From an uncultured Oscillospiraceae bacterium (GTDB taxonomy: Bacteria; Bacillota; Clostridia; Oscillospirales; Ruminococcaceae), in assembly GCA_934462925.1 (NCBI GenBank), contig CAKSIT010000006.1, forward strand, positions 1-64,000: a stretch of 64,000 nucleotides of DNA. The letters run 5' to 3'. Below are positions 1-64,000 of this stretch, in pieces. A model generated the notes under the pieces. The model was not told the DNA's origin, searched no databases, and saw only the letters and a program-made list of their open reading frames with translations. Positions within the stretch are counted from its first letter, which is position 1. Every line of letters starts with the position of its first letter. Both the position numbers and the translations under genes were made by a program.

Positions 1-79
1 AGAGATACACTGGCGTTTACCAAATGTTTGAAACTGTGTCCCGTTTTTGGGGGCGATTATGCGGTGTTGCCTTAAGTCC

Positions 80-385
80 CCACTCAAAACCGCGCATATA
101 TCACCCCAGCAAAGGATTTAGCCCTCTGCTTTATCAAGCCACAAACCTACAAAGAGCGCCCCACCAACACGACCGCACCGAACCAGCCGTAGGGCAAATC
201 CCACGCAGCCACAAGAAAAACGGGGAAAGGGGGAGAGAGTTGAGGGGAAAAGGAGCGCGAGGGAAAACCCGACTGGGAGAGGGGGAAGTCCCCGTTTTTG
301 TCGGATTTTGTTCTTCCCCCTCTCCCAAGAGGGTGTTCCCTCGCAATGCAGGGACATAGTATGTCCCAAAGCTGAGCCGCCGATA
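80..385 (-). repeat. Dispersed repeat family C, copy 1
   Basis: This stretch is an inverted copy of the sequence near 52177-52545. Shared landmarks, read on the minus strand, are GGGACATACTATGTCCC (itself a palindrome), the block around CCCTCTTGGGAGAGGGG, GACAAAAACGGGGACTTCC, and a tail running from GTGGGGCGCTC to GCAGAGGGCTAAATCC. The two copies differ by point changes, and the copy at 52 kb carries about 65 extra bases. Short open frames cross it in several directions, but none has a ribosome site or recognisable protein. I see no inverted termini or target duplication, so it may be an untranslated dispersed element or the remnant of a larger one. Confidence 0.7.
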
Positions 386-618
386 GCGCAGCTAGAAAAT
401 AAGTTGAGCGCCCCGTCCCTCGCAGGGACTCCCCCGCTTACCAAAGCGGCACGCCGCCGAGCGGGCGCATTCCCTCGCCGATACGGCGAACATTCCCCCC
501 CGCCGAGTACGGCGCTCCCCCTCCTTTTGCTTCTGTAAAAAATGGTCAACCTTTACCCCGTTTTTTTGTTCTCTTTTAACAAAATAGCTCGGCAAATAAA
601 AAAAATGCGCCGCAGGAC
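386..618. other. Intergenic region upstream of murA, no gene seen
   Basis: Between repeat C and the murA promoter I see no convincing gene. The stretch has several short GC-rich inverted repeats (for example around 470-515, with repeated CGCCGA motifs) and then AT-rich DNA. The open frames here have no ribosome site and resemble no family. Confidence 0.5.
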
Positions 619-647
619 TTTATTTTTGATTAAAAGTATGCTATAAT
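619..647 (+). promoter_or_regulatory. Probable sigma-A promoter of murA
   Basis: A perfect -10 (TATAAT, 642-647) lies 17 bp after a weak -35 (TTTATT, 619-624). Transcription would start near 654, leaving a leader of about 155 nt before the chosen murA start. Confidence 0.5.
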
Positions 648-808
648 ATTCAAGTGTGAGCGCGCACGTCCGCTTTTTCCGCGGAATTTTCGCAAAAATC
701 CCGCGCCTCTCGCAGTATAACATAGCTATTTTCTGCGGCAGGAACGCCGCGTTTACATACTCATATAAAATTGCTCTGCGTCTTGGCAGGGCAGGGGGAA
801 GTGTTCTT

Positions 809-2098
809 TTGGAAAAATACGTTATTAACGGCGGAAAGAAGCTGGGCGGCGAGGTGGTTATAAGCGGCGCGAAAAACGCGGTCGCTGCCATTCTGCCCGC
901 GGTGATTCTCGCCGACGAGCCTTGCGTTATTGAAAATATACCCAACATAAGCGATGTGAACATCACGCTCCAGATAATGAGCGAGATGGGCGCGAATATC
1001 AGATTCCTTGACAAGACGACAGTCGAGATTGACACGCGCGGCCTGCGCGATTTGCCCATTCCCTACGAAAAGGCGAAGCTCATGAGAGCCACGACCTACT
1101 TTTTGGGGACGCTTCTCGGGCGCTTCCACGAGGCGCACGTTTCTATGCCGGGCGGCTGCAATCTCGGCGACAGGCCGATAGACCAGCACCTTAAGTGCTT
1201 CTCCGCGCTCGGCGCGCAGTATACCATAGACGGCGGCATGGTCAATATCCACGCGGACGAGCTTGTGGGTACGCAGATATTCTTTGACAAGAACTCCGTT
1301 GGAGCTACTATAAACGGTATTATGGCGGCGGTAAAGGCGAACGGCCTTACCGTTATCGAAAACGCCGCGAAAGAGCCGCACGTTGTGGACCTCGCCAATT
1401 GCCTTAATTCTATGGGCGCGGAAATTCTCGGCGCGGGTACGGACGTTATCAAGATACGCGGCGTGAAGTACCTGCACGGCACGACCTACAGCGTTATTCC
1501 CGACCAGATAGAGGCGGGGACGTTTATGGCGATTGCCGCGGCGACCCGCAGCGATATTCTTATAAAGAACGTTATTCCAAAGCACCTTGAGCCGATAACA
1601 AACAAGCTTGTCAAGATAGGCGTTACGGTAGAGCAGTTTGACGACGCCGTGCGCGTTATAGGCGCGGATGGCTACACGGGTACGACTATAAAAACCCAGC
1701 CGCACCCCGGCTTCCCGACGGATATGCAGCCGCAGATGGCTGCCGTGCTTACCTGCGCAAAGGGCGCAAGCATGGTGACCGAGAGCATTTTCGACAACCG
1801 CTTCAGATACGTTGACGAACTGCGCCGCATGGGCGCTAATATCTCCGTCGAGGGCAGGGTTGCCGTTATTGAGGGTGTTGAGCACCTTAAGGGCGCGCCC
1901 GTAAAGGCCACGGACCTGCGCGCGGGCGCTGCGCTTATCGTAGCAGGGCTTGGCGCGGAGGGCGTCACCGAGATATACGACATTTACCACGTTGAGCGCG
2001 GTTATGAGAATATGGAGGTAAAGCTGCGCAGCCTTGGCGCGGATATACGCAAGGTTGACGAGCCGGAGCCTGTCGAGGCGCTCCCAAAGGCGCAGTAA
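809..2098 (+). CDS. murA: UDP-N-acetylglucosamine 1-carboxyvinyltransferase MurA
   Basis: This cytoplasmic enzyme transfers enolpyruvate from PEP to UDP-GlcNAc, the first committed step of peptidoglycan synthesis. I place the start at the TTG at 809, which follows a CAGGGGGAAG ribosome site and gives the family N-terminus MEKYVINGGKKL; the frame stays open upstream to 656, but that extension is unlike the family. The 429 residues match the usual 420-430. Lys22-Asn23 of the catalytic AKNA motif are present, as is the fosfomycin-target cysteine (PGGCNLGDRP, Cys117), so nothing suggests intrinsic fosfomycin resistance. A terminator follows at once, so the gene is probably monocistronic. Firmicutes often carry two MurA paralogues; which one this is cannot be told here. 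Confidence 0.95.
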   Translation: MEKYVINGGKKLGGEVVISGAKNAVAAILPAVILADEPCVIENIPNISDVNITLQIMSEMGANIRFLDKTTVEIDTRGLRDLPIPYEKAKLMRATTYFLGTLLGRFHEAHVSMPGGCNLGDRPIDQHLKCFSALGAQYTIDGGMVNIHADELVGTQIFFDKNSVGATINGIMAAVKANGLTVIENAAKEPHVVDLANCLNSMGAEILGAGTDVIKIRGVKYLHGTTYSVIPDQIEAGTFMAIAAATRSDILIKNVIPKHLEPITNKLVKIGVTVEQFDDAVRVIGADGYTGTTIKTQPHPGFPTDMQPQMAAVLTCAKGASMVTESIFDNRFRYVDELRRMGANISVEGRVAVIEGVEHLKGAPVKATDLRAGAALIVAGLGAEGVTEIYDIYHVERGYENMEVKLRSLGADIRKVDEPEPVEALPKAQ

Positions 2099-2113
2099 GT
2101 AAAGCACAGGAAT

Positions 2114-2156
2114 AACGAGCGGCTGCGGCGTGTGCCGTTCCGCTCGTTTTTGTTTT
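2114..2156 (+). terminator. Rho-independent terminator after murA
   Basis: The stem AACGAGCGG / CCGCTCGTT is followed by TTTTTGTTTT, 16 bp after the murA stop codon. Confidence 0.8.
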
Positions 2157-2169
2157 AGAAAGGCTTAGC

Positions 2170-2958
2170 ATGAGATTGTATCCTATATGCTCGTCAAGCG
2201 AGGGGAACTCGCTGTTTATCGGCACGCGCGGCCACGGTATTCTCGTTGACGCGGGCTGCTCGTTCAGGGCGCTGAAAAACGCGCTCTCCCTTATAGAAAC
2301 GGACATGGGCGAGGTTGAGGCGGTGTTTATAACGCACGAGCATTCCGACCATATAAAGGGGCTTGAGCAGATAATCAAGCACACGAATATCCCCGTGTTT
2401 GCAACGGCGGGGACGGCGCAGCAGCTCGTTGCGGCGGGGAAGATACCCGCGGACGCGCGGATATTCGATATAATGAAAGAGGACTACGTGAGCGCCGATT
2501 TCCGCGTGAGCGCGTTTCGCACTTCGCACGACGCCGCGCAGAGCGTGGGCTACGCCGTTACATACATGGGCAGGCGCGTGGGCGTCTGCACGGACACGGG
2601 CGTTGTTACGCCCGAGGCGGAGACCGCGCTTATCGGCTGCGAGGCGGTGCTGCTTGAAAGCAACCACGACGTGGATATGCTGCGCCGCAACCTGCGCTAC
2701 GGCTTTGAGCTTAAAAAGCGCATTTTAAGCGACAAGGGACACCTGTCAAACGAAGCCGCCGCGCGCTTTGCCGAAAAGCTTGTGAGAAACGGCACGCGCC
2801 ACATTATATTAGGACACCTGAGCCGCGAAAACAACACCCCCGACACCGCCCTTTCCTGCACGCGCAGCCATCTGGAAAAGTGCGGCTTTATCGAGGAGCG
2901 CGACTACACGATAAGCGCAGCGCCGCCCTCTACCGAGGGGCAGTTCACCGCGCTGTAA
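2170..2958 (+). CDS. walJ: MBL-fold metallohydrolase, WalJ/YycJ family
   Basis: This is a 262-residue metallo-beta-lactamase-fold hydrolase. The zinc motif THEHSDH lies at residues 55-61, with further family positions in FRTSHDA, ESNHDVDML and the C-terminal ILGHLSREN. Length and motif order fit the WalJ (YycJ) group, which in Bacillus sits in the walRK operon and is linked to coordinating cell division with DNA replication. Here it stands alone after murA, with no walRK nearby. AAAGGCTTAGC just before the ATG gives a modest ribosome site. The exact substrate is not known; a nuclease-like activity has been proposed for relatives. The family call is secure, the role is inferred. Confidence 0.82.
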   Translation: MRLYPICSSSEGNSLFIGTRGHGILVDAGCSFRALKNALSLIETDMGEVEAVFITHEHSDHIKGLEQIIKHTNIPVFATAGTAQQLVAAGKIPADARIFDIMKEDYVSADFRVSAFRTSHDAAQSVGYAVTYMGRRVGVCTDTGVVTPEAETALIGCEAVLLESNHDVDMLRRNLRYGFELKKRILSDKGHLSNEAAARFAEKLVRNGTRHIILGHLSRENNTPDTALSCTRSHLEKCGFIEERDYTISAAPPSTEGQFTAL

Positions 2959-2980
2959 CGCATATTACGGAGGAAAAACC

Positions 2981-3343
2981 ATGACAGAGATTATAAGACG
3001 CCGCGAGGAAATGATGTGGGAGGCGGCAAAGAACAGGGACAGCGCCGCGTTTCTCGCGCTTGTGGACGAAAACGCCGTTATGGTGTGCGGGGGCGCAAGG
3101 CTCTCGGGCGCGGAGTACGCGGGGCTTATAGCAGGCTTCGACTGCGCGGAATACGCCATATCCGCGTTTGAAGCGCCCGTGCAGACCGCCGACATAGTAC
3201 AGGTGCATTACATTATAAAAACAACGGCGGCAGCGCCCGAAAACAGCGACCTTTCGGGTACGTTCCACATAACCTCCACATGGAAGAACATGGACGGCGC
3301 GTGGAAGCTGGTATTCAATATGGACAGCAGAATATATGAATAA
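2981..3343 (+). CDS. NTF2-like / DUF4440-type small protein
   Basis: This 120-residue soluble protein resembles the NTF2-like (SnoaL/DUF4440) fold. It has an N-terminal helix (RRREEMMWEAAKNRD) followed by AFLALVDENAVMV, and a C-terminal strand region FHITSTWKNMDGAWKLVF, which is typical of the family. A good ribosome site (ACGGAGG) precedes the ATG. The fold serves enzymes, binding proteins and dimerisation modules alike, so no substrate can be named. It lies 22 bp after walJ and may be co-transcribed with it; the next gene has its own promoter. Confidence 0.6.
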   Translation: MTEIIRRREEMMWEAAKNRDSAAFLALVDENAVMVCGGARLSGAEYAGLIAGFDCAEYAISAFEAPVQTADIVQVHYIIKTTAAAPENSDLSGTFHITSTWKNMDGAWKLVFNMDSRIYE

Positions 3344-3368
3344 AACATAGCGCGGCTGAAAATTCCGT

Positions 3369-3397
3369 TTGACATACCCGCACAAAAGTGATACAAT
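3369..3397 (+). promoter_or_regulatory. Sigma-A promoter of the TetR-family gene
   Basis: TTGACA (3369-3374), a 17-bp spacer and TACAAT (3392-3397). The predicted start near 3404 leaves only about 20 nt of leader, nearly all ribosome site. Confidence 0.75.
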
Positions 3398-3422
3398 TAT
3401 ATTGTTGTGAGGAGGTGCGCCG

Positions 3423-4019
3423 TTGACAGGCAGCAGCGACCTGCGCGTTATAAAGACCCGCCGCACTATTCGCGAAACGCTTATTGTGCTTATGGGCGAA
3501 AAGGAGCTTTCCGACATAACCGTGTCGGAGCTTTCCGCGCGCGCCATGATAAACCGCAAAACGTTCTACCGCCACTACAAAACCGTAGCGGACGTTGTGA
3601 CGGAGCTTGAAAACGAGATACTCGCGGAATTTTCGGATATCCTGCGCAGCAGCAACAACAGCGTGCTTGACGCGGGCGTGGTGTTCCGCGACATAGGCGA
3701 GCTTATAGTAAAGCGCAGGGAGCTTTTCGACCTTATGAAGCTCAATCCCGACGTGTTCAACAACGGCAGGATAAAGGCAATGCTGCGCAGGGCGCTCGAG
3801 GTGTCGCTTAAGAATATAGGCGCGCTTAAGGACGAGGCGACCATAAGCGCGGTGTCGCAGTTCATGGTGTCGGGCGTGCTTGCGCTCTACGCGGATTGGT
3901 TTGACAACGGCTGCACGGGCGACCTTGCATTCCTCACGGATATTTCGGTAAAGATGGTGACAGAGGGGCTGCGCGGCTTCACGACCGACGAAAAGCTTTC
4001 AGCCATCAGCCTGAAATAA
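3423..4019 (+). CDS. TetR/AcrR-family transcriptional regulator
   Basis: A 198-residue one-component regulator. The start is the TTG at 3423, chosen because GAGGAGGTG lies just upstream. The N-terminal helix-turn-helix (DITVSELSARAMINRKTFYRHY, about residues 29-50, quoted only in part by the family signature NRKTFYRHY) is clear; the C-terminal helical part, a putative ligand pocket, resembles the group often annotated as TetR regulators with a C-terminal TetR_C-like domain. It has its own promoter and precedes bioY and an AEC transporter, which it may control, but I see no convincing palindrome to support that. Confidence 0.85.
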   Translation: MTGSSDLRVIKTRRTIRETLIVLMGEKELSDITVSELSARAMINRKTFYRHYKTVADVVTELENEILAEFSDILRSSNNSVLDAGVVFRDIGELIVKRRELFDLMKLNPDVFNNGRIKAMLRRALEVSLKNIGALKDEATISAVSQFMVSGVLALYADWFDNGCTGDLAFLTDISVKMVTEGLRGFTTDEKLSAISLK

Positions 4020-4095
4020 AGGCAGCGCCGTACAGCTGCCTTAAGGTATTTTATCCCAAAAATCGGACAGACTAGCAAAAGAAAGAGAGAAGACA

Positions 4096-4686
4096 ATGGA
4101 AAAGAAAAACGAACTGTTTACCGTAAAGAGCATGGTGTTCACCGCTATAATGGCGGCGCTCATCTGCATTGCAGCGCCCTTTTCGCTGCCCGTGGGGCTT
4201 GTGCCGATATCGCTTGCGACGTTTGCGGTGTACCTTGCGGGAGGGCTTCTCGGCTCTAAGCGCGGCGCGCTCGCGGTGGTTGTGTACATTCTCATAGGCG
4301 CTGTGGGGCTGCCCGTGTTCTCGGGCTTTACGGGAGGGCTTGCAAAGCTCCTCGGCGTTACAGGCGGCTACATTATCGGCTACGTTCCCTGCGCGCTGCT
4401 GTCGGGGCTTATTTACGACAGGACAAAGCGCGTGTGGACGCTTCCGCTCGGTATGGTGCTGGGCACGGCGGTGTGCTACCTTTTCGGTACGGCGTGGTTT
4501 CTTGTAAGCACGGCGGACGGCGCTATAACGGGCGCTTCGGTTGCGGCGGCGCTTATGGCGTGCGTTGTGCCGTTCCTCCCCGGGGACGCGATAAAGATAG
4601 CGGCAGCGTGCGCGCTTGCAATGCCGCTTAGGGCAAGGCTCGGCGCGTTCCTTGATGAAAAGCGCCCGAAGAAAGGCACTCTCTGA
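4096..4686 (+). CDS. bioY: Biotin transporter BioY family protein (ECF S component)
   Basis: This 196-residue integral membrane protein is a BioY, the substrate-binding S component of an energy-coupling-factor transporter that imports biotin. It has about six hydrophobic segments and the family signatures LPVGLVPISLATFAVYLAG and GLPVFSGFTGGLAKLLG, the latter leading into the typical GGYIIGY. No EcfA/EcfT genes are nearby, so it probably uses a shared ECF module encoded elsewhere. AGAGAGAAGAC gives a moderate ribosome site. Its stop overlaps the next start (TGATG), so the two are translationally coupled. Confidence 0.88.
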   Translation: MEKKNELFTVKSMVFTAIMAALICIAAPFSLPVGLVPISLATFAVYLAGGLLGSKRGALAVVVYILIGAVGLPVFSGFTGGLAKLLGVTGGYIIGYVPCALLSGLIYDRTKRVWTLPLGMVLGTAVCYLFGTAWFLVSTADGAITGASVAAALMACVVPFLPGDAIKIAAACALAMPLRARLGAFLDEKRPKKGTL

Positions 4687-5645
4687 TGGCTTCTGCGCTT
4701 GTTATCGCCGTTCAGGCGGTTATAATGTTTATACTTCTTGCGGTTGGATTCGCGCTGCGCAAGGGCGGTATGCTGAGCGAGGACGCGACAAAGCAGCTGT
4801 CCAACATCGCTATCTGCGTGATAAACCCCATCGTCATATTCAACGCCTACCAGACCGAATTTGACGCCGCGCTGCTCAAAGGGCTGCTTATTGCATTTGC
4901 GCTGTCCGCCGTATCGCACGCGGTGCTTGTGCTGTTTGCGAACCTTGCCGTAAAAAAGGGGCGCGAACGCGCCGAGGTGGAGCGCTTCGCAATAGTGTAC
5001 TCCAACTGCGCGTTCATGGGCATTCCGCTTATAGACTCGGCGTTCGGCAGCGAGGGTGTGTTCTACCTTACGGGGTACATCACCATATTCAACCTTATGC
5101 TGTGGACGCATGGGCTGCTTATCATGCGCGGCACGGGCGGCGGGCTTGGAAAGAGCCTGTTTAAGGCGCTTGTTTCGCCCGCGGTGCTTTCAACGGCGGC
5201 GGGACTTGTGTGCTTCTTTACGGGGCTGCGCCTGCCCTCGCTGCTGCAAATACCGCTCGATTACCTCGGCGCTATGAACACGCCGCTCGCGATGATTGTT
5301 TCGGGGTCTGCGATAGCGGGCGCGGGTCTTGCAAGCGGCTTTAAGAGCCTGCGTGTGTACTACGTGCAGGCGTTCAAGCTGCTTATCGTGCCTGCGGCGC
5401 TGGCAGCGCTCTTTGCGCCGCTCACGCTGCTGGGCGTGCAGCCGCTTGTGATAAATACCGTGCTGCTTGCGGCGGCATCGCCCACGGCTTCGGCTACTAT
5501 AATGTTCGCTTACAAGTTCGGGCGGGACGCGGAGTACGCGGGCGGGCATTTCGCGCTTTCCACGGTTGCAAGCGTGGCGACAATGCCGCTTGTGCTGCTG
5601 GCGTCCGAGATGTTCATAAAGCTCTTTTCGGCGCTCGCCGCGTGA
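4686..5645 (+). CDS. AEC-family transporter (auxin efflux carrier-like permease)
   Basis: A 319-residue permease of the AEC/bile-acid-arsenite-riboflavin superfamily with about ten hydrophobic segments in two five-helix halves. Family features include ITNIAICVINPIVIFN-like sequence near residue 40 (here SNIAICVINPIVIFN) and FAIVYSNCAFMGIPLI near 105. Bacterial AEC proteins are mostly predicted to export or import small carboxylates such as malate; the plant auxin role should not be transferred. The start codon overlaps the bioY stop, so both come from one transcript. Whether the two have a linked function is unknown. Confidence 0.82.
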   Translation: MASALVIAVQAVIMFILLAVGFALRKGGMLSEDATKQLSNIAICVINPIVIFNAYQTEFDAALLKGLLIAFALSAVSHAVLVLFANLAVKKGRERAEVERFAIVYSNCAFMGIPLIDSAFGSEGVFYLTGYITIFNLMLWTHGLLIMRGTGGGLGKSLFKALVSPAVLSTAAGLVCFFTGLRLPSLLQIPLDYLGAMNTPLAMIVSGSAIAGAGLASGFKSLRVYYVQAFKLLIVPAALAALFAPLTLLGVQPLVINTVLLAAASPTASATIMFAYKFGRDAEYAGGHFALSTVASVATMPLVLLASEMFIKLFSALAA

Positions 5646-5725
5646 GCAGGCGAGAATGTGCTGAATGTTCATGCTTTTGTACAAATATAACAAATAAACG
5701 CCTTAAAATTTGGGAGAAATAATTG

Positions 5726-5754
5726 TTGCAAAAAGCATAAGAAAATGCTATAAT
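5726..5754 (+). promoter_or_regulatory. Sigma-A promoter of a small RNA candidate
   Basis: TTGCAA (5726-5731), exactly 17 bp, then a perfect TATAAT (5749-5754). Downstream there is no protein gene on this strand before the terminator at 5886-5918. Confidence 0.7.
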
Positions 5755-5760
5755 TATATC

Positions 5761-5918
5761 GTAATAAATATTTGCAAGATAGTATTGTAGCTTATGGCTA
5801 ACATACTTCTTAATATATTTTCCCCAATTATTTAGGCCGGTAAAAGCTGTTTTTCCCCAAACAGTCGGCAAATTTATTTGAGTTTCCGCAGACACCCCCT
5901 TGTCTGCGGCTTTTTTTT
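5761..5918 (+). ncRNA. Candidate small non-coding RNA of about 160 nt
   Basis: A strong promoter at 5726-5754 and a rho-independent terminator at 5886-5918 bracket an AT-rich stretch with no ribosome site or meaningful open frame. The ends can pair (AATAAA..ATTTGC near 5763-5775 with GCAAAT..TTATT near 5868-5879), enclosing a hairpin AGTAT..ATACT near 5781-5807 and a hairpin CTGTTT..AAACAG near 5847-5864. The closed stem with inner hairpins loosely recalls 6S RNA, but I cannot identify the family. The next gene is convergent, so this is not a leader. Confidence 0.55.
5886..5918 (+). terminator. Rho-independent terminator of the small RNA
   Basis: Perfect 9-bp stem CCGCAGACA / TGTCTGCGG followed by C and eight T residues. 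Confidence 0.85.
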
Positions 5919-5972
5919 GCGCAAAAATCCCCGCCGTTACCTGCTTACAGCGCATGGAACGGCGGGGAAGCG

Positions 5973-6710
5973 CTATTTAAGAATACGGCGCAGCAGCGCG
6001 GCGTCGGGGAGGTTTACGGTTTGCAGCTTTCCGTTGTAAAACAGCGCAAAGTTGTTGAACGCGCAGGGCAGAGCCTTTGCCGCTTCAAGCGAATCCACGC
6101 AGACAATATCGCAGGGAACGCCCTTTTCCGCGCAGACCTCGCGCACGGCGGCCAGCGCCTGCACGGTGTAGGGGCATTGCGGGGTGTAGTAGGCGGTGAG
6201 CGCGCGGCTCTCTATCGCCTCCGCCCTTGCGGCGGGCGTGAACGCGGGCGCGCTGCCGTCGAACGAGAGCGCCAGCAGCTCGAACCCGCCTGCGGTTTCG
6301 TCCACCGTCTTAAAGCCGAAGCGCTTTGCAAACTGCTGGTCGGAGAGCCACGCCTTTTGCTTTTTCGCGCCCAGCATACACACGCCCGACCTGCCCTGCG
6401 CACGCGCGTCCTCAATGCAGTATTCCATGAGCTGCCGCCCGTAGCCCTCGCCCCTAAGCGTGTTCACCCACAGGCAGTATATGTAGAGGCAGTTCGCGCC
6501 CGTTATCGGCGTCCATGCCTTGTCAAGCGGGGCGTATTCGATAAAGACCGCGCCCTTTACGTCGAGCTTTCTGAAAACGTGACCCTCGCAAAGCCGCCGC
6601 GCAAGCCATTCGCGCTTTGCTTCAACGCCCGCGTGGGGCTTTTTGCTGCGGATTATGCAGCAAAGGTGTTCGGCTGCAATGTTTTCGGGGGTAAGATTTA
6701 TAAATTTCAA
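5973..6710 (-). CDS. GNAT acetyltransferase with C-terminal YoaP-like domain
   Basis: This 245-residue protein has an N-terminal GNAT domain (LYIYCLWVNTLRGEGYGRQLMEY is the acetyl-CoA loop region; the R-x-x-G-x-G/A equivalent is RGEGYG near residue 91) and a C-terminal thioredoxin-like part. The latter contains YYTPQCPYTVQALAAVREVC, which recalls the CPY/CPH motif of the YoaP-like domain, and ends in NNFALFYNGKLQTVNLPD. The same two-domain order occurs in B. subtilis YoaP, whose substrate is not established. The gene converges on the small RNA. No clear ribosome site beyond AAAGGAGCGG is needed: it lies just before the ATG. Confidence 0.75.
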   Translation of the reverse strand: MKFINLTPENIAAEHLCCIIRSKKPHAGVEAKREWLARRLCEGHVFRKLDVKGAVFIEYAPLDKAWTPITGANCLYIYCLWVNTLRGEGYGRQLMEYCIEDARAQGRSGVCMLGAKKQKAWLSDQQFAKRFGFKTVDETAGGFELLALSFDGSAPAFTPAARAEAIESRALTAYYTPQCPYTVQALAAVREVCAEKGVPCDIVCVDSLEAAKALPCAFNNFALFYNGKLQTVNLPDAALLRRILK

Positions 6711-6868
6711 AATTCCATAGCCGCTCCTTTTTATTTTGTTTTAATTATAGCATGTTTTTCCGCAAAAAGGGGATTTTTGAGCGGGGCATTCATAAAAAGG
6801 CAAAACGGGGCGCGCAAGATATTTTTTGTGCAATAGTTAAATGTAATAAACGGGGCAGGGTGTTATTG

Positions 6869-6929
6869 TGACATTCTACAAAAAACGACTGACATATTGA
6901 CAAGTGCGGCAGGATATGATAGAATGTCA
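6869..6929 (+). promoter_or_regulatory. Promoter with a flanking 10-bp inverted repeat, upstream of a lipoprotein gene
   Basis: The promoter is TTGACA (6897-6902), 17 bp, TAGAAT (6920-6925). A perfect inverted repeat, TGACATTCTA (6869-6878) and TAGAATGTCA (6920-6929), flanks it, with the right arm covering the -10. Such an arrangement fits a regulator that binds both arms, possibly as looped dimers. The regulator is unknown, and a chance repeat cannot be excluded. Confidence 0.6.
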
Positions 6930-6977
6930 TTGCAAGGCGTAAAGGTATGGTAATACTATATAAAGGAGTTTTTCACC

Positions 6978-8696
6978 ATGAACTACAAAAAAGCAGCGCT
7001 TGCGGCGGCGCTCGTTTCACTCATGCTTACGGGCTGCGCCAAAACGCCGCCGGAAACCTCGGGCGCGGAAAGCACGGCTTCGCTCGGTGCGGCGGAATCT
7101 GCGGAGAATAACGCAGAATCTTCGGCTGAATCCACCGCGACCATTACCGACAGCGGCAGGGCAGAGCGGATAAAGCGCTACGACGCCGACAACCCCGTTA
7201 CGGTTTATGAATGCGCGCTAAGAAGCGGCGGCAGCAAGTACGATTGCAGGGTGTATATCTATAACTTGATGGAGCAAACGGAGGACGCGTACAGGGGCGA
7301 CTGCGCCGTTGAGATATCCCAAAACGCCACGGTAGCCGACAGGACTCTTATGCTTGTAGGGTACACGCTGGGGCAGAGCGGCACGGAGTTCCCCGCGAGC
7401 GGCGAAGCGCCGTATTTCTCGGTAATAGAGCTTGAAAGCGGAAGCGTGCTTCTTTCCACGCGCGAGGACGGCGAGCTTACGCAGGCAACGCTTTATATCG
7501 TAAAGGACGGCTGCATAGCGCAGCTTGAGCGTTATTACGAAAACCCTGCGGACCGCCCCGAAAAGGGCGCGGATAAGAGCAGCTTCAACCTTTCGCGCAG
7601 CTGGACGACCGACAAGGACAGCATTATATTCGACATAAACGGCGAGAGCGTTACGGTGGACGTAGACTTTGGCGCGGCGACGCTTAAGTGCGCGCAGGGG
7701 TACGAAAGCACGGTGTACTGCGAATACAGCGGCATAGGGCAGGCGGAAAGCCTGCCCCTTTCCAACGAGGATTCGGACGATACTGTGCCGTCGAAGTGGG
7801 ACAAGGGGTTTTACACGCTTGACATTGACGGCGTACTTTACAGCTATGATGTATTGCAGTCGTTCTTCTATGCCGTTAAGGACGGCTCGTTCGTTTCGCT
7901 CGGCATGGGAACGCCCGAGGAGATGTACGGCGGGTATCTTACGGACGAAAACTGGACTGACCTTGCCGGAATAACGTTTACGGACAAGGTGGACGCGACG
8001 AATATCAGGCGCAACGAAACCAACTTTGCCGATATTTCAGAGTGCATGGGAGCGTACTGCTTCACGCAGGACGAGTTCGGCTTGAAGAAGAAGGCGCTTC
8101 TCGTTATGCCGTACAGCAGGGAGGAGTACCTGCAAAGCGCGCAGAACGCGGGCGTTGCCGCAGCGGACGTTGAGGGCGCAGACATATACTATATGATGAC
8201 GTTTGAGCGGTATTCGATGTTTTACAGTCCCGCGCCGACGCTCCTTTACGACGGCAGGCAGTACGGTTCTGTGCCGTGCGTGCCGCTGGCGTACAAGGTG
8301 GTAGACGGCGTTGCATATCAGGACTGGCACACCTACGAGCACGACCCCGACCTCAGCCTTAAGCCCGCTTTCCTTGACATAGAAGCTGTTCGCGGCTGTG
8401 AATATATCGGCAAAAGCACCATAGGCGTCGTATCGGGCATTCGCGACCCCGACACGGGCGAGTGGTCGAGCAATTGTCCGACAAAGGAGCTTGAGATAAC
8501 CGACATAGACTGCGAGCTTGACCTCTACCGTATTGACGAACATCACATAGTCGGCATAGAACCCGAGCCAAGGCTCTACACCGAGGAGGACGGCACTACC
8601 ACCGAATACACCGCATACTACCCGTTCGTATGGTACGACAAAGTCGGCGAAACTAACGCCAGCATAAACAGACTGTTTGCGTATGACGAGTGGTAA
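6978..8696 (+). CDS. Large lipoprotein of unknown function
   Basis: A 572-residue protein with a lipoprotein signal: MNYKKAALAAALVSLMLTGC, with the lipobox LTGC and the modified cysteine at residue 20. A Ser/Ala/Glu-rich linker (to about residue 55) joins this to a long polar, mostly beta-like region without cysteines or recognised catalytic motifs. It should be anchored to the outer face of the membrane. AAAGGAG precedes the ATG and a strong promoter with an inverted repeat lies upstream; a terminator follows the stop, so the gene is monocistronic and perhaps individually controlled. I do not recognise the family. Confidence 0.8.
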   Translation: MNYKKAALAAALVSLMLTGCAKTPPETSGAESTASLGAAESAENNAESSAESTATITDSGRAERIKRYDADNPVTVYECALRSGGSKYDCRVYIYNLMEQTEDAYRGDCAVEISQNATVADRTLMLVGYTLGQSGTEFPASGEAPYFSVIELESGSVLLSTREDGELTQATLYIVKDGCIAQLERYYENPADRPEKGADKSSFNLSRSWTTDKDSIIFDINGESVTVDVDFGAATLKCAQGYESTVYCEYSGIGQAESLPLSNEDSDDTVPSKWDKGFYTLDIDGVLYSYDVLQSFFYAVKDGSFVSLGMGTPEEMYGGYLTDENWTDLAGITFTDKVDATNIRRNETNFADISECMGAYCFTQDEFGLKKKALLVMPYSREEYLQSAQNAGVAAADVEGADIYYMMTFERYSMFYSPAPTLLYDGRQYGSVPCVPLAYKVVDGVAYQDWHTYEHDPDLSLKPAFLDIEAVRGCEYIGKSTIGVVSGIRDPDTGEWSSNCPTKELEITDIDCELDLYRIDEHHIVGIEPEPRLYTEEDGTTTEYTAYYPFVWYDKVGETNASINRLFAYDEW

Positions 8697-8712
8697 GCAC
8701 GTAAAATAATCA

Positions 8713-8750
8713 GCAGCCCGAGAAGCACGCGCTTTTCGGGCTGCATTTTT
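8713..8750 (+). terminator. Terminator between convergent genes
   Basis: Stem GCAGCCCGAGAAG / CTTTTCGGGCTGC (one G-T pair) followed by ATTTTT. It ends the lipoprotein transcript and may work in reverse for the convergent acetyltransferase. Confidence 0.75.
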
Positions 8751-8758
8751 ATGCGGAA

Positions 8759-9235
8759 TTATGCTAGTTTGCAAATCATGATGTATTCCGATTCGTTCTC
8801 GCCGACAATTTCAAAGCCCACGCTTTTGTACATTTTTACGGCGTAGTTTTCTTTCTGCACCGCAAGCGAAACCTGCTTATAACGCTTTGCCCGCAGCAGG
8901 GCAAGTATTGCTTTCATAAGCGCCGTTCCTATTCCGCGCTTTCTGTACTGCGCATAAAGGGAGATAGCTAGGGACGGCGTTTCATTGTCAACGTGTCCGT
9001 AATCGTCCATAATGCGCGCCCATACCGCGCCGACAGGCTTGTTATCCGCCTGTGCGACAAGACAGCAGTCGCCCGCTCTTTTTCCAAAGTCGGAAATGTA
9101 CACCTGCAGCTCGGGCTTGCTTACGATATCGCGCGGAGGCGGCTGCGCCCCCTGTGGGACAAAAATCGCCTCATAAAGGAAGTCGCTTAATATGCCGTAT
9201 TCCGTTTCGGTAATTTCGCGAATCGTATATTCCAT
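8759..9235 (-). CDS. GNAT-family N-acetyltransferase
   Basis: A 158-residue single-domain acetyltransferase. It shows the expected order: N-terminal IREITETEYGILSDFLYEAI, the central strand with SLAISLYAQYRKRGIGTALM (acetyl-CoA binding R-x-x-G-x-G/A as RKRGIGTA, about residues 98-105), and the C-terminal NYAVKMYKSVGFEIVGE. The acceptor could be a small molecule or a protein N-terminus; nothing nearby tells. The ribosome site AAGGAG precedes the ATG by a few bases. Confidence 0.85.
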   Translation of the reverse strand: MEYTIREITETEYGILSDFLYEAIFVPQGAQPPPRDIVSKPELQVYISDFGKRAGDCCLVAQADNKPVGAVWARIMDDYGHVDNETPSLAISLYAQYRKRGIGTALMKAILALLRAKRYKQVSLAVQKENYAVKMYKSVGFEIVGENESEYIMICKLA

Positions 9236-9311
9236 AAATTCTCCTTAAGAAGTAATTGAACGCTTCACTTAGCATTCTTATACGAGATAGCGATATGACA
9301 CGGTGCAGAAA

Positions 9312-11336
9312 TCACCGCTTCATCTTATGCTCAAAGAACCCATATGCGAAGCTTATGCACAGCAGCGTAATACCGAAGCCTATGAACATAAGCGTGCGCC
9401 CCATGGCGTTTATCCCCGAGAAGTCGATAAGGAACAGCTTTGCGGAGGACAGCAGCGCCAGCGCCAGCCCGAAGCGCCTTGTAAGCGGGCGCTCGCGCAG
9501 GAAGCCGTAGGTTATCCACGCCGCGGCGGTAAGCAGGTACACAATGCTTATAATGCAGCTTGTGAACGTCACCCAGTTGTTTACGCCGAGAACGAGCGTT
9601 GTAATAAACAGCCCGTAGGACGACACGATAAGCGCCACGGACCGTACCGCGCGCCCAGAGAGCGCCTCAATGCGCTTTACCGCGTCAAGCACGGAGGCGA
9701 GCGACACGAGATTTGCTAGGATAACGAGAATTATAGCGCCCACGCTGTCCGCAGTTATTTTTGCGGAGGCGATGTTAGCGCCAAGCAGCCAGCACAGCCC
9801 GAGGAAGTCGAGTATCAGCGCGCTTATGCCCGCGCCCTTGCCCATAAAGGAGAGCTTTCCCGCCGTAAACCCGAGCGCCAGCCACAGCAGCGCGCTGAAC
9901 GCCGCCGCATAGAACCCGCCGCCCGCGTGCGCGGAGAACGGCGACGAGAGAATGTCGTAGATAATATACACGCCGAAGAAGCCCGCGTTGAATATTGCAA
10001 GCGCGCTGTAGGCGGAGAAAAGCGGGCTTCTGCACCCCTTTGCCGCCCGACATATCATAAGCGCTATGAACGCCGCAGCGTTCACGCCAAACTGCACGGG
10101 GAACGCGCTGTTTTCGCTGTTAAGCAACCCTATCGTAAGGAAAAGGAACTCCGACGCGCCAAGCACGCTGTAGCCCCACGCGCGCAGGTAGCGCCTGTCC
10201 GCGTAGAGCCCCGCAAGCGCGAGCGCCGTGCCGTAAACCGTAAGCGCCACGATAAACCACCGCCCGCTTACAAGCGCGAAAAGTCCGATAGGAACAAACG
10301 CCAGCACCGTGTTTACAAGCGCAGTCGTAAGCTTGCTGCCGTCGTAGCGCAGCTTTGCCGCTATTGCAAGCACAGCCATTACCGCCGCAATACAAAGCGT
10401 AGCCGCGCCGCCCGTTTCGCGGGAAACCTTTTCCCACAGTATCATAAGCGTAAACAGCCCGCCGAGAACGGACGATATCACGAGCAGCGCGCCGCCGCCT
10501 GCTTCAAGCGTGCCGCCGTTGCGCATGGAGCGTATAAACTGCGCCCCGACGATAAGCCCGTATGCCAACAGCGTAAATCCAACGGATATGGCGAGAATAG
10601 GCAGAAGCTCGCCGCGGTATGCCCTGTTTGCTACAAATATCACCGCCCACGTAAGCACGAACGAGCATACAAGCCCCGTCCACAGCGCGCACTGCCATTT
10701 CTTTTTGTGCGAGAGTACGTAAGCCGCCGCCTGAGTAAGCAGCACAACGGCAGCGCCCGCAATAAGACCCGCGCGCGCGTCCGCCTCCGCGAAAAAGGGC
10801 GGCACTGCGCATACAAGCGCCGTGCAAAGCACCATGCGCGAGTCGTAGCGCCACGCGAACAGCACGCCGACAGCCGCCGTAAGCGCCGCGCCGACTATCG
10901 CGCCGACGCACCCGAACGCCTCGAGCGAATAGTAGCTTACAAGCACCGCCACGGACCACTCCACAAGAGCGCCGAGGGTAAGCGTTCGTGCGAAGACCTT
11001 GGACTTCTTTCTGTAGAAGAACTCGCCCGCGCCCGCCATAAGCGCGCCGACAAGGTACATAAGCCCGCCGCGCACCTCGCCCGAGAGGTAGCCCTCGGAC
11101 ACGGCTGTAAACGCGATAACGCCGATTATGATAAAGATAACGCCGATTTTGCTTAACACGTTAAGCCCTACAAACATCTCCCCGCCCGATACGGGGGCTT
11201 TTGGGGGAACGCTCGCCGTGGGCTGCGGCGCGGCATATTGGTTCTGCGCCGCGTTATTGTTTGTGGGAGAGGGCTGCTGTGGATTTTGCTGTGTGCTGAA
11301 ATTATTCCGGGAATTTGCGTTATAATTGTCATCCAT
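9312..11336 (-). CDS. DUF2339-type polytopic membrane protein
   Basis: A 674-residue protein. I chose the ATG at 11336 (MDDNYNANS), which has AAAGGAC upstream, over a TTG 18 bp earlier. After a Gln/Asn/Pro-rich cytoplasmic leader of about 50 residues, LNVLSKIGVIFIIIGVIAFTA begins a run of well over a dozen hydrophobic helices with short loops. This layout and the GLNVLSKIGV start resemble the DUF2339 family, whose function is unknown. It is the last gene of an operon with an ECF sigma factor and a 79-residue membrane protein, so it is a candidate target or sensor of that system. Confidence 0.7.
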   Translation of the reverse strand: MDDNYNANSRNNFSTQQNPQQPSPTNNNAAQNQYAAPQPTASVPPKAPVSGGEMFVGLNVLSKIGVIFIIIGVIAFTAVSEGYLSGEVRGGLMYLVGALMAGAGEFFYRKKSKVFARTLTLGALVEWSVAVLVSYYSLEAFGCVGAIVGAALTAAVGVLFAWRYDSRMVLCTALVCAVPPFFAEADARAGLIAGAAVVLLTQAAAYVLSHKKKWQCALWTGLVCSFVLTWAVIFVANRAYRGELLPILAISVGFTLLAYGLIVGAQFIRSMRNGGTLEAGGGALLVISSVLGGLFTLMILWEKVSRETGGAATLCIAAVMAVLAIAAKLRYDGSKLTTALVNTVLAFVPIGLFALVSGRWFIVALTVYGTALALAGLYADRRYLRAWGYSVLGASEFLFLTIGLLNSENSAFPVQFGVNAAAFIALMICRAAKGCRSPLFSAYSALAIFNAGFFGVYIIYDILSSPFSAHAGGGFYAAAFSALLWLALGFTAGKLSFMGKGAGISALILDFLGLCWLLGANIASAKITADSVGAIILVILANLVSLASVLDAVKRIEALSGRAVRSVALIVSSYGLFITTLVLGVNNWVTFTSCIISIVYLLTAAAWITYGFLRERPLTRRFGLALALLSSAKLFLIDFSGINAMGRTLMFIGFGITLLCISFAYGFFEHKMKR

Positions 11337-11356
11337 AATGCTGTCCTTTCGCAAAG

Positions 11357-11596
11357 TCAGTGCTGGTCGATATGCCTTATAAGCGCGCCCGCGCTTGCCG
11401 CGGGAATACGCCCGCGCCCTACGCCGAACGCTATTGCGACTACCGCCGCTGCCGCCGCCACGGGTACGGCTACCGCTACAAAGCGCTTAAGCAGCGTTTT
11501 GTCAAGCCTGTCCGCAAGCAGCATTTCATGCACGAAGCTCTCCTTTATTCCGCACAGAGCCTCGTCTACCAGCTCGTTTGTCAGTTCAAAGCTCAT
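11357..11596 (-). CDS. Small single-pass membrane protein, possible anti-sigma factor
   Basis: A 79-residue protein with an N-terminal polar helix (ELTNELVDEALCGIKESFVHEML), one transmembrane segment (about residues 38-60, rich in Ala and Val) and a short tail. AAGGAGG precedes the ATG. It follows the ECF sigma gene by 18 bp and precedes the DUF2339 gene by 20 bp. Position and topology (cytosolic N-terminal domain, one TM helix) suit a minimal anti-sigma factor, but it has no zinc-binding HxxxCxxC motif, so this is inference from context. Confidence 0.6.
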   Translation of the reverse strand: MSFELTNELVDEALCGIKESFVHEMLLADRLDKTLLKRFVAVAVPVAAAAAVVAIAFGVGRGRIPAASAGALIRHIDQH

Positions 11597-11614
11597 TGCC
11601 TTTCCTCCTTTTGT

Positions 11615-12169
11615 TCACACGCTGTAGCCGTGGCTTTCAAGAAAGCCGCGAAGCTTTTTCAGCGTCCGCGATATGCGCGACTTTACCATGCTGTCGCTTG
11701 TGTTAAGGCGCGCGGATATCTGCGAGATGTTTTCCCCGAGCCAGAAACGCCGCATGAATATAACGCGCGTGTTCACGTCCTGCTCCTCAAGGAAGCTGTT
11801 GAGCAGGGCGCTGAGTTCCTTTTCGCTCAGCCTGTCCTCCGCGCTCATGCTGCCGCGAATGCACTCGCCCAGCTCCTCCAGCGGGAGAGCGTCCTCTCCG
11901 CGCTTTGCGGCGTGATTGTATTTGTAACGGTTTATCGCCGTCCTGCGCGCAATGACGCATAGATACGCAGACAGGTGTTCGGGCTTTGTGGGGGGAATGC
12001 TCTCCCACGCGCGCAGGTACACGTCGTTTTCGCATTCCTCCGCGTCCTCCGCGCTGTGCAGTATGGAATACGAAACGCTCTGTATAAGCCTGCCGTACTG
12101 CGCGCGCACCTCTGCCAGCGCTCTTTCGCTGCGCTCAAAGAACAGCGCGATTATGTCCTGGTCGCACAT
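11615..12169 (-). CDS. ECF-type RNA polymerase sigma factor
   Basis: A 184-residue group 4 sigma factor. Region 2 covers about residues 20-95 (RLIQSVSYSILHSAEDAEECENDVYLRAWESI, then AYLCVIARRTAINRYK). Region 4 covers about 120-180, with the helix-turn-helix ENISQISARLNTSDSMVKSRISR. AAAGGAG precedes the ATG. Its promoter at 12299-12327 lies about 125 nt upstream. It heads an operon with a small membrane protein and a DUF2339 protein, so it probably answers an envelope signal. Confidence 0.9.
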   Translation of the reverse strand: MCDQDIIALFFERSERALAEVRAQYGRLIQSVSYSILHSAEDAEECENDVYLRAWESIPPTKPEHLSAYLCVIARRTAINRYKYNHAAKRGEDALPLEELGECIRGSMSAEDRLSEKELSALLNSFLEEQDVNTRVIFMRRFWLGENISQISARLNTSDSMVKSRISRTLKKLRGFLESHGYSV

Positions 12170-12298
12170 AACTGCTCCTTTCGCCGCTTTTCTGCGTCCT
12201 TACTGACTAAGACAGCATTCCGCAGAAAGGGTCGCGGCTTTTTTACAAAAAATACCCCGTCATAAGCAAAGGGTCGAATAATTATAATGTCCATAAAT

Positions 12299-12327
12299 AT
12301 TGTAGCACATTCTCGCGGATTTTACAA
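12299..12327 (-). promoter_or_regulatory. Probable promoter of the ECF sigma operon
   Basis: Minus strand: TTGTAA (12327-12322), 17 bp, TACAAT (12304-12299). This is a housekeeping-type promoter, so the sigma gene may not depend on itself alone. Confidence 0.6.
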
Positions 12328-12356
12328 CCCTTTACAGCCGAAAGTGAGGTATAAAA

Positions 12357-12383
12357 AAATCCCGCCAAAAAGTGGCGGGATTC
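12357..12383 (-). terminator. Terminator hairpin, left duplicate flanking repeat A1
   Basis: Stem AATCCCGCC / GGCGGGATT with a run of T residues on the minus strand. This 27-bp block is repeated exactly at 12573-12599, on the other side of element A1. Before the insertion it would have been the terminator of the small peptide gene at 12603-12671. Confidence 0.8.
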
Positions 12384-12572
12384 CAGCTTGTTGAAAAAGT
12401 CCATTTTGCCCGCGTATGCGGGCTTTGAAATAACTTTTTTGCCTCGGGTTTCCCGAGGCAAAAAACACTTCTATCCGCACAAGTGTGTACGCGACGCTGC
12501 GCTTACGCAACCGTGCGCGCAGCGCGGATGTCCCGTCGGAAAACCCCCGTATGGGGGTTTTTCGACGGTCTC
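12384..12572 (+). mobile_element. MITE-like repeat family A, copy A1 (189 bp)
   Basis: Begins CAGCTTGTTGAAAAAG and ends TTTTTCGACGGTCTC; the second terminus read in reverse (GAGACCGTCGAAAAA) resembles the first, giving imperfect 15-bp terminal inverted repeats. Inside lie hairpins CCCGCGTATGCGGG, TTGCCTCGGG / CCCGAGGCAA, a variable GC-rich one, and ACCCCCGTATGGGGGT. It is flanked by exact 27-bp direct repeats (12357-12383, 12573-12599), each a whole terminator hairpin. Its fourth hairpin region (about 12485-12525) has diverged from copies A2 and A3. It carries no gene. Confidence 0.85.
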
Positions 12573-12599
12573 AAATCCCGCCAAAAAGTGGCGGGATTC
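12573..12599 (-). terminator. Terminator hairpin, right duplicate flanking repeat A1
   Basis: Exact copy of the 27-bp hairpin block at 12357-12383. It lies 4 bp after the stop codon of the small peptide gene on the minus strand, but now runs into element A1 rather than the original T-rich DNA, so its termination strength may be reduced. Confidence 0.75.
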
Positions 12600-12602
12600 A
12601 GC

Positions 12603-12671
12603 TTATTTACCCTTGGCTGCCGACAGCAGAATCAGAACGGGTATAAGGATAATATAAAGAAGCGTTAGCAT
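12603..12671 (-). CDS. 22-residue hydrophobic membrane peptide
   Basis: A very short gene: the peptide begins MLTLLYIILIPVLILL and ends in a lysine-containing polar tail (AAKGK), forming one transmembrane helix. It has every gene signal: promoter TTGACT-17 bp-TATAAT (12733-12761), an ideal GGAGGTGCGCC before the ATG, a hairpin in the leader (stem GCCGCC / GGCGGC, about 12696-12714) and a terminator just after the stop. No protein partner lies on the same transcript. It might be a type I toxin-like peptide, or a regulatory subunit of a membrane complex. No antisense RNA is evident. The function is unknown, but the gene call is well supported. Confidence 0.65.
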   Translation of the reverse strand: MLTLLYIILIPVLILLSAAKGK

Positions 12672-12732
12672 GGCGCACCTCCGTTGGCTGTATAAGCTCC
12701 GCCGCTTACGGCGGCTTCTTTCTCTTGATTAC

Positions 12733-12761
12733 ATTATACTGCGCGCGGGGGCGTAAGTCAA
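12733..12761 (-). promoter_or_regulatory. Sigma-A promoter of the 22-residue peptide gene
   Basis: Minus strand: TTGACT (12761-12756), 17 bp, perfect TATAAT (12738-12733). Transcription starts near 12726 and gives a leader of about 55 nt with a stable hairpin. Confidence 0.8.
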
Positions 12762-12803
12762 CGAATAAATGGGCTTAATACGCCGCATTTATAAAAGTGT
12801 GCC

Positions 12804-12832
12804 AAAAAAGGGACTGCGCAGGCAGTCCCTTT
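12804..12832 (-). terminator. Terminator after the GLUG surface protein gene
   Basis: Minus strand stem AAAGGGACTGC / GCAGTCCCTTT followed by more T residues, 7 bp after the stop of the 1341-residue gene. Confidence 0.85.
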
Positions 12833-12838
12833 CAGGAT

Positions 12839-15800
12839 TTATTCGTTTACGGTGTTCTTACTTTCTTCGGAATCCTTCTCCGCGTTCTGCGCGGCTTCTT
12901 CGGGCTTTTCGGCCTGTTTTGCCGCCTTTCTGGCGGAGTGCTTCTTCTTAATAAGAATCGTCCACAGAACGATGTTGATTACCGCCACAAGCGCGCAGCC
13001 GCCTATAATAATCGCCGTGAGGTACTCGAACGGCCTGCGGCACACGCAGAACGAGCCGCTGCCGTTTTCGAGCGAGGGCGCTTCTACGATAAGGTAGCTG
13101 CCGTTTTCGGTGAACTTCACGGACTTCCACGCGCCGTTTACGTATTGCATAACGTCCGTTGTACCCTTGCCATGCGGCGCAAGGAAGCGCAGCCGCGACG
13201 TGCTGCCCTGCGGGATATCGCAGGAGATGGTTACGAGCCGCAGCTCGCTGTTTTCGTCGGGTGCGAACACGCTGCTGCTCTGCGTTTCAACGCTTATCGT
13301 GCTGCCGTCGCCGAAAACGCCGTCCGCAAGCACCAGCGCAAAGCCGTCCTCGGATTTCTGCGCGCTCTCTATCGAGGTGACGTAGGGCGTGTAAACGGCT
13401 TGCGCAACTACGGGGTAGGTAATGCAGCTGCTGTCGAACTCAGACCACTGCGCAAAGCAGCCCTCTTTTTCGGGGATAGCGGGGAAGTCGCTCTCGGAGA
13501 GCGCTCCGCCGTATTCCACGCGCACGGTGGAAAGCTCCTCGCCGTCCACGGTAAAGGTAACGCTTATCACGGCCGCGCTGCCCGCAAGCTGCGCGAACGC
13601 CTCGTAATCCACGGGGTACGCCTTTTTCGCGTAGCTTATGCCGTCAACGCCCGCCGTGCCTCTGTCTACAAAAACGTTGCCGCTTAATTCCGTGCCGTCG
13701 TCGGAGAAATCCACGTAGCCCGCGATAGCGCCCGCGCGCTCGGTGCAGTCGGACACATCAAGGAGCGCTGCGTTGTCCGTAAGGATAAGCCCCTGCCCCG
13801 CAATGCCGCCGACATAGCTTGAAGCGCTTATTGCCGCACGGGAAACGCACTTTCTTATAGCGGCGGTGGAGTAGCCCGCGATGCCGCCCGCGTAGCTGCC
13901 TGCGGTGCTTGTTACCTTGCCGCTTTCGGTGCAGGCGTTTACCGCGCCCATGTCCATTTTGCCGACGATACCGCCGCCGTAGTTCTTTTTCACGGTTATC
14001 TCGCCGTAGTTTGCGCTGCTTTCGATAACGTCGCGTATTTTATAGCTGAAGCTCAGCGACGTGTCGCCGTTGCGCGCTATGTCGTCCTCGGGGTCGAAGT
14101 CGAAGTCTATTGCCATAGAACCCGTGATACCGCCTACATTCACGTCGCCCTGAACGCCGCCGTAGTTGGTGCAGGCAAGCGCCTTGCCCTGCCTGCTTGT
14201 AGAGCCGTCCTCGGAAACGTCCGTTGCAACGCCGTCGCCGCCCTCGTCGTTGTTCATTGCCTTGTCCTTAAGCTCCTGCAAAATGTCGGCGATATTCTGA
14301 AGCTCATCGTTTATCTCGCGCATATCGTCAAGCAGAACGTCCCCCTGCGCGGAGGCGGTGCTGCTTATAGAGGACAGCGCGTTCGTTATCCCCGCAAAGT
14401 CGTTGGAGAAGCCGTCCACAGCAGCGCTGTATTCGTCGTCCGCCGCGGGGAACTCGATAACGGGCTTGTCTGCGAGGGAATGCACGGTATCAGAAAGTAT
14501 GTCCACCGCGTCAGAGAACGCCGCGCACGCGTCTGAGAGGTAGCCCGAAGCGTCCGAAGCCGCCTCGGAAGCGCCCGCGAGCGTATCAAGCGCCGCAGAG
14601 AGCGAGTCCGCAGCCGCGTCGAAATTCTTCTGCGAGGAGGAGATGGCGTCCGAAGCCTTTGAGAGCTTTGATGCGGCGGAGGAGATAGCGTCAAGGCTGT
14701 CGCCGAGCGCGCCGAGGTCTACCTGCTCGTTTATCTCGGCAAGCGCGTCGTTCACATCGTCCATAGAGTCGGAGATGGAGGACAGCGCGCTGTTAATGCG
14801 CTTCATCTGCTTTGAGATTTCGTCGTATGCGTCCTCGGGAACGTCAGAGTCCTTTATTTTGTCGAAGGCGTCGTTTGCGTCCTTTATTGCTTTCTGCGCC
14901 TTATCGAGCGCGTCCGCAAGCTCGCCCGCAGCCTTTTCAAGCTCTGAAAGCCCCTCGTTCAGCTGCTTTGAGTCGATAGCGTCGTTTATCTTGTCCGCAG
15001 CCGCGGAGAGGTGGTTCGCAGCGCTTGCAACGTCGTCTGCGGCAGATGAAAGCTCGTCTTTTATCTTGTCTGTGTCAGGGGTCGTGGAGGAAGCCTCGCC
15101 GATTGCGATAGCGATATGCACCGCCGCCTTGCTGAGGTCGCCTGCCGCGCTCGAAAGCTCGTCGAAGCCCTCCTGCATTTTTTCCGCGTCAACAGAACCC
15201 GCTATCTTTTCAAGGGCGCTGCTCATTTTGCTGAGCGCCTTTGTAACGTCCTGCATACTGCTGCCAAGGCTTGAGAGCGCGTCGCCAAGCTGCTTGAAGT
15301 CGCTTCCCGTGAGCCATTGCTCAAGCTCGTCGCACGCCTTGCCTATTTTTGTGAGCGCCGCTGTTACGTCCTTAACGCTGCCGTTTACGTCCTTAAGCGA
15401 GCTTATAATTGACGTTAGCGCCGCCTGTACCTTGTCCGTGTCGCCGAGCGACTTGCGCAGGTCGGACACCGCCGCGCTTATGTCGTTGAGCGCGGAGGAA
15501 ATATCGTCGAGCGCGCCGTTGAGTATGTCAAGCCCCGCCTTGCCCTCGTCTATGGCGTTTTGCATATCGTCGTTGGCTGCGCTAACGCTGTCGAACGCCG
15601 CTTCAAGCGCGCTGCTGAACTCGCTCATAAGGTCGAGCGCCTCGGAGAAGCCGTCAAGCGCGGGCGCAAGCCCGTCAAGCGCTTCGTCCGCGCGCGCGGA
15701 AACCTCGTTTATGCCGTCCGCCCAGCCGTTGTAGATGTTTTCGGTGCGGTCGGCTATGTCGTCAGCGGACTGCCTGAGCTTATCCATCTGCCATGTAAGC

Positions 15801-16864
15801 CCCTGCACCTTGTCGTCAACGGCGTGACCCGCGTTTTCCGCGTCGTCGGTGAGCTTGTCTACAAGCCCGCCGAGTACGTCAAGCTCGTCAAGCAGCTTCT
15901 GCACGGTGTCCTTGTCGAAGTCTATGCTGCGGTAGGGTTCCATCTGTCCCGCAATGCCGCCAACGTCTTTTCTGCCGAATATCTCGGCATGGTTTACGCA
16001 GCTGTTTACAAAGCCCGACTGCCTGCCGACGATTCCGCCCACGTTATAGCCGATATGCGGGTAGCCTACCGTGCCGAAGTTCTCGCAGCCCTGTATTATG
16101 CCGTCGGAGTAGCCCGCGATACCGCCCGCGTCCGTCATGGAGGCGGGTTCTTCCGAGGAGATTATGCTGTCCCAGTCTATGTCCTCAATGGAAAGCTTTG
16201 CTTCCGAAGCGGTGGTGTTTACGCTGCAATGGCTTGTGCTGTTTAATATCGTGCCGCTGCTTGTACCCGCAATGCCGCCTGTTTCGTGCGAACCCGTCGC
16301 CGCGCCCGTGGCTTCGCAGCCCGAGATAAGCCCTGTTTTTTCGTTAATGCCGGCAATGCCGCCTACATTGTCCTCGCCCTTGATTTTGCCCGCGAATGTG
16401 CAGTTTACAATGTTACCCGCGTTGCTGCCCGCAATGCCGCCCACGTATTCCGCGCTGCCCTTAGGCTCTACCGTACCCTTTACGGTAAGGTCCTTAACCA
16501 CCGCGCCGCGCTCTATAAAGCGGAAAAGTCCGATATATGAGCCGTCTTTGCTTATGCTGAGTCCCGAAACAGTATGCCCGCCGCCGTCGAACGTGCCGCG
16601 GAATATCGGCACAGGCTCGAACGTGTCCGAAAGCTCTATATCCGCTGAAAGCGCGACGTAAAGCCCGTCGCTGTAGGAGTCAAGGCTGCACGCTTTCGCA
16701 AACGCCGCAAGGTCTGCCGCGCTTGCTATTTCAAGGCGCTGCGCGCCGTCCTGCGCCTTAACGCCCGCCGACGCAGGCGCTGCATATGCGGGGCAGTACG
16801 ACAGGGAGGAAAGCCCGAGCGCAAAAGCCGCCAGTATGGATACTATCCTTTTTGTGTGCTTCAT
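12839..16864 (-). CDS. Large surface protein: GLUG repeats, long helical region, C-terminal TM anchor
   Basis: A 1341-residue exported protein. A signal peptide (about 1-28, ending AYA) leads into a GLUG-type beta region (about 70-310: YVGGIAGSNAGNIVNC, NVGGIAGINEKTGLISGC, NVGGIVGRQSGFVNSC). A very long alpha-helical stretch (about 320-880) follows, with recurring SSALxDIS / AADKINDAID patterns. A second GLUG block (about 900-1080), an InlB-like B-repeat (about 1095-1160) and one TM helix (about 1282-1305) with a Lys/Glu-rich cytosolic tail complete it. Its ATG overlaps the MMPL stop (ATGA), so the two are coupled. The helical part recalls the extracytoplasmic domains of YhgE/Pip-type proteins. 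It is likely an envelope partner of the transporter. Confidence 0.85.
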   Translation of the reverse strand: MKHTKRIVSILAAFALGLSSLSYCPAYAAPASAGVKAQDGAQRLEIASAADLAAFAKACSLDSYSDGLYVALSADIELSDTFEPVPIFRGTFDGGGHTVSGLSISKDGSYIGLFRFIERGAVVKDLTVKGTVEPKGSAEYVGGIAGSNAGNIVNCTFAGKIKGEDNVGGIAGINEKTGLISGCEATGAATGSHETGGIAGTSSGTILNSTSHCSVNTTASEAKLSIEDIDWDSIISSEEPASMTDAGGIAGYSDGIIQGCENFGTVGYPHIGYNVGGIVGRQSGFVNSCVNHAEIFGRKDVGGIAGQMEPYRSIDFDKDTVQKLLDELDVLGGLVDKLTDDAENAGHAVDDKVQGLTWQMDKLRQSADDIADRTENIYNGWADGINEVSARADEALDGLAPALDGFSEALDLMSEFSSALEAAFDSVSAANDDMQNAIDEGKAGLDILNGALDDISSALNDISAAVSDLRKSLGDTDKVQAALTSIISSLKDVNGSVKDVTAALTKIGKACDELEQWLTGSDFKQLGDALSSLGSSMQDVTKALSKMSSALEKIAGSVDAEKMQEGFDELSSAAGDLSKAAVHIAIAIGEASSTTPDTDKIKDELSSAADDVASAANHLSAAADKINDAIDSKQLNEGLSELEKAAGELADALDKAQKAIKDANDAFDKIKDSDVPEDAYDEISKQMKRINSALSSISDSMDDVNDALAEINEQVDLGALGDSLDAISSAASKLSKASDAISSSQKNFDAAADSLSAALDTLAGASEAASDASGYLSDACAAFSDAVDILSDTVHSLADKPVIEFPAADDEYSAAVDGFSNDFAGITNALSSISSTASAQGDVLLDDMREINDELQNIADILQELKDKAMNNDEGGDGVATDVSEDGSTSRQGKALACTNYGGVQGDVNVGGITGSMAIDFDFDPEDDIARNGDTSLSFSYKIRDVIESSANYGEITVKKNYGGGIVGKMDMGAVNACTESGKVTSTAGSYAGGIAGYSTAAIRKCVSRAAISASSYVGGIAGQGLILTDNAALLDVSDCTERAGAIAGYVDFSDDGTELSGNVFVDRGTAGVDGISYAKKAYPVDYEAFAQLAGSAAVISVTFTVDGEELSTVRVEYGGALSESDFPAIPEKEGCFAQWSEFDSSCITYPVVAQAVYTPYVTSIESAQKSEDGFALVLADGVFGDGSTISVETQSSSVFAPDENSELRLVTISCDIPQGSTSRLRFLAPHGKGTTDVMQYVNGAWKSVKFTENGSYLIVEAPSLENGSGSFCVCRRPFEYLTAIIIGGCALVAVINIVLWTILIKKKHSARKAAKQAEKPEEAAQNAEKDSEESKNTVNE

Positions 16865-19401
16865 CTGTCTGCGTCCTCCGTTTCTTCCATTATATCGTCT
16901 ATATCGTCCGTCACCGAGGTTATGTCCTTGATGTGCTTGCCGTCCGAGTCTATGTGGTTTATTATCTGTCGGTCAACGCGGCTTGTCATTTCCTCGGCGG
17001 CGTCGCTTTCAAGCTGCGCGCTTATTTCGCCGTGGACTATACCGCAAATCTGCGCGTCAACGATACCCGAAACATAACCGCGCACGCGGCCGTTCACGCG
17101 CATATAGCCCGAGCGCTTCTGTATAAGGTCGCGGCGCTTCAGCGTGAACGAGGTCTTTTCTATTATCGTGTCGCCAAGCAGCAGTATCTGCGGCAGCACG
17201 AACATTACAAGCCCTATCGAGATAAGCGTGCCGCGCCCTAAGCATATGCCTATCGAGGATATCGCGGGGTCGGACGACAGGAAGCCTATGAGCAGGCCCG
17301 CTATAGCGAGTATAGCGCCCGAGGTGATAATCGTCGGGAACGCCTGATTGAGCGTTTCTACGATAGCGTCTTTTATCGGCATTTCCTTTTTAAGCTCGGT
17401 GTAGCGGCTGGAAATAACTATCGCGTAGTCGATATTCGCGCCCATCTGAATGGAGCTTACGATAAGGTAGCTTAAGAAGAATATGTTGGTGTCCGTGATA
17501 ACTGGGACTGAGAAGTTTATCCATATAGCGCCCTGAATTATCGCGAGCAGCAGCACGGGCAGTCCCGCGGACTTGAACGTGAACACAAGTATAACAAGCA
17601 CGAACAGCAGCGACAGAACGCTTACCATAAGGTTATCCGTGGAGAAGCTCGACGACAGGTCGTAGTCGCTGGTGGAGTCGCCCACAACGTATGAGTTTTC
17701 GGGGTAATACTCGCGTACTACCTCGTGCAGCCTGTCAAGGAACTCAAAGGTCTGCTCGCCCTCCTCGGGAATGTTGGTGTACAGCAGCATACGGCTGTAT
17801 TCGTCGGTTTTCAGTTGCTTTTTCGCGTCGCTCAGCTGGTCGTTAAGGTCGTCAATCTGCTCGTTCATATCGTCGTCGAGCGTGACGTAGCCCTGCTCCT
17901 TTTCATCGTATATAAAGCCGAACATATCAATGAGCGGCACGGCGTAGTTGTTTACGCTGCTCACTATCTGCCCGTAGTTTTCCTGGTTTGCGGCATAGGC
18001 GGCGTAGGCAAGCTGCACCACCTCTATGTCCATGTCCGTAAGCTCCGCAAACTGGCGCGGGGTGAGCGCGTCGGTAAGCACGTAGCCGTCCATTGCCTCA
18101 ATGTTGGCAAGTCCCATCGCGGAGTCTACCTCGTCAAGGCTCTCCATTCGCTCTAGCAGCAGGTGTTCCTTGTTGTAGTCGCCCGCAGGCACGATAACAA
18201 CGACAAGGTTGTCCGAGCCGAACTTGTCGTTTATCTTTTCCTCGGCTATCTGCGAGTCGTTTTTGGTGTAGGTGGAAAGCGTGGAGTAGCCGTAAACGTA
18301 GTTAGTGTTGTTTGAGAGGATAAAGCCCGCGACAAGCAGCACCGCGAAAATGGGCGGCACAACGAAGCGCGTTTTTACGTCAAGCTTGCCGACAGCGGTA
18401 ATGTTTGGTACGAAGTTGCGGTGGTGCGTTTTGTCAATGCCGTTTGAAAAGGACATCAGCAGCCCTGGCATAAGCGTGAACACCGAGAAAATGCTGAAGA
18501 AGATAGCCTTTACAAGCACAAGTCCAAGGTCAAGACCGAGCTTGAACTGCATAAGCATCATCGCTACCATGCCCGAAACCGTGGTAAGGCAGCTCGAGGA
18601 TATCTCGGGGATAGCCTTGCTTAGCGCGGTTATTACCGCCTCGCGCGCGCCCATGCTTACGCGCTCCTCGGTGTAGCGGTTGCACAGGATTATCGCGTAG
18701 TCTATTGCAAGCGCCAGCTGAAGCACTACCGCAATGGAGTTGGACACGAACGATATCTCGCCCAGCAGGAAGTTTGTACCCATGTTGAGCAGCGCCGCCG
18801 CGCCGAAAGTCATCAGCAGCACGGGTATCTCAACGTAGGTGTGCGAGGTGAACAGCAGCACGCCTATGATTATAACAAGCACGATAACGACGACTACCTG
18901 CATTTCCGCCGCTATCGTGTCCGAGCTGCTGTTGCCCACGTCGCTCGATATGTACACGTCGTACGGCTCTAATTGCTGCTTTATCTGTATCATGGCGTCC
19001 TTTGAAATTTGGTCGTCCGTTTCGCCGTCAAAGGTAACGCTAAGCAGCGCAGAGCCGTCCTTGTAGCCGTCCTCGCCGTCCGCTATGGTTACAGAGCTCA
19101 CGCCGTCTATCTTTTCAAGGTCCTCCGCTACTTTCTGCGCGGATTCGAGCGTGATATTGTCGAGCATTATGCTGCCCGTGCCGTATGTCACGAACTGGTC
19201 GTTCATAATGGTAAGTCCCGTGCGGGTTTCGGAGCTGTCGGGCAGGTAGCTTGTTATGTCGTTGTTTACCTGAACCCAGCCTGTCGCTACCGCACAGAAT
19301 ATCCCCGCGATTATATAGAAAAGGTAAAATGCCTTGCGCTTGTCAACGATAAGCGCGGCAACCTTTTCTATAGGCGTCTGCTTTTTCTTCTGCGTACTCA
19401 T
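16861..19401 (-). CDS. MMPL/RND-superfamily transporter
   Basis: An 846-residue membrane protein with the RND layout: TM1, a large extracytoplasmic domain, a TM bundle, then the same again. Both MMPL signature helices are present (LALAIDYAIILCNRYTEER and GANIDYAIVISSRYTEL), with the Asp-Tyr pair typical of proton-driven MMPL proteins. A polar C-terminal tail of about 100 residues (from RDLIQKRSGYMRVNG) is rich in acidic residues and ends EETEDADR. Relatives move lipids or hydrophobic compounds to the outer surface. The substrate is unknown. It is translated together with the GLUG protein, and the leader between promoter and start carries a shortened family B repeat. Confidence 0.9.
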   Translation of the reverse strand: MSTQKKKQTPIEKVAALIVDKRKAFYLFYIIAGIFCAVATGWVQVNNDITSYLPDSSETRTGLTIMNDQFVTYGTGSIMLDNITLESAQKVAEDLEKIDGVSSVTIADGEDGYKDGSALLSVTFDGETDDQISKDAMIQIKQQLEPYDVYISSDVGNSSSDTIAAEMQVVVVIVLVIIIGVLLFTSHTYVEIPVLLMTFGAAALLNMGTNFLLGEISFVSNSIAVVLQLALAIDYAIILCNRYTEERVSMGAREAVITALSKAIPEISSSCLTTVSGMVAMMLMQFKLGLDLGLVLVKAIFFSIFSVFTLMPGLLMSFSNGIDKTHHRNFVPNITAVGKLDVKTRFVVPPIFAVLLVAGFILSNNTNYVYGYSTLSTYTKNDSQIAEEKINDKFGSDNLVVVIVPAGDYNKEHLLLERMESLDEVDSAMGLANIEAMDGYVLTDALTPRQFAELTDMDIEVVQLAYAAYAANQENYGQIVSSVNNYAVPLIDMFGFIYDEKEQGYVTLDDDMNEQIDDLNDQLSDAKKQLKTDEYSRMLLYTNIPEEGEQTFEFLDRLHEVVREYYPENSYVVGDSTSDYDLSSSFSTDNLMVSVLSLLFVLVILVFTFKSAGLPVLLLAIIQGAIWINFSVPVITDTNIFFLSYLIVSSIQMGANIDYAIVISSRYTELKKEMPIKDAIVETLNQAFPTIITSGAILAIAGLLIGFLSSDPAISSIGICLGRGTLISIGLVMFVLPQILLLGDTIIEKTSFTLKRRDLIQKRSGYMRVNGRVRGYVSGIVDAQICGIVHGEISAQLESDAAEEMTSRVDRQIINHIDSDGKHIKDITSVTDDIDDIMEETEDADR

Positions 19402-19421
19402 TTCATCACTCCATTATACTT

Positions 19422-19508
19422 GGTTGCGTCTGAAAACCGCGTTTGAGGAAAAACGTGTGCGGCGCACTCAGCCCGTTTTCCCTTTTCAAACCGTTTTCAG
19501 AGATTCCC
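19422..19508. mobile_element. Repeat family B, shortened copy B3 (about 87 bp)
   Basis: Begins GGTTGCGTCTGAAAACC and ends GGTTTTTAGAGG-like (here CGTTTTCAGAGATTCCC), matching both termini of copies B1 and B2 in the orientation of B2. The central 70 or so bases are missing. Flanking tetranucleotides ACTT and ATTT match at three of four places. It lies in the untranslated leader of the MMPL gene. Confidence 0.65.
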
Positions 19509-19539
19509 ATTTGAATATACAGTTTCCCTGATACCATAG

Positions 19540-19568
19540 ATTATAGCACGGAATTTTCTTCGGTGCAA
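19540..19568 (-). promoter_or_regulatory. Probable promoter of the MMPL-GLUG operon
   Basis: Minus strand: TTGCAC (19568-19563), 17 bp, perfect TATAAT (19545-19540). Transcription would read through repeat B3 before the MMPL start at 19401. Confidence 0.65.
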
Positions 19569-19613
19569 CTGACAATATAGAAGATTTGTCCAAAAAACTA
19601 TTCTGCGCCGGAA

Positions 19614-20753
19614 TCACCCCTCGGAAAGCGCGCGCAGCCGCTCCACGCAACGCGCGGTAAGCTCTGCGGCTGTAAGCGCCTGCTGCATTGTGGTGGAGTG
19701 CGAGAGCGTAAGCCGCAGCGACCCGCGCAGGCGCTCCTCGTCAAGCCCCATTGCGCGCAGCACGTGGGAGCGCGCGCCCGTACCGCCCGCGCACGCAGAG
19801 GCGGAACTGGCGCACACCCCCGCGAGGTCGAGGTTAAGCACAAGGCTTTCGCCCTCAACGCCCTCAAACGAGAAGTTGACGTTGCCGCAAAGGCGCTTTT
19901 CGCGGCTGCCGTTAAGGCGGGCGCGCGGTATGAGCGACAGGCGGTCTATAAGCGCGTCGCGCACTGCTGCGGTACGCGCAGCCTTTTTAGGGATATCCCG
20001 CGCCGCTTCTTCAAGCGCAGCGCCAAGCGCGCACACTGCGGGGACGTTTTCCGTGCCGCTGCGCATTCCGCGCTGCTGCCCGCCGCCGTAAATGTATGGG
20101 GGAAGCTCCGTACCCCTGCGGACGTACAGCAGCCCGCTTCCCTTAAAGCCGCCCAGCTTGTGCGCAGAAAGTGAGAGCATATCCGCGCGCAGCTCCCTCA
20201 GGTCAAGCGGAATGTTCCCCGCCGCCTGCACCGCGTCCGTATGGAACAGCACACCGTGCGCGTCACAGAGCGCTGCTATCTCGTCCACGGGCTGAACAGT
20301 CCCCACCTCGTTGTTGGCGGTCATTATCGTGCAAAGCGCGGTGTCGGGACGCAGCGCGCGCTCAACGTCCTGCGGGGAGATAAGCCCCTCGCCGTCGGGG
20401 AGAACGCGCGTTACCTCATAGCCTCGCCGTTCAAGCTCGGCACAGGCGCTCAGCACGGCGGGGTGTTCTATGGCGCTTGTGACAATGTGCCGCCTGCGCG
20501 GGTCGCGCGCCGCCGCGGAGAACACCGCCCAGTTGTCGCTCTCCGTGCCGCCGCTTGTAAAGAATATCTCCTCGGGCGAAGCGCCGAGCGCCTGCGCGCA
20601 TCGCTCGCGCGCCGCCATTACGGCAAGCGCCGCCTTTCGCCCGTGCGCGTGTATCGAAGCGGGGTTCGCAAAGCACTCCGTAAAAAACGGCGCTGCCGCC
20701 GCCATAGCCGCGGCGCTTACGGGGGCGCTTGCCGCGTAGTCAAGATAAATCAT
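19614..20753 (-). CDS. Cysteine desulfurase (NifS/IscS-like, PLP enzyme)
   Basis: A 379-residue class V aminotransferase-fold enzyme that takes sulfur from cysteine for iron-sulfur clusters or thio-modification of tRNA. Visible motifs are the N-terminus MIYLDYAASAPVS, FTSGGTESDN, the PLP lysine in LSAHKLGGFKGSGLLY (near residue 200), RSGTENVPAV and the catalytic cysteine loop SSASACAGG (near 328). No IscU or MnmA gene is adjacent, so its sulfur acceptor is unclear. It follows dtd by 51 bp, with a hairpin between that could lower its expression relative to upstream genes. AAGGAGAACGCT precedes the ATG. Confidence 0.9.
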   Translation of the reverse strand: MIYLDYAASAPVSAAAMAAAAPFFTECFANPASIHAHGRKAALAVMAARERCAQALGASPEEIFFTSGGTESDNWAVFSAAARDPRRRHIVTSAIEHPAVLSACAELERRGYEVTRVLPDGEGLISPQDVERALRPDTALCTIMTANNEVGTVQPVDEIAALCDAHGVLFHTDAVQAAGNIPLDLRELRADMLSLSAHKLGGFKGSGLLYVRRGTELPPYIYGGGQQRGMRSGTENVPAVCALGAALEEAARDIPKKAARTAAVRDALIDRLSLIPRARLNGSREKRLCGNVNFSFEGVEGESLVLNLDLAGVCASSASACAGGTGARSHVLRAMGLDEERLRGSLRLTLSHSTTMQQALTAAELTARCVERLRALSEG

Positions 20754-20766
20754 AGCGTTCTCCTTG

Positions 20767-20803
20767 AAAAGCTGTGCGGCTGTCCGAAAAACAGCCGCGC
20801 AGC
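20767..20803 (-). terminator. Intercistronic hairpin between dtd and the cysteine desulfurase gene
   Basis: Minus strand stem CTGCGCGGCTGT / ACAGCCGCACAG (one mismatch region) followed by only CTTTTC. It may act as a partial terminator or an mRNA-stability element rather than a full stop. Confidence 0.5.
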
Positions 20804-20804
20804 G

Positions 20805-21239
20805 TTATTCCAGTATAATGGTAAAAGGTCCATCGTTCAGCAGCTCCACTTTCATGTCCGCGCCGAAAACGCCCGTTTCCACCTGCGGGACTTCTTTGCG
20901 GCAAAGCTCCACAAAGTACTCGTAAAGGCGGTTCGCCTCCTCGGGGGGCTTAACGCCGCCGAAAAAGGGGCGGTTGCCGCTTGTGCAGTCCGCGTAAAGC
21001 GTAAACTGCGACACAACGAGAAGCGCTCCCCCCACGTCCTTAAGCGAGAGGTTGGTTTTGCCCTGCGCGTCCTCGAATATCCTGAGCTTTACAAGCTTTG
21101 CCGCAAGGCGCTCGCAGTCCTTTTCGGTATCGTCTGCGCCAACGCCCAGCAGCACGAGAAATCCCCTGCCTATGCAGCCCGAGGGCGTGCCGTTGGCTAT
21201 AACGCTCGCGCGCTCCACGCGCTGAATAACAAGTTTCAT
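20805..21239 (-). CDS. dtd: D-aminoacyl-tRNA deacylase
   Basis: This 144-residue enzyme removes D-amino acids (and glycine from tRNA-Ala) from mischarged tRNA, a translation proofreading step. The family motifs SQFTLYA (near residue 79) and NDGPFTI near the C-terminus (the usual form is N-x-GPVT) are present, as is the N-terminus [13 protein letters not shown]. The family length is 145-150. Its ATG overlaps the stop of the TPM gene (ATGA), so it is translated by coupling. Confidence 0.93.
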
Positions 21240-22504
21240 CTTCTTCTGCCTCCTCCGCCGCCGTGGCTGCTGTGGCTGCTGCTGTGGTGTCCGCCGCCCC
21301 CGCTGTGATGCCCGCCGCTGCGGTGCGAGCTGCTGCTGCTAGTGTTTATGCACATGGTGGACTGCCGCAGGAACACGTCGCTTTTGTGCGTGACGCGGGT
21401 TCTCTGCTTGTCAAAGTAAACCGCGGCGCTAAGCGGCTTTTTCCTTTTGTAGCCCGATGAAAGTATGCCCATTATGACAAGCGTAGCAAGCACGGCGAAT
21501 ACCGTCGGCGCAACGAACATCGATATAATGCTGCGGTCGTCCGAGTGGTCCGAGGAGTGATACTCAAACGTGTAATGCCCCGACGAGCTGCCCGCTGTAG
21601 ACTTGCTGTAATCGCTCAGCGCCCCGCAGAACGCGTTTATCGCGCCGTAGTAGTTGTCGTCGCCCAGTACGTCGTAAACGCGGTCGAATATGCTGTCCGT
21701 GCGTGTGTTGAACATATCCTGCGCCGCTCCGCAGGTGGATATCCAGTCAACGTAATTCATGTTTGAGCGGTCGTTGTTAAAGAGCAGCACAACAGCGTTC
21801 GCGCCGAAGCCGAAGCTTTCGTCAAGAAAATCGTCGGCGTAGCCGCGGTCGCTTTTGCCGCCTAAGTCGTCCGTTATAACAACGCCCACGTTGCAGCCGA
21901 TTTCGTTCGCGGTCTGCTCCATGGCGGCGGTAAGGGAAGCTTTGTCGCTCTCCGAAAGCACGCCCTGCAGGTCTGAGAGCCGCGCGGTATACGCGGTATC
22001 CGCCTCGGCGGCAGCGCCCGTCATAAGCTCCTCAACCTTGTCGCAGTACGCAAGCGAAGCGCCTTTCCAGCCGCTGCTGTCAAGCCCGCTGTAAACCGCG
22101 TTCAAAACCGTGCTGCTCTTTTCGCCCACGGGCTTTGAGCATTTGCCCGAAGCTGACAGCGAGTCGTCGTAATCGTGCTGCGTGTTTGTTGCAAGGAATA
22201 GCGCCACGGTGTCGCTTTCCCTGCCGAAGTTCGCGTCGATAAGCTTTTCGGTATGGGCGCGCTCGTTGTCGGCGTTAATGTTTTCGCCTATGTTGAGGAT
22301 TATGTTGCATTGAGCGTTCTGCGCGGCCTGCTGCATACGCTCGTAAACCTCCTGCGTTTCAACGGTGGTGAGAAAGCCGATTTCGTCAATAAGCAGGGCG
22401 GTGTATTCCTCCGCGCTTACGGGCAGCGCAAGAGCCGCCGCGCATATCATAAGGCAAAGCGCCGCGCAGAGCGCCCTTTTCGTAAGCGCAACAAGCTTAT
22501 GCAA
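21236..22504 (-). CDS. TPM-domain membrane protein, YdjH-like
   Basis: A 422-residue exported protein. The start is the TTG at 22504 ([12 protein letters not shown]), seven bases after GGAGG and 8 bp inside the zinc-ribbon gene. A signal sequence ends near PVSA, then come TPM-type domains ([26 protein letters not shown] and, after residue 165, a second one with [18 protein letters not shown]). One TM helix lies near residue 340, followed by a His/Ser/Gly-rich tail common in TPM proteins. Together with the upstream zinc-ribbon gene it forms a YdjG/YdjH-type pair; a second pair lies at 45.8-47.6 kb. Confidence 0.75.
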
Positions 22505-23582
22505 AGAAACCACCTCCGAAAAATAGCGCCACAAGCTCCACTATCGCAAAAACGCCCAGACCTATAAGAAAACGCTTAAGGCGGCTTATCGGCAGCTCGC
22601 CGAACATTGCGCCCGTCTGTCCGTTCATAACAAAGGCGTAGTCCTTGCCCCTGTAGTTGTAGTTTAAGAACCACACGGGCAGCAGCGCGTAAACGTAGGT
22701 AGGCTGCCTGTAGCCGAGCGTTGTCTGCTGCACGGTGAGCTTGGTGTACTCGGGCGCGGCGCTTTTCAGCATTTCCGCCGCCGCCTGCTTAATGCGCTCG
22801 TCAATGCGCACCGCCGCCTCCTCGCGGGTGACGTCGTACTTTTCCGCCGCCTTGCCCGAAAGGTAGGACATGGAAAAGGGCTTCAGCCCCGAGTAATTGA
22901 ACGGCTCTATAGCCTCCATAAGCGAGTCGTCAATGCGCTTTGAGCCGTCGCACGGCACGCGAATGAAAATCATCTCGCCGCCGCGCTCAACGCGGTATAC
23001 CTTTGTTTTTATGTAGGTAGACCCGCCGCTCCTGTAGCGCGTTTCTATCTGCCCCTCGCCCGTGATTGAAGCGCACGCGACGCCGCTTTTAAGCCAGTAG
23101 GGAACGTAAAGCGCAGAGATGTTGCTTATCTGCGCCTCGTCCTTAAACCCGCGCGGCAGCAGCAGCTTACCCTTTATGTACTCGCGGAAGCTTTTCTCGG
23201 CGTGTTCGCGCGTCGTGGCAAAGGGGATTATCATATCGGGCTTGTATTCGCCTGAAAGCCTGCCTGTGAGAATAACGGGCGTGTGGCAGAAATGGCAGCG
23301 CGTTGACGCGGTAAGGCTGTCGCATATAACGCCCGCGCCGCAGTTGGGGCAGCTGTAAAGCGCGCTCTGCCCCGAAAACTCCTCGTCCTGCTGTTGCTGC
23401 GCGTTGAGCTGCGGCTCGTTTTTGTCAAGGCTCATGCCCTCGTTTCCCGCAAAAATGCTCTTTATCTGCTCCTCGGTGAACGTGCTGTCGCAGTAGTAGC
23501 AGCGGAAATTCCCCGCGCCCTCGTCAAACTCGAGCGCGGCGGCGCAGTTGGGGCATTGATAGGTGACGGTCTTTATATCCAT
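22497..23582 (-). CDS. Double zinc-ribbon membrane protein, YdjG-like
   Basis: A 361-residue protein with two N-terminal TFIIB-type zinc ribbons (CPNC..CYYC at about residues 10-32, CPNC..CHFC at about 75-98), a long soluble domain (PDMIIPFATTREHAEKSFREYIKGKLLLP, then ALYVPYWL) and a C-terminal transmembrane segment near 340-360. The same order occurs in the protein at 46562-47647, and they share motifs such as PFxxxxExA...LLPxxFK, ALYVPxWL, VPxDGSxxxDDSLMExIEPF and MNGQTG. B. subtilis YdjG is the model: it works with YdjH in membrane stress. It overlaps the next gene by 8 bp. Confidence 0.78.
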   Translation of the reverse strand: MDIKTVTYQCPNCAAALEFDEGAGNFRCYYCDSTFTEEQIKSIFAGNEGMSLDKNEPQLNAQQQQDEEFSGQSALYSCPNCGAGVICDSLTASTRCHFCHTPVILTGRLSGEYKPDMIIPFATTREHAEKSFREYIKGKLLLPRGFKDEAQISNISALYVPYWLKSGVACASITGEGQIETRYRSGGSTYIKTKVYRVERGGEMIFIRVPCDGSKRIDDSLMEAIEPFNYSGLKPFSMSYLSGKAAEKYDVTREEAAVRIDERIKQAAAEMLKSAAPEYTKLTVQQTTLGYRQPTYVYALLPVWFLNYNYRGKDYAFVMNGQTGAMFGELPISRLKRFLIGLGVFAIVELVALFFGGGFFA

Positions 23583-23614
23583 GCTTTCTCCTTATCCTAC
23601 GCGTGATGTACGCT

Positions 23615-24322
23615 TCAGCGAACGACGATATCGCCGAGCGCCCTGCCTATGCTTTCGCTTACGAGAACGTCCGCGAACGCGTCTGCGGGCGTGGGGCTTT
23701 TGTTTATCACGGCGGTTGCGCCCGCAAAGCCCCTTACAAGCCCCGCCGCGGGGTACACCGCAAGCGAAGTGCCGCCGATTATAAGCGTATCCGCTGCGGC
23801 AATTTCCTCCTCCGCGCGGGTGAGCGCGGCGTTGTCGAGCGGTTCTTCGTAAAGCACAACGTCGGGTTTTATCCTGCCGCCGCATTTGCAGCGCGGAACG
23901 CCCTCGCCGTCCATCACGGCGCTTAAGCCGTAAAGCGCGCGGCACTTCTCGCAGTAATTGCGGTGAACGCTGCCGTGAAGCTCTATAACGTTCCTGCTGC
24001 CCGCCGCGTAGTGCAGCCCGTCTATGTTCTGCGTGATAACGCACGACAGCCTGCCCGCCCGTTCAAGCTCGGCGAGCTTGTAGTGCGCGGCGTTTGGCTT
24101 CGCTTCGGGGAAAATCATCTTTTCGCGGTAGAACCGCCAGAACTCCTCCGTATGCGAAAGGTAAAACGAGTGGCTTATGATGGTTTCGGGCGGGTATTTG
24201 TATTTTTGGTTATACAGCCCGTCCGCGCTGCGAAAGTCGGGAATGCCGCTTTCGGTGGAAACGCCCGCGCCGCCGAAGAACACAATTCGGCGCGAGGAAT
24301 CGATAAGCTCCTGCAATGTCAT
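23615..24322 (-). CDS. NAD-dependent protein deacetylase, sirtuin (Sir2) family
   Basis: A 235-residue cytoplasmic sirtuin that removes acyl groups from protein lysines using NAD. It has the NAD-binding GAGVSTESGIPDFRS (about residues 18-32), the catalytic TQNIDGLH and ELHGSVH (the base is His), and a Cys4 zinc site (CEKC...CKCGG). Tyr and Arg of the CobB desuccinylase type are not obvious, so deacetylation is the best guess. It lies 14 bp after the two-TM gene and 33 bp before the zinc-ribbon gene, in the same operon. Confidence 0.92.
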   Translation of the reverse strand: MTLQELIDSSRRIVFFGGAGVSTESGIPDFRSADGLYNQKYKYPPETIISHSFYLSHTEEFWRFYREKMIFPEAKPNAAHYKLAELERAGRLSCVITQNIDGLHYAAGSRNVIELHGSVHRNYCEKCRALYGLSAVMDGEGVPRCKCGGRIKPDVVLYEEPLDNAALTRAEEEIAAADTLIIGGTSLAVYPAAGLVRGFAGATAVINKSPTPADAFADVLVSESIGRALGDIVVR

Positions 24323-24335
24323 AGGAACGCTCCTT

Positions 24336-24938
24336 TCAGCGACCCCTCAGCTTTCTGAGAATATAGAATACCAGTCCTAACAGACCGATAAGCAAAGCGC
24401 CCGCGCCGGCAACGATAATAGCGGGGTGAGCCGAGTAGTCTATTACCTTTATGTAGAGATTCGGCGCGTACGCGTCCATCTCCTCCTCCGTAAGCCCGAG
24501 ATAGCCCATGTAGTCGCGGTAAAGCCCTATGTCCTCGCTGTCCATCGCCGTCACCTTGCCCTTGAACGGCACAAACTCCGTTACAACGCCGTCCATCTGA
24601 CCGTATTGCTTTTCAAGCTTTGTGATAAGGTCGTTGCGCGGGGTGTAGAGCGAGATGAAACCCTCGCTGCCCGCGTCGATAAGGTAGTAGTAGCCAACGG
24701 TCTTTGTCCTGCCGCTGTCGTCGGTGTCGGTAAGCTCCGCATAGCTGCCGTAGTTGCCCGAAAGCACGCCCTCCACCATCATGCCCGCCTTGTAGTCCGT
24801 GTGGCGCAGGTCGTCGTAGCTGTAGGGCGTTTTCGCCTGGTCCGCAAGCTCGCCCGAGAAAATTACGATAGTAACAATGCCGATGATTATGAAGCCTATC
24901 GACGAGATAAGCTGCCTTATACCTCCAAAAAATCTCAT
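24336..24938 (-). CDS. Membrane protein with two TM helices, unknown function
   Basis: A 200-residue protein with an N-terminal TM helix (ISSIGFIIIGIVTIVIFSG), an extracytoplasmic part of about 130 residues (with a run of polar and tyrosine-rich sequence such as YYYLIDAGSEGFISLY), and a C-terminal TM helix (AIIVAGAGALLIGLLGLVFYIL) with a short basic tail. It begins the sirtuin-zinc ribbon-TPM-dtd-desulfurase operon. A family B repeat sits just upstream. I do not recognise the family. Confidence 0.7.
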   Translation of the reverse strand: MRFFGGIRQLISSIGFIIIGIVTIVIFSGELADQAKTPYSYDDLRHTDYKAGMMVEGVLSGNYGSYAELTDTDDSGRTKTVGYYYLIDAGSEGFISLYTPRNDLITKLEKQYGQMDGVVTEFVPFKGKVTAMDSEDIGLYRDYMGYLGLTEEEMDAYAPNLYIKVIDYSAHPAIIVAGAGALLIGLLGLVFYILRKLRGR

Positions 24939-24967
24939 GCCTTTTTTCTCCCTTTTAATTATTTTGT

Positions 24968-25126
24968 GGTCACCTCTAAAAACCGGTTTGAAAAGGGAAA
25001 ATGGGTAGAGTGCGCCGAATGCGAGGAAAGCCGACGAAGTAAGGCTGTATGCCTTACGAGGAGGCTTGAAGAAGCAGGCGGTGTGCTATACACATTTTCA
25101 CTCAAACAAGGTTTTTAGAGGTGACC
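24968..25126 (-). mobile_element. Repeat family B, copy B1 (159 bp)
   Basis: Starts GGTCACCTCTAAAAACC and ends in the exact inverse (GGTTTTTAGAGGTGACC), a perfect 17-bp terminal inverted repeat with weaker similarity for about 18 bp further in. It is bounded by a 4-bp direct repeat TTGT (24964-24967, 25127-25130). Its inside matches copy B2 in inverted orientation nearly base for base. No gene is encoded; a mobile non-autonomous (MITE-like) element is the best reading. Confidence 0.85.
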
Positions 25127-25131
25127 TTGTA

Positions 25132-28100
25132 TTATTTTGCCCTACGGCAGAAAAACCACACACTCGAGCCTGCAAGGCTTCCCGCAAGCTCCTTAAAGCC
25201 CGTAATCGCGCTTAAGCCCTCGCACAGGGCAAGCATCTGGGCGGCAAGCTCGCGCACGTCCTGCGGCTGCGCGGGGCGGCGCACGTAAAACTCCAGCGTG
25301 TCAACGTCAAGCAGGGCGGGTATAGCTCCGTATTTCTCCCGCCAGAGCGCCAGCACGCGGCTTACGTCCCGCTCGTCAACGCCGCCAAACACGCCGAACC
25401 TGCAAAGAACCCGCGCGGCGTCGTCAGCCGCCAGTTTGCAGGCAAGCATGGGGCATACCCCGCCGCCCGCGTTTCTTATCGTCACAAATTTTGTGAGCGG
25501 CACGCCCTGCGGGATATCGCCCGCCGCTCGCGCCTTTTCAAGCATGGCGCGCAGCCTTTCGTCATATGCGCCCTTGTCTGCCTTTGGCGGGCGCTTAAGC
25601 AAAGCCTCGGGCAGCTCGGGCGAGGCCTTTATAAGCAGCGGTGCGAACCCACGCGCGCCCGCCGCTTCAAACGCGCGGGAATACGCCTGCAAAAACGCCC
25701 TGTCCCCGTGCATTGTGACAAAGTGCGAGCATTCGCAGCCAAGCGCGCTGCTTGTAAGCGCGGCAAGGTTGTTTAGCGTTGTATGCTCGGGTATGCCGAG
25801 CGGCATTCGCACGGGCAGGTAATCGCCGCCCTGCGGCAAAAATAGCGTCATGTCTATCGCAATGCCCTCGTTAACGACTACCGCGGGCGCTTCGCCCAGC
25901 AGCTTTTCCAGCCGCTCCGCCGTTTTCGGGCGGGGAACGCGCGGCAGCTCCTCCCGCACGAGCAGCTGTACTGCGTCGCCTATGCCGCGCCCCTGCGGCA
26001 GCTGCGCTATCACAAGCTGCTGCGAAGCGTTCTCTAGCGCCTCCTTAAGCTGCTCCGAGCGCTTATGCCCGTCGCAGTCGCAGCATACCAGCGGGAAAAG
26101 AGTCCTGCCCGAACCGCGCGCTGCCTCTTTTATGGCGGCGAACATCTGCGCCGCAGTCTTAATCGGCAGCGCGCCGAGATATATGCAGGGCAGCCCGAGC
26201 CGTTTGTCGATGTCGTTCGAGGGGAAATAAAGCGACATAGCCGCGGGCAGCTGCGAGAACAGCAGCTCGCTTACGCGCTGCGTGCGTATAAGAGCGTCCG
26301 CCTTGCGGCTTACCGAGTAGCAGCCGCTTTCGCAGGGGATATACACGCGCGTTACGAGCGCGGGGTCGCGGCAGATTATTAAAGGCCGCACGCCGTAGCG
26401 CTCCGCAGCGCGCTGCGCCGCCTGCAAAATTTCCTGCGGTACAGGCTCGTCGTCCCGCGTAAACGGGGCTGTGATTTTCCTTATCGCTTCGCCGAACGTC
26501 GCCGCGGGGTAGTCCGAGGCGCACACGCGCGCGGTGCAGGCTTCGTCCGCAAACGCGCTCAGGCTGCCGACTGCCGCCTCCGTGCCGTCTATTATCAGCA
26601 GGGGAGCGCTGCCGTCCGCGCGGGCCTGCTCGGCTGCGCGCGCGTATTCTGCGGCAGCCTCGTCGCCGCCCGCGACGCTGCTGCACATATAGCCCAGCAG
26701 GTTCTCAGCCGCTTCCTCAAAAAACACCTGCCGCGAAAACTCGTTTGTGCGCAGGTCGAAGCGCATAAACGCGCGCGTTATTTTTGAAGCGAGCCTTGTA
26801 TAGTAGTCCTCGTCAAACGGCATAAAAAGGTACGCTTCGTCCTGAAACTCCGCGCTTTCGCAGCGCTCCTTGCCGAAGTATTCCTCCGCGCACCTGTCAA
26901 CGTCGCTCGGGAAGCCGTCGTCGCCGAAATAATAGTACGAGTCCGCGAAATCGCGGTATTCGTCCGCAATAAGCGAGTCGAAAAGCGCGCCGTCGTAGCG
27001 CTTTCGGATAAAATCGCGCAGGTCGGTGAGCGTGCCGTCCTTAACGCCGCGCACCACCTCGGGGAAGCGCTCCGTCAGCTCCTCGGAGCAGACGTCGCTT
27101 GCAATACACCAGCGCAGAAAAATCGCTATGTGGCTAAGCGCGTTCTTTTCGTCAACGGCAAGCCCCTTGCTGCGTATTGAAGCCAGATGCTCGCAGTCCC
27201 TGTCGAGCATTGCGTCCCAGAAGCCGCTCTGTGCGGGCGCGTAATCGCGCGGCACGGCGCTCGGGCGGTTTATGTCCACCACCCTGTTGAACGCAGCCCC
27301 GCCGAGCCGCTTCAGAAGCTCCTCCGCGCTGTTGTCAACCTTGTATATCATTTCCTCGCGGTAAATGGGAACTACCTCGAAAAACTCGACGGTTTCGCCG
27401 CTCGGCAGGGCGCAGGTGCGCGCGTCTTCGGGCAGCCAGTCGGGGTCTAAAAGCATTGTTGCGGACAGCCGCGTGTTCTCCGCAAAGGTTTCGCGGTTGT
27501 CTACGGTATGGCAGCGCCCCAGCCACGAGTCGCAGCTTACGGGCAGCCGCCCGAGATTTTTAAGCACGATAAGCGGCCAGTTCCATTCCTCTGCGGACTC
27601 GCCCACCTTCCACTCGGGCGGCAGGCGCATTATAAGCTCTATGCGCGCGGGCTGGTCGGCGTACTGCTCGGGAACGTCCATAGCGCGCGAGCCCATGCCG
27701 AACGTTACAAGCGTATAGTACCTGCGCTTTTCCGTTGGCGGAATAACGCAGATATCAACGTAAATGTCGGGTGCGCTCAGCTCCCTGTAAACCGACGGGA
27801 ACTCGCCGAAATGCGCCTTTATATGGTCCTCGAGCGCGTCCGCGTCGTCGTCCTCATAAAAGTCGCCGCCGCCGTCCTCGTCGCACTCCTCGTCCCCGAA
27901 AAGCTCGTCCTCTATCGTCTGCATATAAGCGTCGCAGTCTTCAAGGCAGCCCTCGGGCGGGTTGAGTATCATGCAGCGCGAAAAGCACGTTCTCGCGCGC
28001 TCGAGAATGTTCAGGCGCAGGTCGCTGTCGTTGTCGCATTCCTCGTCGTCTGCGGCGTTCACCAGCGCGTAGCCTAAGCAGTACTGCCAGCGCCAGCTGC

Positions 28101-28305
28101 TCTCCTGCCGCGCGCGCAGCCCCTCAAGCACTGCGATAGCCTTTTTGTACTCGCCCGTGCTGTTGTACGCGGTAGCAAGCTGCACTAAAATATCGTCGTC
28201 TACCTCTGCCTCGGGCAGCGCAAGCACGGTGCTGATTATCCGCTCATACTCGCCGTTTTCGCCCCATTCTGCTATGCGCTTAAGCAATTCGTCCTTGTTC
28301 ATCAA
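25132..28305 (-). CDS. Large multidomain protein: TPR, SUFU-like and DUF4253-like regions
   Basis: A 1057-residue soluble protein. Residues about 1-115 look like TPR-type helical repeats (YERIISTVLALPEAE, ATAYNSTGEYKKAIAVLEGL). A very acidic linker follows (about 135-160). Residues about 165-345 fit a suppressor-of-fused (SUFU) domain (YYTLVTFGMGSRAMDVP, then IELIMRLPPEWK, and LLDPDW). The rest is helical, and the C-terminus (YGAIPALLDVDTLEFYVRRP) resembles DUF4253. SUFU-like domains in bacteria are often found with immunity or toxin-related loci. There is no signal peptide. It stands alone, with no toxin recognisable beside it. The start could be the second Met (MNKDELL). Confidence 0.75.
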   Translation of the reverse strand: MMNKDELLKRIAEWGENGEYERIISTVLALPEAEVDDDILVQLATAYNSTGEYKKAIAVLEGLRARQESSWRWQYCLGYALVNAADDEECDNDSDLRLNILERARTCFSRCMILNPPEGCLEDCDAYMQTIEDELFGDEECDEDGGGDFYEDDDADALEDHIKAHFGEFPSVYRELSAPDIYVDICVIPPTEKRRYYTLVTFGMGSRAMDVPEQYADQPARIELIMRLPPEWKVGESAEEWNWPLIVLKNLGRLPVSCDSWLGRCHTVDNRETFAENTRLSATMLLDPDWLPEDARTCALPSGETVEFFEVVPIYREEMIYKVDNSAEELLKRLGGAAFNRVVDINRPSAVPRDYAPAQSGFWDAMLDRDCEHLASIRSKGLAVDEKNALSHIAIFLRWCIASDVCSEELTERFPEVVRGVKDGTLTDLRDFIRKRYDGALFDSLIADEYRDFADSYYYFGDDGFPSDVDRCAEEYFGKERCESAEFQDEAYLFMPFDEDYYTRLASKITRAFMRFDLRTNEFSRQVFFEEAAENLLGYMCSSVAGGDEAAAEYARAAEQARADGSAPLLIIDGTEAAVGSLSAFADEACTARVCASDYPAATFGEAIRKITAPFTRDDEPVPQEILQAAQRAAERYGVRPLIICRDPALVTRVYIPCESGCYSVSRKADALIRTQRVSELLFSQLPAAMSLYFPSNDIDKRLGLPCIYLGALPIKTAAQMFAAIKEAARGSGRTLFPLVCCDCDGHKRSEQLKEALENASQQLVIAQLPQGRGIGDAVQLLVREELPRVPRPKTAERLEKLLGEAPAVVVNEGIAIDMTLFLPQGGDYLPVRMPLGIPEHTTLNNLAALTSSALGCECSHFVTMHGDRAFLQAYSRAFEAAGARGFAPLLIKASPELPEALLKRPPKADKGAYDERLRAMLEKARAAGDIPQGVPLTKFVTIRNAGGGVCPMLACKLAADDAARVLCRFGVFGGVDERDVSRVLALWREKYGAIPALLDVDTLEFYVRRPAQPQDVRELAAQMLALCEGLSAITGFKELAGSLAGSSVWFFCRRAK

Positions 28306-28353
28306 TGCTCCTTTTTGCCGTGAAAAGCCGCCTGCGCGGCGTAAAAGCGCCGT

Positions 28354-28839
28354 TTAATCGTCCGCGCGGTTTGCCTTGCAGCAAAATTCCTCTGCGGTAA
28401 GCTTAAGTATAACAACGCTGTTAAGCATCTGCTCGGAATATTTCTGCTCCGTGCGGGTGTTCATGTACTTTTTGGTAATGCGGTTAAGTCCCGTTATCTT
28501 GTCGATACCGTTTATTATGTCGATAGTACCCGTGCCTGTTATGCACTCGTAATGCGCGGTGCAGGTGCAGGCGATATCCCCCTGTGCTATATCGATAAGG
28601 CGGTCTATCTCGAACGCCGCGTTGTTGTTCTCCTTGATAAGGTCTATTTTCTTGCCCTTTGCCGCGCAGTGGAAGTACAGCTCAAGGTGGTCGCTGTCAA
28701 GGTCGTAGCCGAAGCACATCGGTATTATGTAGGGAAAATCCCCGTTGAACAGCGCAAGGCGGCACACCTGCGCGCGAGAGAGTATCTGCTCTATTTCCTT
28801 TATATCCGTTATTTCGCGTTCCGCTCGTCTTATTCCCAT
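28354..28839 (-). CDS. Pyridoxamine 5'-phosphate oxidase-related flavin protein
   Basis: A 161-residue split-barrel flavin-binding protein. I chose the ATG at 28839 (MGIRRAEREI), which has GGGAGG upstream; the frame runs on to 28905 without a better start. The sequence AQVCRLALFNGDFPYIIPMCFGY and the following ELYFHCAAKGKKIDLI are typical of the PNPOx-like/NimA group, whose members bind FMN or haem and reduce varied substrates. NimA-type nitroimidazole resistance is possible but cannot be inferred from this alone. A hairpin upstream (28864-28880) is in the leader. Confidence 0.8.
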   Translation of the reverse strand: MGIRRAEREITDIKEIEQILSRAQVCRLALFNGDFPYIIPMCFGYDLDSDHLELYFHCAAKGKKIDLIKENNNAAFEIDRLIDIAQGDIACTCTAHYECITGTGTIDIINGIDKITGLNRITKKYMNTRTEQKYSEQMLNSVVILKLTAEEFCCKANRADD

Positions 28840-28880
28840 AGTAAAACCTCCCCATATATGTCTGCGGGGAAAAATCCCCG

Positions 28881-28920
28881 TATAAAACAACCACCCGCAA
28901 ACCATTCGATTCGCGGGCGG
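28881..28920 (-). terminator. Terminator after rpsT
   Basis: Minus strand stem CCGCCCGCGAA / TTTGCGGGTGG followed by TTGTTTTATA, 17 bp after the rpsT stop. Confidence 0.75.
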
Positions 28921-28936
28921 AATCCCTCACGGGAAA

Positions 28937-29182
28937 TCAAGCTGTTTCGTTTGCCTTCTTGGCAAGCTGGCTCTTGAGACGGGCTGCCTTGTTCTTGTGG
29001 ATAAGACCCTTGCCCACTGCCTTGTCAACGGTAACAACCGCTGTCTTTACAGCTGCTGCGTCAGCGCCCTCGGCACGTGCCTTCTTGAGTACGGTCTTGA
29101 ACTCGGACTTTGCAGCCTTGTTAGCGTCGTTTCTCTTCTTGGCAACGAGAACCCTTTTCTTAGCGGATTTAATATTCGGCAT
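28937..29182 (-). CDS. rpsT: 30S ribosomal protein S20
   Basis: An 81-residue basic protein that binds 16S rRNA in the small subunit. It starts MPNIKSAKKRVLVAKKRNDAN and keeps the family pattern of Lys/Arg/Ala-rich helices, with IHKNKAARLKSQLA at the C-terminus. ACGGAGGTG precedes the ATG. It has its own promoter and terminator, the usual monocistronic arrangement; in other bacteria S20 represses its own translation. The leader is over 100 nt. Confidence 0.97.
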   Translation of the reverse strand: MPNIKSAKKRVLVAKKRNDANKAAKSEFKTVLKKARAEGADAAAVKTAVVTVDKAVGKGLIHKNKAARLKSQLAKKANETA

Positions 29183-29311
29183 TTGTTTTCACCTCCGTAT
29201 CGGTTTTCGGGGGAATACGCCTGTTTACGGCTTATATATTTTCACCAAAAACTCGGCGCGTTATCACGGTATTATTGTGACCCCGATTCATTTTTTCTCA
29301 TAATACACTTA

Positions 29312-29340
29312 ATTATAGCACACGCATATCAAAAATGCAA
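29312..29340 (-). promoter_or_regulatory. Promoter of rpsT
   Basis: Minus strand: TTGCAT (29340-29335), 17 bp, perfect TATAAT (29317-29312). Transcription starts near 29305. Confidence 0.75.
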
Positions 29341-29366
29341 GGGGTTTTTGAAAATTTTTTCTGAAC

Positions 29367-29403
29367 CCGCTCACAAAGGCGCGTTTGCCGCGCGTGAGCG
29401 GCT
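29367..29403 (-). terminator. Terminator after the FtsX-type permease gene
   Basis: Minus strand stem CCGCTCACGCGCGGC / with TGAGCGG closing, then TTCAGAAAAAATTTTC; the T-run is broken, so termination may be incomplete. Confidence 0.5.
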
Positions 29404-29415
29404 TATTTGCGCGGC

Positions 29416-32193
29416 TTAGTCCTCGCCGAGCTTAAGCGCCTTGTTGATGTTTATGCGCTTTATAATCCCGCCGAGTACCGCGAAGCCGCCCGCGAGCATT
29501 ACCGCTATGATAACGTACATCTTAATATAGTCGCCCGCGTCGCCGCGCACGATAAACGGCGGCACTTGGTTCGCCGCGTCGTACATTGTGCGGAAAAGCG
29601 GCACGAATATGTCGCTTGCCATGCCCCCGACGACAAACCCCGCCGCTATAGAGGCGACTGACACCAGCAGCTGCTCGTAGCCGAGCGTCGCTATTATCTC
29701 CTTAAACGTAACGCCCATAGCGCGCAGCACGCCGAACTGCAGCGTGCGTGAGCGAATGGAAATCACCCAGTAAATAAGGAAGCCGATAAGGCTCATAAGC
29801 ATTATCACCACAAAGCCGAGCGTAAGCGCGCCGTTCATGCCCTGTAGCTCGGGGTCGGTCTTTTCCGCGATAAGCAGCTGCGAAGCGTCGGTAAGGCTCT
29901 GAAGCTTCATGTTCTTTTCGGCTATGTCGGCGTAAAGCTGCTCGCTAGTAGCGCCGTCCGCCATTTTCAGCCATACCTCGTACGGCTCAAGCTCGGTAAG
30001 CTTGCGTATATAGTTGTAGTTTGCAATTATATGGTCGGTGAGAACTGGAGCGCCGCTTATTTCCTCGGTCTGCGTGGGGTCTACTGCGGGCCAGTAGTCA
30101 ACAAAGGCTATTATGGTGAGGTCTATGCTGTCGTTGCCGCCCCAGCGCACGGTAACGGTGTCGCCCAGCTGGTAGCCCTTTTCTTCAAGCGAGCGGCTTG
30201 CAAGCGCGCCCGAGCGGCAGTCCACAAGAGCCGCGCAGTAGTTCCACCAATGCACGGGCAGCAGGTCGCTTCTGAACCACGCGGTCTGCGAGAACTTGCC
30301 CGGCTCTATCGCCATAAGCTCCGCGGAGCGCTGCCGCTCGCCGTTTACCGCGAGTGAAACGTCCGTGCGCAGCACCTTAGTCGCGCACTCAACGCCCGAA
30401 AGGCTCTCGTACTGCGAGAAATCGGGTTCTATGTAGCCGCTGTCGTCGTCGCTGCTTTCGGTGCGCCAGAACGCTCTCAGCACAACGTCCGCGCCCGTGG
30501 AATAGTAAATGCGGTCCGAGCGCGAGTTGTTTATCGCGCGCGCGGTGTTCGCGGAGAATATGCCAAGCCCGAACGTTATAACTAGGAACAGCATGAGAAA
30601 GCGCTCCCTGCCGCCCTGCGAGCGCGCAACGGAGGTTATCGCGACATACTGCGACACCGACCAGAACCTGCGCCCGAGGTGGTACACAAGCCGCAGCAGG
30701 TAAGGGTAGAGCCTTATAAACAGCAGCCCCGCGCCCATAATGAACATAGCCGCGAAAATAAAGTAGCGCGGGTTTATGCTGCCGTCGGAGGTGTACGTGC
30801 CGTCCGCAAACAGCCTGTTAATGCTGCGCGAGGCGAAATACCACCACACAAGCGAGCCGCCAAGCAGCAGCACGTCCGCGCCGAGCTTCTCCCAGAGCGC
30901 CATTTTTACAACGCGCGCCTTGCTCTGCTTGTACTTTACAATGGTGAGCTTTGAGGCGGGGATAATCGGCAGCATGGTAGTCGCAAAGAATATCGCTACC
31001 GCCAGCAGCGCGTAAGCGAACGCTCCCCACGAAAGCTTTGCTGCAAGCCCCGCGCGGTTCACAAACTCCAGAAAGCCGTTGGACACGCCGAGGAAGCGGC
31101 ACAGCGCAAGCCCTATAAACGGCGCTATGATAAGCGTTACAAGCCCAAGCACGCCCGTTTCCATCGCGTAAATGCCGAATATCTGACGCGAGGAAGCGCC
31201 GCGGCTTTTCAGCACGGCAATCTCGTTCTTTTCCTGCTCAACGTTAAGCTGCGACACCATGAAAAGGTAGAACGCCAGCATTATAAGCGAGGGTATCTGC
31301 AATATCCACAGCATTTGCCGCAGCTTATCCGCGCGCACGGCGTATTCCGTAAGAATGTCGTAAACGCCCATGCTGAACGAATAGCCGTTAGCGGGGTATA
31401 TCTCAAAGTCCTGCGCTATCGCCGCGGTTATCCTGTCGAGGGAGTTTAAGTCCATCTTCTGATAGTCGAACGCGCAGCGGAACGTCACGCCGCTTAGCAT
31501 TGTAACGCCCGTCTGCATATAGTCCCCCGTGAACAGGTCGTAGTCCATAAACAGCGCGTTCAGGTAGGAGTCGAACGTTTCGCTCCAGTAGGTGTCCTTT
31601 TCGTCCTTTGGCTCGAATATGCCGACTATCGTTACGGACAGCGGCTCGGACTGCGTGTAGAAGCTGTTTTGTATGCTGTAGGTGCGCCCGCACACCGCGC
31701 CTAAGTACTTAAGCGCCTCGGCGTCGCATATCACCTCGTAGCTGCCGTCCGCAGCGCGCTCGGCGCTGTACATTCTGCCCTCGGTTATGGTTATGTGGTC
31801 CTCTATGTCCGTCATGGCCATTACCTTGCTGCGGGTGCTTACAGCGCCCAGAAAGTACTGGAACTCGTCGAGCAGGATAAGCTTTTTGTTGGTGCTTGGC
31901 ATATCTATAAGCGCGGTGCGCTGCGCGGAAAGCTGCGAGAGCGTATCTGCCGCAGCCATGCGCTCCTCGTTTGAAAGGCGCAGCCCGAGCGCGCGCGTCG
32001 CCACGTATTCGCCGGGGTAAAGCCCCGTGTCCTGCTGATACGCCTGCATATCCTTTATAAGAATACGCTGCAAAGAGGAATCCATGTAAACGGGGACGGT
32101 ACTCATCATTCCCGCCGCCATAAGGAAGCCTATGAAAAGGCACAGCACCATAACGCGGGTGTTGAGCATTTTTCTGAAAAGAAGGGTAAGCAA
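29416..32193 (-). CDS. ABC transporter permease, FtsX/MacB type
   Basis: A 925-residue membrane protein with the FtsX-like layout: TM1 (MVLCLFIGFLMAAGMMSTVPVYMD), a large extracytoplasmic domain, three TM helices (about 300-420, LIMLAFYLFMVSQLNVEQEKNEIAVLKSRGASSRQI), a second block near 480-560, another extracytoplasmic domain, and a final three TMs (about 775-910, with LQFGVLRAMGVTFKEII). The K/RxRGAS and RAMG motifs are the coupling helices that contact the ATPase. It lies 21 bp after the adaptor gene, and no ATP-binding subunit is seen in the window. Efflux or envelope export is likely. Confidence 0.87.
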   Translation of the reverse strand: MLTLLFRKMLNTRVMVLCLFIGFLMAAGMMSTVPVYMDSSLQRILIKDMQAYQQDTGLYPGEYVATRALGLRLSNEERMAAADTLSQLSAQRTALIDMPSTNKKLILLDEFQYFLGAVSTRSKVMAMTDIEDHITITEGRMYSAERAADGSYEVICDAEALKYLGAVCGRTYSIQNSFYTQSEPLSVTIVGIFEPKDEKDTYWSETFDSYLNALFMDYDLFTGDYMQTGVTMLSGVTFRCAFDYQKMDLNSLDRITAAIAQDFEIYPANGYSFSMGVYDILTEYAVRADKLRQMLWILQIPSLIMLAFYLFMVSQLNVEQEKNEIAVLKSRGASSRQIFGIYAMETGVLGLVTLIIAPFIGLALCRFLGVSNGFLEFVNRAGLAAKLSWGAFAYALLAVAIFFATTMLPIIPASKLTIVKYKQSKARVVKMALWEKLGADVLLLGGSLVWWYFASRSINRLFADGTYTSDGSINPRYFIFAAMFIMGAGLLFIRLYPYLLRLVYHLGRRFWSVSQYVAITSVARSQGGRERFLMLFLVITFGLGIFSANTARAINNSRSDRIYYSTGADVVLRAFWRTESSDDDSGYIEPDFSQYESLSGVECATKVLRTDVSLAVNGERQRSAELMAIEPGKFSQTAWFRSDLLPVHWWNYCAALVDCRSGALASRSLEEKGYQLGDTVTVRWGGNDSIDLTIIAFVDYWPAVDPTQTEEISGAPVLTDHIIANYNYIRKLTELEPYEVWLKMADGATSEQLYADIAEKNMKLQSLTDASQLLIAEKTDPELQGMNGALTLGFVVIMLMSLIGFLIYWVISIRSRTLQFGVLRAMGVTFKEIIATLGYEQLLVSVASIAAGFVVGGMASDIFVPLFRTMYDAANQVPPFIVRGDAGDYIKMYVIIAVMLAGGFAVLGGIIKRININKALKLGED

Positions 32194-32214
32194 TTTGAAT
32201 ACCTCCGTTAAGCG

Positions 32215-33213
32215 TCAGCGGACGACAACCTTGTCGCCTGCGTTAAGACCGCTCACTATCTCTACCTCGGTGGCGTTCTCTATGCCTGTTACTATTTCCA
32301 CCTCGCGCTTGCTGTCGTTCTCGTCAAGTATAAACACGTACTTCCTGTCGCCGTCTGAGCGCACAAGGTTCTTGGAGATAACAACGGCGTTCTCGTGCGT
32401 TTCATAAACGGCGGTGATGTCCGCAAGCTGCCCCACGGTGAGTATCGAGGGCAGCCCGCCCGTAAACTCGCATAAAACGGACTCGGTATCCGCGGCAAGC
32501 TCGGGGTAGTCGTCGTAAAGCCCCTCCGTCACGGCGGCAGGCGTTTTGGAAACATAGCCCGCGAAGTCCTCGCCGCCTATGGTAAGCGTAACGTCTTTGC
32601 CGAGCGGGAACGATTTAAGCGAGCTTGACGTGTACTTTACGAAAAGATTGTTCGGGTCTACCACCTTAACAACGGTTTTGTAAGCGGTAACGGTAGAACC
32701 GGGCTTTATCTCGGCGGTAAAGCACACCTGCCCCGCCATTCCCGCGTACAGGCGGGAGTTCTGCATCTGCCGCTCGTACTCCGCGAGAGTGTTCTGCTGT
32801 ATCTCGTATTCGAGCGCCGCCTCCTGCGAGGTATTCGCGGAGAGTGCGGCTTTCTGCACGATAAGCTTCTGCTGCTCGTAAAGGTAGGGCAGCTCGCCCG
32901 TGTCAAGCTCGGCGAGAAGCTCGCCCTCCTCCACAAACTGGCCCGCGTTTACATATATCTTTTTGAGCGTGCCGCCGCTTTCGGGGAAAGCCGCGCTGTA
33001 CTCGCTCTTTGACGAGACGTAGCCCGTGGCTATGGTCTGGTCGGAAATGGTCTTTATGCGCGCGGTGTAGGTGGAGTACGCAACGTCCTCTACCGCGACC
33101 GTGGGCGGCTCTAAAAGCTCCTCCTCCGCAGGGAAGAAGTAGCAGCCCGAAAGCGAAAGCGCCGCAGCCGCAGCGGAAGCGAGCGCAGCCGCCCGCAGGA
33201 ATATATTCTTCAT
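32215..33213 (-). CDS. Periplasmic-adaptor (HlyD/MacA-like) lipoprotein
   Basis: A 332-residue membrane-fusion-type protein. I chose the ATG at 33213 (MKNIFLRAAAL) after GAGGAC; the frame starts 45 bp earlier. The lipobox SLSGC is at about residues 21-25. Then come the lipoyl/barrel-sandwich halves (GTLKKIYVNAGQFVEEGELLAELD and YAGMAGQVCFTAEIKPGSTV), a coiled-coil hairpin between them, and a C-terminal domain ending LVRSDGDRKYVFI and GLNAGDKVVVR. In a Gram-positive cell such adaptors serve MacB-like ABC permeases; the partner is the permease downstream. Confidence 0.85.
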   Translation of the reverse strand: MKNIFLRAAALASAAAAALSLSGCYFFPAEEELLEPPTVAVEDVAYSTYTARIKTISDQTIATGYVSSKSEYSAAFPESGGTLKKIYVNAGQFVEEGELLAELDTGELPYLYEQQKLIVQKAALSANTSQEAALEYEIQQNTLAEYERQMQNSRLYAGMAGQVCFTAEIKPGSTVTAYKTVVKVVDPNNLFVKYTSSSLKSFPLGKDVTLTIGGEDFAGYVSKTPAAVTEGLYDDYPELAADTESVLCEFTGGLPSILTVGQLADITAVYETHENAVVISKNLVRSDGDRKYVFILDENDSKREVEIVTGIENATEVEIVSGLNAGDKVVVR

Positions 33214-33384
33214 AAAACAAGTCCTCGTATAGTTGTGGAAAGCACCCTGCTCCCCCATATTAAACTATATCACGAATCGCGGAAAAAATAAAGGCTCTTT
33301 CGGAAAATATGTCAGAATAGATAAAAAAGCCGCCGCAGTTTGTGCCATTTCAACAAGCCCCTTAACGCGCTGAAATCCCGCAGA

Positions 33385-33412
33385 TTCAGACTGTCGAAAA
33401 AAGTTGCTTTTA
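33385..33412. repeat. Possible solo end of repeat family A
   Basis: CAGACTGTCGAAAAAAG matches the right terminus of family A (CAGACCGTCGAAAAA, read inward) but no element body follows before the next copy. It may be a remnant of an older insertion beside element A2. Confidence 0.4.
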
Positions 33413-33418
33413 CAGGCA

Positions 33419-33448
33419 AAGCCCGCAGACGAGCAGCCTGCGGGCTTT
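33419..33448. repeat. Host hairpin, left duplicate flanking repeat A2
   Basis: A 30-bp block with the stem GCCCGCAG / CTGCGGGC, repeated exactly at 33639-33668 on the other side of element A2. It is a terminator-like hairpin for the minus-strand gene at 33694-35802. Confidence 0.8.
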
Positions 33449-33638
33449 CAGCCTGTTGAAAAAGTCCATTTTGCCCGCGTATGCGGGCTTTGAAATAACT
33501 TTTTTGCCTCGGGTTTCCCGAGGCAAAAAACACTTCTATCCGCACAAGTGTGCGGTTTGGCGGCAAGCCGTCAAACCGTGCGCGCAGTGCGGATGTTTCG
33601 GCGGAAAACCCCCGTATGGGGGTTTTTCGACGGTCTCG
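33449..33638 (+). mobile_element. MITE-like repeat family A, copy A2 (190 bp)
   Basis: Begins CAGCCTGTTGAAAAAG and ends TTTTTCGACGGTCTCG. It contains the hairpins CCCGCGTATGCGGG, TTTGCCTCGGG / CCCGAGGCAAA, CCGCACAAGTGTGCGG, GGTTTGGCGG / CCGTCAAACC and CCCCCGTATGGGGG. It is flanked by exact 30-bp direct repeats that are themselves a hairpin. It encodes no transposase. Confidence 0.85.
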
Positions 33639-33668
33639 AAGCCCGCAGACGAGCAGCCTGCGGGCTTT
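33639..33668 (-). terminator. Host hairpin, right duplicate flanking repeat A2
   Basis: Exact copy of 33419-33448, 25 bp after the stop of the YcdB-like gene. On the minus strand the T-run is short, so it is a modest terminator. Confidence 0.6.
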
Positions 33669-33693
33669 GCGGTTAGGTTATTTTGGAGTCATA

Positions 33694-35802
33694 TCATGTA
33701 AGATTGTCGTAAACAAGGTTGATAAGCTCTGCGTAGGTGTACGCCGCGCTGCCGTTAAGCGCGCTGCCATCTGTTGCGCCGAGAGCGTACGCCGCGGCGT
33801 AGCAGCCGAGGAATTTGTCGCCGTCGTCAACGTCCGTGAACGGGTTTTTGAATATACCCTGCATTTCGGTGAGCTTTGTGCCGCACGCAGCAGCCGCGTA
33901 AATCACCATAGCGTCCGCGCGGGTGAGCTTCTGCTCGTCGTACCTGAACACCGCGCCGCTCGGGAGAGTAAGGCTGTCCTTAAGGCGGTAAAGCCTGCCG
34001 TCGGTGAATCTGCTGATAAGGTCCGCAAACTCATACTGAGATACGGCGTCGGTCTGCTTTTCGCCCTTGCGCATTATGGTAAGGCCGTTGTATTCAAGCT
34101 CCTGCGCCTTTCTGAGAAGCGCTGTATCGGTTATGCCCGAAAGGTCGCTTTCCTGAAGCTCCGCCCATGTGTAAACGGGTTCTCCCGTGAACGCGTCCGC
34201 GTAAACGTCGTTGTCGCAGCCGTATACAAGCACCGTTCCCGTTCTCTTATTGCCCGTTCTCGCAAGGTAGTAAAGGTCGAGCGTATTGCTCTCGCGGAAC
34301 TTCGCCATTATCTGCTCAGCCGAAAGCATATTCTCGGGGGAGGCGAACTCAACGTCGTGGTAGCTTAAGCAGTAGCCCGTAAGCTTCATGTCCGCGTCAA
34401 GCTCGATGTTGATGTTGTCGCCGTTTACCGCTATGCCGTTTACCGCCCTGCCGAAGCTGTGGGTGCTGCCGTAAATCTGCGGCTTGGCATTCTCCGCGGT
34501 GTAGTCGTTGGTCCGGCTGCCTACTATTGTGTACTCGTCAATGTACGCGGGCGCGAACGCCTTTGCTATAGCAGCCGCTTTCTTGTCGGCCTTCTTCAGG
34601 TCGTAGCTTTCGGTAACGGTGGTGTCGCTCCAGTAGCTGTACGACTGTATTTCGCCCGTCTGCGCGTCAACTGTTATGCTTATGCTCTCGTATTTCGCGG
34701 GGGTATCCGCGTTTTCTAAAGGCTCAGGCTCTGGCTCGTCCCAGTAGTCCTGCGGAATGTCCGTTGAGAACGAAGCGCTGTAGAAATAGCGCGGCTCGCT
34801 GTAGGCGCTGTCCTTGTAGAGGTAGTCGTAGTTAAGCACCATGCCGTCGCTGAAGCGCAGGTACTTGTTGCTCTTGATGAGCTTTACAGCGCCCTCCTCG
34901 CTGCCGTAGGGGAGCTTCTTGTTTATCTCCTCAAGCTCCTGCTGGGTAAAGTTGTTGCCCTTGCCGCCGTCGTTTTCCGAGTCCGCAGCCTCCTCGCAGG
35001 TTTCCGCCATATCGTCCTCGCCGCCGTAGAAGCTGTCCGCGTAGAAGTCGCTGCGCGCGCCCGTGTATGCGTTAATTTCGCCGCTGTCGGTCTGCGCGTA
35101 AACAAGCCTTGCGGAGTATTCGTTCTTCTCCCAGTCGTAGGTGATGTCGTACTGCGGCTCGATACCGATAAGCTCGGCGTACTTTTCCCATGCCTCGTCC
35201 GTGGTGAGCGCGCCCTTTTTTGACTTGAACGCCGCCTTGGGGTGCCAGTTTATGTTAAACGAAATAAGCTCGCCCGTGTTCTTGTTTATGGTGATTCTGC
35301 CCGTGTCGTTCGCAACGGGAACGCCGTTCTTTGTGCGCGTGAGCCGGAACGAAGCGGCGGTGCTGTAAAGCCACATTGAAAGCGAATCCTTATCGACGCT
35401 TATGCTGTTCGCGATGTCGGGGTCGAGCTTCTTTATGGCAGCCTTTGCCTTTGCGTAAAGCTGGTCTGCGGAGAGCTTTGCGAGCAGCGCGCTGTCGGTG
35501 TACTCGGATTTGTCGGTGTTGTAGCTGTAGTAGCCTGTGATAACGCTGCCGTAAGCGGTAACGTTTATGTAGCGGAAGTCGTTCGCGCTGTCAGGCGTAG
35601 TCCAGTTAAAGCTGTAGACGTTTACAGGGCCTTGCTTGCGCACGGAATAGTCGAACTCGGAAAGCTCTGCGGGAACGCTTACGCGCTCCTTTACCATGGA
35701 AAGGGTGGACTCAAGCTCCTTGTTCGTGGTTTCCGCAAAGGCGGTAATGCCCGTTGAAACGGACATGAGCGCCGCCATTGTCAGAGCTAGTGATTTTTTC
35801 AT
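33694..35802 (-). CDS. YcdB/YcdC-repeat surface protein with C-terminal SLH-like region
   Basis: A 702-residue exported protein. The start is the ATG at 35802 (MKKSLALTMAALMSVS) after AAGGAGGT, giving a signal peptide that ends near AFA. Two YcdB/YcdC-type units are seen: the DTGRITINKNTGELISFNINW segment near residue 180 and the matching SISITVDAQTGEIQSYSYW near 390. The last 180 residues contain FADLISRFTDGRLYRL and NPFTDVDDGDKFLGCYAAAYALGAT, which resemble S-layer homology motifs. It would thus be exported and bound to the wall. The function of YcdB domains is not established. Confidence 0.75.
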   Translation of the reverse strand: MKKSLALTMAALMSVSTGITAFAETTNKELESTLSMVKERVSVPAELSEFDYSVRKQGPVNVYSFNWTTPDSANDFRYINVTAYGSVITGYYSYNTDKSEYTDSALLAKLSADQLYAKAKAAIKKLDPDIANSISVDKDSLSMWLYSTAASFRLTRTKNGVPVANDTGRITINKNTGELISFNINWHPKAAFKSKKGALTTDEAWEKYAELIGIEPQYDITYDWEKNEYSARLVYAQTDSGEINAYTGARSDFYADSFYGGEDDMAETCEEAADSENDGGKGNNFTQQELEEINKKLPYGSEEGAVKLIKSNKYLRFSDGMVLNYDYLYKDSAYSEPRYFYSASFSTDIPQDYWDEPEPEPLENADTPAKYESISITVDAQTGEIQSYSYWSDTTVTESYDLKKADKKAAAIAKAFAPAYIDEYTIVGSRTNDYTAENAKPQIYGSTHSFGRAVNGIAVNGDNINIELDADMKLTGYCLSYHDVEFASPENMLSAEQIMAKFRESNTLDLYYLARTGNKRTGTVLVYGCDNDVYADAFTGEPVYTWAELQESDLSGITDTALLRKAQELEYNGLTIMRKGEKQTDAVSQYEFADLISRFTDGRLYRLKDSLTLPSGAVFRYDEQKLTRADAMVIYAAAACGTKLTEMQGIFKNPFTDVDDGDKFLGCYAAAYALGATDGSALNGSAAYTYAELINLVYDNLT

Positions 35803-36095
35803 TGTGCATACCTCCTTAAAAATAACGCTTATGCGCTTCGGGATTTTTCCCCTTTTGACAGTAATACTGCGCTCGGCAAAAAAAGGTTGCAAAGTTTTCA
35901 TATATTTTTGGAATTTTTTTGCGGCTCTCGGCGCGTGCTTTTCATACTATAATAAAGCAAGTTTATTCTGCGGGATTGCTCCGTCATATTCACCAAAGGC
36001 GGCAGAGCCGCATTGCAAGTGATAGAGCGGCGCGAGTTAGCTTTGCCTAAGATAAAATACACAAAAATTCCGAAAAAATTTCTATAAATTCAATA
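35803..36095. other. Divergent intergenic region
   Basis: Between the divergent YcdB-like and ferredoxin genes is AT-rich DNA with no convincing gene. It includes a minus-strand ribosome site (35807-35814), a -10-like TACTATAAT near 35945-35953 on the plus strand that leads to nothing obvious, and the ferredoxin promoter at the far end. Confidence 0.5.
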
Positions 36096-36123
36096 TTGAT
36101 TTTTTCTGAAAATATGCTACAAT
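36096..36123 (+). promoter_or_regulatory. Promoter of the ferredoxin gene
   Basis: TTGATT (36096-36101), 16 bp, TACAAT (36118-36123). A spacer of 16 is acceptable for sigma A. Confidence 0.65.
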
Positions 36124-36185
36124 ATTATAAAGGCTGAACGCCTTGGCTGAATGGCTGATTTTTATTTTCACAGGAGGATACTGAT

Positions 36186-36356
36186 ATGGCATACGTAATT
36201 TCTGACGAGTGCATCGCTTGCGGCGCTTGCGCTGATGGCTGCCCCGTAAACGCAATTTCCGAGGGTGACGGCAAGTACGTTATCGACGCTGACGCTTGCA
36301 TCGACTGCGGCGCTTGCGCAGGCACATGTCCTGTTGGCGCTCCGCAGGAGGGCTAA
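36186..36356 (+). CDS. 2[4Fe-4S] ferredoxin
   Basis: A 56-residue clostridial-type ferredoxin, an electron carrier in fermentative metabolism. Two CxxCxxCxxxCP motifs are at residues 9, 12, 15, 19 and 38, 41, 44, 48, arranged with internal twofold similarity. CAGGAGG precedes the ATG. The gene is monocistronic, with promoter and terminator. It is too short for many gene finders, but the cysteine pattern leaves no doubt. Confidence 0.97.
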   Translation: MAYVISDECIACGACADGCPVNAISEGDGKYVIDADACIDCGACAGTCPVGAPQEG

Positions 36357-36381
36357 TCGGCATACATAGCTGAACAAATGG

Positions 36382-36411
36382 CGGGGGTTTGCATGAAGCA
36401 GACCCCCGTTT
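36382..36411 (+). terminator. Terminator after the ferredoxin gene
   Basis: Stem CGGGGGTTTGC / GCAGACCCCCG followed by TTTC. Immediately after it comes CAGTCTGTTGATAAAG, which resembles the left end of repeat family A. Confidence 0.7.
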
Positions 36412-36460
36412 CAGTCTGTTGATAAAGGCGCAGCCGCACGCGTAAGGCGAGCGGCGTTCT
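36412..36460. repeat. Remnant related to repeat families A and D
   Basis: The first bases, CAGTCTGTTGA, look like a family A terminus. The following GATAAAGGCGCAGCC...GCGTAAGGC...GCGGCG resembles the left part of family D at 43606-43655. It sits directly against a hairpin, as other family A copies do. A composite or decayed element is likely. Confidence 0.4.
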
Positions 36461-36473
36461 TTCTGACAAATGT

Positions 36474-36510
36474 AAGCGGGGGACTGCCGACAGCCCCCGC
36501 TTTAGCTTTA
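36474..36510 (+). terminator. Second hairpin downstream of ferredoxin
   Basis: Stem AAGCGGGGGACTG / CAGCCCCCGCTTT followed by TTAGCTTTA. It could be a backup terminator or the terminator of a short transcript. Confidence 0.55.
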
Positions 36511-36552
36511 ACAAAGATTTTTTGCAAATCACAAAAAAATTCGCGCGGGCTA

Positions 36553-36608
36553 TTGACAAACCGAGTGAAAAGGTGTATAATACACTCAAACAGATGAACA
36601 GGTGTTCA
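36553..36608 (+). promoter_or_regulatory. Promoter and ArsR-type operator of the metal-efflux operon
   Basis: TTGACA (36553-36558), 17 bp, TATAAT (36576-36581). Just after the start point lies the perfect palindrome TGAACAGGTGTTCA (36595-36608), close to the TGAA-centred operator type used by CadC/CzrA/SmtB-family repressors. The first gene is an ArsR repressor, so autorepression relieved by metal is the expected control. Confidence 0.78.
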
Positions 36609-36638
36609 ATTGAATGAATAAGAAAGTGAGCGAGCCGC

Positions 36639-36995
36639 ATGATAAACGACATACCGCACTGCGAATATATGCACGCGCACCCCGACGCTATTGAGAGGAT
36701 AGCCGCGAGAATGCCCGACGAGGACACGCTGATAGACCTCGCGGAGCTGTTCAAGGTGTTCGGGGACAGCACCCGCATTAAGATACTTACCACGCTTGAA
36801 AGCGGCGAGCTTTGCGTGTGCGACATATCAACGGCTGTTGGCATGACGTCCTCCGCGGTGTCGCACCAGCTTAAGATTCTGAAGAACGCGGGGCTTGTAA
36901 GCTTCAGGCGCGAGGGCAAGACTGTTTTTTACGCGCTTGCAGACAGCCACGTTACAACGATACTCGACCAGGGGTTTGAGCATATAAGCGAATAA
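36639..36995 (+). CDS. ArsR/SmtB-family metal-responsive repressor
   Basis: A 118-residue winged-helix repressor. The metal motif ELCVCDIS (Cys59, Cys61) lies at the start of the recognition helix region, and the helix-turn-helix follows (MTSSAVSHQLKILKNAGLVSFRREGKTVFYAL). An N-terminal extension with CEYMHAHP adds a cysteine and histidines, as in CadC-type sensors of Cd/Pb/Zn. The C-terminal helix carries HVTTILDQGFEH, whose Asp/His positions match the alpha-5 site of CzrA. It heads the efflux operon and has a matching operator upstream. Confidence 0.92.
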   Translation: MINDIPHCEYMHAHPDAIERIAARMPDEDTLIDLAELFKVFGDSTRIKILTTLESGELCVCDISTAVGMTSSAVSHQLKILKNAGLVSFRREGKTVFYALADSHVTTILDQGFEHISE

Positions 36996-37007
36996 GGAGT
37001 GAAAAGC

Positions 37008-37613
37008 ATGGATTTCTGGGACAGGATATCGGATTTTTACGATATATCCGAGAGCTTTAACGGCAAGGTATACCGCGAGATGACGGACGCCGTGCGCAGG
37101 CTGATACCGCGCGGCGCGGCTGTTCTCGACTGCGCTGCGGGTACGGGGGAGCTTTCCCTTGCGGCGGCGGAGCGCGCACAGAGCGTCGTATGCACGGACC
37201 TTTCCGTAAAAATGCTGGCGAACGCCCGCAGAAAGGCTGCGGCTCGCGGCTTCGGCAACATAACGTTTGAGAAGCGCAACATCTTCGACCTTAAGGACGC
37301 AGACGAAACCTACGACGTGACGATTGCGGGCAACGTGCTTCACCTGCTGGAAAACCCCGAGGGCGCGGTGCGCGAGCTTATGCGCGTTACCAAAAAGGGC
37401 GGGCGCGTGCTGCTGCCCACGTTTATGACGCTCGGAAAGCAGAACGGCATTCTGCTTAAGGTGTACGGTAAAATGGGCTTTAACCCCGCAAACAGCTGGA
37501 CGCCCGCGCAGTATAAGGAGCTTCTCGTTAACATGGACTGCGGCGAGGTAAAGATGAAGCTCATAAGGGGCGTTATCCCCTGCGCGTTTGCGGTTATAAA
37601 AAAACCGCTCTGA
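37008..37613 (+). CDS. Class I SAM-dependent methyltransferase
   Basis: A 201-residue Rossmann-fold methyltransferase. The ATG at 37008 (MDFWDRISDFYD) is 8 bp after AAGGAG and preferred over a GTG 9 bp upstream. Motif I is AVLDCAAGTGELSLAAA, the acidic residue ending motif II is in VVCTDLSVKML, and DVTIAGNVLHLLENPEGAVRELMRVTKKGGRVLL forms the later motifs. It lies between the ArsR repressor and the HMA/ATPase genes, so it is metal-regulated, but it lacks the cysteine set of ArsM arsenite methyltransferases. The substrate is unknown. Confidence 0.82.
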   Translation: MDFWDRISDFYDISESFNGKVYREMTDAVRRLIPRGAAVLDCAAGTGELSLAAAERAQSVVCTDLSVKMLANARRKAAARGFGNITFEKRNIFDLKDADETYDVTIAGNVLHLLENPEGAVRELMRVTKKGGRVLLPTFMTLGKQNGILLKVYGKMGFNPANSWTPAQYKELLVNMDCGEVKMKLIRGVIPCAFAVIKKPL

Positions 37614-37673
37614 CAATGCAAGGCTCGGGACTTTCTCGAAAAATATAACACATTAAGAAAGGACAACAAAACC

Positions 37674-37895
37674 ATGAAAAAGACATTCAAGCTTATCGAC
37701 CTTGACTGCGCAAACTGCGCTGCAAAGATGGAGGACGCCATCAAGAAGATAGACGGCGTTACGGCGGCTGCCGTATCCTTTATGCAGCAGAAGCTTACGC
37801 TCGAAGCGGACGACGCCGTATTCGAGGACGTGCTGAAAAAGGCCGTTGCGGTATGCAAAAAGGTTGAACCCGACTGCGAGATAGTAGTCAAGTAA
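37674..37895 (+). CDS. Stand-alone heavy-metal-associated (HMA) domain protein
   Basis: A 73-residue ferredoxin-like HMA domain with the metal motif DLDCANCAAKM (Cys12, Cys15). It ends EPDCEIVVK. The adjacent P-type ATPase has no N-terminal HMA domain, so this small protein is probably its detached metal-binding domain or a chaperone delivering metal to it. GAAAGGAC precedes the ATG. Confidence 0.9.
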   Translation: MKKTFKLIDLDCANCAAKMEDAIKKIDGVTAAAVSFMQQKLTLEADDAVFEDVLKKAVAVCKKVEPDCEIVVK

Positions 37896-37922
37896 TCGGG
37901 CGTTCTTATAGGAGGAAGTGCT

Positions 37923-39812
37923 ATGAGCAGAAAGAACAAAAAAATGCTCGTGCGCATTATCGCAGCGGGCGTTATCTTCGCCGCAGGCTTTTTTATACCC
38001 GAGCAGGAGGAGCTGAACGCGCTGTGGTTTGTGCGGCTGGGGGTATTTCTGGCGGCGTACTTCACCGTCGGCTGGGATATCCTGTGGAAGGCCGTGCGCA
38101 ACATAGCCCACGGGCAGGTGTTCGACGAGAACTTTCTGATGGCGCTTGCTTCCATTGGCGCAATGGCTGTGGGCGACTACAAAGAGGGCGTCGCAGTAAT
38201 GATATTCTATCAGGTAGGCGAGCTGTTCCAGTCGGTTGCGGTGGGTAAGTCCCGCAAGTCCATTTCGGACATGATGGACATAAACCCCGAGTACGCGAAC
38301 GTTGAGCGCGGCGGCGAGATTTCCGAGGTTTCACCCGAGGACGTAGCCGTTGGCGAAACTATCGTTATAAAGCCCGGCGAGCGCGTTCCGCTCGACGGCA
38401 CGGTCATTTTCGGCGCAAGCGGGCTTAACACCGCGGCGCTTACGGGCGAGAGCGCCCTGCGCGAGGTAGGCGAGGGCGACGAGGTTATAAGCGGCTGTAT
38501 CAATACCACAGGGCTTATAAAGGTGCGCGTAAGCCGCCCGTACTCCGATTCCACCGTGTCCCGCATACTCGAGCTTGTTGAAAACTCGAGCGAAAACAAG
38601 GCGAAGACCGAGAACTTCATCACAAAGTTTGCACGCTGGTACACGCCTATTGTGGTTATCGGCGCGGTGCTGCTGGCGGTAGTACCTCCGCTTTTCACGT
38701 CGCTTACGGGCGGCGCATGGGTAAGCGGCGAGGTCTGGAAGAAGTGGATATATCAGGCGCTAACGTTCCTTGTGGTTTCGTGTCCGTGCGCGCTGGTAAT
38801 TTCCGTGCCGCTGTCCTATTTCGGCGGTATCGGCGGCGCTTCAAAGCGCGGTATTATGGTAAAGGGCGCGAACTATCTCGAAGCGCTCAACCGTGCGCAG
38901 ACGTTTGTTTTCGATAAGACGGGTACGCTCACAAAGGGCAGTTTTTCGGTAACGGAGGTATGCCCCGCGAGCGGCGTGGAGCGCGCGGAGCTTTTAAGCC
39001 TGTGCGCTGCGGCGGAGCGCTTTTCAAACCACCCGATAGCGCTTTCTGTCGTAAGCGCCGCGCAGAAAGCGGGCGAGATACCGCACGCGCAGGACTCCGA
39101 GGAGCTTGCGGGCTTTGGCGTTAGGGCGAGCGTAGACGGCGAGGACGTATACGCGGGCAACTTAAGGCTTATGAAGCGCGCGGGCGCGGCTGCCGCCGAG
39201 GTTTCCAGCACGGGAACGGTGGTGCATTGCGCGCGCGGCGGCAAATACCTTGGGTATATCGTTATAAGCGACACGGTAAAGGACGGCGCGGGCGAGGCTC
39301 TCGCCGAGATAAAGCGGCTTTGCACGGCAAAGACCGTAATGCTGACAGGCGACAGAAAGGCTGCGGGCGAGGCTGCAGCGGCGCAGCTTGGCATAGACGA
39401 GGTGCATACCGAGCTTCTGCCCGACGGCAAGGTGGCGCTTGTTGAGGAGCTTTACAAGGCGAAGCCCGCGAAAAGCACGCTTGTGTTCGTGGGCGACGGC
39501 ATGAACGACGCGCCCTCTCTTGCGCGCGCGGACGTTGGCATTGCAATGGGTGGTCTTGGCAGCGACGCCGCCATAGAAGCCGCGGATATCGTGCTGATGA
39601 ACGACAATATCTCGAATATTCCCGCGGCGATAAAAATAGCGCGCAAAACGCACAGGATAGTAACGGAGAACATAGTGTTCGCGCTTGGCGTAAAGGCGGC
39701 GGTGCTTATTCTGGCGGTGCTTAATATATCTAATATGTGGGCTGCGGTGTTCGCGGACGTGGGCGTTTCGGTTATTGCGATAATCAACGCCATGCGCGCA
39801 ATGCGCTCATAA
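37923..39812 (+). CDS. Heavy-metal P1B-type ATPase (Zn/Cd/Pb export likely)
   Basis: A 629-residue metal-pumping ATPase in the cell membrane. Seen in order: N-terminal TM helices with no HMA domain, the actuator TGES (NTAALTGES, near residue 180), the ion-path SCPCAL (cysteines near 286 and 288), the phosphorylation site DKTGTLT (near 330), an HP pair (NHPIAL), GDGMNDAPSLARADVG and a final TM pair. The CPC motif with the ArsR of CadC type points to Zn/Cd/Pb rather than copper; ATPases of this kind are often named ZntA or CadA. It is the last gene of the operon. Confidence 0.93.
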   Translation: MSRKNKKMLVRIIAAGVIFAAGFFIPEQEELNALWFVRLGVFLAAYFTVGWDILWKAVRNIAHGQVFDENFLMALASIGAMAVGDYKEGVAVMIFYQVGELFQSVAVGKSRKSISDMMDINPEYANVERGGEISEVSPEDVAVGETIVIKPGERVPLDGTVIFGASGLNTAALTGESALREVGEGDEVISGCINTTGLIKVRVSRPYSDSTVSRILELVENSSENKAKTENFITKFARWYTPIVVIGAVLLAVVPPLFTSLTGGAWVSGEVWKKWIYQALTFLVVSCPCALVISVPLSYFGGIGGASKRGIMVKGANYLEALNRAQTFVFDKTGTLTKGSFSVTEVCPASGVERAELLSLCAAAERFSNHPIALSVVSAAQKAGEIPHAQDSEELAGFGVRASVDGEDVYAGNLRLMKRAGAAAAEVSSTGTVVHCARGGKYLGYIVISDTVKDGAGEALAEIKRLCTAKTVMLTGDRKAAGEAAAAQLGIDEVHTELLPDGKVALVEELYKAKPAKSTLVFVGDGMNDAPSLARADVGIAMGGLGSDAAIEAADIVLMNDNISNIPAAIKIARKTHRIVTENIVFALGVKAAVLILAVLNISNMWAAVFADVGVSVIAIINAMRAMRS

Positions 39813-39830
39813 GCAGGACTGCTTTTATAA

Positions 39831-39989
39831 GGTCACCTCTAAAAACCTTGTTTTAGTGAAAATGTGTATAGCACACCGCCTGCTTCTTCAAGCCTCCTCG
39901 TAAGGCATACAGCCTTACTTCGTCGGCTTTCATCGCATTCGGCGCACTCTACCCATTTTCCCTTTTCAAACCGGTTTTTAGAGGTTCCC
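39831..39989 (+). mobile_element. Repeat family B, copy B2 (159 bp)
   Basis: Same length as B1 but in the opposite orientation. It begins GGTCACCTCTAAAAACC and ends GGTTTTTAGAGGTTCCC (two changes in the last bases). A 4-bp direct repeat, ATAA, flanks it (39827-39830, 39990-39993). The inside includes GCATACAGCCTTACTTCGTC shared with B1. It carries no gene. Confidence 0.85.
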
Positions 39990-40088
39990 ATAAAAGTACA
40001 TTTTCCGCTCCGATTTTTCAGTCGGGGCGGGTTTTTGTCAAATAGCGGGAAAAATCCGCAAAACTTGCCCAAAACCAAGAAAAAGCAC

Positions 40089-40117
40089 TTGACAAGAAAA
40101 GCAAAATCGGTTAGAAT
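40089..40117 (+). promoter_or_regulatory. Strong sigma-A promoter of a large non-coding RNA
   Basis: Perfect TTGACA (40089-40094), 17 bp, TAGAAT (40112-40117), preceded by an A-rich stretch that could act as an UP element. Start predicted near 40124. Confidence 0.8.
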
Positions 40118-40123
40118 ATAAGG

Positions 40124-40629
40124 TGAAAAGGCGGACGCTTAAGCCGAGTAAAAGCGCATTATCGGGAATGCTGCGGATACAAGGCGCGGCGGAGGGCTTT
40201 TCAAACCGTTTACTTCCGCACGGAAATAACGGGGACGTTTGGCTTTTTCAGCGCTTATGAAAATATCGGGCGGCGTTTCGCTCCCGTTTGTTTTCAGCTA
40301 TCACACCCTTGCCGCAAAGTCCCGCGAGCAAGGTCATGGCGCAGGGCGGAGGACATTCGTACCCGCGATTATACGAGCGGCGTAAATTACATTTTGTGCG
40401 CAAGCGCAAGTTCTGACGCGTAGAATCGGTTTCTAGCGCAGGACGGGGCGGTATTCCGCGCGGAGAGATTCCGTCAGGCACACTGCGTCGGCTGGGTAAA
40501 CCGACTGATTTGGTGCGTTACAGCCTATGGCGAAAGACAGATAAATTATAATTTAGACTCTTTCTCATTGAGAGGGGTCGTATCACGAGCACCGCAAAGC
40601 GCGGTAATCGCGATACGACCCCTTTTTTT
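40124..40629 (+). ncRNA. Candidate large structured non-coding RNA, about 500 nt
   Basis: A complete transcription unit (strong promoter, strong terminator) with no gene in it. Predicted hairpins in order: GCATT / AATGC (40157-40172); CAAACCGTT..TTCC / GGAA..AACG..GTTTG (about 40203-40240); TGAAAA..CGGG / CCCG..TTTTCA (about 40257-40297); CCTTGC / GCAAGG (about 40307-40333); GTTCTG..CGC / GCG..CAGGAC (about 40410-40445); GTCGG / CCGAC (about 40488-40505), plus the terminator. I do not find RNase P (no GAGGAAAGTCC), tmRNA or SRP signatures; the true SRP RNA is at 57.9 kb. Large orphan classes such as ROOL, GOLLD or OLE are worth testing. Its place ahead of ylxM-ffh may be chance, since that operon has its own promoter. 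Confidence 0.65.
40574..40629 (+). terminator. Strong terminator of the large RNA
   Basis: Perfect 11-bp outer stem GGGGTCGTATC / GATACGACCCC with an inner hairpin ACCGC / GCGGT, then seven T residues. Confidence 0.9.
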
Positions 40630-40702
40630 CGCCCGCGTTCAGCGCTCGGCGGGCGGCGCGCGCGAAATTTCGCCCGAAATGCAAAAAAATACGCGCTACC
40701 CC

Positions 40703-40731
40703 TTGACAAAACGCGGGGAGTGTGGTATAAT
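40703..40731 (+). promoter_or_regulatory. Sigma-A promoter of ylxM-ffh
   Basis: Perfect consensus: TTGACA (40703-40708), 17 bp, TATAAT (40726-40731). Start near 40738, giving a leader of about 45 nt. Confidence 0.88.
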
Positions 40732-40783
40732 ACAAACGTTGCTGTAAATCGTTTTTGGTTTACACCGCAGAAAAGGCGGTTTT

Positions 40784-41134
40784 ATGGAAAACGTTACGGA
40801 TTTTGTTTTACTGCTTGACATATACGGAGAGCTGCTTTCAAAGACCCAGCGCGAGGTGCTGGATATGCGCTGCAACGCGGACCTTTCCCTTTCGGAGATA
40901 GCCGAGGAGATGGGCGGCGTTACGCGGCAGAGCGTGTCGAACTCGATGAAAAAGGGCGAGCAGCGGCTGACGGAGCTTGAGCAGGCGCTCGGCTTTGCGA
41001 AAAGGCTGAAGCGGCTGTCCGCGCAGCTTGGAGAGGCGAAGCAGCTGTGCGCAGCGCTCGCGGAGGAGTGCGGCGGCAGCAGGCGGCTCGAGGAGCTTTA
41101 CGCGCTGCTGCGCGGCATGGAAAGCGAGCTGTAG
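40784..41134 (+). CDS. ylxM: YlxM-family helix-turn-helix protein
   Basis: A 116-residue protein with a sigma region 4-like helix-turn-helix (LSKTQREVLDMRCNADLSLSEIAEEMGGVTRQSVSNSMKKGEQRL, about residues 18-62), then a helical tail. YlxM normally precedes ffh, as it does here, with 23 bp between. It is thought to modulate the SRP pathway; in streptococci it binds SRP RNA. The AAAAGGCGG site precedes the ATG. Confidence 0.9.
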   Translation: MENVTDFVLLLDIYGELLSKTQREVLDMRCNADLSLSEIAEEMGGVTRQSVSNSMKKGEQRLTELEQALGFAKRLKRLSAQLGEAKQLCAALAEECGGSRRLEELYALLRGMESEL

Positions 41135-41157
41135 AGATTATGTAAGGAGGCGTCACA

Positions 41158-42525
41158 ATGGCATTCGAGGGTCTTTCCTCAAAGCTCAGCGGGGTTTTCA
41201 GCAAGCTTAAGGGTCACGGAAAGCTCAGCGAAAAGGACATAAAGGACGCAATGCGAGAGGTGCGCATGGCGCTGCTTGACGCCGACGTTAACTACAAGGT
41301 CGCAAAGGACTTTGTAAACAGGGTCAGCGAAAAAGCTGTGGGCGAGAAGGTAATGGAAAGCCTTACTCCCGCGCAGCAGGTAATAGATATAGTGCATTCC
41401 GAGCTTATAGCGCTCATGGGCAACACCACCGCCAAGCTCGATTTCCCGTCAAAGCCGCCGTGCGTTATTATGATGTGCGGTTTGCAGGGCGCGGGTAAAA
41501 CCACGCATTGCGCTAAGCTTGCCAAGCACCTTATCGGGCAGAACCGCCGTCCGCTGCTTGTGGCGTGCGACGTGTACCGTCCCGCGGCGATAGAGCAGCT
41601 TAAGGTGGTAGGCGAAAAGGCGGGAGCGCACGTTTTTGAGATGGGTCAGGGCGACCCCGTGAAGATAGCGAAAGAGGGCATAAAGTACGCGCGCGACAAC
41701 GGATTCGACGTTGTGCTGCTCGATACGGCGGGTCGTCTGCATATAGACGAGCAGCTGATGGAGGAGCTTAAGAACATCAAGCGCGAAACAAGCCCGAACG
41801 AGATACTTCTCGTTGTGGATTCCATGCTCGGACAGGACGCGGTAAACGTTGCGGAGAGCTTCAACGGCGCGCTTGACATCACGGGCGTTATCCTTACGAA
41901 GCTTGACGGCGATACGAGAGGCGGCGCGGCGCTCACTGTGCTTGCGATAACGGGAAAGCCGATAAAGTTTGCGGGCATAGGCGAGAAGCTCGACGATATC
42001 GAGCCGTTCTACCCAGACAGAATGGCGAGCCGCATTTTAGGCATGGGCGACGTGCTGACGCTTATCGACAAGGCAAAGACAGCTATTGACGAAAAGGCGG
42101 CTGCCAAGGCCATGCAGAAAATGCAGGAGAATAAGTTCGACCTTAACGACCTTTACGCGCAGTTTGAGCAGATTGAGAAAATGGGCAGCATTCACTCCAT
42201 TATCAATATGCTCCCGGGCGTTTCGGGCAAGGTAAAGGAAGAAGACATAGACGAAAAGAAAATGCCGCGCACAAAGGCTATTATTTCGTCAATGACCCCA
42301 CGCGAGCGCGAGAAGCCCTCGATAATCGACGCGAAAAGAAAGCGCCGCATTGCAGCGGGCAGCGGCACGCGCGTTGAGGACGTAAACCAGCTGCTGCGCC
42401 AGTTTGAGCAGATGCAGAAGATGATGAAGCAGATGGGTTTTACAGGAAAGGGCAAGAAAAAGCGTATGCCGAGATTCCCCATGAATATGGGTGGAATGGG
42501 CGGCATGGGCGGCTTCCCGATGTAA
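41158..42525 (+). CDS. ffh: Signal recognition particle protein Ffh (SRP54)
   Basis: A 455-residue GTPase that binds SRP RNA and signal sequences and delivers ribosomes to FtsY at the membrane. Domains: N (about 1-90), G (GLQGAGKTTHCAKLA near residue 105; DTAGRLHID; TKLDGDTRGGAAL) and M (from about 295, GMGDVLTLIDKAK). A Met/Gly-rich tail ends the protein. AAGGAGG precedes the ATG. Its RNA partner is encoded at 57883-58010. Confidence 0.98.
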   Translation: MAFEGLSSKLSGVFSKLKGHGKLSEKDIKDAMREVRMALLDADVNYKVAKDFVNRVSEKAVGEKVMESLTPAQQVIDIVHSELIALMGNTTAKLDFPSKPPCVIMMCGLQGAGKTTHCAKLAKHLIGQNRRPLLVACDVYRPAAIEQLKVVGEKAGAHVFEMGQGDPVKIAKEGIKYARDNGFDVVLLDTAGRLHIDEQLMEELKNIKRETSPNEILLVVDSMLGQDAVNVAESFNGALDITGVILTKLDGDTRGGAALTVLAITGKPIKFAGIGEKLDDIEPFYPDRMASRILGMGDVLTLIDKAKTAIDEKAAAKAMQKMQENKFDLNDLYAQFEQIEKMGSIHSIINMLPGVSGKVKEEDIDEKKMPRTKAIISSMTPREREKPSIIDAKRKRRIAAGSGTRVEDVNQLLRQFEQMQKMMKQMGFTGKGKKKRMPRFPMNMGGMGGMGGFPM

Positions 42526-42537
42526 AGGAGAAAAGCT

Positions 42538-42750
42538 GTGAATATACTCATGGGTATAGTGCTTATGCTGTGCGGCGCATTTGTCGTTGTATGCTGCGTG
42601 TTCAATTTTGAGTGGTACTTCAACACGCGCAAGGCACGGCGCTTTGTAAACCTCGTCGGCAGGACGGCGGCGCGGATAGTCTACGGCGTTGTCGGATTTC
42701 TGTTCGTTGTAGTGGGGTTGGCGGTAATATGCTATGAGGCGTTTGTTTGA
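42538..42750 (+). CDS. Two-TM small membrane protein, Imm17-like
   Basis: A 70-residue protein starting at a GTG 8 bp after AAGGAG. Two TM helices (about 4-22 and 46-66) flank a polar loop, FNFEWYFNTRKARRFVNLVGRTAARIVYGVVG. This loop with W-F-N-T-R-K-A-R and GR-x-A-R-x-x-Y-G resembles the Imm17 family of small membrane proteins, found in toxin-immunity loci but also on their own. No toxin is adjacent here. It lies 12 bp after ffh, so it is probably co-transcribed. The family link is from memory. Confidence 0.55.
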   Translation: MNILMGIVLMLCGAFVVVCCVFNFEWYFNTRKARRFVNLVGRTAARIVYGVVGFLFVVVGLAVICYEAFV

Positions 42751-42803
42751 TTTCATTGTGTATATACACATGAATATATAAGTATTGAAGGGAGAATAAT
42801 AAA

Positions 42804-43034
42804 ATGGCAGTAAAAATCAGACTCAGAAGAATGGGCGCAAAGAAAGCTCCGTTCTACCGTGTAGTTGTTGCAGATTCCCGTTTCCCCAGAGATGGGCGTT
42901 TCATTGAGGAGCTGGGCTACTACGACCCCACCAAAGACCCCGTTGTTGTAAGCATCGACAAGGAGAAGGCTGAGGAGTGGATAAAGAACGGCGCACAGCC
43001 TACCGACACCGTAAAGAGACTGCTCAAGGGCTGA
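42804..43034 (+). CDS. rpsP: 30S ribosomal protein S16
   Basis: A 76-residue small-subunit protein that starts [26 protein letters not shown], the family signature, and contains [21 protein letters not shown] precedes the ATG. It sits in the conserved ffh-rpsP-khpA order. Confidence 0.97.
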
Positions 43035-43101
43035 TTTTGCGGTATCCGCACAAGCGGGCGCAAGCCCGTGACCGTAACAAACCCCTAAGGAGGGATAATA
43101 T

Positions 43102-43338
43102 ATGATGAAAGAGCTGCTTATAACCATAGCCTCCGCCCTCGTTGAGGACAAGAGCGCCGTACAGGTAACAGCCGACGAGCCTGACGCAGAGGGCGTTACC
43201 GTGTATCACCTGCACGTTGCCCCCGACGACATGGGCCGCGTTATCGGAAAGCAGGGAAGAATCGCCAAGGCTATCCGTACAGTAATGCGCGCAGGCGCAG
43301 TAAGGGCGGACGAGAAGATTTCCGTCGAAATAGACTGA
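43102..43338 (+). CDS. khpA: KH-domain RNA-binding protein KhpA
   Basis: A 78-residue KH protein with the GxxG loop in DDMGRVIGKQGRIAKAIR (GKQG). In pneumococci and other Firmicutes KhpA pairs with KhpB (Jag) to control cell division and wall synthesis through RNA binding. AAGGAGGG precedes the ATG; the second Met could also serve. It follows rpsP in the usual order. Confidence 0.93.
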   Translation: MMKELLITIASALVEDKSAVQVTADEPDAEGVTVYHLHVAPDDMGRVIGKQGRIAKAIRTVMRAGAVRADEKISVEID

Positions 43339-43396
43339 CATCATAGAGGAGCGGCGGCATAATGTGCTGCCGCGCTTTTTATGGAGGTGAGGTTTT

Positions 43397-43597
43397 GTGG
43401 CTGTAAGGGAAAACGAGAACAAGGAGATAGTAAAGGCGGTGCGCGAGGGGCTTAAGAAAACGGGCGGCTACTGCCCCTGCCGTCTTGCAAGGACTCCAGA
43501 GAACAAGTGTATCTGCGAGGAGTTCAGGCGGCAGATTGCAGACCCCGATTTTGAGGGCTACTGCCATTGTATGCTGTACTATAAGTCCAAGGACTAG
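43397..43597 (+). CDS. Small ferredoxin-thioredoxin reductase catalytic-domain-like protein
   Basis: A 66-residue protein with three Cys-x-Cys pairs: YCPC (26, 28), CIC (38, 40) and YCHC (56, 58). This CPC..CxC..CHC order is that of the catalytic subunit of ferredoxin-thioredoxin reductase, which holds a [4Fe-4S] cluster beside a redox disulfide. The distance from the first to the last pair matches the plant-type enzyme, although the middle pair is placed differently. It starts at a GTG after GGAGGTGAGG. It may reduce thioredoxin-like partners with ferredoxin. No variable subunit is seen. Confidence 0.8.
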   Translation: MAVRENENKEIVKAVREGLKKTGGYCPCRLARTPENKCICEEFRRQIADPDFEGYCHCMLYYKSKD

Positions 43598-43605
43598 CGT
43601 TTGCA

Positions 43606-43779
43606 GGCTGACGATAAAGGCACATCTGTAGGCGTAAGCTAGGCAGCGCGGCGTCCATGCCGCGCTTTTGGCTTACGCTTCGCAGCGTCCTGCTGCGTCG
43701 TCAACGTTATTTCGGCAGGCACAAAGCCTAGCCGAAATAACGTTTCCTAGCAGCTGCACCTTTCTCGCCAGCCTTAAAT
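43606..43779. mobile_element. Palindrome-rich repeat family D, MITE-like
   Basis: About 175 bp with imperfect inverted ends: GGCTGACGATAAAGG and, read in reverse, GGCTGGCGAGAAAGG (13 of 15 match), the similarity going on for about 8 bp. Inside are GCGCGGC / GCCGCGC, a GTAAGC / GCTTAC arm pair, and a very long hairpin AACGTTATTTCGGC / GCCGAAATAACGTT (43698-43740). No gene or clear target duplication is visible. A related fragment is at 36425-36460. Confidence 0.6.
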
Positions 43780-43907
43780 CTTAAACCATAAAGCAGGCGC
43801 TTTTTTGAGCAGCGCCCGCTTTTTTTGCGTGTTTTTTGAAAAAGGCATTCCCGCTTTTGCCTTTTAGCTGTTATAATATATGAAAGAGCTTTTTCGGAGG
43901 TGGCGCA
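43780..43907. other. Leader region of the second ECF operon
   Basis: A hairpin with stem GCGC..GCGC and T-rich flank (43797-43826) is a possible terminator for the preceding transcript. A perfect TATAAT lies at 43872-43877 without a good -35 at 17 bp (TCCCGC), as might be seen for a regulated or ECF-dependent promoter. GGAGGTGG precedes the sigma gene. Confidence 0.4.
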
Positions 43908-44441
43908 ATGCTGTCATACGCAGCAAGAATACTTGTAAACGAGGAGCAGCGCGGCTTTGTTGAGGACCTGTACAGGCAAAACGAACAGCTTTTGTACCGC
44001 GCGGCGTACTCCGTCGTGCATAACCGCGAGGACGCGGAGGACGCCGTGATGACAACGTTTCAGCGTGTAGCCGACAGGTTCGGGCGGCTGCGGTTTGACA
44101 ACGGCGCGCAGACGCGTGCGCTGCTTGTGACGATATGCCGCAACGCCGCCATAGACATCTACAACCGCAACGCCCGCATAACCGCCGACCCCGAACCCGA
44201 CCTTTCGCAGGGCGGCGAGGACGTGGAGGAAAAATTCCTCTGCGCGCTTCGCAGCGCGGAGCTTTCGCGCGCGATAGAGCGGCTCTCGCTGCGAAGCCGC
44301 GAGGTGATATTCCTGCGATACGTGCAGGAGCTTTCCACAAGGGATATCGGCGGGCTTTTCGGCATAACGCAGTCCGCGGTGCGAAAGCGGCTGTCTGCGG
44401 CGTACGGCGAGCTGCGCACGTTATTGGGAGGTGAAAAATGA
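43908..44441 (+). CDS. ECF-type RNA polymerase sigma factor
   Basis: A 177-residue sigma factor. Region 2 covers about 20-95 (LLYRAAYSVVHNREDAEDAVMTTFQRVADRF, then ALLVTICRNAAIDIYNR). Region 4 covers about 115-170 (LSLRSREVIFLRYVQELSTRDIGGLFGITQSAVRKRLSAAYGEL). GGAGGTGGC precedes the ATG. Its stop overlaps the next start (ATGA), the classic sigma/anti-sigma arrangement. It differs clearly from the sigma factor at 11.6-12.2 kb. Confidence 0.9.
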   Translation: MLSYAARILVNEEQRGFVEDLYRQNEQLLYRAAYSVVHNREDAEDAVMTTFQRVADRFGRLRFDNGAQTRALLVTICRNAAIDIYNRNARITADPEPDLSQGGEDVEEKFLCALRSAELSRAIERLSLRSREVIFLRYVQELSTRDIGGLFGITQSAVRKRLSAAYGELRTLLGGEK

Positions 44442-45091
44442 ACGGCTTGGATTCGGAGCTATGTGCAATGCTCTCGCAGAGCATTCTGCGCGATATACCC
44501 GATATGCCGAAGCACAGGTTTTCGCGCAAATACCGCAGGGAAATGCGGCTGCTGCTAGCGCCTAGGGTAAATCCCAGAAAGGCGCTTAAATACGCGTTTG
44601 TCGCCCTGCTGCTGGCGTGCGCGGGGGCTGCTACCGCCTGCACGGTAACGCGCTGCATTGCGGGGCTTGGCGTGTTCCGCTCGGAGCGCTACATGGGCAT
44701 AAACGGCTATACGGCGCAGGGCGAGAGTCCCGACAGGATACTTGAATATTACGAGCCTGCCGAGCTGCCCGAGGGCTTTGCTTTAAGCAGGGTGATTACG
44801 CCCGAATATTTGCTGCCGCTTAGCAGAAAGTGCGAATATACCGACGGAAAAGAGCGCTTTACATTTAAGCAGGCGGTAAAGAGCTGCTATTTTTACGGCT
44901 CTGTTACAGAAGCCGTCGGCAGCGTTAGCGAGGGCGTGATAAACGGACGGAGCGCGCTGTGGTTCTATGACGAAAAAGGGCTGTGCTTTGTGCTTGACGG
45001 CGGGGACTACATATTTGAGATACGCGGCGGCGTGACCGCAGAGCAGGCGGAGCGAATGCTCTTAACGCTTAAAATAAGGGAGGAGCAGTAA
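44438..45091 (+). CDS. Putative anti-sigma factor, DUF4367-like membrane protein
   Basis: A 217-residue protein with a basic cytosolic N-terminus (about 50 residues), one TM helix (about 51-69, ALKYAFVALLLACAGAATA) and an extracytoplasmic domain. The latter has the DUF4367-type run PAELPEGFALSRV and a C-terminal GGDYIFEIRGGVTAEQAERML. Coupling to the sigma gene supports an anti-sigma role. The next gene starts within its stop codon (TAATG). Confidence 0.75.
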   Translation: MNGLDSELCAMLSQSILRDIPDMPKHRFSRKYRREMRLLLAPRVNPRKALKYAFVALLLACAGAATACTVTRCIAGLGVFRSERYMGINGYTAQGESPDRILEYYEPAELPEGFALSRVITPEYLLPLSRKCEYTDGKERFTFKQAVKSCYFYGSVTEAVGSVSEGVINGRSALWFYDEKGLCFVLDGGDYIFEIRGGVTAEQAERMLLTLKIREEQ

Positions 45092-45720
45092 TGAAAAAGA
45101 AGATACTTATAGCGCTTGGCGCTACAGCCTGTTGAAAAAGTCCATTTTGCCCGCGTATGCGGGCTTTGAAATAACTTTTTTGCCTCGGGCTTCCCGAGGC
45201 AAAAAACACTTCTATCCGCACAAGTGTGCGGTTTGGCGGCAAGCCGTCAAACCGTGCGCGCAGTGCGGATGCCCCGTCGGGAAACCCCCGTATGGGGGTT
45301 TTTCGACGGTCTGTAGCGCTTGGCGCTATTCTGCTGGGGGCTGTCGTGTGGCTTGGTGGATATATGATATATATCTACAACACGGGGCTTTGTCAGATAA
45401 GCAAGAGCTATACGGAGTCCAGCGACGAGTATATCGAATCGTGGACTGTCATATACTCTCCGCTTTTCGGCGAGCTTATTTTGCCAAAAACCGAGGAACG
45501 GATATTTGAGTTTAACGACAGAAACCGCGCCGTGATATTGGACATTGCAGAAAACTGCGGCAAACCCTATCACATAGAAACCGACATGACCTTTGAGGAC
45601 GGCAGGACGATAGTCCGCTGGTACGGTACGTACACCGACGAAAGCGGCGGCGCGCAGACGTACGACAAGGCGGTGGTTTACGACTTCATTCTGAAGAACC
45701 ACGAAAACGGTACAATATAG
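45091..45720 (+). pseudogene. Small membrane-protein gene broken by repeat A3
   Basis: The gene starts MKKKILIALGA at 45091 and meets a stop 3 codons into the inserted element (MKKKILIALGATAC). After the element the frame resumes as ILLGAVVWLGGYMIYIY. Removing the 189-bp element and one 15-bp duplicate (204 bp) restores an unbroken frame of 141 codons: an N-terminal TM helix, then a soluble part (SYTESSDEYIESWTVIYSPLFG, and NENGTI-like end HENGTI). It was the third gene of the sigma/anti-sigma operon. A protein could still be made from a GTG inside the element, giving about 30 foreign residues, but no ribosome site supports this. Confidence 0.85.
45110..45328 (+). mobile_element. MITE-like repeat family A, copy A3 with 15-bp target duplication
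   Basis: The element is 45125-45313 (189 bp), CAGCCTGTTGAAAAAG to TTTTTCGACGGTCTG, flanked by the exact direct repeat TAGCGCTTGGCGCTA (45110-45124 and 45314-45328). That target is itself an inverted repeat (TAGCGC / GCGCTA). Because it lies in a coding sequence whose frame is restored on removal, it proves this family inserts and duplicates palindromic targets. Confidence 0.92.
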
Positions 45721-45723
45721 CAA

Positions 45724-45752
45724 AAGCCCTCTCATGCTAAGTGAGAGGGCTT
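45724..45752 (+). terminator. Terminator between convergent genes
   Basis: Perfect stem AAGCCCTCTCA / TGAGAGGGCTT, 4 bp after the broken gene. A short family A copy abuts its right edge. Confidence 0.75.
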
Positions 45753-45822
45753 CAGTCTGTCTGCATTTTGCCCGCATATGCAGGCTTTGAATCGCTTTTT
45801 GCTTCGGTTTTACGACGGTTTG
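45753..45822 (+). mobile_element. Repeat family A, internally deleted copy A5 (70 bp)
   Basis: Begins CAGTCTGTCTGCATTTTGCCC and ends TTTTACGACGGTTTG, matching both family ends, with the CCCGCATATGCAGG hairpin left and the middle 120 bp gone. It lies directly between a hairpin and the ydjH-like stop codon; no duplicate of the hairpin is seen. Confidence 0.65.
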
Positions 45823-46548
45823 TCAGAACGTGCCGTGGCTGCCGCCGTCGTCGTCGCTTGAGGAGCTGCTGTCGCTCTCGTGTTCTATTACCTCGAGCGT
45901 TTTGTAGAGGAAGATGTCGCGGCTGTATGTAAGGTTAAAGCCGTTGTTTGGAATGTAATTGTTGGCGTTGCGCTGCGCCGCGACAGAACGCAGCTGCGCT
46001 TTCAGCGTGCCTGTGCCGATAAGCGCCGCAACAAGCCCTATGCCAAGCGCTATGGGAACGCTCCACGGACTCATGGGCTTTTTGTAGGGAGAGCCGTTGT
46101 CCGCAAGGGTGAGCATTTCGTCGCAGCCCTCGGCAAAGCCCGTAAAGCCTGCGGCAAAGTCGTTGCGCTTAAGGTCGTCCTTAATGTCGGCGAACACCTT
46201 TTCGCGCGCGCTTTCGTTTAGCGCGTAGCGCGCATAGCCCTCGGTCGCCCATATCGCCCACTCTCTGCCGTCCATGCTAAGCAGGAATATAACGCCGTCG
46301 CCGTCGAACGAACCCTCGTACGTGGCGCGGGCGTCAGCCTCGGGGTCGCCGAGCGCGTCGTTTGTAGTTACGATAACTACGTTTGCGCTGTGCGCGTCGC
46401 TCACCTCGTCGAGAAGCGCGCTTACCTGCGCCGCCTCGTCGTCGGAGAGAAGCCCCGCGCCGTCGTAAAGCCTGCCGTCAGCAAAGGCGCACACGCTTAA
46501 AGCGCACATTGTAAGAGCGCAGGCAAAAGCTGTGATAAGTTTTTTCAT
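45823..46548 (-). CDS. ydjH: TPM-domain membrane protein, YdjH-like
   Basis: A 241-residue protein with a signal peptide (MKKLITAFACALTMCALSVCAFA), a TPM domain (RLYDGAGLLSDDEAAQVSALLDEVSDAHSANVVIVTTN, ending near residue 145), a TM helix (about 158-178) and an acidic/serine-rich C-terminus (SDSSSSSDDDGG). It lies 13 bp after the zinc-ribbon gene. In B. subtilis the YdjG-YdjH pair spans the membrane and brings PspA and the SPFH protein YdjI to the membrane under stress. The order ydjI-ydjG-ydjH differs from B. subtilis, and no pspA is in the window. Confidence 0.82.
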   Translation of the reverse strand: MKKLITAFACALTMCALSVCAFADGRLYDGAGLLSDDEAAQVSALLDEVSDAHSANVVIVTTNDALGDPEADARATYEGSFDGDGVIFLLSMDGREWAIWATEGYARYALNESAREKVFADIKDDLKRNDFAAGFTGFAEGCDEMLTLADNGSPYKKPMSPWSVPIALGIGLVAALIGTGTLKAQLRSVAAQRNANNYIPNNGFNLTYSRDIFLYKTLEVIEHESDSSSSSDDDGGSHGTF

Positions 46549-46561
46549 TCGCGCGCCCTCC

Positions 46562-47647
46562 TTACAGCAGATGAATAAGGAACATTACAGCGTAGGACAG
46601 AACCGCCGCCGTTACGCCTATTCCAAAGAAATAACGCCAGAAAATACCCTTGTCTGTGGGCAGATTGCCAACGAATTTGCCCGTCTGCCCGTTCATTGCA
46701 AAGGTAAAGGTCTCGCCGTTCCATTTTGTGGTGAGAAGCCACACGGGGCAGAGCGCGTAGCGCGTTTTGCCGTCTGTCAGCTGAATGCTGCCCGACTGCT
46801 TTGTAACGCCCACAAAGTCGCGCGTGGTGTCCTCGAACTTCTGCTCGGTGGAGTGCTTTATGCGCTCGTTTGCGCGCTCAACGCACTGCTCGTCGGAGAT
46901 GTCGTACTTGTCCGCAAGGTAGCCTGCAAGGTACGCCGTCTGGAAGTCCTGCGCCTGCCTGAAATCGAACGGCTCTATGCTCTCCATAAGGTCGTCTGCG
47001 ACCTTTGACGAGCCGTCAACGGGGACGGTTTCAAACTTTATGCTGCCCTTTCTTATAAGCGCAAAGTGGCTGGTTTCGGTGTATTCCTTGTTACCCCTCG
47101 ACCATGTGCGAATCTTCTCGCCCTTGTAGCGCATGGAGGCCTCAGCCTTTGCGTCAAACAGCCAGAACGGTACGTAAAGCGCCTTTATTTCCTCAATGTG
47201 ATTCTGCTGCTTGAAAACCTTGGGCAGCAGCTTTTTGCCCTTAAGGTGTTCGTTAAGCGCGGCTATGGCCTGCTCCTTGTTGAGCTTGAACGGTATAAGA
47301 CAGTCCGGGCGCAGGCTTCCTGCGAAGCTGCCCTTCATAACAACTGGGCTGTCGCAGTAGGGGCAGGTAGAAGCGCCCGTGGTTTCGTCCGCGGCAATTT
47401 CACCGCCGCAGCTCTCGCAGACGTATACTTTAAGCCCGTCCGCTTCGCCCGCGCCCCACTCGCCGCCCGCGCCGGTCTGCCACGGCATACTGTCGGGCTG
47501 CTCTGCGGAAAGCTCGTTGTCAAGCTCTTTAAGCGCCTCTACCTCAATAGTGTTGTCGCAGTAGGGGCATTTCATCTGCTGCAGCGTGCTGTCAAATTCC
47601 AGCTTGCCGCCGCAGCATGGGCATTTGTATTCAAGTAAGGTTGACAC
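46562..47647 (-). CDS. ydjG: Double zinc-ribbon membrane protein, YdjG-like
   Basis: A 361-residue protein, the same length as its paralogue at 22497-23582. Two zinc ribbons come first (CPCC..CPYC at about 9-30, CESC..CPYC at about 79-98), then PDCLIPFKLNKEQAIAALNEHLKGKKLLPKVFK, ALYVPFWLFD and VPVDGSSKVADDLMESIEPF, and a C-terminal TM helix (about 335-358). It is flanked by ydjI-like and ydjH-like genes, which completes the YdjGHI module. GGAGTAAC lies just before the ATG. Confidence 0.85.
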   Translation of the reverse strand: MSTLLEYKCPCCGGKLEFDSTLQQMKCPYCDNTIEVEALKELDNELSAEQPDSMPWQTGAGGEWGAGEADGLKVYVCESCGGEIAADETTGASTCPYCDSPVVMKGSFAGSLRPDCLIPFKLNKEQAIAALNEHLKGKKLLPKVFKQQNHIEEIKALYVPFWLFDAKAEASMRYKGEKIRTWSRGNKEYTETSHFALIRKGSIKFETVPVDGSSKVADDLMESIEPFDFRQAQDFQTAYLAGYLADKYDISDEQCVERANERIKHSTEQKFEDTTRDFVGVTKQSGSIQLTDGKTRYALCPVWLLTTKWNGETFTFAMNGQTGKFVGNLPTDKGIFWRYFFGIGVTAAVLSYAVMFLIHLL

Positions 47648-47696
47648 CTGTTACTCCTTTCACAAAAAAATGGGGACAGCGCTTATAAATATTAAA

Positions 47697-47845
47697 ATTA
47701 TTTTTTGCCTCGGGTTTCCCGAGGCAAAAAAACTTTTATCCGTACAAGTGTACGGTTTGGCGGTAAGCCGTCAAACCGTGCGCGCTGTGCGGATGTATCG
47801 GCGGAAACCCCCGCATGGGGTTTTCGCCGTTTCCTCACGCCGTCC
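47697..47845 (+). mobile_element. Repeat family A, 5'-truncated copy A4
   Basis: Starts inside the family at TTTTTTGCCTCGGG and runs to the GGGGTTTTCGCCG region. The left terminus and first hairpin are missing. The hairpin CCGTACAAGTGTACGG here differs from CCGCACAAGTGTGCGG in A2 and A3 by two paired changes (C to T, G to A), which keeps the stem. It lies between ydjI and ydjG. Confidence 0.75.
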
Positions 47846-47856
47846 CCGAAAAGCCG

Positions 47857-49197
47857 TCAGGTTATGTCGTTAGCGTCGAAAATGTCGCCGCACTCGGGGC
47901 AGAACTTGGGGGGATTGTGCGGGTCTTCAGGAGTCCAGCCGCACTTGTCGCACTTGTAGAGCGGTGCGCCTGCGGGCTTGGGCTTGCCGCAGTTCTGGCA
48001 GAACTTGCCCTTGTTGAGCGCGCCGCACGAGCAGGTCCAGCCCTCAGCCTCGGCGGGCTTGGGAGCGCCGCAGTTCTGGCAGAATTTGCTCGTGTTCTGC
48101 GTGCCGCACGAGCATTTCCATGAACCGGCAGGAGCTGCCTGTGCTGCGGGAGCTGCCTGCGCGGGCTGCTGCTGTTGCTGCTGTGCCTGCTGCTGCGCGC
48201 CCATCTGGAAAAGCTGAGCCGCGTTTATCCCGCCCTGCTGCTGCGCCATATTCATGCCCATAAAGCCCATCATAGCGCCGCCCTGATTGCCTGCGGCGGT
48301 CTGCATAGCCTTTGCCTGCGCGTCTACAAGCGTAGCGGCAGCCATGTTTGCATTGCGCATAACCGCGGTGCGCTGGAGGTTCGTAATCATCTCCTGCTGG
48401 TCCTGCGGCAGGGAGGGGGGATTCATAGCGAAAGAGTAAACGGAAATGCCGCGCAGCTCGCCCCACTTCTTGGAAAGCACCTCGTTGAGCGCCTGCGTTA
48501 TCTCCTCAACGTGCGCGGGGAGCATACTCGGGCGAATGCCTTTTTCGGACAGCTTGCCGAGTGCGGGCTGGAGCGCGGTGATTATCTCGGACTTAAGCAT
48601 ACTGTCAATGCTCGAGCGCGAATAGCTCTCGCCGAAATTGCCGCATACGTTCGTATAGAAAAGAACGGGGTTTACTATCTTATAGGAGTACTCGCCGTTG
48701 CAGCGCAGGGAAACGTCTACGTCAAGGCCTATGTTTGTGTCAAGCACGCGGAAGGGTATTGCCGTAGCCGTGCCGTACTTGTTGCCTACTATCTCCTTGA
48801 GGTTTATGTAGTAAACGCGCTGGTCGCGCCCTGCCTGCCCGCCGTAGGAGATACGCGCGCCTACGTCCTTAAGGGAAGCCAGCAGGCTGTCGCCGAGCTT
48901 GCCGGAGAACACCGAGGGGGAAGCGTCGGACTTGAACGTGAACACGCCCGCTTCCGCTGCGACCTCGCTTACCTTGCCGTCCACAACGATAAGGGCGCAC
49001 TGTCCCTCGTTTACGGCGATAACGCTGCCGTCGGTGATTATGTTGTCGTCGCCCTTGTTCGTCCCGCGCGATGCTACGCGCTTATGTCCCTTTACCGCGA
49101 GAATGTCCGCAGGCATTGCGTCACAGTAGATGTATTCCTTGTACTGGTCCTCGAGCGTTCCGCCCAGAGCGTTAAGTGCTGCCTTAATAAGTCCCAT
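47857..49197 (-). CDS. ydjI: SPFH-domain protein with zinc-ribbon tail, YdjI-like
   Basis: A 446-residue protein. After the start GLIKAALNALGGTLEDQYKEYIYCDAMPADILAVKG comes an SPFH/stomatin-like domain to about residue 290 (with EEITQALNEVLSKKWGELRGISVYSFAMNPPSLPQ). A Gln/Ala-rich stretch follows (about 330-360), then three zinc-ribbon units (CSCGTQNTSKFCQNCG, CSCGALNKGKFCQNCG and CDKCGW...CPECGD). B. subtilis YdjI has the same domain and works with YdjG/YdjH in membrane maintenance. Its own promoter is at 49313-49341; 49198-49305 is leader. Confidence 0.88.
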   Translation of the reverse strand: MGLIKAALNALGGTLEDQYKEYIYCDAMPADILAVKGHKRVASRGTNKGDDNIITDGSVIAVNEGQCALIVVDGKVSEVAAEAGVFTFKSDASPSVFSGKLGDSLLASLKDVGARISYGGQAGRDQRVYYINLKEIVGNKYGTATAIPFRVLDTNIGLDVDVSLRCNGEYSYKIVNPVLFYTNVCGNFGESYSRSSIDSMLKSEIITALQPALGKLSEKGIRPSMLPAHVEEITQALNEVLSKKWGELRGISVYSFAMNPPSLPQDQQEMITNLQRTAVMRNANMAAATLVDAQAKAMQTAAGNQGGAMMGFMGMNMAQQQGGINAAQLFQMGAQQQAQQQQQQPAQAAPAAQAAPAGSWKCSCGTQNTSKFCQNCGAPKPAEAEGWTCSCGALNKGKFCQNCGKPKPAGAPLYKCDKCGWTPEDPHNPPKFCPECGDIFDANDIT

Positions 49198-49312
49198 TGA
49201 GATTTCTCCTTATCTTACAGTATTTCTGCGCACGCCGCGCAGAGCCGTAGGAAAGCGCCGCGGCGTTTTTTCGCGGGAATCGTCCCCGCATAAAGCGCCA
49301 ACGCTTTCACTA

Positions 49313-49341
49313 ATTATACCATTTTTTCATCCATTCGTCAA
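49313..49341 (-). promoter_or_regulatory. Sigma-A promoter of the ydjIGH-like operon
   Basis: Minus strand: TTGACG (49341-49336), 17 bp, perfect TATAAT (49318-49313). The leader of about 108 nt contains GC-rich hairpins (GCGGG / CCCGC and GCCGCGGC). Confidence 0.8.
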
Positions 49342-49442
49342 TAGCTTGCGTAATTTTTTTGAGGAAATGCAACCTTTTTCTTCCGTGCGGGGTATTACTT
49401 GCAGAAGCGAAAAATTTTCAGCTCTTACAAAGGAGGCTTAAC

Positions 49443-51032
49443 ATGAAAAAAGGATTATCTCTTATCGCCATTCTATCCGTGCTTTTAACTGCGGGCTGCG
49501 CCGCTAAGTCAGAGCCTGCCGCAGGTTCGTCGGGCGCGGGCAGTATAGCGGGCGCTGCCGGTACTGCGGGGACTGACGGCGCTGCGGGGACGGCGGGTAT
49601 TTCGGGTACAGCGCCCTCCGCCGCGACCGATTCCCCCGCGGCGACAACGGCAGCGCCCATAGCTCCCGCAGCTTCGGCAGGGGAAAGCACGGCTGCGGAA
49701 AAGCCCGCCGCCGATACCGCTTTGAGCGCGGACAAGTCGGTTGGCGCGAAGTCCGAGAAGCCTGCGGAATCCGCAAGCTCCACCGAACCCGCAAAGCCTG
49801 CGGCGACAGCGCCCGCTGCCACCTACGGCCCGCACGATATCGGCGGGGTAGGCGCGGACGGCGGATACGGCGACGAGGTGCTGGCGGGTCTTACAGAGAG
49901 CGGAATGTTCGACATAGCCGAGGACGTTGCCTTTGCCGACGCATATGACGAGGCCGCAATGCTTCCCGCAGAAGCGGCGGGCGACTGCGATGAAATCTGG
50001 ATAGACCCGCCCTATGAAGAACCGCAGATACCGCCCGAGGCGGGGCTTCTCACGGGCGGCGAGTGGCGCGACAACGACCACTGGTCCGACTGGAACGCGC
50101 TTTACGGCTCGCGCAACGACTGGGAGCAGTTCAAGAGCGACTGGCGCATACCCTACGAAATGCGCATTGCCGTTACCGTAACGAGCGCCGGCAAGCCCGT
50201 CGAGGGCGCGCGGGTCTCCTGCCCGAACGCCTATGCGGACGCCGTTACCGACAACAAGGGCAGGGCGTATCTGTTCTACAAGGCGATAAACGGCCCTACA
50301 GAGCCTATAACGGCGCAGTACCTCGGCCTGAGCGCTTCCGTGGGCGGCGTGCTTGACAACGCCGCTGTTGAGATAGAGCTTGACGGCGCGCCCGCAGCCG
50401 CAGAGAAAAAGCTTGATTTCATGATAATGTGCGACACAACGGGTTCTATGTGGGACGAGCTGAGCTATCTTCAAGAGGAGCTTAAGGACATAATCACGCG
50501 CGTGCGCGAGGACAACGCGAATATCCCCACGCGGCTGTCCGTCAACTTCTACCGCGACGAGGGCGACGAGTATGTCGTGCGCGAGTACCCGTTCACTACC
50601 GACATAAACGCGGCGTGCAGCGCCATAGCCGAGCAGTCTGCGGCGGGCGGCGGCGACTTCCCCGAGGCGGTGCATACCGCGCTTGAGAGCGCTGTCAACA
50701 ACCACGACTGGGCCGAGGACAGCGTTAAGATACTCTTTCTGGTGCTTGACGCGCCCCCTCACGACGACGTGCAGATAGTGGACAGCGTAAACCTGCTTAT
50801 AAAGCAGGCAGCCGAAAAGGGCATACGCATTATCCCGATAGCTTCGAGCGGCATTGACAAGACGACGGAGTACCTGCTGCGCACAATGGCGTTCACCACG
50901 GGCGGCACGTACACGTTCCTTACCGACGACAGCGGCATAGGCGGCGGACACATAGAGCCTACGGTAGGCGCGTACAACGTGGAGAAGCTCAACGACATGA
51001 TGGTGAGAATAGTAAACGGTTATCTGGAATAA
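49443..51032 (+). CDS. Lipoprotein with von Willebrand factor A domain
   Basis: A 529-residue exported lipoprotein; the ATG at 49443 (MKKGLSLIAILSVLLTAGC) follows AAAGGAGGC. The lipobox is LTAGC (Cys19). A low-complexity Ala/Gly/Ser/Pro stretch of about 120 residues is likely the wall-spanning linker. Then follows a beta-sandwich region (MRIAVTVTSAGKPVEGARVSC) like a carboxypeptidase regulatory domain, and a VWA domain (LDFMIMCDTTGSMWDELSYLQ). Its metal site reads DTTGS instead of the canonical DxSxS. It probably binds a partner at the surface; the downstream secreted gene (15 bp later) is the best candidate. Confidence 0.83.
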   Translation: MKKGLSLIAILSVLLTAGCAAKSEPAAGSSGAGSIAGAAGTAGTDGAAGTAGISGTAPSAATDSPAATTAAPIAPAASAGESTAAEKPAADTALSADKSVGAKSEKPAESASSTEPAKPAATAPAATYGPHDIGGVGADGGYGDEVLAGLTESGMFDIAEDVAFADAYDEAAMLPAEAAGDCDEIWIDPPYEEPQIPPEAGLLTGGEWRDNDHWSDWNALYGSRNDWEQFKSDWRIPYEMRIAVTVTSAGKPVEGARVSCPNAYADAVTDNKGRAYLFYKAINGPTEPITAQYLGLSASVGGVLDNAAVEIELDGAPAAAEKKLDFMIMCDTTGSMWDELSYLQEELKDIITRVREDNANIPTRLSVNFYRDEGDEYVVREYPFTTDINAACSAIAEQSAAGGGDFPEAVHTALESAVNNHDWAEDSVKILFLVLDAPPHDDVQIVDSVNLLIKQAAEKGIRIIPIASSGIDKTTEYLLRTMAFTTGGTYTFLTDDSGIGGGHIEPTVGAYNVEKLNDMMVRIVNGYLE

Positions 51033-51047
51033 CGGGAAGATAATAAC

Positions 51048-52106
51048 ATGAAACTTAAAAGCATAATTTTTTCGGGAATACTGGCGCTTGCAATGACGGC
51101 GTCCTGCGCGCTTACCGCCGCTGCGGACGATGTAACGCACGAAGCGGAGCTGTCCGCGCTTGCGGGCGAAATGCGCGAGCGCGACAGCGAGGGTCTGCCC
51201 GTGGCGGCGGCAAGCACCGTGCTTAAGCAGCGGGAATGGGACGGCAAATCAAAGCTTAAGGCGAACACCTGCTACTTTATAAAGGACGGCGCTTCCGTAA
51301 CGGTAAGCGCGGGCAAAACGCTCCCTGCAAGCTCAATGATAGTTGTGGAAAACGGCGGAAAGCTCACCGTAAAGCAGGGCGCAAAGCTTGTTGTAAAGGG
51401 CGCGCTTATCGTTCACAGCAGCGCGAAGCTTACGGTAAACGGGCAGGCGGTTATCAAGTCAAAGGCGGCGTGCGTTGCCAACGGAACGGTTTTCGTGGGC
51501 GCAAAGGGCAAGCTGCCGGTATACGGCGACCTGCAGGTATCCGCAGGCGGTATGCTTAGCGCAAAGGGGCGCGCGGCGGCAGGCAAGGGCGGCAGAATAC
51601 TGAGCTTCGGCGACGTAAAGAAGCTTGCGGGGGGCTATGTGAGCGCATACACGCAGTTCAAGGCGGACGAAAAGCCGCTCTACATAGCGAACGAATACTC
51701 GGGCTACCTCAAAAAGGACATGGAGATAAGCGGCGTATTCGACGACAGCATGGAGATAACGGAAGACGCGGATAAGCTGGAGCTTCTCAGGTCCTTTGAG
51801 AGCGTACTCTACAAGTACGACGGCGAGTTCGCGGGCGTTGACTCTTTCGCGCTCAACCCGCGCGCGATTATGACGATATTCATGTGCAAGTGCCGCTACG
51901 CCTGCGAATGCTGCGATGGACCGCACGCAATCAGCGGCTGCTTGTACGGCTGGAACGGCATTATAGTTGACCGCTCCGACGCGGGGGACGGCGAGACCGA
52001 GAACGGCTCGTTCTACTGCTCCGTACTCGGGGCGGAGGACATGGGGCTTTTCGCCCCTGTTGACCCCGACAGCGAGGAGTATATTCGCGCGGGCGAATTT
52101 GCTTGA
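51048..52106 (+). CDS. Secreted protein with beta-repeat region and cysteine cluster
   Basis: A 352-residue protein with a signal peptide ending near AAA (residue 26). Residues about 85-180 show a repeating pattern (GGKLTVKQGAKLVVKGALIVHSSAKLTVNGQAVIKSKA) typical of a beta-helix or beta-roll, and near residue 280 is a dense cysteine patch (CKCRYACECCDGPHAISGC). It follows the VWA lipoprotein by 15 bp, probably on one transcript. I do not recognise the family. Cysteine clusters of this kind may bind metal or form disulfides. Confidence 0.7.
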   Translation: MKLKSIIFSGILALAMTASCALTAAADDVTHEAELSALAGEMRERDSEGLPVAAASTVLKQREWDGKSKLKANTCYFIKDGASVTVSAGKTLPASSMIVVENGGKLTVKQGAKLVVKGALIVHSSAKLTVNGQAVIKSKAACVANGTVFVGAKGKLPVYGDLQVSAGGMLSAKGRAAAGKGGRILSFGDVKKLAGGYVSAYTQFKADEKPLYIANEYSGYLKKDMEISGVFDDSMEITEDADKLELLRSFESVLYKYDGEFAGVDSFALNPRAIMTIFMCKCRYACECCDGPHAISGCLYGWNGIIVDRSDAGDGETENGSFYCSVLGAEDMGLFAPVDPDSEEYIRAGEFA

Positions 52107-52176
52107 TGGGGTGCGCCGCTTCGGGAAGCGGGGAAGCCCCTGCTAAGGCTAGGCGCTTGATTTAGATAGCGCCTAC

Positions 52177-52545
52177 GCTATCGGCGGCTCAGCTTTGGGA
52201 CATACTATGTCCCTGCGGTGCGAGGGAACACCCTCTTGGGAGAGGGGTAAGAAGAAAATCCGACAAAAACGGGGACTTCCCTGTTGCCCTTAGTTGGCGG
52301 CGTCGTGCCGCCTTTTGGGGCAACGCCGCAAACGTCCTGTTTGCGCCCTCTCCCAGTCGGGTTTTCCCTCGCGCTCCTTTTCCCCTCAACCCTCACCCCC
52401 TTTCCCCGTTTTTCTTGTGGCTGTGTGGGAATTGCCCCGCGTTTGATTACACGCGGTTGTATTGGTGGGGCGCTCCTTGTAGGTTTGTGGCTTGACAGGG
52501 CAGAGGGCTAAATCCGTGGCTTGGGGCGGTATATGCGTGGGGGTG
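52177..52545 (+). repeat. Dispersed repeat family C, copy 2
   Basis: Inverted relative to copy 1 at 80-385. It includes GGGACATACTATGTCCC, the block around CCTCTTGGGAGAGGGG and a tail through GCAGAGGGCTAAATCC. Compared with copy 1 it has about 65 extra bases between GACTTCC and CCCTCTCCC (52281-52345), rich in GC palindromes such as GGCGGC / GCCGCC. No gene is recognised. Bases 52107-52176 are short GC-rich intergenic sequence. Confidence 0.7.
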
Positions 52546-52593
52546 TGGCTTTATCTATAGAAAAAAGGGGCTGATTTCTCAGCCTCTGTTTTA

Positions 52594-53190
52594 TTACAGC
52601 TCGTTGCGGTTTTCAAGCGCTTTGGCCAGCGTTACGTCGTCGGCGAACTCTAGGGCTGAGCCTGCGGGGAGGCCGTAGGCCAGTCTGGTTACTTTTATGC
52701 CCATGGGCTTTATCAGCCGTCCTAGGTACATTGCTGTGGCTTCGCCTTCTACCGTGGGGTTGGTCGCCATTATAACCTCTTTTGCGTCGTACAGGCGCGA
52801 CATAAGCTCCTTTATCTTCAAATCCTCCGCGGAAACGCCGTCCATTGGCGACAGCAGCCCGTGCAGCACGTGGTACACGCCGTCGTACCCGCCCGAGCGC
52901 TCAAACGCAGAAACGTCCTTTGGGCTTTCCACAACGCAGATAACGCTCTTATCGCGCTCGTCGTCCGCGCAAATCGAGCATACCTCGCTGTCCGTGAAGT
53001 TCTGGCAGCACCTGCAAAGCTGAACGCCCCTGCGCGCCTGCAAAATGCCCTGCGCAAACTCCTCTACCTCCTCCACGGGGAGATTGAGCATATGATACGC
53101 GAGCCGCTGCGCGGTTTTTATGCCGATTCCCGGAAGCTTTGCGAACTGCTCCGCCGCAAGCGCAAGCGGCGCTGAAATAAACTCTGCCAT
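52594..53190 (-). CDS. recR: Recombination mediator RecR
   Basis: A 198-residue protein that forms a ring around DNA and loads RecA together with RecF/RecO. The ATG at 53190 (MAEFISAPLAL) is 8 bp after AAAGG and is preferred over a GTG 9 bp upstream. It has the helix-hairpin-helix LPGIGIKTAQRLAYH, a Cys4 zinc finger (CRCCQNFTDSEVCSIC) and the Toprim core (ICVVESPKDVSAFE). The comEC stop is 6 bp upstream. In Firmicutes recR usually follows dnaX-ybaB; here comEC is inserted between. Confidence 0.96.
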   Translation of the reverse strand: MAEFISAPLALAAEQFAKLPGIGIKTAQRLAYHMLNLPVEEVEEFAQGILQARRGVQLCRCCQNFTDSEVCSICADDERDKSVICVVESPKDVSAFERSGGYDGVYHVLHGLLSPMDGVSAEDLKIKELMSRLYDAKEVIMATNPTVEGEATAMYLGRLIKPMGIKVTRLAYGLPAGSALEFADDVTLAKALENRNEL

Positions 53191-53195
53191 AGTAC

Positions 53196-55214
53196 TCACC
53201 TTTCGTTTATCGTTATCTCGTACACGTCCCTAAGCGCTACCGTGTAAACCTCGCCGTAAATGCACACTCCGTTTTCGGGCAGCTCCTGCCGCGGCGAGGC
53301 ATAAAGCGCAAGCTGCGCGCAATTTTCGGGCGCGGCGCGCTTGCCGTAATAAAGCACGATATCTCCCGCGCGCATACCGCCCGCCCTGTCCGCGGTAATC
53401 GTAACGCTGCCTGCGGTCATGCTGCAAACCTGCGCGTCCGTGCGCGCAGCGCCCTGCGCAAGGTTCAGCGCGGCGGTTTCCTGCGGGACGTACACGCGCT
53501 CCACCTCGACAATCTGCGACAGCTCCTCAAGCGCCGCCGCTCCCTGCGCGCCTATATCCGCGCCCGCCACAAAAGCCACGCGGTGTATCCCGCTGCGGTC
53601 GAAGCGCTCTGCAATTTGCCTTGCAAGGCGCTCGCTGCCGCTGCCCGAAACCAGTACCGCGGCGTTGTCGCCTATGCACACAATCGCAGCGCCGCTTGCA
53701 CCGTCGCTTACAAACTCCGCCCTGCTGCGCCATTCGCGCGCGACAAGGCACATAAGCATTGAAAACGTAACGAGCGCCCCGCACGCCGTAAACTTCACGC
53801 GCGGTATATGTTCGGGGCGGAACGCAGCCCACGCAGCAAGCACCGCGCACAAAAGCGCAGGCAGCGCGGCGAGTCTGTAATCCATAGCGAACCACAGCGT
53901 GCGCATTTTCCCGAAGAACTCCGCAAAGCTTGATATAAGCCCCAGAAGCCGTCCGAGAACGTCCGCCGGCAGCGGTAGTCCCGTAACAAAATACATCATA
54001 CCCGCGCCCATAGCGCACGCGAAAATCGGCGCAATCAGCAGCGTAGTAAATGCTCCCGCAGCGGAAACGCCGCCGAAGCACGCTATCCCCACGGGGCTTG
54101 TGCATATCACAGCGCCCAAAGAAGCCGCAGCGGGCTTGACGAGCGGCCGCAGCCGCTGCATTCCCTCGGGCAGCGCCCGCTCAATCGGCTCTGCAAGCCG
54201 CACGCCCACGAACCCTGCGCCAAAAACGCCAAGCACAGACATTTGCAGTCCCGCGTCAAGCGCGGCTGCGGGATTTGCCGCGCATATCACAGTCGCCGCA
54301 ACGCAAAGCGAGTTCAGCAGAACCGTTTTCCTGCCGAAAAGCTCCCCGACGTAGCACAGCGCAAGCATTACCGCCGAGCGTATAACGGAAACCTGCCCGC
54401 CGAAAAGCAGCGCCGCAAGCGGCACGGAAAGCAGGGCGAGCCACGTGCGCAAAAGCCTGCTTCTGTCGGGCAAAAGCAGCAGCAAAAACGCGGCGAACAC
54501 CGCAAAATGCGTCCCTGAAACCGCGCTGTAATGCGAAATGCCCGCAATGCGCATAAACTCGCTCTGCTTAAGCGAAAGCTCTGACGTGTCGCCTATGAGC
54601 AGCGCCTTTGCAAGCGCGCGTTGTTCGCCGTTCAGCTCGCGTTCAAGCGCCGCGGCGAGCATCCGCCTTATCGCCGCAAGCAGCGTGCGCGGCGTTACTG
54701 GGCGCTCTACCCCGCGTATCTCAGCGACTTCTCCCTCGAGCATTATGCCCTGCGCATGGGAGCGCGCGGTATATTGCTCGTCGAGCGCGCTAAGCTCCAC
54801 CAACGCGCGCACAGTCGCGCCAACCTCGCCGCTTTTCGCAGAAGTGAGCCTTGCGCGAACGTCCCTGCCGTCAAGCCGCACTAGCGCCGTAAACGCCTGC
54901 CAGTCGCCTGCGGTATCGGTAATTTCTGTGATTACGTACTGCGTTTCAACGGCCGTACCCGCGTAACTTTGCACGGGCTTTGCGTAAAGCTGCACCCAGC
55001 CGCTCATGCAAAGCACGCCTGCAAGCGCGCCCGCAGCGCATACTGCGGCGCGTTTTCTGCGGAATGCAAGCAGCGCCAGCACGCCCGCCGCAGCCACGGC
55101 AATAACGGCTCTCGCTATGTCGCCGACGTAATACGCAGCATACAGCCCTGCCGCAAAAAATGGCGCAAACATCACGGGCGGCAGCCGCAGAAGCGCGCTT
55201 GCTTCATCTCTCAT
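53196..55214 (-). CDS. comEC: ComEC/Rec2-like DNA-uptake channel protein, degenerate nuclease domain
   Basis: A 672-residue membrane protein. After N-terminal TM helices and an OB-fold-like DUF4131 region comes the Competence domain (about 230-500), with ISHYSAVSGTHFAVFAAFLLLLLPDRSRLL where most ComECs read SGLHIS, then ALDAGLQMSVLGVFG. The C-terminal part (from about 510) has the metallo-beta-lactamase position (IVCIGDNAAVLVSGSGSER) but no HxHxDH, so it cannot hold metal as usual. The same gap occurs in some ComEC families. No good ribosome site precedes the ATG; a hairpin does (55224-55250). Confidence 0.83.
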   Translation of the reverse strand: MRDEASALLRLPPVMFAPFFAAGLYAAYYVGDIARAVIAVAAAGVLALLAFRRKRAAVCAAGALAGVLCMSGWVQLYAKPVQSYAGTAVETQYVITEITDTAGDWQAFTALVRLDGRDVRARLTSAKSGEVGATVRALVELSALDEQYTARSHAQGIMLEGEVAEIRGVERPVTPRTLLAAIRRMLAAALERELNGEQRALAKALLIGDTSELSLKQSEFMRIAGISHYSAVSGTHFAVFAAFLLLLLPDRSRLLRTWLALLSVPLAALLFGGQVSVIRSAVMLALCYVGELFGRKTVLLNSLCVAATVICAANPAAALDAGLQMSVLGVFGAGFVGVRLAEPIERALPEGMQRLRPLVKPAAASLGAVICTSPVGIACFGGVSAAGAFTTLLIAPIFACAMGAGMMYFVTGLPLPADVLGRLLGLISSFAEFFGKMRTLWFAMDYRLAALPALLCAVLAAWAAFRPEHIPRVKFTACGALVTFSMLMCLVAREWRSRAEFVSDGASGAAIVCIGDNAAVLVSGSGSERLARQIAERFDRSGIHRVAFVAGADIGAQGAAALEELSQIVEVERVYVPQETAALNLAQGAARTDAQVCSMTAGSVTITADRAGGMRAGDIVLYYGKRAAPENCAQLALYASPRQELPENGVCIYGEVYTVALRDVYEITINER

Positions 55215-55223
55215 AAATCCCGA

Positions 55224-55250
55224 AAAGCGGCCCTTTTACAGGACCGCTCT
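55224..55250 (-). terminator. Hairpin upstream of comEC, possible terminator after ybaB
   Basis: Minus strand stem AGAGCGGTCC / GGGCCGCTTTT (one mismatch), then TTCGGG. It abuts the right end of a diverged family A copy, again showing that element beside a hairpin. Confidence 0.5.
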
Positions 55251-55404
55251 GAACCGTCGAAAAACCCACATACGGGGGTTTTCCGCCGAAGCATCTCAGC
55301 TGCGCGCACTCATTGTCGGATAACCGACAATTCGTACACTTGCTGAGATAAAAGTGTTTTTTGCCTCGGGAAGCCCAAGGCAAAAAAGTTATTTCAACAG
55401 ACTG
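55247..55404 (-). mobile_element. Repeat family A, diverged inverted copy A6
   Basis: Read on the minus strand it starts CAGTCTGTTGAAATAAC and ends TTTTTCGACGGTTCAGAG. The TTTTGCCTTGGG / CCCGAGGCAAA hairpin and CCCCCGTATGTGGG are retained, the first internal hairpin (CCCGCGTATGCGGG) is deleted, and the GC-rich middle hairpin is replaced by TTGTCGGTTATCCGACAA. It lies between ybaB and comEC. Confidence 0.65.
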
Positions 55405-55431
55405 TTCTGAAATGCCGTGTGACCGCTTAAA

Positions 55432-55779
55432 TCAGATGAACCCGGGGAACGAAACGCCGCCCGTTACCTTTTCCATCTCTGCCGCGCCGTAGTCGTCAAC
55501 TTCTTTAAGTATCTCGTTTACACCGCTTATGATGAGGTCCTGAAGCATCTCTATGTCCTCGGGGTCAACGACCTCGGGCTTTATCTTAACGCTCTTAAGC
55601 TGCTTGTCGCCTGTCATAACAAGCTCGATAGCGCCGCCGCCAACCTGCTTTGTAAACTCCTTGGTTTCAAGCTCCTCCTGAACCTTTGCGATGTCGTCCT
55701 GCATTTTCTGCGCTTTTTTTACCATCTGGTTCATGTTGGGGGTGGAATTCTGATATTCCTTGGGTAATCTTGCTTTCAT
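55432..55779 (-). CDS. ybaB: Nucleoid-associated protein YbaB/EbfC
   Basis: A 115-residue DNA-binding protein; the ATG at 55779 (MKARLPKEYQN) follows AAAGGA, and a start 18 bp upstream is less likely. It has MVKKAQKMQDDIAKVQEELETKEFT and the family core GGGAIELVMTGDKQLKSVKIKPEVVDPED. It follows dnaX by 14 bp and should be co-transcribed with it, as in most bacteria. Confidence 0.93.
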   Translation of the reverse strand: MKARLPKEYQNSTPNMNQMVKKAQKMQDDIAKVQEELETKEFTKQVGGGAIELVMTGDKQLKSVKIKPEVVDPEDIEMLQDLIISGVNEILKEVDDYGAAEMEKVTGGVSFPGFI

Positions 55780-55793
55780 AATAAAATTTCCTT

Positions 55794-57845
55794 TCACTTG
55801 TAAATTACTTCTATATCCAGCCCCTTAGCCTTGTCAAGGAGCTTTTCAACAGCGGAGAGTTCCTCTGCCGCCGTTTTTTCCTCTACGGGAACTATCCTTA
55901 TGCGGATATCCGCGCCCAGCGCTTCGCTTATCTCGCGCTCGTAGCTTTGCACGCCGTCTGAGCCGCCCTGTATCAGCAGCTTGTTTGCGGTGTGTATTTC
56001 AAGCACGCCGTCCTTTGTCTGCACGCGCGTGCCGTTAAACAGCGCTCTCGTCATCGGGTAGAGCCGCTCTACCGCCTGCTCCCACTCCGCCTGCGTTATC
56101 TCGCGCGGCGCGGGCTTTTGCTCCGCCGCTTTTTCCTCCGCCGGAACAGCGTGTTCTGCGGGAACAGCGTGTTCTGCGGGAACGGCTTGCTCAGTGGGAA
56201 CGGCGCGTTCTGCGGGAACGGCGCGTTCTGCGAGAACAGCCTGTCCCGCATTTTCTCGCGATACGGGCGGTTCGTCTTCGGGCGGGGGAGTAAGCCCCTC
56301 CCACGGCGGCGCTTCGTACTCGGGCGGAGCTTCCTCTAACGGGGGCGCTTCGTCGAACGGCGCGCTCGGCGTGTTCTCGCTCTGCGCGGGCGGCGCGCTC
56401 TCGGCGGCGCTCGGCTTCATATCCTTAACGGCAGGCTCGGCTTCCTGCGAAAGCGCTGAACTTTGCGAAAGCTGCTCGCCCGAATCGGCGCTCGGCTTCG
56501 CTTCCGCCTGCGCGGGCTGAATAGGCGCGGGCGCGGGAGTCGGTGCGCTTTTTGCAGGTTCGCTGTGCTTCAGCGCCCTTAGCTTGTCAAGAGCCGCTGC
56601 GTTCTGCGGTGAGAGCTTTTCTGTCGGGGTAGGCTCGAACCGCTCTGCGGGCTGTTCTATGTCAAATATCTGCACCGCCGTCCCTGCGGGAAGATTCGCA
56701 GAGGGCGCGGGTCTTACAACGTTCATGGCGGGGGGCTTGGGCGCGCCCTCGGTCTGCGCGGAAAGCTTAAGGCACATACGCACAAGGCACATTTCCGCAA
56801 GCGTTTTTCTCTGGCGCGATTTGCCTATCGAGTCCGCGCACTGCCGGAGCAGGGTCAGACATCTGAGTATATCCTCGAGCGAATAAAGCTCCGCCGCCGC
56901 GTCAAGCTGCGGGTACTCCGCAGAGATAACGCTTAACAGCGCCCTGTCCGCAGGGGCTGCCTTGCGCAGCATAAGGTCGCGGTAATGCGTGCTGAGTTCG
57001 TCTATAACGCGCGCTATGTCCTTTGAGTCGGCGTATAGCGTGTTGAGGAGCTTAAGACACCCGGGCGCGTCGCCTGCGGCTATCATCTGCGAAAAGCTGT
57101 ACAGATACCTGCTGTCCGCAACGCCCGCGCAGTCGCGCACCGCCTGCGCGGTCACCCTGCCGCCGTCTATGTTCATGCAGCGGTCTAAAAGCGACAGCGC
57201 GTCGCGCATACCGCCGTCGCTCAGCTGCGCTATAAGCTCAGCCGCGTCCTCGTCAAGCGTAAAGCCCTCCTGCGCCGCTACGTAAAGCAGCCGCTTTACG
57301 CTGTCCGCAGGGTTTATCCTGCGGAAGTCGAACCGCTGGCAGCGGGAGATTATCGTAGGCAGCACCTTGTGCAGCTCGGTCGTCGCGAGAATGAACTTTA
57401 CGTGTTCGGGCGGTTCTTCAAGCGTTTTAAGCAGGGCGTTGAACGCGTTCGCGCTCAGCATATGCACCTCGTCTATGATATACACGCGGTACTTGCAGCT
57501 TACGGGCGTGTAGCTCATCTCGTCGCGCAGCGCCCTTACGTCGTCCACGCCGTTGTTGCTCGCCGCGTCCATTTCAACAATGTCCACCGCAGAACCGTCC
57601 GCTATCTCGCGGCAGGCGGCGCACTCGAGGCAGGGGTTGCCGTTTACGGGGTGCAGGCAGTTCACCGCCATTGCGAGTATCTTCGCGCAGGTGGTTTTGC
57701 CCGTCCCGCGCGAGCCTGTGAAAAGGTACGCGTGGGCGGCTGTCCCCGTCGTTATCTGATTTTTGAGCGTTGTTGTGATATGCTCCTGCGAAATAACATC
57801 GTCAAACGTCCTCGGACGGTACTTTCTGTATAGCGCCAGATACAC
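55794..57845 (-). CDS. dnaX: DNA polymerase III subunits gamma and tau
   Basis: A 683-residue clamp-loader ATPase. I prefer the GTG at 57845 (MYLALYRKYRPRTFDDV), which has AAGGGG 8 bp upstream; the GTG 9 bp earlier gives a non-family extension. Walker A is GSRGTGKTTCAK (about residues 42-53), the zinc module is CLECAACREI, and DEVHMLSANAFNALLKTLEEPPEHVKFILATTE is the B box and sensor 1. Residues about 355-560 are a low-complexity Pro/Ala/Glu-rich hinge with a seven-residue tandem repeat (AVPAEHA). It follows the SRP RNA gene. Confidence 0.97.
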   Translation of the reverse strand: MYLALYRKYRPRTFDDVISQEHITTTLKNQITTGTAAHAYLFTGSRGTGKTTCAKILAMAVNCLHPVNGNPCLECAACREIADGSAVDIVEMDAASNNGVDDVRALRDEMSYTPVSCKYRVYIIDEVHMLSANAFNALLKTLEEPPEHVKFILATTELHKVLPTIISRCQRFDFRRINPADSVKRLLYVAAQEGFTLDEDAAELIAQLSDGGMRDALSLLDRCMNIDGGRVTAQAVRDCAGVADSRYLYSFSQMIAAGDAPGCLKLLNTLYADSKDIARVIDELSTHYRDLMLRKAAPADRALLSVISAEYPQLDAAAELYSLEDILRCLTLLRQCADSIGKSRQRKTLAEMCLVRMCLKLSAQTEGAPKPPAMNVVRPAPSANLPAGTAVQIFDIEQPAERFEPTPTEKLSPQNAAALDKLRALKHSEPAKSAPTPAPAPIQPAQAEAKPSADSGEQLSQSSALSQEAEPAVKDMKPSAAESAPPAQSENTPSAPFDEAPPLEEAPPEYEAPPWEGLTPPPEDEPPVSRENAGQAVLAERAVPAERAVPTEQAVPAEHAVPAEHAVPAEEKAAEQKPAPREITQAEWEQAVERLYPMTRALFNGTRVQTKDGVLEIHTANKLLIQGGSDGVQSYEREISEALGADIRIRIVPVEEKTAAEELSAVEKLLDKAKGLDIEVIYK
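56149..56262 (-). repeat. 21-bp tandem repeat inside dnaX
   Basis: About five units of 21 bp, each coding for a variant of AVPAE[HQR]A, in the hinge between the ATPase and tail domains of DnaX. The first units differ at single bases, and the unit length is a multiple of three, so changes in number keep the frame. Confidence 0.7.
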
Positions 57846-57882
57846 GCGTTTCACCCCTTACTGCCCTGCGGGCAAAAAACAA

Positions 57883-58010
57883 ATGCCCTCGATTATGGGA
57901 ACAGGCTGACTGCGGCACACGGAGAAATCCGCTTAATGCTGCTCGGTTCCCCGCCTGACATGGTTCACAGCACTCCGTTGCACAGGGCCTGTCCCCATAA
58001 GCGAGAGCAT
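57883..58010 (-). ncRNA. ffs: Signal recognition particle RNA, bacterial small type
   Basis: On the minus strand the ends pair (ATGCTCTCG with CGAGGGCAT), and the top of the hairpin carries the Ffh-binding region: GTGAACCATGTCAGG, GGGGAACCGAGCAGCA and TAAGC. The family form is GTCAGG..GGAA..AGCAGCA. At about 128 nt it is a 4.5S-like RNA without an Alu domain. A T-run at its 3' end (TTGTTTTTTGCC) suggests a terminator, with dnaX 38 bp further. The SRP RNA-dnaX-ybaB-recR order is conserved in Firmicutes; the protein partner Ffh is at 41.2 kb. Confidence 0.93.
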
Positions 58011-58032
58011 TTATTCTATTCATAACACTACT

Positions 58033-58061
58033 ATTATACCCTATTCCTCAAAAAAAATCAA
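58033..58061 (-). promoter_or_regulatory. Promoter of the SRP RNA and perhaps dnaX
   Basis: Minus strand: TTGATT (58061-58056), 17 bp, perfect TATAAT (58038-58033). The transcript would begin about 16 nt before the mature RNA end. Confidence 0.82.
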
Positions 58062-58232
58062 GGGGTTTTTCCGATTTTCACACGCAAAGCGCCTATTTTC
58101 TTTTCGTCAGGCAGCAAACCGCGCGGGCGGACGCGGCGCTTCCGACGGGCGGTTCTCCCGAAAACAAAACGCTGCCGCCCCGCAGGCTGCGAAGCGACAG
58201 CGACATATTCTGTTGTATAGCCGAATTTGGCG
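58062..58232. other. Short intergenic stretch, nothing recognised
   Basis: GC-rich DNA between the SRP RNA promoter and the Na/Pi gene. I see no gene, strong hairpin or repeat here. Confidence 0.5.
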
Positions 58233-60023
58233 TTACGTCTTGCCCTCGGCAGCGCCGGGCAGCGGGTACTTTTGCTTGTACGCGTTGAACTCGTCCATAA
58301 AGTAGCTCTTGTCAAGCCGCTTAAGCTCGTTCATATACTCGTGCGTATCCATGCTGTTCTCGCTTATTCGGATAAGGCACACGGCGATGTTCGAGCAATG
58401 GTCGGACACGCGCTCGAAATTTGTGAGCAGGTCCTGCAGGATAAAGCCAAGCTCTATCGTGCATATTCCGCTGCGAAGCCGCTCTATATGGCGGGACTTA
58501 AGCTCGTCGCGCAGCTGGTCGATAACGTCCTCGAGCGGCTCGACTTCCTTTGCGAGGGATATATCCTCGTTTACGAACGCCGTTATCGACATATCGAGAA
58601 TCTCCGTTACCGCGCGGATTATTATCTTGACTTCCTCGCGCGCCTGCTCGGAGAACATTATCTTCTTCTGGTGCATTTCCTCCGCAGCCTCGGTGATGTT
58701 CACGGCGTGGTCGGATATGCGCTCAAGGTCGCCTATCGTGTGCAGCATTCCCGAAACTATCTTGCTGTCGTTTACGGACAGGTCCTTGCTGCTTATTTTA
58801 AGGATATACGAACCTATCTTGTCCTCATATATGTCTATCGTATTTTCGTTGTCGTTTACCTCCTGCGCCTTTTTCGGGTCGAAGGACATTACAAGGTCTA
58901 GCGACATAAGCAGGGTCTTTTTGGTAAGCTCCGCCATTTTGCGCGCAACGTTCCTGCACTGCTCTATAGCGACGGACGGGGTATTGAGGAAGCGCTCGTC
59001 AAGAAGCGGCATGGCGTTGGTCTCCTCGCCGGGGTCGTCGCGTATGGTAAGGCACGCGAGCTTTTCAAGCTGTTTTGTAAACGGCAGGAAGAGCGCCGTT
59101 GCAAGCACGTTGAACGAGGTGTGGGTAATCGCTATCCCGACGGAATCGAGCGAGTTCTGCATAAACGGCATATCCACAAACGCCTGCACAATGTAGAACA
59201 ATGCAAGGAATACTATCGTGCCGATAACGTTGAAGTAAAGGTGGACGATAGCGACGCGCTTAGCGCCCTTGTTAGAGCCTATGGACGAAAGCAGCGCCGT
59301 AACGCACGTGCCTATGTTCTGTCCGAGGATTATGGGCAGCGCTATGGAGTAGGTTATGCTGCCCGTAGCGTTCGACAGGGACTGTAAGATACCGATGGAT
59401 ACGGACGAGGACTGGAGCAGCGCAGTAAGCACAGCGCCCGCGAGAACGCCCAGAATGGGGTTCGAGAACATTACCATCGCGTTGCAGAACGCCTCGTTGC
59501 CCTCCAGCACCGAAGCCGCCGAGGACATTATGTCGAGTCCCAGCATAAGCGTACCGAAGCCCGCCAGTATCGAGCCGAACGTCTTAACCTTGTCGGATTT
59601 CACAAACATCAGCATGAAAACGCCCAAGACTGCAATAACGGGCATTATCGTGGAGGTGCTGAAAAGCGCCATCACGCCCTCGCCGCTGTCCACCGCCGAG
59701 AGCGACACCAGCCACGCCGTTGCGGTCGTACCGATATTCGCGCCCATGATAACGCCGATAGCCTGCGAAAGCTTCATTATTCCTGAGTTTACAAAGCCTA
59801 TGAGCATGACGGTCGTCGCTGCGGACGACTGAATGAGCGCCGTTACGCCCGCGCCCAGCGCCACGCCCTTTATGGGGCTTGACGTGACCTTTTCGAGCCA
59901 TTTCTCAAGCTTGCCGCCTGCAAGCTTTTCAAGCGAATTGCTGAGCGTGTGCATTCCGAAAAGGAACAGCGCAAGTCCGCCGAGCATACCGCATACCATG
60001 CTTACGATTTCGTTGAATCCCAT
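58233..60023 (-). CDS. Na+/Pi cotransporter family protein with PhoU-like tail
   Basis: A 596-residue membrane protein; the ATG at 60023 (MGFNEIVSMVCGML) follows CAGGAG. Two repeats of the NptA-type core are clear: GVALGAGVTALIQSSAATTVMLIGFVNSG (about 65-95) and AVLTALLQSSSVSIGILQSLSN (about 200-220), each with the QSSS/QSSA motif that forms the Na and phosphate site. The last 200 residues are helical, with ITAVTEILDMSITAFV resembling PhoU. Such proteins import phosphate or act in phosphate sensing. It is monocistronic. Confidence 0.92.
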   Translation of the reverse strand: MGFNEIVSMVCGMLGGLALFLFGMHTLSNSLEKLAGGKLEKWLEKVTSSPIKGVALGAGVTALIQSSAATTVMLIGFVNSGIMKLSQAIGVIMGANIGTTATAWLVSLSAVDSGEGVMALFSTSTIMPVIAVLGVFMLMFVKSDKVKTFGSILAGFGTLMLGLDIMSSAASVLEGNEAFCNAMVMFSNPILGVLAGAVLTALLQSSSVSIGILQSLSNATGSITYSIALPIILGQNIGTCVTALLSSIGSNKGAKRVAIVHLYFNVIGTIVFLALFYIVQAFVDMPFMQNSLDSVGIAITHTSFNVLATALFLPFTKQLEKLACLTIRDDPGEETNAMPLLDERFLNTPSVAIEQCRNVARKMAELTKKTLLMSLDLVMSFDPKKAQEVNDNENTIDIYEDKIGSYILKISSKDLSVNDSKIVSGMLHTIGDLERISDHAVNITEAAEEMHQKKIMFSEQAREEVKIIIRAVTEILDMSITAFVNEDISLAKEVEPLEDVIDQLRDELKSRHIERLRSGICTIELGFILQDLLTNFERVSDHCSNIAVCLIRISENSMDTHEYMNELKRLDKSYFMDEFNAYKQKYPLPGAAEGKT

Positions 60024-60101
60024 TTCCAGACTCCTGTTTTTTCCGACAGCCAAAGTCCTGCCGTCTGTTTTTCCTTAAACCAATTGTAACACTACAGTAA
60101 T

Positions 60102-60130
60102 ATTATACATGATAATTTCAAAAATGTACA
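60102..60130 (-). promoter_or_regulatory. Possible promoter of the Na/Pi gene
   Basis: Minus strand: TGTACA (60130-60125), 17 bp, perfect TATAAT (60107-60102). The -35 is poor and palindromic, as it might be for an activator-dependent promoter; no Pho box is obvious. Confidence 0.4.
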
Positions 60131-60266
60131 GTAGGTTTTTATATTTTTTTAATTTTCCCATAACTTTCACATAACATGACATGAGGCGAGCATTTATTAT
60201 AGCGCTTTTTGTCGAACGCTTCGCAAAATGTTAAGCAGCAATAAATATGCGGGCGTAAAAATGTGC
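60131..60266. other. AT-rich intergenic region between divergent genes
   Basis: Bases 60131-60266 have no gene. They include AT-rich runs and CATAACATGACATG near 60171-60184, a direct CAT repeat without known role. Confidence 0.4.
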
Positions 60267-60295
60267 TTTACAAAGCGGCGGGGTTGTGTTATAAT
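60267..60295 (+). promoter_or_regulatory. Promoter of the aminotransferase-trpS operon
   Basis: TTTACA (60267-60272), 17 bp, perfect TATAAT (60290-60295). In the leader a hairpin GCCTGC / GCAGGC (60313-60331) lies before the ribosome site; no T-box antiterminator sequence is present. Confidence 0.75.
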
Positions 60296-60368
60296 ATAAG
60301 CGTATGACATACCCGCCTGCGCGATAAGGCAGGCTCGAATATACTATAATAAAGGAGAAAGAAAGGAA

Positions 60369-61556
60369 ATGTACAAACCGTTTTCAGACCGCGTGTCGGG
60401 GCTTCAGCCGTCCGCGATAAGAGAAATTCTGAAGTTCACCGCAGACCCCGAGGTAATAAGCTTTGCCGCAGGCAACCCCGCGCCCGAGGCGTTCCCCACG
60501 GAGGTGATAGCGAAGCTTTCCGCCGATATACTTGAAAACGAGCCAATAAGCGCGCTGCAATACGCTGTTACGGAGGGCTACGCGCCCTTACGCGACAAGC
60601 TGCGCAGCGACCTTACGCAGCAGGGAATATTCGCGGACGGCGACAGCATTATAATAACCGCAGGCGCGCAGCAGGCTATTGAAACCGTAGCGAAGATACT
60701 CTGCAACGAGGGCGACGTGGTGATATGCGAAGACCCCTCTTTCATAGGCTCGCTCAACTCTTTCAGAAGCTATGGCGCAAAGCTCGCAGGCATACCTATG
60801 GACGGCGACGGCATGAAGCCCGACGTACTTGAGCAGGCGCTTAAGGACAACCCCCGCGCAAAGTTCATCTACACCATACCCAACTTCCAGAACCCCACGG
60901 GCAAAACAACGACCCTTGAGCGCAGAAAGCAGATTCTCGCGCTTGCAAAGAAGTACGGCGTTTACATTCTCGAGGACAACCCCTACGGCGCGCTGCGCTT
61001 TGCGGGGGAGAACGTTCCTTGCATAAAGGAGCTTGACCGCGACGGTATCGTGCTGTATGCGGGTACGTTCTCAAAGACCCTTGCGCCGGGACTTCGCGTG
61101 GGCTATCTCATAGCGCCCGCGGAGATATCCGCAAAGGCGGTAGTCGGCATACAGACAAGCACGGTGCATACCAACATATGGGCGCAGATGCTCACCTACC
61201 GTTTCCTTATGACGGTGAACTTTGAGGGTCACCTTGAAATGCTGCGCGCTATCTACCGCGCTAAGTGCGAGAGAATGCGCATGGGGCTTAAAGAGGTGCT
61301 GCCCGATTTCGTGGAGCTTACCGAGCCGCAGGGCGGGCTTTTCATATGGGCGACGCTTCCCGAGCGCTTCGATATGAACCGCTTCTGCACCGAGGCGGTA
61401 AAGAGAAAGGTGGCTGTCGTTCCCGGCAACGCGTTCTCGGCTGACGAAAGCGCCGCGTCGCATTCGTTCCGCCTGAACTACTCCACCCCCACCGACCACC
61501 AGATAGACGTTGGCGTTGAGATACTCGGCAAAGCGGCGAAAGAGCTGCTTGTCTGA
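60369..61556 (+). CDS. PLP-dependent aminotransferase (class I/II, LysN/MocR-like)
   Basis: A 395-residue fold-type I aminotransferase. It has VISFAAGNPAPEAFP, QYAVTEGYAPLRDKL, ITAGAQQAIETVAK, PNFQNPTGKT (the Asn that binds the cofactor), and GTFSKTLAPGLRVGYL with the PLP lysine (near residue 236). Those features place it with 2-aminoadipate or aromatic/branched-chain aminotransferases and not with MocR regulators, since there is no N-terminal helix-turn-helix. AAAGGAAATG gives the ribosome site. trpS follows after 15 bp. Confidence 0.87.
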   Translation: MYKPFSDRVSGLQPSAIREILKFTADPEVISFAAGNPAPEAFPTEVIAKLSADILENEPISALQYAVTEGYAPLRDKLRSDLTQQGIFADGDSIIITAGAQQAIETVAKILCNEGDVVICEDPSFIGSLNSFRSYGAKLAGIPMDGDGMKPDVLEQALKDNPRAKFIYTIPNFQNPTGKTTTLERRKQILALAKKYGVYILEDNPYGALRFAGENVPCIKELDRDGIVLYAGTFSKTLAPGLRVGYLIAPAEISAKAVVGIQTSTVHTNIWAQMLTYRFLMTVNFEGHLEMLRAIYRAKCERMRMGLKEVLPDFVELTEPQGGLFIWATLPERFDMNRFCTEAVKRKVAVVPGNAFSADESAASHSFRLNYSTPTDHQIDVGVEILGKAAKELLV

Positions 61557-61571
61557 ACATAAAAGGAGAAT

Positions 61572-62570
61572 ATGATGGAAGAAAAAAAGAAGATTTTCAG
61601 CGGCATTCAGCCCACAAACACCCCACACCTGGGCAACTATCTTGGCGCTATGATAAACTGGGTAAAGCTTCAGGAAGATTACGACTGCACCTATTCTATA
61701 GTAGACCTGCACTCCATAACCGTAAGGCAAGACCCCGTAAAGCTGCGCAACCAGATAAAGGAGAGCTACGCGCTGCTTATCGCAATGGGGCTTGACCCCG
61801 AAAAGTCCACGCTTTTCGTGCAGGGGCATAACCCCAACCACGCGGAGCTTTCGTGGATACTCTCGTGCTACACGCAGTTCGGCGAGCTGTCCCGCATGAC
61901 GCAGTTCAAGGACAAGAGCGAAAAGCACCCCGACAACATAAACGCGGGGCTTTTCACCTACCCCGTGCTTATGGCTGCGGACATTCTGCTTTATCAGGCG
62001 GACCTTGTACCCGTAGGCGTTGACCAGAGCCAGCACCTTGAGCTTGCGCGCAATATCGTCCAGCGCTTCAACGGCATTTACGGCGACGTGTTCACCATGC
62101 CCGAGGGCTATACCACAAAAACCACCGCCAAGGTAATGTCGCTGCAAGAGCCCACAAAGAAGATGAGCAAGTCCGACGAGAACCCCAACGCCTCCGTATG
62201 GATACTTGACGACAAGGACACCATTATCCGCAAGTTCAAGCGCGCCGTTACCGACAGCGAAACCGAGGTATGCGTACGCGAGGGCAAGGACGGCATAATA
62301 AACCTCATGTCCATTTACTCCGCAGTTACGGGCAAGAGCTTTGAGAAAATCGAAAAGGAGTTCGCGGGGCGCGGCTACGGCGACTTCAAAATGGCAGTAG
62401 GCGAAGCTGTAGCGGATATGCTCGCGCCCATGCAGGGCGAGTTCAAGCGCATTTTCGCGGACAAGGGCTACATTGAGGAGTGCATGAAGAAGGGCGCGGA
62501 AAAGGCGTTTAAGGCCTCCCGCAAGACCTTACAGAAGGTGCAGAAAAAGGTCGGCTTTGTCGTTATCTGA
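61572..62570 (+). CDS. trpS: Tryptophanyl-tRNA synthetase
   Basis: A 332-residue class I synthetase that charges tRNA-Trp. The HIGH box is PHLGNY (about 18-23) and the KMSKS box is KKMSKSDEN (about 197). GIQPTNTPHLG and VGVDQSQHLELAR are family segments. AAGGAGAA precedes the ATG; either of two adjacent Mets could be the start. It shares a transcript with the aminotransferase, which may point to a role for that enzyme in amino acid metabolism. Confidence 0.96.
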   Translation: MMEEKKKIFSGIQPTNTPHLGNYLGAMINWVKLQEDYDCTYSIVDLHSITVRQDPVKLRNQIKESYALLIAMGLDPEKSTLFVQGHNPNHAELSWILSCYTQFGELSRMTQFKDKSEKHPDNINAGLFTYPVLMAADILLYQADLVPVGVDQSQHLELARNIVQRFNGIYGDVFTMPEGYTTKTTAKVMSLQEPTKKMSKSDENPNASVWILDDKDTIIRKFKRAVTDSETEVCVREGKDGIINLMSIYSAVTGKSFEKIEKEFAGRGYGDFKMAVGEAVADMLAPMQGEFKRIFADKGYIEECMKKGAEKAFKASRKTLQKVQKKVGFVVI

Positions 62571-62671
62571 CGAATAAAAGCCGCAGCCCGTCATAATGAC
62601 GAAAACCGCCGTGCTTTGCAGGTATAGTATTGTGATTGTCTACAAAAATGCGGGAAATTTGAAATATGTAC

Positions 62672-62700
62672 TTGCAATTTCGAGCGGTTTCTGTTAAAAT
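62672..62700 (+). promoter_or_regulatory. Promoter of rpmB
   Basis: TTGCAA (62672-62677), 17 bp, TAAAAT (62695-62700). Confidence 0.65.
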
Positions 62701-62746
62701 ATTATTTGTTACTGAATAAATATCAGTAGAGAGGTAGGTGCTTCAA

Positions 62747-62935
62747 ATGGCAAAATGTGAAATCTGCGGAAAGAGCGTTACCTTTGGTATAAAGGTTTCC
62801 CACTCTCACAGACGCAGCAACAGAACCTATAAGCCGAACGTTAAGAAGGTCAAGGCAATAGTAAACGGCACTCCTTGCAGAGTAAATGCCTGCACACGCT
62901 GCCTGCGCTCCGGTCTTGTTGAGAGAGCAAACTGA
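62747..62935 (+). CDS. rpmB: 50S ribosomal protein L28
   Basis: A 62-residue protein of the large subunit. It starts MAKCEICGKSVTFGIKVSHSHRRSNRTYKPN, with the CxxC of the zinc-binding form (C4, C7) and the second pair in CTRCLRS. The ATG at 62747 follows GAGGTAGGTG; the frame runs 9 bp further up. It is monocistronic. Zinc-bearing L28 suggests that no zinc-independent copy is needed, although one may exist elsewhere. Confidence 0.97.
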   Translation: MAKCEICGKSVTFGIKVSHSHRRSNRTYKPNVKKVKAIVNGTPCRVNACTRCLRSGLVERAN

Positions 62936-62964
62936 TTTTCGGATAAAGGCTTGAAAAGAATTTT

Positions 62965-62992
62965 CCCCCCTGCTTTACGCGGGGGGATTTTT
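62965..62992 (+). terminator. Terminator after rpmB
   Basis: Perfect 6-bp stem CCCCCC / GGGGGG around TGCTTTACGC, followed by ATTTTTCG. Confidence 0.75.
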
Positions 62993-63054
62993 CGTTTGCA
63001 GTTTTCGTTTACAGAGCGCGCGGTATGCCGCTATTGCTGCGCGGAAAACGGGCG

Positions 63055-63087
63055 CAAAAACGCCCCTGCACATTCGCAGAGGCGTTT
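63055..63087 (-). terminator. Terminator after the ComFB-like gene
   Basis: Minus strand stem AACGCCTCTGC / GCAGGGGCGTT followed by TTTTGCGC, 10 bp after the stop. Confidence 0.75.
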
Positions 63088-63097
63088 GCTATGCTGT

Positions 63098-63364
63098 TTA
63101 CTTGCCGTGTGCGGGATTTCTGGAAACGCACGCGATAGCGCTTGACACCGCAATGGTGATGTCTGCGCTGTTCTGGCGGATTGTGCTGTCAAGCTTTGAG
63201 AAAAGCTCGCCGTTGTGCGTGCTTACGTACTTCGCAGGAAGCTTGTTGAGGGCTATAGCCTTCATATCCTCAAGGCAGCGCTCGCACTTGCAGCAGTTTT
63301 CGCTTACAAGCATTGTGGCGAGCTTGTCATCTACAAACTTTTCCATCATGTTAATAAGAGCCAT
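63098..63364 (-). CDS. ComFB-family late competence protein
   Basis: An 88-residue protein with a helical N-terminus (LINMMEKFVDDKLATML), a Cys-rich centre (ENCCKCERCLEDMKAIALNKLPAKYVST) and a polar end. ComFB is a small, conserved late-competence protein in Bacillus whose function is unclear; in many Clostridia and cyanobacteria relatives occur alone, and some bind cyclic dinucleotides. The CxxC-rich centre fits a zinc site. GGAGGAAC precedes the ATG. It is monocistronic. Confidence 0.82.
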   Translation of the reverse strand: MALINMMEKFVDDKLATMLVSENCCKCERCLEDMKAIALNKLPAKYVSTHNGELFSKLDSTIRQNSADITIAVSSAIACVSRNPAHGK

Positions 63365-63506
63365 AGCCTGTTCCTCCGTTCACCAACCCCGAATTGTGGC
63401 GCATTCCGCCGCAGGGTATTTATTATATTTTATTACAAACTCTGCTTTTTGTCAATATGATTTGTGAGATTTTTCCCATTTTGCGCTAAATTAAGCCCAA
63501 AAGACA

Positions 63507-63533
63507 AGGGCTGCCCGTTGCGGACAGCCCCTT
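63507..63533 (-). terminator. Terminator after the ABC-2 permease gene
   Basis: Minus strand stem GGGGCTGTCC / GGGCAGCCCT (partly paired, core GGGCTG / CAGCCC), then TTGTCTTTT. It lies 19 bp after the stop. Confidence 0.6.
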
Positions 63534-63551
63534 TATTATATCGGTAAGCGC

Positions 63552-64000
63552 TTACTTTCTAACGGCAAGCTTTATCATATCCGCCATCTTTATGCGGCTG
63601 CCGTTGTGCAGGATTATAGCCTCGTACACCTTGCTTACAAGTATCGCCACAAGCACCACGAACACCGCGAGAATCAGCACCGCGATAACGCCCTGAAGCG
63701 GCGATATCGTGCCGAGGATAAGCGCGCTCGGCAGCGCGAACGGGCTGCTCACGGGGAAGTAGTAGGAGAAAATCTGCACGGGATTTGTCGTCGCAGCGCC
63801 CGTTTCAATGCTGTCTACATTGAACATTACGGGGAAGTACGCAAGGTACACGCCCACAACGCCGAGCAGCGAATACGGCTGCATTGCCTGCTGCAGGTCC
63901 TCCATGCGGCTTATGCTTGCGCCGACAAGCGCCGCGAGCATTGAGTAGAACAAGAAGCCCAGTATGAATATCAGGAAAATCAGGACAACGTTGCCGAGCG
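63552..64000 (-). CDS. ABC-2 type transporter permease, C-terminal part (cut by window end)
   Basis: An open frame that runs off the window edge; at least 149 codons are seen. From the edge inward it reads LGNVVLIFLIFILGFLFYSMLAALVGASISRMEDLQQAMQ, then PYSLLGVVGVYLAYFPVMF, YYFPVSSPFALPSALILG and VLILAVFVVLVAILVSKVYEAII. These match the C-terminal half of NatB/ABC-2 permeases (Na+ or drug export). The frame continues without a start before 64000, so no start can be given. The ATPase is probably upstream, outside the window. Confidence 0.8.
   Translation of the reverse strand, partial: LGNVVLIFLIFILGFLFYSMLAALVGASISRMEDLQQAMQPYSLLGVVGVYLAYFPVMFNVDSIETGAATTNPVQIFSYYFPVSSPFALPSALILGTISPLQGVIAVLILAVFVVLVAILVSKVYEAIILHNGSRIKMADMIKLAVRK

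Follow-up and report, generated by a model that had tools for sequence, protein, structure and literature searches.

Whole-hairpin target duplication by a small, probably IS1182-mobilised element and by most of the full-length relatives compared

The length of a target duplication is usually near constant for a given transposase. For the IS1182 family, ISfinder is said to list direct repeats whose length ranges from 0 bp up to 60 bp; if this is right, curators have already seen long and variable repeats. The staphylococcal members IS1272 and TnSha1 are described, in the passages covered here, as targeting hairpins that are often terminators and share no fixed sequence (PMC5678879, PMC4923244), with a variable target size (21-85 bp; PMC5678879). 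Hairpin targeting by IS1182 elements is already known and is not new in itself. A model from 2017 lists as possible, under pathway b, the duplication of a whole stem-loop via attack at its 5' feet, and the parts of that paper covered here give no example of it (PMC5678879). In Clostridium botulinum group III, the IS1182 element ISCbo5 is reported in 17 chromosomal copies, of which all but one occupy hairpin-forming inverted repeats, at gene ends (PMC3098183). Elsewhere, 4-bp direct repeats are tabulated for two copies of an IS1182 element (PMC3196728). ISs that target REP sequences, such as ISPsy8, insert into palindromes likely to form hairpins (PMC1525189). The passages covered of three further papers (PMC2828477, PMC3875467, PMC12540322) have no bearing on a rule of hairpin duplication. 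In the open-licence texts covered here, we found no account of an entire hairpin serving as the target duplication, nor of such duplication as a rule throughout a clade; curators may know of it.

The 64-kb stretch of DNA analysed here (the window) contains three intact plus-strand copies of a 189-bp element, A1, A2 and A3, with pairwise identities of 89-97%. They begin with CAGCYTGTTGAAAAAG and finish with CGACGGTCTS, which form an imperfect inverted repeat; the terminal repeats of A3 are CAGCCTGTTGAAAAAG / CAGACCGTCGAAAAAC. To these three copies, which a sequence-only reading of the window had described, we add the family members A4, A5 and A8 (Table 1). With its length of 189 bp, no transposase gene, inverted ends, three intact copies plus relics, and target duplications, family A has the features of a MITE. 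It resembles the bacterial MITEs of ~190 bp, likewise short and strongly structured, with inverted repeats at their termini, in a review whose covered text contains neither the word IS1182 nor the word hairpin (PMC10969869). Single-stranded A3 folds very strongly on itself into several hairpins (z -9.6), and one hairpin lies immediately inside each of its ends, likewise in the full-length ISs considered below.

The minor members are less regular. A strong hairpin (score 19) stands at the right edge of A4 and a weak one (12) at its left, and a strong 29-bp hairpin (score 28.5) adjoins the left edge of A5, whose right side has no second copy. A8 (region 47670-47850) is bordered by GGGGACAGCG and CGCCGTCCCC, possibly two arms of a single hairpin with the element between them. 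Two end-like sequences are followed by no recognisable element: the one at 36412-36427 has a strong terminator-like hairpin (28.5) at most 3 nt from its edge, and the one at 33387-33402 has no strong hairpin (score 13.5).

Table 1. Family A elements, their duplicated targets and the gene interrupted by A3 (window coordinates)
Feature	Position	Strand
A1 left target copy, 27 bp: 10-bp stem, 5-nt loop, plus 1 bp per side	12357-12383	
A1, intact MITE-like element, 189 bp	12384-12572	+
A1 right target copy, 27 bp, identical to left	12573-12599	
A2 left target copy, 31 bp (30 exact): 11-bp stem, 9-nt loop	33418-33448	
A2, intact element, 189 bp	33449-33637	+
A2 right target copy, 31 bp, only first base differs (a/g)	33638-33668	
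Small hypothetical-protein gene split by A3	45091-45720	+
A3 left target copy, 15 bp: 6-bp stem, 3-nt loop	45110-45124	
A3, intact element, 189 bp	45125-45313	+
A3 right target copy, 15 bp, identical to left	45314-45328	
A5, relic of 70 bp	45753-45822	+
A8, both ends eroded; 87% identity over A3 positions 42-184	47692-47829	+
A4, shorter diverged variant without element positions ~12-41	55250-55404	-

As the sequence-only reading had stated, no IS1182-like transposase accompanies the family in the window: tblastn with 40 transposases as queries gave a best E value of 0.04. An exact 25-nt pattern of the element had no match in genome_contigs or in viral_contigs, and the whole element had no match among plasmids and a single one of 26 bp, judged to be chance, among phages. 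PF13751 was absent from the three sequence records searched. Three candidate relatives were rejected, L001 and L003 as apparent chance matches within genes and L005 as a chance match. A small element at L002 1324-1483, with ends CAGGCTGCGGAAAAG / GACTTTTTCAACAGCCTG, may represent a different, similarly ended MITE lineage; by eye, it shows no hairpin duplication. Among the other genes of the window are one for a 1057-aa protein that combines SUFU, DUF7832 and DUF4253 domains (25135-28305) and one for a ComEC-like protein (53199-55214) with one relative at 94% and two at 71-73% (P0001-P0003), the others listed reaching at most 59%; so few close relatives among the matches listed suggest that the host lineage is thinly sampled. 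In genome_contigs the ComEC-like protein has one distant match, L004, and the element end pattern occurs in none of 57 genomes from the phylum of that match.

The sequence-only reading had placed A1, A2 and A3 between direct repeats of 27, 30 and 15 bp, each itself a hairpin, and both observations hold. The repeats of A1 (AAATCCCGCCAAAAAGTGGCGGGATTC) and A3 (TAGCGCTTGGCGCTA) are exact; for A2 a length of 31 bp with one substitution is preferred, since this puts the centre of the repeat on the axis of the hairpin. A whole hairpin is thus duplicated in all three intact copies, with stems of 10, 11 and 6 bp. Among 5000 random window segments of equal length, equally good stems occur in 0.04% (A1), 0.02% (A2) and 0.58% (A3), figures that exclude the added improbability of exact 15-30 bp repeats adjoining an element, and single-strand DNA folding of the target copies gives z values of -6.8, -4.9 and -2.8, respectively. 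Family A is like IS1272 and TnSha1 in its IS1182 affinity and in its hairpin target of variable size, but it duplicates the hairpin, whereas those elements delete or replace it, in whole or in part, without duplication, according to the passages covered (PMC5678879, PMC4923244); a hairpin stands on both sides of each of A1-A3, so that the loss of the hairpin seen in IS1272-type replacement is not found here. The likeness to ISCbo5, which sits in terminator-like hairpins, lies in the hairpin at the site. The covered passages on that element speak of a surrounding hairpin and nowhere state that the hairpin is the target duplication, unlike our reading for family A (PMC3098183). ISs of the ISPsy8 type differ in that they insert at one fixed point of the REP, be it the axis or elsewhere, and produce direct repeats of 2-6 bp or none, in passages where IS1182 is not named (PMC1525189).

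The insertion of A3 can be followed in the gene that it splits. When the element and one repeat are removed, the frame is restored, as had been read from the window, and the gene runs from MKKKILIALGAILLG through to the stop at 45720. Two relatives from other assemblies are uninterrupted: P0174, which is 98% identical over the 141 aa that lie downstream of A3, and P0175, with 88% identity. Their N-termini, MKKKILIALGAILLG and MKKKILIALGALLLG, are the same or nearly the same as that of the joined gene. Since P0174 is 98% identical there and yet lacks the insert, A3 truly entered this gene by insertion and duplicated its target; the uninterrupted relatives also imply that there was one palindrome before the insertion where there are now two.

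The link to IS1182, which the sequence-only reading had guessed, is borne out by full-length ISs that have closely similar ends and encode IS1182-family transposases; A3 and these ISs have terminal inverted repeats in common. By eye, the left end of A3 is identical to that of L006 at 19 of 20 positions and to that of L010 at 18 of 20, and its right end to that of L010 at 18 of 19 and to that of L006 at 15 of 19. A scan with NF033551 of ISs with A3-like ends, which covered L006, L008, L028 and L056, gave their transposases (P0053 in L006) 400-490 bits against a cut-off of 270. The transposase profile had no match among the sequences of solved structures.

Relatives were fetched from viral contigs, phages and plasmids, their edges were set by the CAG...CTG ends (L015 begins with GAG instead of CAG), and the flanks were read by script. 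We dropped L013, which has the same site as L012, and L018, which has the same contig as L046, repeat fetches of contigs already used (L040-L045, L047, L049-L051, L053, L054, L058), and records in which the IS edge was not recognisable (L057, L063, L069); L036 stands as a single representative for several S. suis phage records. Both ends were readable in 24 ISs, which form the basis of the duplication counts. In ten more (L022, L025, L034, L046, L052, L055, L060, L061, L062, L065) one end only was counted, the other being cut off or unrecognisable.

Eighteen of the 24 both-ended ISs sit between direct repeats of 19-36 bp, each of which is a complete hairpin; they come from streptococcal phages, from plasmids of Enterococcus, Rhizobium, Sutcliffiella and Cytobacillus, and from viral contigs, among others. 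This comparison of flanks had been set beforehand in the sequence-only reading, and the contrary outcome that it had named, most copies lacking a repeat or showing short repeats of fixed length, did not occur among these 24. A hairpin that scores at least 20 and whose foot is no more than 2 nt away from the edge is found at 49 of 58 IS ends, as opposed to 0.97% of 20000 random positions; with a score of at least 15 the counts are 58 of 58 and 5.5%, and the counted end of each of the ten single-ended ISs scores at least 15. A chance origin of the hairpin repeats is ruled out by these comparisons with random positions and random segments. An exact-match search for the empty sites of L056 and L009 found none.

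The six ISs without hairpin duplication comprise L026, which has weak hairpins only (16.0 and 16.5), and five with unlike hairpins at their two edges (L006, L010, L011, L014, L015). Such unlike pairs would arise from recombination between IS copies or from a join made during assembly; the record of L006 begins within the IS, and L010, L011 and L014 are from contigs with metagenome-style names. The L006 copy (1-4526, with L007) belongs to Thermocaproicibacter melissae, where it spans the start of a plasmid record beside type III-A CRISPR genes, and the hairpins at its edges are perfect but unlike, the product of recombination or of an assembly join.

In a tree of 40 transposases, one per row, all 17 duplicators included fall within one clade of 28 rows (support 95/90); the eighteenth, the 697-bp deleted copy L023, was left out of the tree. 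Its remaining 11 rows comprise the five ISs whose edge hairpins are unlike, plus six that have one readable or weak side. Outside the clade stand twelve rows, none of which shows duplication of a whole hairpin; a target mode could be read in six of them, those other than L030, L033, L039, L059, L066 and L067. All five outside rows that were scanned (L024, L029, L032, L033, L068) are IS1182 by NCBIfam. Direct repeats of 4-5 bp were recognised by eye in four (ACCCG in L029, ACGCG in L031, GGCG in L032, TGCC in L024), which come from three alphaproteobacterial plasmids and one viral contig; since these are other IS1182 lineages, the target mode seems to differ inside one IS family. L068, a distant IS1182 element on a Peptoclostridium plasmid, lies inside a terminator hairpin (1805-1840 and 3519-3560) and has a 9-bp direct repeat, GCTTTCGGC, which is the centred tip of that hairpin and resembles the loop-duplication pathway proposed for IS1272. 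The distant, IS1182-like L038 (598-630 and 2103-2135) sits in a palindrome's loop, between arms of ~21 bp, and has no direct repeat; another similar palindrome is found close by. Because L033, L038, L039 and L068 are on long branches, their placement in the tree is unsure.

The geometry of the duplications was considered for the 18 ISs and the three MITE copies together. Across these 21 cases the duplicated length spans 15-36 bp, in step with the hairpin and in agreement with the earlier suggestion that it tracks palindrome size, and this range rules out short fixed duplications. The centre of the duplication coincides exactly with the hairpin axis in 20 of the 21, and the remaining case, L028, is centred too if one extra nucleotide is allowed and its length is taken as 25 bp. 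A null based on the paired fraction, of which the lowest value (L028 off-centre) was reached by 15% of random segments, was replaced by a per-copy test. The sequence-only reading had suggested recognition or cutting at the feet of a hairpin or cruciform. This stands in so far as the block ends near the feet, with its outermost bases paired in 17 of 21, but the end is not always the last possible pair: one base per end is unpaired in the other four, and the stem could be extended beyond the block by 1-7 pairs, mostly A:T, in 12 of 21 (11 by eye if L028 is 25 bp long). As the possible extension consists mostly of the A:T pairs of terminators, the block stops close to where the strong stem has its foot, short of the outermost pair that could form. 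Terminator-like hairpins account for 17 of the 21 duplications; in element orientation, an A-run stands to the left of 16 and a T-run to the right of nine (A only in eight, T only in one), a skew that hints at a preferred orientation of the element relative to the terminator.

We consider it quite probable that family A is a non-autonomous MITE of the IS1182 family, moved in trans, whose ends become joined to both 5' feet of a target hairpin or cruciform. An IS1182-type DDE transposase would carry the element ends to such a structure, often a terminator, and would link each 3' end of the element to a different target strand, at the 5' foot of the palindrome on that strand. This route corresponds to pathway b of PMC5678879, which stands there alongside the replacement seen with IS1272. 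Because these feet would be the joining points, the stagger would equal the stem-loop, and gap repair would leave on each side a complete hairpin of 15-36 bp centred on the axis. In a cruciform the feet are adjacent at the four-way junction whatever the length of the stem, which would explain why the length of the duplication varies freely; DNA shape, and no constant length, thus seems to determine how much of the target is copied. Counting against this reading are the six of 24 ISs without duplication, the one-edged hairpins of A4 and A5, the end-like sequence at 33387 without a strong hairpin, the extendable stems, the absence of a transposase from the window, the lack of further copies of the MITE in the collections searched, and the fruitless exact-match searches for the empty sites of L056 and L009.

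The duplication, its identity with the hairpin, its centring, the like behaviour of most full-length relatives with similar ends and the uninterrupted allele for A3 are observed, and movement in trans and extrusion of the target when cut are inferred. A palindrome is also a symmetric duplex site, and sequence alone cannot separate the two states. A dimeric or tetrameric transposase might bind both arms of the duplex as one symmetric site and cut with a long stagger, which would agree with a predicted fold that is that of an ordinary DDE transposase. We regard this as unlikely, since a rigid reader should favour certain spacings, and the stems are of many sequences with lengths of 15-36 bp and show no visible phasing at 10.5 bp, a comparison of little power with 21 duplications. 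Still less probable, in our view, is that the transposase encounters a single-stranded hairpin, for instance at terminators or on the lagging-strand template, and that the second copy arises through replication or repair and not through paired transfer of strands at a four-way junction; the terminator-like character of 17 of 21 hairpins, with their A-runs and T-runs, fits such a route, but the two ends behave the same way and the duplication extends equally to both sides of the axis, as expected for two coupled transfers on two strands. That the repeats are no target duplications at all, but tandem hairpins older than the insertion or copies made by gene conversion, is highly improbable: the unlike pairs of L006, L010, L011, L014 and L015 might suggest it but fit recombination or an assembly join, each of the 18 IS sites would have to hold an exact hairpin pair in tandem, separated by the IS, and for A3 it is contradicted by P0174 and P0175, which carry codons for one palindrome only and rule out pre-existing tandem hairpins there.

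Returning to strand transfer at the feet of a cruciform, we see even chances that a whole clade of IS1182 transposases performs paired transfer at the 5' feet of an extruded cruciform, with DNA secondary structure as the measure of the target duplication, and that its sisters attack other points, namely the 3' feet in IS1272, with replacement as the outcome, and a point near the loop in L068, with its 9-bp tip duplication. If true, one IS family would offer natural variants that differ in the point at which a four-way junction is cut by a DDE transposase. Altogether, a duplication of 15-36 bp that follows the hairpin would make structure recognition by a DDE transposase readable from sequence, and it provides an annotation rule for locating the ends of IS1182 elements in the hairpin-duplicating clade and of their MITEs. 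For the host, the duplication of a terminator would leave one copy to each neighbouring gene, and could therefore make for an insertion of low harm.
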